DNA of 22,971 nucleotides, from IMG/VR virus record IMGVR_UViG_3300032173_000053, positions 1 to 22,971 of that record; one strand, 5' to 3'. A model generated the notes under the pieces. It ran no database searches, had not been told where the DNA came from, and saw only the letters and a list, made by a program, of their open reading frames with translations. Shown here piece by piece: positions 1 to 22,971 of the stretch. Every line of letters begins with the position of its first letter. Position 1 is the stretch's first letter. This DNA comes from a virus. Position numbers and translations under genes: made by a program.

Positions 1-1392
1 AACTTGAACTTCATGGTTCAGAACAGCAGCACATTCCTGCATGTAGTTCTCAACTTCAGCCTTGGTTGCTTCGTCGCCAGTTTCAGCGGCAACACGGTGG
101 ACTTCGTGGAGAGCCTTGAACAAGTCAGCGAACACTCGCAGATCAGCCGAGTCAGACTCGTCTAGCTGGGTGTAGAACTTATCAGCAACAGTCTTGAATT
201 CCTTGTAGGAATCTTCACAGGTCTTGCACTCAGCAGTCAGGTCAGCAGCACTACCGGCCAGGGAGCCGATCTTGCGAACACGATCCGTAAAGGCGTTGTG
301 AGCAGTGCGAAGAATTGCTTCAGCCATGAAAGAACACATATTGTCGTCATAATTGGTGACATTAGCTGTCTCCAAAGCTGTCGAAATCTGCTCTGCCAAT
401 TCACCTTCAGTGATGTACAGAACATCTGGCCAACGGCTGACAATAGCTTCTAGTGTTTCTTCGAGTGAAGAGTTGTCCGAAATATTGTTGTATCGCTTCA
501 GATCGGTCATCGCCTTGATGAAAGTCTGGTCTTCTGAGAGCTTCTTGACATTTCCACGGAGAACCTTGATCTCATGATCCATAGTCTTCCAGTTGAAGGT
601 CAAAATCTTGCCCTCGTTACGCTTCTGGATTGTTGGCATAGCCACACCAGTTACGTTGCCTCTGTCGTCTGTCTGAATCATGGATTCGGACATTACAGGA
701 CCAAATTCTTTGTAGTCCAAATAGCTCATGACGTTCTCGCACATCATCGACCATTCCTTAATGGTGGTCGGCTTGACTTTGCGAGCGTATGTACGCCAAC
801 GTGGGTTGGAAGAACCACCTAGCTGCTTGGCAGCAGAAGTGCGCTTGCGACCGAGTTGGTCTTTCTGGCTCTTGGATACACGGGAAAGGGTCTTGTTGCG
901 GGAACGAGTACGTTTGGCAACCAAAGAACGGCTTTGCTTCTTGCCACGCAGCGGAGAGTTGCTGCCAGTAGGCTTGGAAACAGTAACCTTAAATCCTTCG
1001 CTGACAAGTAATTCACGACGAACGAACGGCATAGAAAGATAAGCCTCAAACTGCTGGCTTGCCTTACCGTCATTGTTCTCAAGTAGAGAATCTACCATAT
1101 TGACTAGGACTTGGCGGGCGTTTTTCTTCTCGCTTTCCTCTTCAATAACCAATTGTTCAAGGTTCTCAAGAACCAATTGGTCCTTGTCTAGCTTGTAGCT
1201 GGCGTGTACGAAACTTCCGTCCGGTGCTTGGTATGTAACGTCGGATTCCCCGAAGGTGAATAACTTCAAGTCATCTACACCCAAGGTTTTTGCCAGCACT
1301 TCTTCTGCCCCGATTAACTCTTCTTGGGCGTTTGTAAGTGATGCTTCTTCGATTTTCTTAAACGCATCGAAGCTGATTAGTTTTCTTTTCAT
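1..1392 (-). CDS. Putative phage structural protein with basic central segment, C-terminus cut by window edge
   Basis: An uninterrupted frame of 464 codons runs from an ATG at 1392 off the left edge without a stop, so the C-terminus is missing. The start has GGGAG about 10 nt upstream. The protein begins MKRKLISFDAFKKIEEA, which loosely resembles the short N-terminal targeting peptides of T4-type head proteins. Residues about 145-215 are extremely rich in Lys and Arg (RGKKQSRSLVAKRTRSRNK), suggesting nucleic-acid binding or interaction with an acidic partner. The remainder is acidic and mostly helical, with several Cys in the last 150 residues (for example CKTC). I do not recognise the family. 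A virion or prohead-core role is inferred from composition and phage context only. It is divergent from the gene at 1562. Confidence 0.8.
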   Translation of the reverse strand, partial: MKRKLISFDAFKKIEEASLTNAQEELIGAEEVLAKTLGVDDLKLFTFGESDVTYQAPDGSFVHASYKLDKDQLVLENLEQLVIEEESEKKNARQVLVNMVDSLLENNDGKASQQFEAYLSMPFVRRELLVSEGFKVTVSKPTGSNSPLRGKKQSRSLVAKRTRSRNKTLSRVSKSQKDQLGRKRTSAAKQLGGSSNPRWRTYARKVKPTTIKEWSMMCENVMSYLDYKEFGPVMSESMIQTDDRGNVTGVAMPTIQKRNEGKILTFNWKTMDHEIKVLRGNVKKLSEDQTFIKAMTDLKRYNNISDNSSLEETLEAIVSRWPDVLYITEGELAEQISTALETANVTNYDDNMCSFMAEAILRTAHNAFTDRVRKIGSLAGSAADLTAECKTCEDSYKEFKTVADKFYTQLDESDSADLRVFADLFKALHEVHRVAAETGDEATKAEVENYMQECAAVLNHEVQV

Positions 1393-1561
1393 AATCAATT
1401 GACTCCCTGTGCTGTTGTTGGATTCCTCATACGCAACGGCTTCACTGCTGCTTGTGATGAGGGTATGTATTAACTCTATCTCAAATTTTACACCGTAATT
1501 CGCAAAATCCCTCACTGCCTAGTACATAGGTATGCAGAGAGTATAAAAAACGAGGATCAAA
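1393..1561. promoter_or_regulatory. Divergent intergenic region with promoter-like AT motifs and a leader hairpin
   Basis: This 169-base gap separates two divergent genes. For the plus gene, TATAAAAA at 1542-1549 lies 10 bases before the GAGG ribosome site (1552-1555) and resembles the T4 late box TATAAATA. For the minus gene, ATACATAC lies at 1465-1472 (read on the minus strand). Its leader then contains the inverted repeat CCTCAT/ATGAGG at 1425-1430 and 1457-1462, which could close a stem with a 26-base loop. Promoter activity is inferred from motif and position. Confidence 0.4.
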
Positions 1562-1963
1562 ATGAAAACATTTCAAGACTATGTGAGCTTAAAAGAGTTA
1601 GCAGCATACGATGTTGGTACAAATGTACTTGGCAAATCCAGCCTGGACGCCAATTCGGAAAAGGCTCTGACTGCCGCTATGCAGGCGTTCGAGGTCGTAA
1701 TGTCCAAGAATAGCCAAGCTGCCGCTCAGTTCCTCAACCGTATGTCTGAAGTGATGCCAGAAATTAAGGCAATACTTCAGCAACATGGATTAGATAGTTT
1801 CAAAGACGGTAATTTCAAAACAGATATGAGAAAAGGTGCTACAAAAGGTCGCAGAGTAATTTCTAAAGGTTTGGCCGACGTGTCTCCTGACGATGTAAAA
1901 AATCATGGGACCGATGTATTGGCTACAAATTCCGCAGATTCTTTCCACAACCCAATTGGCTAA
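1562..1963 (+). CDS. Small putative head (capsid-targeted) protein
   Basis: 133 residues, preceded by GAGG with a 6-base spacer. The N-terminus MKTFQDYVSLKEL strongly resembles the capsid-targeting sequence of T4 internal proteins (IPIII begins MKTYQEFIAEA), which directs proteins into the prohead before gp21 cleavage. Residues 30-85 are predicted helical and alanine-rich (SEKALTAAMQAFEVV). The C-terminal 45 residues are basic (MRKGATKGRRVISKG), fitting DNA association inside a head. No enzyme motif is visible. A packaged internal protein is an inference from the N-terminus and size. It precedes the glycosyltransferase gene by 80 bases. Confidence 0.75.
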   Translation: MKTFQDYVSLKELAAYDVGTNVLGKSSLDANSEKALTAAMQAFEVVMSKNSQAAAQFLNRMSEVMPEIKAILQQHGLDSFKDGNFKTDMRKGATKGRRVISKGLADVSPDDVKNHGTDVLATNSADSFHNPIG

Positions 1964-2043
1964 CAAAAGCACGCCAGATAATTGTTGATCTTTTTGAATA
2001 CATATGGATGCCTAATGTCCCGTTGTAACAAGAAGGAGCTTCA

Positions 2044-2961
2044 ATGGACGAACTGTGTGTGATTACCGTGTTTTTCAACCCTGCGGGGTTTACATCTTTA
2101 TTAAGCAACTACTTCATTTTTGCTGAACAACTCAAGCGGCAAGGGGTGAAGTTAATCACTGTTGAATGCTCTTTTAACGGTGGGCCGTTCTATATTCCTG
2201 ACGGCCCAGATGTTCATCGCTTGCGTAGCAATAGTATTATGTGGCAGAAGGAACGCCTAATAAACTATGGTGTTACGAAATTGCCAGACGATTGCAAATA
2301 TTACGCTTGGATCGACTGCGACGTGATTTTTCATTCAGAAGATTGGGCGCAGCAAGCCTGCGACAAACTTAAAACGGCTGATGTCATTCAGCTATTCAAG
2401 AAGGTCTACTACATGCCTAAAGGCATGTTGAAGTACGACGGCAGCAAAATTCCAAACCTGCAAAGCGTTGCATGGCAATGGAAGATTCACAAGAATTGGC
2501 TGCACCGCCGCCGTCAGCGTGAATTAAACTTTTCGGTCCCTGGTTTTGCCTGGGCCGCTCGCCGTGATACTTTCAAAGAATTGGGTGGTCTTTATGACCG
2601 CAACATCGTTGGAAGTGGAGATACATTCTTCGTCGATTGTTACTTGGATTCGTGGGACATCCACGGATTTGCTAGTAAATTCAACGATCACATGAAAACA
2701 GACTTAATGAAATGGTGCGACGGATTGCGAGCCAATAAGCTAGTTCTGGATTATATCCCCGTGGATATTTCTCACTTGTGGCACGGCTCCCTGAAGAATC
2801 GTAAGTACATGGACCGCCATGACATAATTTTGAATTACGATTACAATCCAAGCACTGACATAAAATTAGTCAATGATGTCTACGAATGGTCTTCGGACAA
2901 GTTCGAGATGCACGATGACATCAGACAATACTTCTTCGACAGACAAGAAGATCAAGACTAA
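2044..2961 (+). CDS. GT-A fold glycosyltransferase
   Basis: 305 residues behind a clear AGGAG site. The N-terminal ELCVITVFFNPAGF opening, the metal-binding DxD-type motif D91-C-D93 inside YYAWIDCDVIF, GSGDTFF at 190-196 and the late HLWHG motif (244-248) followed by RKYMDRHDIILNYDYNP match a nucleotide-sugar-dependent GT-A transferase family seen in phages and bacteria. The His-rich segment probably binds the donor phosphate or metal. Donor and acceptor cannot be read from sequence; virion, host-surface glycan or modified DNA bases are all possible. No signal peptide or membrane segment is seen. Its stop TAA overlaps the convergent zinc-ribbon gene's stop in the sequence CTAA. Confidence 0.85.
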   Translation: MDELCVITVFFNPAGFTSLLSNYFIFAEQLKRQGVKLITVECSFNGGPFYIPDGPDVHRLRSNSIMWQKERLINYGVTKLPDDCKYYAWIDCDVIFHSEDWAQQACDKLKTADVIQLFKKVYYMPKGMLKYDGSKIPNLQSVAWQWKIHKNWLHRRRQRELNFSVPGFAWAARRDTFKELGGLYDRNIVGSGDTFFVDCYLDSWDIHGFASKFNDHMKTDLMKWCDGLRANKLVLDYIPVDISHLWHGSLKNRKYMDRHDIILNYDYNPSTDIKLVNDVYEWSSDKFEMHDDIRQYFFDRQEDQD

Positions 2962-3209
2962 CGCTTGACGTACCAGAATTGATGAGCTTGCTTGAGGATG
3001 TCCTCAGTAAGCTCAAAGCCGCACATATCGCCAACAACTGAATCTATGCCGCATATCGGACAGATCGCAGTTTTGTCATTGTCGGTATAGTCTTTAATTT
3101 CCGTCACGTTGAAAATCTTCAAACAGTGAAAACAACCGGCGTTAGTGGATTGCTCCACTAACTGCCGGTTTTTCATTGCTAACGTGGGGAATTGTGTGAT
3201 TCCTGTCAT
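2958..3209 (-). CDS. Small zinc-ribbon protein
   Basis: 83 residues. Four cysteines in two pairs, C26-x2-C29 (CFHC) and C50-x2-C53 (CPIC), form a zinc ribbon. The body (EIKDYTDNDKTAICPICGIDSVVGD) resembles a widespread family of small bacterial proteins often labelled only as cytoplasmic protein, with no established function. The start ATG shares one base with the portal stop (TAATG), and GAGG lies just upstream in the portal's last codons, so translation is coupled to the portal. Codons about 12-26 also encode a long perfect hairpin (see terminator at 3134-3173). The first 20 residues are not typical of the family and could be a recent N-terminal extension. Confidence 0.8.
   Translation of the reverse strand: MTGITQFPTLAMKNRQLVEQSTNAGCFHCLKIFNVTEIKDYTDNDKTAICPICGIDSVVGDMCGFELTEDILKQAHQFWYVKR
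3134..3173 (+). terminator. Rho-independent terminator embedded in the convergent zinc-ribbon gene
   Basis: AACCGGC (3134-3140) pairs with GCCGGTT (3164-3170) and GTTAGTGGA (3141-3149) pairs with TCCACTAAC (3154-3162). This leaves one bulged T and a TTGC loop. TTTTT (3169-3173) follows on the plus strand. It lies 170 bases after the glycosyltransferase stop and would halt plus-strand transcripts before they run antisense into the portal gene. Confidence 0.75.
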
Positions 3210-5749
3210 TAACCCTCGTCGCCTACGCTATAGTCGATGTCTTCTCGGTCCTGCTCGGCTTCGTAGTCTTGAATCTCAAGATCATACTTCTTGATGTCTT
3301 CTCCATCTGGCTCTGGAATATTCGCACCTTCAGGTGCCTTCGAGCCTGGATCAGCATCGGGCGTTTCATCTGCCCCGGAAGCCGTTGCCGTTGGAGGAGG
3401 AGCGCCCGCCCCACCGCCTGCTGCCGCCATTGGATCGCCGCCCGCCATTGGATCAGGCGACATGCCCGGTCCACCCGGTTCGGCTCCAAGTTCTCCCTGA
3501 CCACCGCCTGCATCTGCCCCAGGAATGCCGACGCCCAATAGCTGTGGATTCTGCGCCAATACTTGCAGTTTGAGGTCTTCTAGTTTTTGTAGCTTCAGAC
3601 GTGCCAACATTTCGTCAGCTTCGTCTTCAGAAAACTTCAATATCTTTGTGACAATATCATAGTCTGCCATAAGCTGACCACTCTTTAACGTGCCAGCATT
3701 AGTATAGCGGGCTGTCACCACTTCCGCACGAGATAGTTCCCGCCAATCAGAAGGGGCCGTCATCTTGATTTTTAAGTCTTGATAGCTTTCTTCAGGATAC
3801 CCTCGCAAATGCAAGTGGCGTTCTGCCATTTCCAGGATTCCATCCTCGAAGTGACTTTGTAGCCGCTCAATCATGCGAGCGAACTTAACGTCTTGAGCAG
3901 ACAAAGTAATTCTTGTTGCACCTGGGTCTTCATTGTTGAAATAGTTCTTCGGGAAATTCAAGCTGGTTAACAACTTGTTTCTGAAGTACACTGCGTCATC
4001 AATTTCACCCAAGTTTTCGGCACCCGGCAAAGTATCAATACGAGTATTGCTATTTGGTCGAATTGGTAGCCAATAGTCTTCGTCCTGAGCCGGTGGTTGC
4101 CAGCGTTCTTCTACAGAATTCGCCCCAGGTGTTCCACGACCACTTGTAACCTTACGCTTGCGGAATTGATCCTTTAGTCGATCAATGAAGGCTTCAGCCT
4201 TGAATGGAGGAAGCTGTCCAACGTCAATGTAGAACACACGACGTTCTGGCGCACGGGTGAGTCGATAGACCACCATTGCATCTTCCATCAATCTCAAGCT
4301 GTGTGCCGGGCCACGGGCTGGTTCGATCAAGCTCTGTCCGTAAGGATAGAAAGTCTTGCGATCATCTCCAATTCGGAAGTGAACGATCTGACTCGGAGCG
4401 AACCGAATGGCTGTCGTCTGATTCAATTCCATTTCATTCTGGCCGGTGACTGGTCCTCGCACGATGGCCTGATAATCGGGGCCTTCTTTGCTTTGCTGGT
4501 ACTCAATCATCTTGCCCTTCACCGTCTCGATGCGATACATCGTTTCGGGAGGCAATGGCATGGCCCGGTAAATGCCCTCTTTGGGATTATCCGGGTTGAT
4601 TACCATTTCAACGAACCAATCCCCAGCGATGCACAGGTTCTTAAACCATGTCCAACCCTGGCGGTTCATGTTGAGCATTTTGCGATGCAACAGCAGGAAT
4701 TCTATTTCTTCACGAATTTCATCGTTGGCTGTAAGCACCTTGAAGATATTGCCATCTTCGTCTTTTTGGCAATTGTGTAGGATGACAGAATCTGTGGCGA
4801 AGCACTTGTGGCCTTCGACTGAAATGTCGTAGACATCTTGTTCTGGACCCTCTTCAATGCCTATGATTCGGCGACGATCCTCATGCTTGTACAGAGTTCT
4901 GATCTCTGCTGGCGTGAAACCTTCCTTTTTGACCCAACCATCTATTGATGACCAATCGAAATCCAACTTCTTGGCAATTTGACGGGTGGTTAGTCCACCA
5001 CCAATCATGCGAATAACCCGATTTACTTTTTCATATGCAGGGTTGCTTTTGCCAGTCTTCCAGTCGTCAGCGAATTGACGTTCGCTGATCCAGCCTTTCG
5101 TGAAGGTGAATAGGCGAGGAAATTGTTTGTGTTTAAGTTCAGATGCCGCAGATAACCGATAGAATGGCATCAGTTCGTCGCCGAACCGAAGTTCTCCAGT
5201 TTCCACCCATGTCCCATCTTTCTTTAGAACACGGTGATCCGACGTAGCAGTGAACTTAGTGCCATTGTCCATGACAATGGTTATAGTTTTGGCTCGCTTC
5301 ACGAGTCGTGGGGCGAAAGCCCAACCCAGGTTGTAGTCTTTTTTCTGGGCGTCATAGCAGTAAACCAAAAATCGTTCTTCGGCTCTCTTCTCTGCTAACT
5401 CTTTTATGGTAGTGAACCCGAACGGCGTAGCGATCTTAGTGTCACCGGCAACGCAGGCTTCGTCAGCGAAGACCGTCATTGCCATTTCGATTTCCGGGAC
5501 ATTACGCAGACGCTCATACTCTTTATACCGCATGGAGCGGTTGGATAGAGTCGTCGTGTCGATCATGTCGTTGGTTTGACGATAGCTTGTTTGGCCACCC
5601 GGTCCACCACCGCTTTGAAAATCTGTCCCTAGAGCTTCTGGTTGTGAAATACCAGCAGTCCCGAAGTTCTTAGGGTCTTTACGAGCCGACAGAGGGTCTT
5701 TCTCTGTAGCGTATGTGAACAATTTGAAAAAGTCTGACCAAAGTGGCAT
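3209..5749 (-). CDS. Portal protein (T4 gp20 type) interrupted by an intein
   Basis: 846 residues; removing the 228-residue intein (99-326) leaves a 618-residue portal. T4 gp20 is about 520 residues, and the excess is mainly a Gly/Pro/Ala-rich acidic tail over the last 115 residues. The portal forms the dodecameric ring at one capsid vertex through which the terminase pumps DNA and to which the neck attaches. Family signs include MRYKEYERLRNVPEIEMAM before the intein, and WFKNLCIAGDWFVEM, YPYGQSLIEPARG, RAPERRVFYIDVG and LTSLNFPKNYFN after it. The start has AGAGGA with a 7-base spacer. Portal function depends on splicing, because the intein splits a conserved DEA motif region. The zinc-ribbon gene follows with a TAATG overlap. 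Confidence 0.93.
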   Translation of the reverse strand: MPLWSDFFKLFTYATEKDPLSARKDPKNFGTAGISQPEALGTDFQSGGGPGGQTSYRQTNDMIDTTTLSNRSMRYKEYERLRNVPEIEMAMTVFADEACVAGDTKIATPFGFTTIKELAEKRAEERFLVYCYDAQKKDYNLGWAFAPRLVKRAKTITIVMDNGTKFTATSDHRVLKKDGTWVETGELRFGDELMPFYRLSAASELKHKQFPRLFTFTKGWISERQFADDWKTGKSNPAYEKVNRVIRMIGGGLTTRQIAKKLDFDWSSIDGWVKKEGFTPAEIRTLYKHEDRRRIIGIEEGPEQDVYDISVEGHKCFATDSVILHNCQKDEDGNIFKVLTANDEIREEIEFLLLHRKMLNMNRQGWTWFKNLCIAGDWFVEMVINPDNPKEGIYRAMPLPPETMYRIETVKGKMIEYQQSKEGPDYQAIVRGPVTGQNEMELNQTTAIRFAPSQIVHFRIGDDRKTFYPYGQSLIEPARGPAHSLRLMEDAMVVYRLTRAPERRVFYIDVGQLPPFKAEAFIDRLKDQFRKRKVTSGRGTPGANSVEERWQPPAQDEDYWLPIRPNSNTRIDTLPGAENLGEIDDAVYFRNKLLTSLNFPKNYFNNEDPGATRITLSAQDVKFARMIERLQSHFEDGILEMAERHLHLRGYPEESYQDLKIKMTAPSDWRELSRAEVVTARYTNAGTLKSGQLMADYDIVTKILKFSEDEADEMLARLKLQKLEDLKLQVLAQNPQLLGVGIPGADAGGGQGELGAEPGGPGMSPDPMAGGDPMAAAGGGAGAPPPTATASGADETPDADPGSKAPEGANIPEPDGEDIKKYDLEIQDYEAEQDREDIDYSVGDEG
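4772..5455 (-). mobile_element. Intein in portal protein, lacking a recognisable homing endonuclease
   Basis: Portal residues 99-326, 228 residues. The N-terminal block starts at Cys99 (CVAGDTKIATPFG). Block B is TATSDHRVL (168-175). Block F is VYDISVEGHKCFATD (307-320). Block G is VILHN, with penultimate His325 and terminal Asn326, followed by Cys327 as the +1 nucleophile, so all canonical splicing residues are present. Between blocks B and F an insert of about 130 residues carries no LAGLIDADG or HNH motif but does carry a helix-turn-helix-like stretch (LTTRQIAKKLDFDWSSIDGW, 253-272). This may be the DNA-binding remnant of a lost endonuclease. Confidence 0.92.
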
Positions 5750-5836
5750 AATTTATTCCTCTCTAATTAAGTAAAGTACCGGCAGGCACAATGCTAGTTA
5801 TTAAGGTGAATGTGTTTTTTCTACCAAAGGACCGTA

Positions 5837-6448
5837 ATGAAGAAAATACTTTTCGTTTGCAGCCATCTACATTCGGGTTCTTCTGCGTTATGTGACGCAT
5901 TAAATCACCATCCTCGGATTCAGGGGTACAACTTGGCGGCTCGCAGTCCGTATGTGGGACCGCCGAATCTATTGACACTCACAGAGCAGCATCACAAACT
6001 GGATAATCGTTCGGCAATTTACATGGACGAATTGCTTCACAACCACCACCTTTCAACGAAGGCAGCTTATAAAGAGTGTAAGTTCATCTATGTTGTGAGA
6101 GAACCTGCTGCTGTTTTGAATTTATTGATCGGTAATGAAAAAATGAAACCTTCCTTCGCCGTTAGGTGTTACACCTATCGACTCAGACGGCTGTGTGAAA
6201 TGGCGAAGCGAACGCCTGGGGCTGTATTGTTGACCTGGGATGATTTAGTGGAGAATCGAGGAATTCCGCTGATTGAAGATTACTTGAATCTCCGGCAACC
6301 TATTTCCTACGACCCTGCATCTTTGGCTCCATTCAAAAGAACATATTCTACTGATCTTGTCGGTTTGCAGTTACGCTCGAAAGTGGAAGATACCTATCAG
6401 CGATACCTGTATTACCTGAAAAATCAAAATCTTCGCCAATGGTCTTAA
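5837..6448 (+). CDS. Sulfotransferase-like P-loop protein
   Basis: 203 residues starting at MKKILFVCS. This start was chosen because AAAGGA lies 5 bases upstream; a longer frame begins at 5810 without a ribosome site. The N-terminal strand-loop CSHLHSGSSALCDAL (8-22) matches the 5'-phosphosulfate-binding loop of PAPS-dependent sulfotransferases. FIYVVREPAAVLNLL (83-97) matches the 3'-phosphate-binding strand with its Arg (R88). The protein is shorter than typical sulfotransferases (about 250-300 residues), and no substrate is predictable. Its 3' end overlaps the convergent M14 gene by 101 bases. Together with the upstream glycosyltransferase it suggests glycan or surface modification, which is an inference. 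Confidence 0.7.
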   Translation: MKKILFVCSHLHSGSSALCDALNHHPRIQGYNLAARSPYVGPPNLLTLTEQHHKLDNRSAIYMDELLHNHHLSTKAAYKECKFIYVVREPAAVLNLLIGNEKMKPSFAVRCYTYRLRRLCEMAKRTPGAVLLTWDDLVENRGIPLIEDYLNLRQPISYDPASLAPFKRTYSTDLVGLQLRSKVEDTYQRYLYYLKNQNLRQWS

Positions 6449-7415
6449 TTGGCACTACTGGAGCCTCCTTGATAAACCAAAGAGCGCCCGCCCAGGTGCG
6501 AGAGTATTCACTTACAATTTCCTCTCGTGTAGGGTTTTGTTGATGGGTGCCAAATTCCATGACTACTGAAAATGCTCCATTACGGTAGTACCAATCCACT
6601 TCACTGCCTTGAATTGGTCGGCCATAATGGTTACAGGCACGGTCCATTCTGTAGTCACACATCTTACCCATTCTCCCAATAATCCGCTGGTAATCAGCTT
6701 CGTTAGGACACTTCTGATTCATGTCTCCGAACGGAGTTAAAAAGACACGACCGAAAGTGTGTCCTGAAATGACAGCGTTTGGCTTAATCTTTAAGAAGAA
6801 GTCCTGAACAGCTTGAATGCTAGGCGTTGACTTGTGAGTAGGACGAGAAGGACCAGGGAAGTCACGGTTAGGGTCCACGCCATCAACGTGGCGACTGTGC
6901 GGATAGCTGTCAGGAGAGATTACCGGAATGATGTAGATGTCTCTGGACTCAATCAAATCCGTGATCTCTTTGTTCTTTCCATAGCCGCCAAGCAGATTGC
7001 CAGCGTATGCCATAACGCAACCTGTAGCCCACGGCTCGTTTCCATGAATACAACCAGTGATGAGAACTCGTGGGCGATCTTTTACTTCAATTTTGTTGCA
7101 TATTCTGATGTAACAAACATCCACGCCTCTTTTGGTTTTTCCATAGAAGCCAACCTCTGTGAGATCAGGCGCTTCTTGTCCCCATTTTTGAACTTGAGTT
7201 ACAACTTCCGAATAGCTTAAATGCGGCGGCACCTGAACAGTAATGTTCGGCAAGCGTGGCGTTTTTGGCGGTTCAGGAATTACTTCAACAGGAGGTTGAA
7301 CCTGAACGATTGGCTGTGTCGGCAATTCACGATTGTTGCGTGTTTTAACACTGAATGCGACAAATAGGGCTAATGTGAGAACTCCTACGGCCCAACTTAA
7401 ATTGAATCCTTTCAT
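6348..7415 (-). CDS. Membrane-anchored M14 zinc carboxypeptidase
   Basis: 355 residues, start with GGGAGG five bases upstream. Residues 8-22 form one hydrophobic signal or anchor segment, followed by a Pro-rich linker (34-55) that would hold the domain away from the membrane. The M14 metallopeptidase domain follows: H124-x2-E127 (HGNE) and H219 (SGH) as zinc ligands, DPNRDF (181-186) equivalent to the carboxylate-binding Asn-Arg, and E287 (VMEFG) as general base. Related enzymes remove C-terminal residues from peptides, including murein peptides, so action in the host periplasm on peptides or peptidoglycan is plausible. The last 33 codons overlap the convergent sulfotransferase-like gene. It shares a divergent promoter region with the gene at 7493. 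Confidence 0.9.
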   Translation of the reverse strand: MKGFNLSWAVGVLTLALFVAFSVKTRNNRELPTQPIVQVQPPVEVIPEPPKTPRLPNITVQVPPHLSYSEVVTQVQKWGQEAPDLTEVGFYGKTKRGVDVCYIRICNKIEVKDRPRVLITGCIHGNEPWATGCVMAYAGNLLGGYGKNKEITDLIESRDIYIIPVISPDSYPHSRHVDGVDPNRDFPGPSRPTHKSTPSIQAVQDFFLKIKPNAVISGHTFGRVFLTPFGDMNQKCPNEADYQRIIGRMGKMCDYRMDRACNHYGRPIQGSEVDWYYRNGAFSVVMEFGTHQQNPTREEIVSEYSRTWAGALWFIKEAPVVPIKTIGEDFDFSGNTGIADRYLPLSSVTANRQDQ

Positions 7416-7440
7416 GTGCCTCCCTTGGCTTCAAATACTT

Positions 7441-7466
7441 CCGTGTACTCTATATATGGCACACGG
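7441..7466. promoter_or_regulatory. Palindromic bidirectional promoter-like element
   Basis: TATATAT at 7451-7457 is nearly self-complementary and is bracketed by the perfect inverted repeat CCGTGT (7441-7446) and ACACGG (7461-7466). It sits between divergent starts at 7415 and 7493. The TA box could serve both strands and the arms could be an operator. No experimental consensus is known for this phage. A second AT box, TATTTATT (7467-7474), lies nearer the plus-strand start. Confidence 0.45.
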
Positions 7467-7492
7467 TATTTATTTGCTAAGGGCGTGACTCA

Positions 7493-7729
7493 ATGATTGG
7501 ATTTACAAACTGGTTGAACAGACGAGATGAGAGTTTTGGTGGATCGGCTGGCGATCCATCAGGAGCCGGTTTGGATCAACCTGAGAATGGGGAAAGAGAA
7601 GTCACCATTGAACCCAACTCGTCACTAGATGGAAGTGATCGACCGCCCACTGCGAAGAACCGCAGCAAGAGAATTGTTGGTCGAGCGGGCGGGGTGATTT
7701 TCAGCAAGAAAAAGTGTAACTGCAAGTAG
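7493..7729 (+). CDS. Small hypothetical protein
   Basis: 78 residues, preceded by AAGGG. I do not recognise it. The N-terminus MIGFTNWLNRRDESFGG could be amphipathic. The middle is Gly/Pro/Ser-rich and probably disordered. The C-terminus is strongly basic and ends in KKKCNCK. The sequence has no long hydrophobic span. It is followed directly by a structured non-coding stretch and a terminator, so the mRNA would carry a folded 3' tail of about 150 bases. Confidence 0.6.
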   Translation: MIGFTNWLNRRDESFGGSAGDPSGAGLDQPENGEREVTIEPNSSLDGSDRPPTAKNRSKRIVGRAGGVIFSKKKCNCK

Positions 7730-7758
7730 CTTAAACTCTCGAAATAGCAAATCGTGCA

Positions 7759-7852
7759 GTAGCCACTCGTAAGGCAAACGCTTTGAAGGAGAAGCGGCAT
7801 AACGCCGCTGTCAAAGCGTGGGCAACAAGGCGGGCTGGCTAGTGTCGAGTGA
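7759..7852 (+). ncRNA. Candidate structured RNA or folded 3' tail
   Basis: The non-coding stretch between the 7729 stop and the terminator folds well on paper. An outer helix pairs CACTCG (7764-7769) with CGAGTG (7846-7851). A central helix pairs ACGCTTTGA (7778-7786) with TCAAAGCGT (7811-7819). Inside it, GCGGC (7794-7798) pairs with GCCGC (7804-7808). An alternative pairing, TAGCC (7760-7764) with GGCTA (7837-7841), competes with the outer helix. An AGGAGAA internal loop lies at 7787-7793. It is not a tRNA and I recognise no known RNA family. Transcription as a separate RNA is unproven; it may be the 3' tail of the 7493 gene. Confidence 0.4.
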
Positions 7853-7853
7853 C

Positions 7854-7886
7854 AAAAAAAGCCCCCGGTGTTTAACCGGGGGCTTT
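7854..7886. terminator. Strong hairpin terminator between convergent genes
   Basis: GCCCCCGGT (7861-7869) pairs perfectly with ACCGGGGGC (7875-7883) around a GTTTA loop. On the minus strand the stem is followed by seven T (7860-7854), ending the unit that finishes with the gene at 7891. On the plus strand it is followed by TTTCTCG, giving a weaker terminator for the gene or RNA upstream. Confidence 0.85.
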
Positions 7887-7890
7887 CTCG

Positions 7891-8616
7891 TTACTTACTT
7901 GGTTGGAGTATGTAATCTTTTGGATAGGCCCCTTGTGGGCCATTTCTATCTACGATTGGAATTTCCGACACTATTGGACGGTACTTTTGTGGCACAATGT
8001 CGTTGTCGGCATACACCACACAAATCCACCCGTCCCAACGACGGTTGAACTCTTCCATAGACCAAGTGCGAATCTTCAGTGAACTGTCACTGTTGTTGAT
8101 GTACTTGACTATTCCTTTTTGTTCGTCGTAATGCACCAAGGTCATTGCGTGACCTGGGACTGCGAACAAACAACCACGTCTTTCTTGGACAACCGACTTG
8201 ATGATTAAGCTACGATCAGACCTACTTGTTGTCTGTTCGTATCTAACCCGCAGTTGTTTCAGTTTGGCAGCGGCACTACTTGGACTAGCATAGCTTTTGC
8301 AATCACCCAAGTCAGTCATATTGATTAGTTTTGGTTCTTCAGCGTATCGTCCGCAAGTTTCAAGCGAACACCATACACACTGAATTCCCGTCTTGTTGAA
8401 GACACGATCCTTCATTGGGATCGGCACCATTACATCGGTGAGGTCTTCGTCCGCTTCTCCCTCATACTCAGCTACAGGATTCTGTACTGGAATGCCAGGA
8501 TTTGGATATTGATGATTGGTAGTTGTTTGTCCACGCAAAGTGTGTTTTGGGAGCGTGATTGCAACGCTACTCAAAACCACAACTGCGCAGGCTAAAACCG
8601 CAAGCAACTTCTTCAT
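7891..8616 (-). CDS. Exported papain-like cysteine protease
   Basis: 241 residues with AGGAGG six bases before the start. Residues 1-20 (KKLLAVLACAVVVLSS) are a typical Sec signal peptide. The catalytic region begins GIQCVWCSLE (77-86): the Gln-Cys pair followed by VW fits the active-site Cys80 of papain-like or C39-like folds. GHAMTLVHYD (155-164) supplies His156, and KYINNSD (171-177) supplies the Asn/Asp of a Cys-His-Asn triad. Four further Cys (83, 88, 106, 149) could form disulfides after export. The substrate is unknown. It is the last gene of a minus-strand unit with the genes at 9267 and 9583 and ends just before the terminator at 7854-7886. Secreted proteases of this type are unusual in phage genomes. 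Confidence 0.75.
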   Translation of the reverse strand: MKKLLAVLACAVVVLSSVAITLPKHTLRGQTTTNHQYPNPGIPVQNPVAEYEGEADEDLTDVMVPIPMKDRVFNKTGIQCVWCSLETCGRYAEEPKLINMTDLGDCKSYASPSSAAAKLKQLRVRYEQTTSRSDRSLIIKSVVQERRGCLFAVPGHAMTLVHYDEQKGIVKYINNSDSSLKIRTWSMEEFNRRWDGWICVVYADNDIVPQKYRPIVSEIPIVDRNGPQGAYPKDYILQPSK

Positions 8617-8634
8617 GAGCCTCCTGCTCTTGCG

Positions 8635-9267
8635 TTAGTTGTTTACGTTCAGATACTCCTTATAAAAGACAAGTTCCCCAGGCGTCAGTAGCAAGTGCTT
8701 TTGCCACATTAGCCAGAACTTCCATTGTCTTTTCATATACTTACAAATGAGATCACGTTGCTCATCTGCAAGGCTCGCCTCCGAACGATATACTGAAGAT
8801 ATATAGCCCTGGCAGGACGATAAATGCGGGGTATAGATGCGGACGAACTGCTTCCAAAGCCAGTTTATCCGCCTTTTGGTGTGAAGTGTGCTTTCTGTCG
8901 TATTTTCGTAGTAGTAACCATACAACTCAGGAGACATTGGCTGTCTAAATGTGTTGTGGTGCGAACTGATAGATTCTTGGTGATATGAAAGCAGCGAATG
9001 GTTTGGCAATATAGTTGCCGGGTGATCGAAGACTCTATTCTTCTCTATTCGACATTCAGTCATGAATGGTAGTGCTTGTTCCTCCGAACACTGATTTAGA
9101 TGCCAATGCCTTATTGAGTAGTGATCGCTTGGCTTAAATTCCTCACAAATGGTGACGACGACCTTTTGGTAATCGCCACCATTTGCATAGAGGAATAAAG
9201 AAGACGGAACGACTAGCCACTCTTTAATAAGATCGGTGCGAATTAAGTATTCAAGTGCAGGAGTCAT
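8635..9267 (-). CDS. Hypothetical protein, middle gene of the acidic-protein/protease unit
   Basis: 210 residues of unrecognised family. It is rich in aromatic residues and His (HYSIRHWHLNQC, YGYYYENTTE, QWKFWLMWQKHLLL). No signal peptide or transmembrane segment is convincing. Ribosome signal before the ATG is weak, and the start is only 7 bases after the stop of the poly-acidic gene, so translation is probably coupled. The stop lies 18 bases before the protease start. The order acidic protein, this protein, exported protease suggests one transcript, but no function can be assigned. Confidence 0.7.
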   Translation of the reverse strand: MTPALEYLIRTDLIKEWLVVPSSLFLYANGGDYQKVVVTICEEFKPSDHYSIRHWHLNQCSEEQALPFMTECRIEKNRVFDHPATILPNHSLLSYHQESISSHHNTFRQPMSPELYGYYYENTTESTLHTKRRINWLWKQFVRIYTPHLSSCQGYISSVYRSEASLADEQRDLICKYMKRQWKFWLMWQKHLLLTPGELVFYKEYLNVNN

Positions 9268-9274
9268 TCATTAG

Positions 9275-9583
9275 TTACTCGTCGTCATCATCGTCGTCTT
9301 CTTCTTCGTCATCATCGTCATCATCGTCATCGTCGTCTTCCCAATCATCATCGTCGTAGTCATCAGCCTCATCGTCGTCTTCGTCGTCGTCTTCGTCTTC
9401 TTCCCAATCGTCATCGAGGTCGTCGTCGTCGTCGTCGTCGTCGTCATCGAGGTCATCATCGTCATCATCGTCGTCTAAATCGTCTTCTTCTTCTTCTTCC
9501 CAATCGTCATCCTGGGCAAAGACAATACGATCCTCTTCAATATCGAAATCTAGTTCACAATTGCTATAGTACAGGCCGCTCAT
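9275..9583 (-). CDS. Poly-aspartate/glutamate protein
   Basis: 102 residues starting MSGLYYSNCELDF. The start was chosen because AAGGAG lies 7 bases upstream. A longer frame from 9736 runs antisense through the lipoprotein gene and lacks a ribosome site. From residue 25 onward 78 residues are Asp or Glu, broken only by a few Leu, Trp, Tyr and Ala, with a recurring DDW(E) unit at about 28, 60 and 81. Net charge is near -70. Such proteins can mimic DNA, bind basic proteins, chelate cations or fill a prohead core; none can be chosen from sequence. It has no signal peptide. It heads the minus-strand unit ending in the exported protease. Confidence 0.75.
   Translation of the reverse strand: MSGLYYSNCELDFDIEEDRIVFAQDDDWEEEEEDDLDDDDDDDDLDDDDDDDDDDLDDDWEEDEDDDEDDDEADDYDDDDWEDDDDDDDDDDEEEDDDDDDE
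9278..9511. repeat. Degenerate GAY/GAR trinucleotide repeat
   Basis: The DNA for the acidic tail is an imperfect triplet repeat (CGT/CAT/CTT on the plus strand), with an uninterrupted run of about seven CGT at 9420-9441. Such tracts change length by replication slippage, in steps of one codon. Confidence 0.85.
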
Positions 9584-9614
9584 AGATATTCTCCTTTTTT
9601 GATGGTGACGGCAA

Positions 9615-9630
9615 TACATATCATAGGAGG
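9615..9630 (+). promoter_or_regulatory. TACATAT box and ribosome site of the lipoprotein gene
   Basis: TACATAT (9615-9621) precedes a full AGGAGG (9625-9630), with ATG at 9636. The same box-to-ribosome-site geometry recurs before several other plus-strand genes. Whether the box is a late promoter or a translation element is undecided. Confidence 0.4.
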
Positions 9631-9635
9631 AACCC

Positions 9636-10079
9636 ATGAAAAAACTACTGCTTTTTACGTCTTTATGTTTACCAATTTTTGTAGGCTGCACCGCAGCCCC
9701 ATTGCTTATCAGCCCAATTGTGACGGGTGTAATCATGTGGAAAGACGGTGAAGCTCACAAATATTATAACGAGGAAGCTCATACGCTGTATCGGGCTACA
9801 AAAATATCTTTGAAAGAATTGGATCATCCAATCATCAAAGAAGAACCCTACAGGGACGGCGGCTACTATATCGTAGCTGGCGAAGGCGATAAATTCAAGA
9901 TCACCATCCGACAAGTAAAACCGCACATCACTGAGGTTAAAATTCGCATAAACTTCATGGGCGACAAGCCTTATGCGGAGTTGGTGTATCGCCAAATCGA
10001 CTCAAACACCAACACCATTGAATTTGATGACCAAGGCAAACCGACAAAACGTAAACAAAGACGGCAAGTCGGTCAATAG
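9636..10079 (+). CDS. Lipoprotein, DUF3568-like
   Basis: 147 residues. A signal peptide ends in the lipobox-like FVGC, with Cys18 as the lipidated residue, so the mature protein would be attached to a membrane facing the periplasm or surface. The mature part (EEAHTLYRATKISLKELDH, then beta-strands such as FKITIRQVKPHITEVKIRINF) resembles DUF3568-type bacterial lipoproteins of unknown function. The start has AGGAGG at 5-base spacing. The C-terminus is basic (GKPTKRKQRR). Phage lipoproteins are often superinfection-exclusion or lysis-associated factors, so that is a possible but unproven role. It is convergent with the metallopeptidase gene, with four bases between the stops. Confidence 0.75.
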   Translation: MKKLLLFTSLCLPIFVGCTAAPLLISPIVTGVIMWKDGEAHKYYNEEAHTLYRATKISLKELDHPIIKEEPYRDGGYYIVAGEGDKFKITIRQVKPHITEVKIRINFMGDKPYAELVYRQIDSNTNTIEFDDQGKPTKRKQRRQVGQ

Positions 10080-10083
10080 GTCT

Positions 10084-11820
10084 TTAGCAGACTTTTCTTG
10101 ACGCACTGCTGCCATATTTATACGTTGTTCTTCCTCCGGCCTTGACAGTGGTGTAACAGCCAACTTTCGGGGCCGGAGTCGTTGGTACAGGGTCGCAATC
10201 GCATGATCTAGGATTGCAGTTGGCATTGTGGCAGGCCATACAGCCAGAGTTATTGGCTGGCTTCCACGGTTTTCCATATTCTGGAGCATTGGGATCACAA
10301 TAATTTGGTTTAGCACAGGTACAAACAATTTGCTTACGCATGAGTTTGCCGTGACGGTTCTCGAATAAAGCGGAATCATGATCGCCGACAAAGCCGCCGT
10401 CATTTAACATGCGCAGGCAGTTATATGCTGCGTTCAGAATTTCTCCCTCATGGGATTCTGATACGCCCACCAATTTATCATTGTCGAAATAATATGCCGT
10501 CTGATCTGGCACGGTGATTTCCAGATCAAACAATGGATTCGCATCCAGAGCCGTCACTGGTCCAAGTTTGTCCGACAACTTAATTGTCTTAGTCGTAAGC
10601 GTGCGGATAATTTTCATGTCGCCATGCGTTTGAACTTCGTGTGGTTTTTTGATGTCTTTCAAAACGGACTCGACATCGGCATCGGCATCTGTCAACATCA
10701 TCACTTGTTGACGCAATATGCCCCTCTGAGAAAACACTTCACGCATAATCGTTTGATACTTCCCACCTTCAGCGTGGTCGATGGCCAACATCTGTTGTGC
10801 AATGGCATCGAATAGGCGAACTGTAGTTGGTGCCTGCACAACCGCCTTCAACAAATAACGTGCAGCAATGTCTCTGGACATTTTCATTCCGTCACGAAGA
10901 ACATAACCCTGGTTAATGTGAGCCACACCAATTCTCACTAAAATTTCCCAGAAGGCTCCAGTAAACACACGACTAAAGCTGTGGGATTCTCCCAGCAGTT
11001 GATCGTCTCGGCCCTGGCTTGGCAGTTTTTCTGGTTCTGTATATTGGAACCGCTGAGTCATATCTCGCAAACAATTTGGCAATTCTCCGTCCTTGCCTTC
11101 TGTCTGGTTGTACAATCCCGTTCCCATTTCTGCGGCCAGACGAGTGATGATATTCGACTTCATTAAGTCGCTATTGGTTTCAGTTATGGCGTGGTCAATC
11201 AGCGTGTCGTGTTGTAGAGACATCAAAGCAGCCGTCATGTCGCCAAAGGCTTCATGGAATGCCCAGACCTCGGCAGCTTGAGTATCCCACCAATCTGGTC
11301 TTAGGATGTCTAGGAACGCATGACCGAACTCGTGAACAACCACCGGGCGTGAGTCACAGGCAAAGATGTTTTTGTTCATCTTTGGATCGCCAAAGAAGAA
11401 GAATCTCAATGATCCACGATCATAATAAGCGTTGAGGTCTTTTCCAGCACGAGGCATCAGGATCAACGATTGTACCGCTGCCCAATTTTTGATTTGCTTT
11501 GGAGATTTGCTTGCCATGTACACGAGAGCATCCTGTACCATAATCTTTAACGCCAGAGCTTGCTGTTGGAGACTTCCCAAAGGATAGCCGCCACCCATTT
11601 CGCCGACAGACCGCATAGCCAACAGCGTGTCTGCTGGCTCCAGCACATCAACCACCAGATGTGGGTAGGTTGGATCGTTCAGATAAACTTTAGTATTCGG
11701 GTCTGTTGGACGTGCCACTGGCACAGGACGTGGCTTTCTGTTGACAATAATTGCCTGAGCCATCACATCGTCTGATGTTTTTCCTAGACTTTTGATCCAG
11801 TTGATTATTCCTTTAAGCAT
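10084..11820 (-). CDS. HExxH metallopeptidase (thermolysin/fungalysin-like) with Cys-rich tail
   Basis: 578 residues from MLKGIINWIKSLGKT. This ATG was chosen because AAGGAG lies 6 bases upstream; the frame continues open to 11889 without a ribosome site. The gluzincin signature is clear: VVVHEFGHAFLD gives zinc ligands H163 and H167 with catalytic E164, and WAFHEAFGDMTA gives the third ligand E190 and the conserved Asp four residues later. This fits the M4/M36 clan. No signal peptide is visible, so it may be intracellular or a virion component, unlike the neighbouring exported peptidases. The last 80 residues hold ten Cys, including a CMACH sequence, and look like a separate metal-binding or disulfide domain. 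Confidence 0.85.
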   Translation of the reverse strand: MLKGIINWIKSLGKTSDDVMAQAIIVNRKPRPVPVARPTDPNTKVYLNDPTYPHLVVDVLEPADTLLAMRSVGEMGGGYPLGSLQQQALALKIMVQDALVYMASKSPKQIKNWAAVQSLILMPRAGKDLNAYYDRGSLRFFFFGDPKMNKNIFACDSRPVVVHEFGHAFLDILRPDWWDTQAAEVWAFHEAFGDMTAALMSLQHDTLIDHAITETNSDLMKSNIITRLAAEMGTGLYNQTEGKDGELPNCLRDMTQRFQYTEPEKLPSQGRDDQLLGESHSFSRVFTGAFWEILVRIGVAHINQGYVLRDGMKMSRDIAARYLLKAVVQAPTTVRLFDAIAQQMLAIDHAEGGKYQTIMREVFSQRGILRQQVMMLTDADADVESVLKDIKKPHEVQTHGDMKIIRTLTTKTIKLSDKLGPVTALDANPLFDLEITVPDQTAYYFDNDKLVGVSESHEGEILNAAYNCLRMLNDGGFVGDHDSALFENRHGKLMRKQIVCTCAKPNYCDPNAPEYGKPWKPANNSGCMACHNANCNPRSCDCDPVPTTPAPKVGCYTTVKAGGRTTYKYGSSASRKVC

Positions 11821-11844
11821 CTTCATCTCCTTTTGTGTCAAAGA

Positions 11845-11863
11845 CACTGGTATATATTCAGTG
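11845..11863. promoter_or_regulatory. Palindromic bidirectional promoter-like element
   Basis: TATATAT (11851-11857) is flanked by the inverted repeat CACTG (11845-11849) and CAGTG (11859-11863), between divergent starts at 11820 and 11875. It has the same design as the element at 7441-7466. On the minus side a short hairpin GTGTC-TTT-GACAC precedes the ribosome site of the metallopeptidase gene. Confidence 0.45.
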
Positions 11864-11874
11864 GAGGATGAATC

Positions 11875-12393
11875 ATGAGCAGAGAACAACAGATAAAAGA
11901 AGCTCGAACCATAGAAGCCATGAAAAAAGGCTACATGGGTTTAGAAGGCAAATTTTGCAGCATCACCAAGTACATCGGCCAGCCGATATTCCATCAAGGA
12001 AGTCGTGTGTTTGAGCAGACATTTCTTGATGATCCTTATGAAATTCCTGAAGCTGATGATATTCCCATGATGGAAGAAGACCAAAATTCCTACGAAGTTG
12101 GTCGTCAGTTTGACGGGTTGACTCGTGGAATGAATCTGACCATTTCATTCGCTTATCATTTGCGTGAGATCACTTGCCGGTATGAAGGAAGAATTGTTTA
12201 TAAGGAAATCGCTGGAGAACTCGAAGGATATGCGCCTGAACCCGCCTGGGAAGATAAAATAGAAACGCTGGCCATACTTGCTCGAAAACTTGAACGGCAA
12301 GAGCGTCCAATTGAACGTCGTAAGCTAATCGAGTCAAATCAAAAGAAAAGAACCGAAATACTTGATTACCTGAAGTTAAAATGGGGACTTTGA
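11875..12393 (+). CDS. Hypothetical protein
   Basis: 172 residues with GGAGG 7 bases before the start. No family is recognised. The N-terminal third is mixed. Residues about 48-75 are acidic (DDPYEIPEADDIPMMEEDQ). The C-terminal 55 residues are charged and probably a long helix or coiled coil (ETLAILARKLERQERPIERRK). It has no signal peptide or membrane span. It is the first gene of a plus-strand run of small unknowns (11875-13707) and is divergent from the metallopeptidase gene. Confidence 0.7.
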   Translation: MSREQQIKEARTIEAMKKGYMGLEGKFCSITKYIGQPIFHQGSRVFEQTFLDDPYEIPEADDIPMMEEDQNSYEVGRQFDGLTRGMNLTISFAYHLREITCRYEGRIVYKEIAGELEGYAPEPAWEDKIETLAILARKLERQERPIERRKLIESNQKKRTEILDYLKLKWGL

Positions 12394-12415
12394 TGAAAGA
12401 GAAATTTGAAATGAG

Positions 12416-12432
12416 TATATATCGAAAAGGAG
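12416..12432 (+). promoter_or_regulatory. TATATAT box and ribosome site before the 12440 gene
   Basis: TATATAT (12416-12422) is followed by AAAAGGAG (12425-12432) and the ATG at 12440. Unlike the divergent elements it lacks flanking inverted repeats, so the box itself is the conserved part. Confidence 0.4.
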
Positions 12433-12439
12433 TGATCCT

Positions 12440-12799
12440 ATGAACGACATCCTGCGTGATCTATTGTTGAACGGGTTCATGATTTACCCGAACAATGGCA
12501 AATTTATCGTCAAAAAAGAAGCCGTCCCGTCAAACCTAATTGTCCTCTCAGAAACTGAGTACGACAGTTACGAGCTTGCCGTTGAAGCTGCTGGAGCCAT
12601 GCTTAATACCCCTCAAGTGGTGGATTGGGTAGTTATTGCCCGCTACAACCGTGGGTTGGGGATTGAGTATAAAAACCTCCCGGATGTTCGGGCCGCAAAT
12701 AAAGAACAGGCAAAAGCTCTTGCTGAGTATATGGCAGGAGAAATATTAGGCGGTTCTGCCGTGGTAATATCCGAAGTCAAAGTGCGTCTAAAAATTTGA
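12440..12799 (+). CDS. Hypothetical protein
   Basis: 119 residues with AAAAGGAG 7 bases upstream. It is an alternating strand/helix protein of unrecognised family (SNLIVLSETEYDSYELAVEAA, then WVVIARYNRGLGIEY, then KEQAKALAEYMAGEIL). The pattern suggests a compact alpha/beta domain, perhaps two halves each ending in a helix. It has no membrane span, catalytic motif or Cys. It lies between two other plus-strand unknowns. Confidence 0.7.
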   Translation: MNDILRDLLLNGFMIYPNNGKFIVKKEAVPSNLIVLSETEYDSYELAVEAAGAMLNTPQVVDWVVIARYNRGLGIEYKNLPDVRAANKEQAKALAEYMAGEILGGSAVVISEVKVRLKI

Positions 12800-12856
12800 A
12801 CTGACGAGGATACATAACTGAAGACCGTCTCTTCATTAAAAAAGAGGGAGAAAATT

Positions 12857-13471
12857 ATGGATGACTTCAAAACTGAGAAATGGACGCTGGATGATGGCCG
12901 TAGAGCCGAGCGTCGGGTCACGGAAAATACATCTGAAAATGGGCAGTCCGAACGAGTAGTCGAATTGCACGTCGAAGACGAGCGACCCCTAAGACTCCAG
13001 CAGCGTGTAGTGGAAAAGAGCAAGCCTATCGTTTATGAGCGTAAGGTTGAAACTCTTGACCCAAAGACAGGTAGTGTTGTAGAGCAGCGGGTTGAATCTA
13101 TTGAACCCAAAGTGCAAATGCAGTTGGTAGAACACATCGCTTCTGCAAGCACCGTCGCCGCACAATCTATCCAAGATGACTGTGATTGCCACGTCACCAA
13201 AGATGAAATGATTGAAACCATTGTTGCCGCTATTAGGGCAACTCGTGAGACAGGCCCGGTTCGAGAAGTGGTCCGTGAGGCACCAGTTCAAACGGTTCGT
13301 GCGCAGTCCGTACCAAGTTCAGGTAGCTTTGCAAGTGGCTTGAATAGTCTTGGTTTGGCCGATGAGATCGCAGGACGTGTTGATAGCGGGATGTCGATGA
13401 TGGACAAGGTATTGCTAGGAGTCATTGCGGCTCAGATTGTGGGTCTTGGATACATAATTTTCTTTATGTAA
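12857..13471 (+). CDS. Tail-anchored membrane protein, unknown function
   Basis: 204 residues with GGGAG 6 bases upstream. The N-terminal 90 residues are highly charged and rich in Val/Glu/Arg strands with a repeated feel (QRVVEKSKPIVYERKVE, VVEQRVESIEPKVQMQLVE). The middle has a CDCHVTKDEM segment and a helix. The only hydrophobic span is at the extreme C-terminus (about 186-204), ending in FFM, which makes it a likely C-terminally anchored inner-membrane protein facing the cytoplasm. The leader (12811-12846) can form two mutually exclusive small hairpins near the ribosome site. No family is recognised. Confidence 0.75.
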   Translation: MDDFKTEKWTLDDGRRAERRVTENTSENGQSERVVELHVEDERPLRLQQRVVEKSKPIVYERKVETLDPKTGSVVEQRVESIEPKVQMQLVEHIASASTVAAQSIQDDCDCHVTKDEMIETIVAAIRATRETGPVREVVREAPVQTVRAQSVPSSGSFASGLNSLGLADEIAGRVDSGMSMMDKVLLGVIAAQIVGLGYIIFFM

Positions 13472-13485
13472 GCTAGGATATAACC

Positions 13486-13707
13486 ATGCCGAATGAAGGC
13501 TGGCGGTCACTACTAGAATCAACAACATGGGGAGGTTGTGCTATTACTTTGCATAACCTCCCCTTTGGGTATACCGAGATTGTTGTTGCATTGGCCAAGC
13601 CAGCATCTACTGTGGCTGTTTCTTATTCTCGCTCATCGCTATATGAGCTTCAGAAATCTGCCGCATCCTGGGATTTCCCAGATTTTAAGGCGTCACCAAG
13701 TCACTAG
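13486..13707 (+). CDS. Possible small hypothetical protein
   Basis: 73 residues starting 14 bases after the tail-anchored gene, with only a weak TAGGA ribosome site. The composition is protein-like (TEIVVALAKPASTVAVSYS), but no homologous family is recognised. The reading frame contains a 13-bp hairpin (13529-13563) that could instead be the 3' structure of the upstream gene. The last 23 bases overlap the convergent virion-like gene. It could be a spurious frame over a non-coding structured region. Confidence 0.45.
   Translation: MPNEGWRSLLESTTWGGCAITLHNLPFGYTEIVVALAKPASTVAVSYSRSSLYELQKSAASWDFPDFKASPSH
13529..13563 (+). other. Strong hairpin after the tail-anchored gene
   Basis: GGGGAGGTT (13529-13537) pairs with AACCTCCCC (13555-13563), and GTGC pairs with GCAT (one G-T pair) inside, giving 13 pairs around a 9-base loop. 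Outside, CAACAAC (13520-13526) can pair with GTTGTTG (13582-13588). Only TTT follows, so it is a poor intrinsic terminator. It may stabilise a 3' end or be a coding coincidence. Confidence 0.45.
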
Positions 13708-14725
13708 CCGTTAAGACATACGGCAATTCAATTGCAGTGCTTGGCGTTGTGTTGGCACCAGAATAAGTGTTGACGATCTTCTTCGCCAATTGTCCAGCCT
13801 TTGCTCCAGCTTGCCAAACAATCTGAGTCGTAATGCGACCCGATCCGTCGATTGTGTTCTTTGCGAACATATAACTGCTGGTGCGACCTCGCAGATGCGC
13901 CCAATCTCCCAACATGGTGCTGTAATCCAGACCATAATCTGTAACGATCTGATATTCGTTGGCATTCAACCATTCGCCCGTTGTCCCAGCCGTAGTGACG
14001 TTAACTGGCACCGTGAAGGTGTCTAGTCCAGTCACAGTTGCTACTCTGGAGCCGTTTAGGGTAGGTGTGCTATTGGAGTCTACAAAGTACACTACATCGC
14101 TTGTGGAAAGTCCGTGAGCGACCGATGTGACGACCGATGGGTTGGCAGCAGTATTGCCCGTAATTGCGTGACTCAAACGAATAAGTCGCCCATTTGATTC
14201 TGGCGTAGCGAAACGGTTCGCAATAGTATCCTTCTCAAAATAAGAAGGAATATCAGCAACACCAGCAAACTTATTGAACTTGAGCTTTAGTTCTGCACCT
14301 GTATTGGAAACATATGTGCGGAAAGCTGTATTTGATTTCTTTTGACGGATGAATAAACGGAATGGACCTCCCGCTCTTTCGCCACCGCCCCGTGTGCTGT
14401 TGTCAATTCCTGCCGTGAACCAATCAGAGAACCCGGCAGTAGAATTCAGAATATCTCTGATTTCGGATGCCAGCGTTGCTCCAGGTGTTGCTCCGGCCAC
14501 ATTTACGGTCAATGAAGCGAAGTTCTTGAATTCTGCATCAAAGGCGAAATTGATCGTAAGGTTCCCACTGGCCGATAGGTCATAGGGTTCCGTGTTCCAG
14601 GCGATAAATGCTTCGCCTTTGTTTTTGTTTGCTGGCACTTTGAAGGTAAGCGAATACCCCTTGTAGTCGCCTAGCGTCCAGTAGCCTTCGTATTCGGCAT
14701 CAAATAGATTTTGGAAGAATGACAT
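13685..14725 (-). CDS. Beta-rich virion structural protein
   Basis: 346 residues, start with AAGG upstream. Composition is typical of phage tail or capsid-surface proteins: rich in Thr, Ser, Gly, Asn and Ala, with beta-strand repeats. The segment AHGLSTSDVVYFVDSNSTPTL through TAGTTGEW (about 203-259) matches a small domain common in phage virion proteins, with pattern HGL-x-x-GD-x-V followed by a short TF-x-V-P strand. The N-terminal MSFFQNLFDAEYEGYW is distinct. The exact part (tail tube, sheath-associated or decoration) cannot be said. It lies just downstream of the terminator at 14749-14793, so it probably has its own promoter in or next to that region. Confidence 0.75.
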   Translation of the reverse strand: MSFFQNLFDAEYEGYWTLGDYKGYSLTFKVPANKNKGEAFIAWNTEPYDLSASGNLTINFAFDAEFKNFASLTVNVAGATPGATLASEIRDILNSTAGFSDWFTAGIDNSTRGGGERAGGPFRLFIRQKKSNTAFRTYVSNTGAELKLKFNKFAGVADIPSYFEKDTIANRFATPESNGRLIRLSHAITGNTAANPSVVTSVAHGLSTSDVVYFVDSNSTPTLNGSRVATVTGLDTFTVPVNVTTAGTTGEWLNANEYQIVTDYGLDYSTMLGDWAHLRGRTSSYMFAKNTIDGSGRITTQIVWQAGAKAGQLAKKIVNTYSGANTTPSTAIELPYVLTASDLVTP

Positions 14726-14748
14726 TGTTACCTTCAGTTCAAAAGAAA

Positions 14749-14793
14749 ATACCCGTCTTGCTCGTTTATTTAGAGCGTGACGGGCATTTTTTT
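14749..14793. terminator. Hairpin terminator downstream of the WYL-like gene
   Basis: CCCGTC (14752-14757) pairs with GACGGG (14779-14784) and GCTC (14760-14763) with GAGC (14773-14776), around a GTTTATTTA loop. Seven T follow on the plus strand (14787-14793), and an ATTTTC TTTT stretch follows on the minus strand. It ends the minus-strand unit whose last gene stops at 14815. The plus-strand T-run is the stronger of the two. Confidence 0.7.
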
Positions 14794-14814
14794 GAGAAAC
14801 TTAACAGGCAAGGT

Positions 14815-15117
14815 TTAAGCCCCTGACTCGATAATATCGAGAAGTGGCTTCCTGACCAGTGTGCTTTTGTTGGGATTCAGCTTCCGAATGGGGCTATCCG
14901 TTCGGAGTGAAACTCCCTTGGCAATACGGTCACGCCGGTATGTCTTCACTGGAGCTTTCCCCGCAGTTCTGATGGTTCTTCCTTCTCGCAGTTCATAACC
15001 ACGGATGAATTCCTTGGTCTGTTCCACGACAAGAACTGTTCTGCGTACCGGATGGGTATGTGTACCCTTGTACCAGAAACGAGCAACAGGAATATTTTTG
15101 ACTATTTCATACTTCAT
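14815..15117 (-). CDS. Small WYL-like/SH3-barrel protein
   Basis: 100 residues starting MKYEIVKNIPVARFWYKG. The start was chosen because GAGGAG lies 6 bases upstream, 10 bases after the CYTH stop; a longer frame from 15174 overlaps the CYTH gene. HPVRRTVLVVEQTKEFIRGYELREGR followed by KTYRRDRIAKG resembles the small beta-barrel core of WYL-type ligand-binding domains, which in bacteria often sense nucleic acids and regulate defence genes. Here it stands alone without a DNA-binding domain. The assignment rests on pattern only. It is the last gene before the terminator and probably co-translated with CYTH. Confidence 0.6.
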   Translation of the reverse strand: MKYEIVKNIPVARFWYKGTHTHPVRRTVLVVEQTKEFIRGYELREGRTIRTAGKAPVKTYRRDRIAKGVSLRTDSPIRKLNPNKSTLVRKPLLDIIESGA

Positions 15118-15127
15118 CGTCGTCTCC

Positions 15128-15661
15128 TCACTTCTTGAGAATTTCATTGAGCAATTCTGCCGCATATTTGGCATTGCTCAATAGTTTATTTGAAAAGCGA
15201 TTGTCGGTCAACGGAACTTTGAACAACATATTTCTTTTCACAATATCCGGGACGGTATCCGGTTCCATCTGATCTTCCGGCAGTTCTACTTCGGCAACTG
15301 CCATATACGTTTGATTTTTGTAGTCTTTGAAGAAGTCCAGTTCCCAGGTATTTTTTCCGTGTTTGATAATATACCGAATCTTTTCCAACTGGTTCAAGGC
15401 CAACAACCAAAGATCATTGAAGTCTCTTTGGTCGAGTTTGGTTTCCACTTCAACGCACCGCCCAGCGGTATTGACCTTGAGCGTGAAATAGTAGGACTCT
15501 AAACCGTTGGATTTCTTGACTGACTTTCGGATGCGTGTGGTGATTCCTCGTGTGGCAATGAGGTATCCCTGAGAGATCGAATACTGCTCAGAAGAAAGCT
15601 CATTGACGGCCATCTCGCACTCGGATCGAATGATAAACTTACGTTCGTTTTCCGTGGGAAT
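15128..15661 (-). CDS. CYTH-domain triphosphatase with apparent ATT start
   Basis: 177 residues if it starts at ATT (15661-15659). The first ATG (15613) would remove the catalytic N-terminal strand. AAAAAAGGAG lies 6 bases before the ATT, and the extended protein begins PTENERKFII, restoring the ExExK signature (E4, E6, K8) of CYTH/triphosphate-tunnel enzymes. No ATG, GTG or TTG exists in frame upstream before a stop. Other tunnel motifs follow: TRIRK, FTLK, WELDFF and AEVELPE. Such enzymes hydrolyse triphosphates (thiamine triphosphate, inorganic triphosphate, RNA 5' ends) or make cyclic AMP. The first 23 bases overlap the end of the HNH gene. Either ATT is a rare start or the insertion damaged the true start. 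Confidence 0.75.
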   Translation of the reverse strand: MPTENERKFIIRSECEMAVNELSSEQYSISQGYLIATRGITTRIRKSVKKSNGLESYYFTLKVNTAGRCVEVETKLDQRDFNDLWLLALNQLEKIRYIIKHGKNTWELDFFKDYKNQTYMAVAEVELPEDQMEPDTVPDIVKRNMLFKVPLTDNRFSNKLLSNAKYAAELLNEILKK

Positions 15662-16310
15662 GGGATTCTCCTTTTTTGTTTTTGATTTGTTTAATTACTA
15701 CAGACAAAAGAAGCATGTCTTCGTATGAAAAGAAATGATTTTTGACGGTATTACACTGGTGACAACAGGGAACAACATTTGTCAACAAATAGCCAACTTC
15801 ATTATTTTTTCTGTCTAATCCACATCCTGTTGGATTTAGTTCTCCATCACAGTAGTGACAGTTTTGAGCAATTAAATTCTTGTAATTTTCTAATGGAATC
15901 TCCCAAACTTCTCCTGATCTTGCTGCCCGTCTTTCTGAGTGTTTCCATCTAGTGTAAGCGTCTTGTGATTTTGTTCTCACTCTTTTTAATTCGCATTTTT
16001 TGCAATACCGCCGCCGAATATCTTTCGCTGGCGAATGCAAATTAAACTCACCTATTGGTTGTAGTTCTTTGCAATCTTTGCAAATCCTATTGCCAGACTC
16101 GCTGGCAGATTTTATGTAACATTTTCTACTACAGTGTAGAACAATTTCTGATCTGGCTTTTGATGTAGCAAATTCCTTGTTGCAAAAATTGCATGTTAAT
16201 TTAACCTGATTTATTCGCTTATAAGCATTGTAACATTTCATGTTACAAAACTTCTTTGAAGTCGAGATTGAATCGCCACAGTAATTGCATGTATTATTCA
16301 TGCAATACAT
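15639..16310 (-). CDS. HNH homing endonuclease
   Basis: 223 residues (or 220 from a second ATG at 16301; neither has a good ribosome site). The N-terminal half has several CxxC zinc-finger pairs (CNYCG, CNFCN, CKDCK, CKKCE), a common DNA-binding layout of phage homing enzymes. The C-terminal part holds the HNH nuclease: CHYCDGELNPTGCGLDRKNN then NVVPCCHQCNTVKN, with paired CxxC cysteines framing the betabetaalpha-metal core. The gene is more AT-rich than its neighbours, a sign of separate origin. It lies between the bacterioferritin-like and CYTH genes, and its end overlaps the CYTH ribosome site and start, so it is likely an inserted free-standing homing gene. Confidence 0.88.
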   Translation of the reverse strand: MYCMNNTCNYCGDSISTSKKFCNMKCYNAYKRINQVKLTCNFCNKEFATSKARSEIVLHCSRKCYIKSASESGNRICKDCKELQPIGEFNLHSPAKDIRRRYCKKCELKRVRTKSQDAYTRWKHSERRAARSGEVWEIPLENYKNLIAQNCHYCDGELNPTGCGLDRKNNEVGYLLTNVVPCCHQCNTVKNHFFSYEDMLLLSVVIKQIKNKKGESHSHGKRT

Positions 16311-16350
16311 AGAGTGCTGACTCAGAATTTCAAACCAATGTTTTTAATTT

Positions 16351-16782
16351 TCAGCAACCACGCACGATTTGTTTGAAATGATCCAGGTCTTCACGACTGG
16401 CTTGGACCTGTCCTTCGAGGAAGATTTCAAGCCATGTTCCATCAACGCCGCCCAATTCGTCGGCATCCTTCATTCGCTGCACATAGTTTTTGACGACTTC
16501 CTCTTCCATCATAACAGCATATTCCATGATGTCTTTAGGGTCGGTGTATTTTCCGAAATCATTTGACTCAAAAGTGGCAACGCCACCCAAACCAATGATA
16601 ACGTCTGAAAATTGTGAAACATGCAGCATTTCTGAAGCTGCTTCTTTGAGAAACAACTCCTTGTATTCAGCACAATGCAGGCCGGTCACGGCGCTCGCAT
16701 GATACAAGTAAAAACGTAAATGCTTCCATTCATTTTTGAGATCGTCATTCAACATCTGAATCATTTTGTCTTTGTTCATCAT
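16351..16782 (-). CDS. Bacterioferritin-like di-iron protein
   Basis: 143 residues; the start is at 16782 or the adjacent ATG at 16779, which is better spaced from AAGGA. A four-helix ferritin-like pattern carries di-iron ligands in order: E18, E51-x2-H54, E93/E94, and E131 with H135 (EDLDH). The numbering of E18, E51 and H54 equals that of bacterioferritin, and Met52, its heme ligand position, is also Met here. The protein is about 15 residues shorter than bacterioferritin and lacks the fifth helix. It may oxidise or store iron, or protect DNA against peroxide. The ATG directly follows the M28 stop, so the two are co-translated. Confidence 0.8.
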   Translation of the reverse strand: MMNKDKMIQMLNDDLKNEWKHLRFYLYHASAVTGLHCAEYKELFLKEAASEMLHVSQFSDVIIGLGGVATFESNDFGKYTDPKDIMEYAVMMEEEVVKNYVQRMKDADELGGVDGTWLEIFLEGQVQASREDLDHFKQIVRGC

Positions 16783-17910
16783 TTAATCCTTGTGAAAAGG
16801 TACATCTTTGTGTCCGTGATCGTGCGTGTATTCCATCTCCCGGAATCCACCATAATTGAACGATGGCTTAGTATTTGAATTGACAACTTTCCATGTCAAT
16901 TCAAATCCATACTTGGCCACATTCTCAATGCCAGAGAAATTGATTTTATCTGCTGTATCTCTCGGCGTGTGATAATTGTCGTGCATTCCAGTATGCAGGA
17001 ATGCAATTGGAACCTTCTTATTATAGAAGCAGGCGTGATCGCTGCCACCACTGCTTCGACCTGTAATGCTCTTGGCAAATGAGTATTTTCCACTCAATTC
17101 ACCAATGATGCTCGAAACATCAGGAGAGCTTTCCCCTTCGTTGAAGGCGACGGTAGTGCGAGCTTTCCCCAAATATCCAACCATATCCATATTGAGCATG
17201 AATATATGCTTGCGGATATTTGGACTCCCCTTTGGGAAAATAGGGTTGTCGCAATAATATCGTGAACCAATTAACCCCATCTCTTCGGCACTGAAAGACA
17301 TGAAGACCACGGTTCTTTTGTTCTGACCACGCAAGGATGCAAAGGTTTTGGCGATTTGAAGCAAAGCCACCGTCCCTGAAGCGTTGTCGTCAGCACCAGG
17401 ATGAATCTTCCCGCCGCCCGCACGACTCATGGACGGACCCCAGCCAATATGGTCCATGTGTGCGCCAACAACTACGATCTCATCTTTTAATTCGGTGCCT
17501 TCAATCCAGGCGATGATATTCTGTGTGAAATCATCGCCTGTTTCGTTTTTCGGTCCAGCATTCATTCTTTGGATATTGAACTTTTGATATGCCGTATCGA
17601 GGCCGAAACTTTCATATATCTTTTTCAGATAATCGGCAGCGACAACATTTCCTTTTTTGCCAGACATCCGACCTTCAAGTTCGGCAGAACACAAATACTC
17701 TAAATGCTTTTGCAATTCGCTTTCAGATATATCTGCGATGGCTTCATCGTAAGTCTTTTTGCGTGGCGGGTCCACATCAGGTGGCGGCAACGGCTTGACC
17801 GGAGGAACGAATTCTTTTTGAACAATGGGCGGCGGGACATCACGCTTGCTGATATAGACAGCAAGCAAAATGATTCCCAGCGACAGGACAACGAGATGGA
17901 GCTTACGCAT
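16783..17910 (-). CDS. Membrane-anchored M28 aminopeptidase
   Basis: 375 residues from MRKLHLVVLSLG. This ATG was chosen because it starts the anchor segment and AGGG lies 6 bases upstream; a longer frame begins at 17955 inside the promoter region. Residues 5-20 form a signal anchor, followed by a Pro-rich linker (25-50, PPPIV, KPLPPPDVDPPRK). The M28 domain has all metal ligands: H151 (AHMDH), D174 (GADDNASG), E209/E210 (SAEE), D242 (NMDMVG) and H314 (YHTPRD). These enzymes remove N-terminal residues in the periplasm or outside. The anchor-plus-linker design is the same as in the phage's M14 enzyme. It is first in a unit leading to the ferritin-like gene. Confidence 0.92.
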   Translation of the reverse strand: MRKLHLVVLSLGIILLAVYISKRDVPPPIVQKEFVPPVKPLPPPDVDPPRKKTYDEAIADISESELQKHLEYLCSAELEGRMSGKKGNVVAADYLKKIYESFGLDTAYQKFNIQRMNAGPKNETGDDFTQNIIAWIEGTELKDEIVVVGAHMDHIGWGPSMSRAGGGKIHPGADDNASGTVALLQIAKTFASLRGQNKRTVVFMSFSAEEMGLIGSRYYCDNPIFPKGSPNIRKHIFMLNMDMVGYLGKARTTVAFNEGESSPDVSSIIGELSGKYSFAKSITGRSSGGSDHACFYNKKVPIAFLHTGMHDNYHTPRDTADKINFSGIENVAKYGFELTWKVVNSNTKPSFNYGGFREMEYTHDHGHKDVPFHKD

Positions 17911-17934
17911 GGCAAACCCTGTTTTATTAGTGTG

Positions 17935-17955
17935 TTGGCTATATATTCTGTCCAA
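17935..17955. promoter_or_regulatory. TATATAT element between divergent M28 and terminase genes
   Basis: TATATAT (17940-17946) lies between the starts at 17910 and 18005, flanked by TTGG (17935-17938) and CCAA (17952-17955), a weaker version of the palindromic elements at 7441 and 11845. The terminase start has its own AAAAGGA nearby and lies 65 bases away, leaving a longer leader than the other genes. Confidence 0.4.
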
Positions 17956-18004
17956 ACAACCTACAAGGAAGCGAGGACGCCAACTTAATTAGAAAAGGAA
18001 TATA

Positions 18005-19876
18005 ATGGATCAAGCCGTATTTTTCAAGAGCAAACGTGACTCTGTTTGGCGAGGCAAATACAAAACCCTCGAAGAATTCTACAAGAGTGGTGGGAAGATA
18101 CTTAAACGAGGGGAGGGCAAAAAGAGCCGTCTTCAATATGATCCCGACTACTACACTCTCGACAAGTACGAACTTGAAATTGATCCTGATGAACCGCTGG
18201 AAAACTTCGAGACTTACGATCCATCCCGTCGTCAAAAAGAAATCATCAAGTGTTATAACAGCTTCGCTTATTTCTGCCACAAATATGTGAAGATTCTTCA
18301 CCCTATGGACGGTTTGATTCCGTTCGTATTATACAACTATCAGCGGAAGGTTATCCAGGAATACGAAAACCACCGATTTAACATCATCAGCAAGTTTCGT
18401 CAAGGGGGACTGACGACAGTGACTTTGCTGTGGGGCATGTGGCGCTGCATGTTCCAACTCGACCAACAGATCATGATTTTGGGACGAACCGACCGTGATG
18501 CCACGGATATTGGCATGATGGTGGATCGTTCTATTGAGAACTTCCCAGAATGGTTGAAGCCAAAGAAAGACGGTAAGTGGAATGACCACATGAAGATGTT
18601 CACGGACACCGGGTCAGCCTTAAAGTTCCACTCTCCTGAAGCTGCTCGTGGTAAGTCCGTTACATTCTTGATCGTGGACGAAGCTGCGTTCATTGATGAC
18701 ATGGACAAGCACTGGAAAGCCATGTGGCCTATTCTTTCGACGGGTGGTGGTTGCACCCTCGTATCGACGGTCAATGGTCTTGGTAACTGGTATGAACAAA
18801 CCTACCACGAAGCACAAGAAAAGCAAAACCGCTTCAACATCATCGACTTGGATTATTGGGAACATCCCGACTACAACGACGATGAGTGGGTTAAAGAACA
18901 AAAGGCACAACTCGGCGAGAAGGGCTTCTTGCAGGAAGTGTTGCGTGAGTTCCTTGGCTCCGGTGATACTTACTTCTCCGCTAAGGTCATCACGCAACTC
19001 ACAGAGCAAACCAGAAACAATTACCCTAGCCGCAAGTTGTTCCCGAAATGGGTCAACAAGTCAGGCCGTATTGCTGTATTGGAAAGCGAAGACCACAACA
19101 AGGGTGCTATGTGGGTCTGGAAAGAGCCAATTGATGGCCACGAATACATCATTGGCGCTGACGCTGCCGAAGGCCAGGGCAACAACAATGACAATTGCTG
19201 TTTTCAGGTAATTGACACAGCAACTTTGGAACAAGTGGCCGAGTTTTACTCCAATATCATTGTGCCTCACGAATTCGCTCAGGTGCTTAATGAAGTGGGC
19301 ATTTATTACAACAATGCTCTGATTGTTGTCGAAAACATGGGTCCAGGTGGGGCTGTTCTAAGCAACCTTCAATTCACCTTGTTTTACGAGAGCCTTTATT
19401 ACGAAAGCCTTAAATCGGCCAACGTAAAACCGGGCATCAAAATTGGTCAAGTAAACCGATCTCTATATTTGGAATCTCTCCAAAATCGGCTATTGAACCA
19501 AACTGTTCGTATTAACAGTATGCGATTCGTTATGGAACTCCAGACTTTTGAGTACAACCCTGTCACTCGCAAGGCTGAAGCTCAGAAAGGCAAGCACGAC
19601 GACGCTATTATGTCTATGTGTATGGCCCTTTATGTTCGTGATTCCATGTTGCGAGACATACCTATGGGTGCAGAGATTCCGAAAGAAGTAACGGCCACGC
19701 TAAAAGCTCAGGTATACGAAGAAATCAAACGTGAATTGATGGAAGGAAGACCAGAAGATTTCCTCATGGACGATGAAATAGACCTTTTATCGCCCGACAA
19801 AGATACTGTTATGCCCGGTGTTATTTTCAATATCGAGCGTCGGAACGATAGACTTTTGCGTGAATTCGGATGGTAA
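18005..19876 (+). CDS. Large terminase subunit (T4 gp17 type)
   Basis: 623 residues, AAAAGGA upstream. The ATPase domain has the Walker A region SKFRQGGLTT (129-138), in which the lysine sits at the start (K130) rather than before the Thr, a variant known from other terminases. Walker B is TFLIVDEAAF (220-229; D225, E226), and the coupling motif is STVNG (254-258). The RNase H-like nuclease domain follows, with acidic residues D385 (IIGADAAEG), E443 (VVENMGPGG) and D532/D533 (KHDDAI). The enzyme cuts concatemeric DNA and pumps it through the portal encoded at 3209-5749. No intein is present. A homing endonuclease gene follows 24 bases downstream. Confidence 0.96.
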   Translation: MDQAVFFKSKRDSVWRGKYKTLEEFYKSGGKILKRGEGKKSRLQYDPDYYTLDKYELEIDPDEPLENFETYDPSRRQKEIIKCYNSFAYFCHKYVKILHPMDGLIPFVLYNYQRKVIQEYENHRFNIISKFRQGGLTTVTLLWGMWRCMFQLDQQIMILGRTDRDATDIGMMVDRSIENFPEWLKPKKDGKWNDHMKMFTDTGSALKFHSPEAARGKSVTFLIVDEAAFIDDMDKHWKAMWPILSTGGGCTLVSTVNGLGNWYEQTYHEAQEKQNRFNIIDLDYWEHPDYNDDEWVKEQKAQLGEKGFLQEVLREFLGSGDTYFSAKVITQLTEQTRNNYPSRKLFPKWVNKSGRIAVLESEDHNKGAMWVWKEPIDGHEYIIGADAAEGQGNNNDNCCFQVIDTATLEQVAEFYSNIIVPHEFAQVLNEVGIYYNNALIVVENMGPGGAVLSNLQFTLFYESLYYESLKSANVKPGIKIGQVNRSLYLESLQNRLLNQTVRINSMRFVMELQTFEYNPVTRKAEAQKGKHDDAIMSMCMALYVRDSMLRDIPMGAEIPKEVTATLKAQVYEEIKRELMEGRPEDFLMDDEIDLLSPDKDTVMPGVIFNIERRNDRLLREFGW

Positions 19877-19880
19877 TGAC

Positions 19881-19895
19881 TACATACACTGGAGG
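19881..19895 (+). promoter_or_regulatory. TACATAC box and ribosome site before the homing endonuclease
   Basis: TACATAC (19881-19887) is followed at once by TGGAGG (19890-19895) and the ATG at 19901. If the box were a T4-like late promoter, transcription would begin inside the ribosome site, so the geometry needs explaining. Confidence 0.35.
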
Positions 19896-19900
19896 TTATT

Positions 19901-20650
19901 ATGGACATTACCAAAGATCAACTAGAGCAAGAATATCAGTCAGGTTTGTCGATGAGTCAATTAGCTGAAAAATATGGAACTAGCGTTGGAACAATTTTTC
20001 GCCACATGAAAAAATTTGGTTTACAATCTCGCCCGCCAAGTCAGGCTATGAAGGGTAAATCTTGCTCACCGGAAGTAGCTGCCAAGATTTCTGCGGCAAA
20101 TAAAGGAAAGAAAAAAAGCGAGGAGCATCGGCGAAAACTAAGTGAAAGTAAAAAGGGAATTAGACATCCGAATTACGGTAAAAAACGGGTGCATGGCAAA
20201 AGGATATGGCATCAACAACCTGATGGCAATTGGGTCGCTATGAGAAGTAGTTGGGAGACTGCATATGCTTCTTGGCTCGACAAACAGGGAGTTGCCTGGG
20301 AGTATGAATCCAAAACTTATATTCTCTCTGATGGCTCTGCTTATACGCCTGATTTTTGGCTGATCGAGATAAAAAAGCATGTTGAGGTTAAAGGGTGGAT
20401 GCGAGCTAAGTGGCAAAAAAAATACGAGCGATTTTGTGTAGATCATCCCGAAGCTGACATTATTTTCGCTGACCGTGTTTATCTCGAATCTCTTGGAATT
20501 GACCTCAAGCAATTATTTGTTAGCACCAGACCGAAGTTTGCATGTGAACAATGCGGCATTGAATTTCACAGAATATATAAAACACAGCGTATGTGTTCGA
20601 CAGAATGTCGAAATAGATACATCGCCTGTAATCGAAAGAGGCGAAAGTAA
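19901..20650 (+). CDS. PD-(D/E)XK homing endonuclease with NUMOD3 and zinc finger
   Basis: 249 residues. An N-terminal helix-turn-helix (LSMSQLAEKYGTSVGTIFRH, 16-35) is followed by NUMOD3-like basic repeats (SAANKGKKKSEEHRRKL and SESKKGIRHPNYGKK, 64-95), DNA-binding modules typical of homing enzymes. The nuclease core has E119 (SSWETAY), P150-D151 (YTPDFWL) and E162-V-K164 (VEVKGW), a PD-(D/E)XK active site like those of phage homing enzymes. A four-Cys finger (CEQC and CSTEC) is near the C-terminus. It is a free-standing gene wedged between the terminase and the next virion-type gene, whose ATG touches its stop codon. The likely target is the homologous terminase-region DNA of a competing phage. 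Confidence 0.85.
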   Translation: MDITKDQLEQEYQSGLSMSQLAEKYGTSVGTIFRHMKKFGLQSRPPSQAMKGKSCSPEVAAKISAANKGKKKSEEHRRKLSESKKGIRHPNYGKKRVHGKRIWHQQPDGNWVAMRSSWETAYASWLDKQGVAWEYESKTYILSDGSAYTPDFWLIEIKKHVEVKGWMRAKWQKKYERFCVDHPEADIIFADRVYLESLGIDLKQLFVSTRPKFACEQCGIEFHRIYKTQRMCSTECRNRYIACNRKRRK

Positions 20651-21616
20651 ATGTCGTTCATGAAATACCTCGAAAATAAAGCTCGACCAAGCAGCATCCT
20701 TGTCGTCATGGACGAATACAAGGAAAAGCTGCAAGCTGATATGGCGAGCCTTATGCTCAAACCAGACAAACAGCTTATTGAAGCCCGCAAAAACATCGTC
20801 AATATCAAAGAGGTCGCCAGAACACTATCAGAACTGGCGTACCCGTTATCTGATGAGTTCAAGATGGCAATACGCACAGGCGATCCAAAAAGAGTAAATC
20901 ATGCCCATATGACATTCCGTCGTTGGGTGGATTATCACAACGCAGATCGTGCCTTGTCTGACAAAATCGAAACAGCAATGTTTCAATATCAGACCAAGTT
21001 GTATGGAAAAGAATTTGGTCCAGAAGAAGCCGATGCAGTCGCCAAATCTTCTTTGTCCGAATCAACGGCTATCTTTGACCAGATGTCACACAATATAAAT
21101 TTGGCAATATCCAAAATCCCTACATGGCATAATCATAAAATTGTCATAGAGGCCATCTGCCCAGAAGTGGGATGGGTGTCATCGGAAGCCAAAATCACCG
21201 TAGGCGAAGCGTTCCATGCAGTTTTCTTGTACGAACACACGTCAACGGGATTTAAGGCGAAATTGCTTACAGAAGAGGAAATGCCCGCAAGTCTTAAAGT
21301 TGATATGCAAGATTTGCTGGCAAAGCTAAGAACCAACCCTAAATACAACAAGATATTGACTTTGTATATGACAAGGCCAATATCCGAACGTCGATATTTT
21401 GAAATTGCAAAAAGAGATTTGTCACTTGGAATTGAAGCGGTTTTGCCGAGCCACATCACCTTAGCGACAAGTCCTTTGCCTGGAGACTCCGATGTATGGA
21501 AAGTCCGGGTTGAAGAAAAATACCTTAAAGAATATCTCCATGAGGGAGATGTAAAAGAATATCAAGTCATCGGGGAAGAAGCCCCAATGCGCTGGATCGA
21601 GAGGATGAGTAAATGA
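20651..21616 (+). CDS. Unknown protein with capsid-targeting-like N-terminus
   Basis: 321 residues; the ATG directly follows the homing-endonuclease stop, with GAGG 9 bases upstream. No family is recognised. The N-terminus MSFMKYLENKA resembles prohead-targeting peptides. The first half is helical and charged (MDEYKEKLQADMASL, NIVNIKEVARTLSELAY). The second half has alternating strands and helices (HKIVIEAICPEVGWVSSEAKITVGEAF, ISERRYFEIAKRDLSLGIEAVL). It has no membrane span. It is coupled by an ATGA overlap to the next gene. A packaged or head-related protein is an inference from its position after the terminase and its N-terminus. Confidence 0.75.
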   Translation: MSFMKYLENKARPSSILVVMDEYKEKLQADMASLMLKPDKQLIEARKNIVNIKEVARTLSELAYPLSDEFKMAIRTGDPKRVNHAHMTFRRWVDYHNADRALSDKIETAMFQYQTKLYGKEFGPEEADAVAKSSLSESTAIFDQMSHNINLAISKIPTWHNHKIVIEAICPEVGWVSSEAKITVGEAFHAVFLYEHTSTGFKAKLLTEEEMPASLKVDMQDLLAKLRTNPKYNKILTLYMTRPISERRYFEIAKRDLSLGIEAVLPSHITLATSPLPGDSDVWKVRVEEKYLKEYLHEGDVKEYQVIGEEAPMRWIERMSK

Positions 21617-21954
21617 AAAACAACACAAACGAGACAAGGGCTGCTTTGCAGAAAGCGTTAGCGCAAGTACCGCAAGACCATGCTTTGTCAGAAGTACGTT
21701 ATCACATACGGGCCGCTCTAGGAAAGCTGGAGACTGTTGAGAAGAAACGGGATCGTCGTGAGGTTAACTCGGAACGTCGTGAATTGGCACAGGGCCAAGG
21801 CAATGCGTATTCGTATGACCCATTCCGAGCAATTCAGGCTATTGACGAGGAAATCGCCAAAGAGAAAGCCAAGATTGAAAACATTCAACAACGCCGCCGT
21901 ACACAAGATGACGAGAAAGATGACGGCAATGAGCTTCAAACAGTTCTTGGTTAA
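21613..21954 (+). CDS. Small charged coiled-coil protein
   Basis: 113 residues, starting in an ATGA overlap with the preceding stop. It is highly charged with almost no hydrophobic core: two probable helices (TRAALQKALAQ and VRYHIRAALGKLETVEKKRDR) followed by a coiled-coil-like segment IQAIDEEIAKEKAKIENIQQ. No family is recognised. The last 26 bases overlap the start of the 2H phosphoesterase gene. It might be a small packaging or assembly adaptor, since T4-type small terminase proteins are also helical, but length and context do not prove it. Confidence 0.7.
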   Translation: MKNNTNETRAALQKALAQVPQDHALSEVRYHIRAALGKLETVEKKRDRREVNSERRELAQGQGNAYSYDPFRAIQAIDEEIAKEKAKIENIQQRRRTQDDEKDDGNELQTVLG

Positions 21955-22486
21955 CGAGGGGCGTAGAAATAAATACGACTACTCTTCATTATTGGTCGAG
22001 CCGCCAGAAGAAGTTACAGACAATGTAATTTCTTGGGGGTGGGATCATGTACCTAATGAATCGGTGTTTCTTGATACTAAAGACCCCAGCTTTGGTCGAG
22101 AAGATGACCCTCATATTACTTTGATCTATGGCATTCACACAGACATCTTAAAAGAAGTGTCTGATTTGTTTATCAAAGAAAAAGAGTTTGAGTGCAAGTT
22201 AGGCAAGATTGATATGTTTACGAAAAGCGATAAATTCGATGTGCTAATCGTAAACGTGGAATGCGAAGAGTTACACAGGCTAAACTGTAAGATGCGAAGA
22301 AGTTTAGAAGCTACTGAGAGCTATCCTGTTTATGTGCCTCACGTTACAATTTGCTACATGAGAAAAGGTCAAGGCAAACAATACATTGGTAATGACGCTT
22401 TTGTAGATGAAAAGTTTACGATCAACAAGATTTTATTTTCTTCAAAGACTGGCGAAAAAACCTCAATAAAGTTAGGTGCAAAATGA
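21929..22486 (+). CDS. 2H phosphoesterase with capsid-targeting-like N-terminus
   Basis: 185 residues from MSFKQFLVNEG. This start was chosen because it removes a basic, protein-unlike extension; the frame stays open to 21737, antisense to nothing but overlapping the previous gene. The two hallmark motifs are H62-I-T64 (DPHITLIYG) and H138-V-T140 (VPHVTICYM), 76 residues apart, giving the paired catalytic His of the 2H superfamily (2'-5' RNA ligase-like, cyclic phosphodiesterases, and the anti-CBASS protein Acb1 of T4). Residues 1-10 resemble T4 internal-protein targeting peptides with a possible cleavage after Glu10. The gene is coupled at both ends, and the next gene starts in its stop codon (ATGA). 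Confidence 0.85.
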   Translation: MSFKQFLVNEGRRNKYDYSSLLVEPPEEVTDNVISWGWDHVPNESVFLDTKDPSFGREDDPHITLIYGIHTDILKEVSDLFIKEKEFECKLGKIDMFTKSDKFDVLIVNVECEELHRLNCKMRRSLEATESYPVYVPHVTICYMRKGQGKQYIGNDAFVDEKFTINKILFSSKTGEKTSIKLGAK

Positions 22487-22971
22487 AAAAAGATTGGCAT
22501 GGCTTAGTTAAGATTCTCGAAATCCAACACATCCGAGATGGCAAGGTGATTTGGGAAGAGAAAAATCTACTCAACACTTTGCATATTGGTGGAGAGATGT
22601 TTATGTTGACCTGCGCATTTGACAGCAGCCCAGGAACATACCCGCCAGCAAACTATTACTTTGGACTCGACAATCGAGGGGCGATCACCGTTGATGATCT
22701 CATGACGGATATCATTGATGAACCATCTGGCAATGGATATTTGCGGCAGGCTGTAAGTTCGTCAAATCAATTTACAATTGACATTGTAAGTGGCGTTTAC
22801 CGAGCCACCAGCCAGATCGTCACCTTTAGTGCAACAGGATCGGGCTGGGGTCCAGTATCCAATTTGTTCATGGCAACTAGCGTAGATGGGTCCGGCATCC
22901 TATTGGCCAGCAACCCACTGTCAAATAGCATCACACTCACAAACGGCGATGCCATCAACATGCGTATGGCT
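22483..22971 (+). CDS. Virion-type structural protein, C-terminus cut by window edge
   Basis: 163 codons visible from an ATG in an ATGA overlap with the 2H gene; no stop before the right edge. The sequence MKKDWHGLVKILEIQHIRDGKVIWEEKNLLNTLHIGGEM, with later beta-rich, Ser/Thr/Asn-rich strands (IVTFSATGSGWGPVSNLF, SNSITLTNGDAIN), matches the style of phage head-tail or baseplate-associated structural proteins. The opening resembles a family in which a short strand pair precedes NLLN and a jelly-roll-like domain. The exact part is unknown. Confidence 0.7.
   Translation, partial: MKKDWHGLVKILEIQHIRDGKVIWEEKNLLNTLHIGGEMFMLTCAFDSSPGTYPPANYYFGLDNRGAITVDDLMTDIIDEPSGNGYLRQAVSSSNQFTIDIVSGVYRATSQIVTFSATGSGWGPVSNLFMATSVDGSGILLASNPLSNSITLTNGDAINMRMA

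Follow-up and report, generated by a model that had tools for sequence, protein, structure and literature searches.

An apparent AUU start codon in a divergent CYTH/TTM gene of huge phages, overlapped by a probable homing endonuclease gene

The window, by which we mean the whole stretch of 22,971 nucleotides analysed here (IMG/VR record IMGVR_UViG_3300032173_000053, positions 1 to 22,971), carries on its minus strand a ferritin-like gene, an HNH endonuclease gene and an ORF for a CYTH-type protein, in this order of transcription. Related loci are cited below by L numbers. The features on which the argument turns are as follows.

15128..15661, minus strand: CYTH/triphosphate tunnel enzyme ORF, 177 codons when read from ATT (translation, AlphaFold, Foldseek, NE1496 profile match)
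15659..15661, minus strand: proposed start codon ATT (place of the ATG in the empty-site relatives L004 and L005; no canonical alternative)
15668..15673, minus strand: Shine-Dalgarno sequence AAGGAG, inside the HNH coding sequence (sequence; duplex with the 16S tail, -8.7 kcal/mol)
15638..15652, minus strand: ENERK codons holding the ExExK motif (E4, E6 and K8 invariant across 18 aligned relatives)
15611..15613, minus strand: first in-frame ATG, codon 17, beyond the motif
15639..16310, minus strand: HNH (endonuclease VII-like) gene, probable homing endonuclease (phrog_1035, E 1.3e-17; absent in L004 and L005)
15653..16357, no strand assigned: segment replacing 28 nt (ACTCTAAAAAGGGAAAATAATGCCGACC) of the empty site (comparison with L004 and L005)
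16351..16782, minus strand: ferritin-like gene, the usual upstream neighbour of CYTH (PF00210, E 1.3e-14; upstream of CYTH in 24 loci)

Read from ATT, the CYTH product begins IPTENERKFIIR. The in-frame codons from the preceding stop up to ATT are TAA TTA AAC AAA TCA AAA ACA AAA AAG GAG AAT CCC, with no ATG, GTG or TTG across these 12 codons, and the first canonical codon of the frame is the ATG at codon 17. The N-terminal ExExK is part of the product only when translation begins at or before codon 4, so that a start at codon 17 would cost the protein this motif, which is the hallmark of the CYTH superfamily (PMC8233210). An earlier note on this DNA, made from the letters alone, had named ATT at 15661 as the only in-frame start that keeps the motif, with the first ATG deleting it, a strong ribosome site 6 bases before the ATT, and the HNH gene ending 23 bases inside the CYTH start. 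All of this stands: AAGGAG occupies 15673-15668, leaving a spacing of 6 nt to ATT, and the TAA of the HNH ORF (16310-15639) lies 23 nt inside the CYTH ORF. Predicted RNA structure at the CYTH start was the same as that of shuffled sequence. The same ATT is present in two more contigs of the window's phage, IMGVR_UViG_3300031746_000464 (2 differences from the window in 8,501 shared bases) and IMGVR_UViG_3300032053_000551 (2 differences in 7,594 shared bases), which show no differences from each other over 10.2 kb. Because these two are mutually identical and each lies two positions away from the window, they jointly stand for at least one assembly distinct from that of the window, and an assembly error private to the window is an unlikely source of the ATT.

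The CYTH/TTM identity that the earlier note had assigned to the product was borne out by several approaches. Besides the motif, the AlphaFold model of the window protein (mean pLDDT 92.4) has the beta-barrel tunnel fold, its best Foldseek matches in the PDB being 2fbl, 3typ (NE1496), AtTTM3 and other TTMs, and the inorganic triphosphatase NE1496 is hit by a profile built from four sequences (E 3e-5). Neither Pfam nor NCBIfam names the window protein, for which PF01928 gives no hit, and one of the 18 relatives matches PF01928 (E 0.007). By fold and motif, then, the protein is a divergent member of the CYTH/TTM family, with triphosphatase activity predicted.

We compared the start of this gene across a non-redundant set of 44 members made up of the window, viral contigs, one named phage record and one bacterial bin contig; a DNA search of named phages gave no match. 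The relatives align a Met or start-like codon at the exact position of the window's ATT, which puts it two to four codons ahead of ExExK. Of the 44 members, six have ATT immediately before Pro-2 (the window, L040, L041, L045, L049 and L211), L061 has ATC, L075 has CTG, several have TTG or GTG and the others ATG, and Pro-2/Thr-3 is retained throughout the ATT-bearing clade. No canonical in-frame start lies upstream in the window, L040, L041, L045, L049 or L061, and the frame of L041 reaches a canonical codon only at codon 120 of its 180. L211 counts as a probable ATT case because its frame also holds an ATG 14 codons further up, within the reading frame of ferritin. At least three of the ATT members (L041, L045, L049), and the probable ATT case L211, have no HNH gene: in L041 and L211 the CYTH ORF follows close behind the ferritin stop, in L045 it comes after a longer spacer, and in L049 it is preceded by a full AAGGAGGTG. 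On the tree the start states of CYTH change many times, at least five separate changes to ATT being needed. These alignments are best read as indicating that CYTH has come to use AUU, AUC and CUG starts repeatedly in this group of huge phages. Given such repeated movement of the same gene to AUU or other near-unusable starts in related huge viruses, the ATT of the window looks like a genuine weak start and not like a sequencing error.

How exceptional this is was judged against the genes around the CYTH loci. The 12 contigs behind the CYTH loci, the window included, hold 1,123 genes with an alignable relative start; the counts come from a stricter screen, looser genome-wide screens being dominated by shadow ORFs, and its list (45 in all) was sorted by eye, the remainder being judged shadow-ORF or misaligned cases. 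Seven CYTH genes (five ATT, one ATC, one CTG) lack a canonical start at or near the aligned place, as do three convincing cases among the remaining genes of the 12 contigs, which number about 1,111. Set against each other, 8/44 CYTH genes and 3/1,111 others give a Fisher p of about 4e-10 and an odds ratio of ~80, where the rows are related and the p-value is a guide only, and where the 12 contigs, but not the 44-member set, were chosen partly by their CYTH start. For the ferritin neighbour, all 24 readable loci offer a canonical start close to the aligned place (0 of 24 non-canonical). The three convincing cases outside CYTH are an ATT-start glutamine amidotransferase (L082:5769-6908) and an ATT-start FmdB-type zinc ribbon (L085:14505-14837), both in the L041 phage, and a gene of the L049 phage that is related to the window's portal gene and has an apparent ATC start, AGAGGTGCAAAAATCGCATGG, after AGAGGTGCAAAA (L138, contig G003:372360-374927, plus strand). 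In the amidotransferase the catalytic Cys directly follows the start (Cys-2), and since a Met must come off to expose this residue, the enzyme class suggests that AUU is read there by initiator tRNA as Met. The window's own portal gene (3209-5749, minus strand) is of T4 type and contains an intein (PF14890, residues 113-326).

The relatives' CYTH ORFs are under purifying selection, and the insertion in the window is itself recent. The sister pair L049 (ATT) and L061 (ATC) has a dN of 0.15 and a dS of 1.3, like ATG pairs; L041 and L043 have 0.20 and 1.7; and the CYTH genes of the window and L004 are separated by 13 synonymous and two non-synonymous codon changes. The Shine-Dalgarno duplex with the 16S tail is on average stronger in seven ATT, ATC and CTG members (-8.4 kcal/mol) than in the ATG members (-6.0 kcal/mol; p 0.04, small sample). 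In Staphylococcus aureus, AUU and AUA genes likewise combine a weak codon with a strong Shine-Dalgarno sequence, with ~10% of AUG output (PMC13009471).

That the HNH gene is an insertion, as the earlier note had it, is confirmed by its absence from the close relatives L004 and L005, whose flanks are ~94-96% identical to those of the window. Pfam gave no match for this HNH gene. The empty site in these two reads GTGCGTGGACTCTAAAAAGGGAAAATAATGCCGACCGAAAACGAACG, and the filled site of the window reads GTGCGTGGTTGCTGA, followed by the HNH gene and then AAAAAAGGAGAATCCCATTCCCACGGAAAACGAACG; the right edge of the replaced segment is fuzzy, GAAAACGAACG being common to both sides of the comparison. 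The comparison with HNH-free homologues that the earlier note had proposed places an ATG in L004 and L005 exactly where the window has its ATT. Within CYTH, nt 3, 6 and 9 distinguish the window from L004 and the next 134 nt are free of mismatches, a pattern suggestive of the boundary of a replaced tract. Presence of the HNH gene is polymorphic at this one site: it is found in the window and L040, and not in L004, L005 or L042. The HNH-free L008 reads ATGCCCACGG, after which almost the whole CYTH gene is missing through an internal deletion; in L007 and L008, at about 3970-4110, CYTH consists of ATGCCCACGGAA running directly into the final ~30 codons. A second segment of the window, 19835-20632, is missing from L004, L005 and L007, and the window ORF at 19901-20650, just after the terminase ORF, is of NUMOD3 HNH type. 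A search for more close HNH relatives to fix the ends of the element gave, beyond the window's own phage, L040 alone, itself found via CYTH.

The locus L040 lies on a contig of higher GC content, and its HNH gene, likewise placed between ferritin and CYTH, is clearly homologous. There, the resident start ATGCCGACCGAAAACGAACG survives upstream of the HNH gene (L040 685-704) and runs into a stop within a few codons, while downstream of the HNH gene stands ATTCCCACTGAAAACGAACG, followed by the rest of CYTH. The two copies of the start differ at third codon positions only, ATG/ATT included; the window has no such remnant of an old start. We read this arrangement best as an HNH unit that brings along a recoded CYTH start with ATT, presumably as a flank carried in homing. 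The supposition of the earlier note that the insertion replaced or mutated an original ATG thus needs to be divided: the ATG of L004 and L005 speaks for a former ATG at this place, and ATT is also found where no HNH gene is present (L041, L045, L049 and probably L211). Damage to the resident codon as the way in which the insertion produced the ATT fits less well, because the 3' end of the insert brings its own Shine-Dalgarno sequence and recoded first codons, most clearly in L040, and import of the ATT with the insert is more likely than a damaged ATG.

Taking these observations together, we consider it likely that AUU is a working, weak start of CYTH that reached phages of ATG type along with the sequence flanking a homing-type HNH gene on its 3' side. 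The import is supported by the ATT of both HNH-bearing lineages against the ATG of their nearest insert-free relatives (L004 and L005 for the window; L042 for L040); the old ATG and the recoded ATT that flank the HNH gene in L040, together with the tract edge in the window, support it further without proving it. Alternatively, the window and L040 could each have acquired the ATT on its own, through mutation or remaking of the ATG at the junction and without any import, AUU still serving as start. The window differs from the ATGCCCACGG allele of L008 by a single G to T, start codons change often in the CYTH family, and, since L008 has this allele without an HNH gene, codons 2 and 3 need not accompany the insert and by themselves do not prove import. 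We nevertheless judge this course of events rather improbable, in view of the coincidence of ATT with both HNH carriers and of ATG with both nearest empty relatives, and of the fact that in L040 it is a second, recoded copy of the start, and not a mutated first one, that has the ATT. Somewhat more doubtful to us is a destruction of the ATG by the HNH insertion that would have left CYTH silent or nearly so, as a young pseudogene in which decay of the ORF is yet to set in. The recency of the insertion and the ATG in the empty relatives would suit this, and the gene appears dispensable given that L007 and L008 have lost most of it and keep a remnant, so the window copy could be silent; the strong Shine-Dalgarno sequence at the right distance from ATT, the intact ORF with its mostly synonymous changes relative to L004, and the existence of old insert-free ATT/ATC members under purifying selection (L049/L061) all speak against silence.

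Two further possibilities would deprive the ATT of any role as a start. CYTH might be made by frameshifting from the HNH or ferritin frame, or from the ACG at codon 3, considering that the frame is open for 12 codons before ATT with an A-rich run within it and that ACG is a near-cognate codon. We regard this as very unlikely: the register is wrong for a fusion in the window, which would need +1, and fusion is impossible at a locus such as L049, whose CYTH gene is not entered by any long ORF; a start at ACG would put the Shine-Dalgarno sequence at a spacing of 12 nt where the 6 nt to ATT fits; and the retention of Pro-2/Thr-3 across the ATT-bearing clade opposes both variants. Least probable of all would be an intron whose splicing restores an upstream ATG, as might be imagined from L040, where the upstream ATGCCGACCGAAAACGAACG would join AAAATTT in frame; neither the window nor L040 has an intron match in Rfam, and the window is without any upstream copy of the gene start.

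Returning to AUU as an imported but working start, we propose that the 30S subunit binds AAGGAG in the tail of the HNH gene and initiates at AUU with initiator tRNA, a step that we consider well supported. By analogy with other organisms, CYTH output from AUU would be low relative to AUG, and AUU, AUC and CUG starts are probably kept because little of the CYTH enzyme is wanted. The 3' side of the mobile HNH unit would contain the Shine-Dalgarno sequence and the recoded first codons (ATT CCC AC-), presumably derived from an AUU-type phage, and these would have replaced the resident Shine-Dalgarno sequence and ATG in the window's phage; homing as the route of transfer and the identity of the donor are what we infer from the comparison of sites. 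More speculatively, the recoding might shield the filled site from the endonuclease, and IF3 might control the CYTH start. A larger scenario, in which the weak start is a selected translational switch that ties output to IF3 or to further conditions of initiation in the infected cell, and in which homing HNH elements spread the AUU allele from phage to phage by way of its recoded first codons, is one that we entertain with considerable reserve. The AUU phage L041 encodes its own full-length IF3 (L087:9285-9812, TIGR00168, E 2.8e-48) as well as bS21 elsewhere in the contig, and has two further AUU-start genes, the amidotransferase and zinc ribbon genes mentioned above. IF3 as a common trait of AUU phages was dismissed, the gene being found in the L041 contig alone among the contigs searched, several of which are fragments. 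Decoding of AUU by a phage-encoded initiator tRNA of matching anticodon was likewise dismissed, for in tRNA scans the Met tRNAs of the AUU contigs all have CAT and the window has none. The same phage as L049 has a CTA-anticodon tRNA, called as Pyl, at L128:10512-10586, a possible amber suppressor.

To our knowledge, AUU starts are documented for few bacterial genes only, and none was found described for phages in the literature searched, coverage of which was incomplete. AUU starts as such being already known, what would be new here is the recurrence of non-canonical AUU starts in one phage gene family and, at one site, their link to a mobile HNH gene. AUU, AUC or CUG is used in 8/44 sampled CYTH members, and gene callers limited to ATG, GTG and TTG would shorten these proteins and thereby remove the active-site motif. 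The locus further lends itself to testing whether a mobile endonuclease gene can alter its neighbour's expression by start-codon replacement.

Among known systems, the infC gene of Escherichia coli, encoding IF3, has an AUU start subject to IF3 autocontrol (PMC5472188), and pcnB is a second AUU gene according to a citation in PMC13009471. The phage gene shares with both the AUU start and the expectation of low output, and the analogy to infC drawn in the earlier note is fair as regards the start codon; the function of infC is unrelated, however, and the start codon of the phage CYTH gene varies between close relatives. S. aureus cvfC1 and ccpN, starting with AUU and AUA (PMC13009471), and Streptomyces sigR, with a GUC start repressed by IF3 (PMC5472188), are alike in pairing a non-canonical start with a strong or extended Shine-Dalgarno sequence, but these are bacterial genes, none of which is tied to a mobile endonuclease gene. 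On the protein side, NE1496 (neuTTM; PDB 2fbl/3typ) is the best match by both profile and fold and has its ExExK at the extreme N-terminus, at ~28% identity to a phage protein whose activity is predicted only. On the side of the mobile element, the HNH gene resembles free-standing phage HNH/endonuclease VII-like homing genes (T4 mob/seg) in lying between genes, in being missing from close relatives and in its overlap with the next gene (4-29 nt), and T4 homing genes are known to embed expression signals for the gene that follows (PMC2988022). Six other endonuclease VII-like HNH genes of named phages end 4-29 nt inside the next gene, which in every case keeps its ATG; the window differs from these six loci in that the next gene has ATT and recoded first codons.
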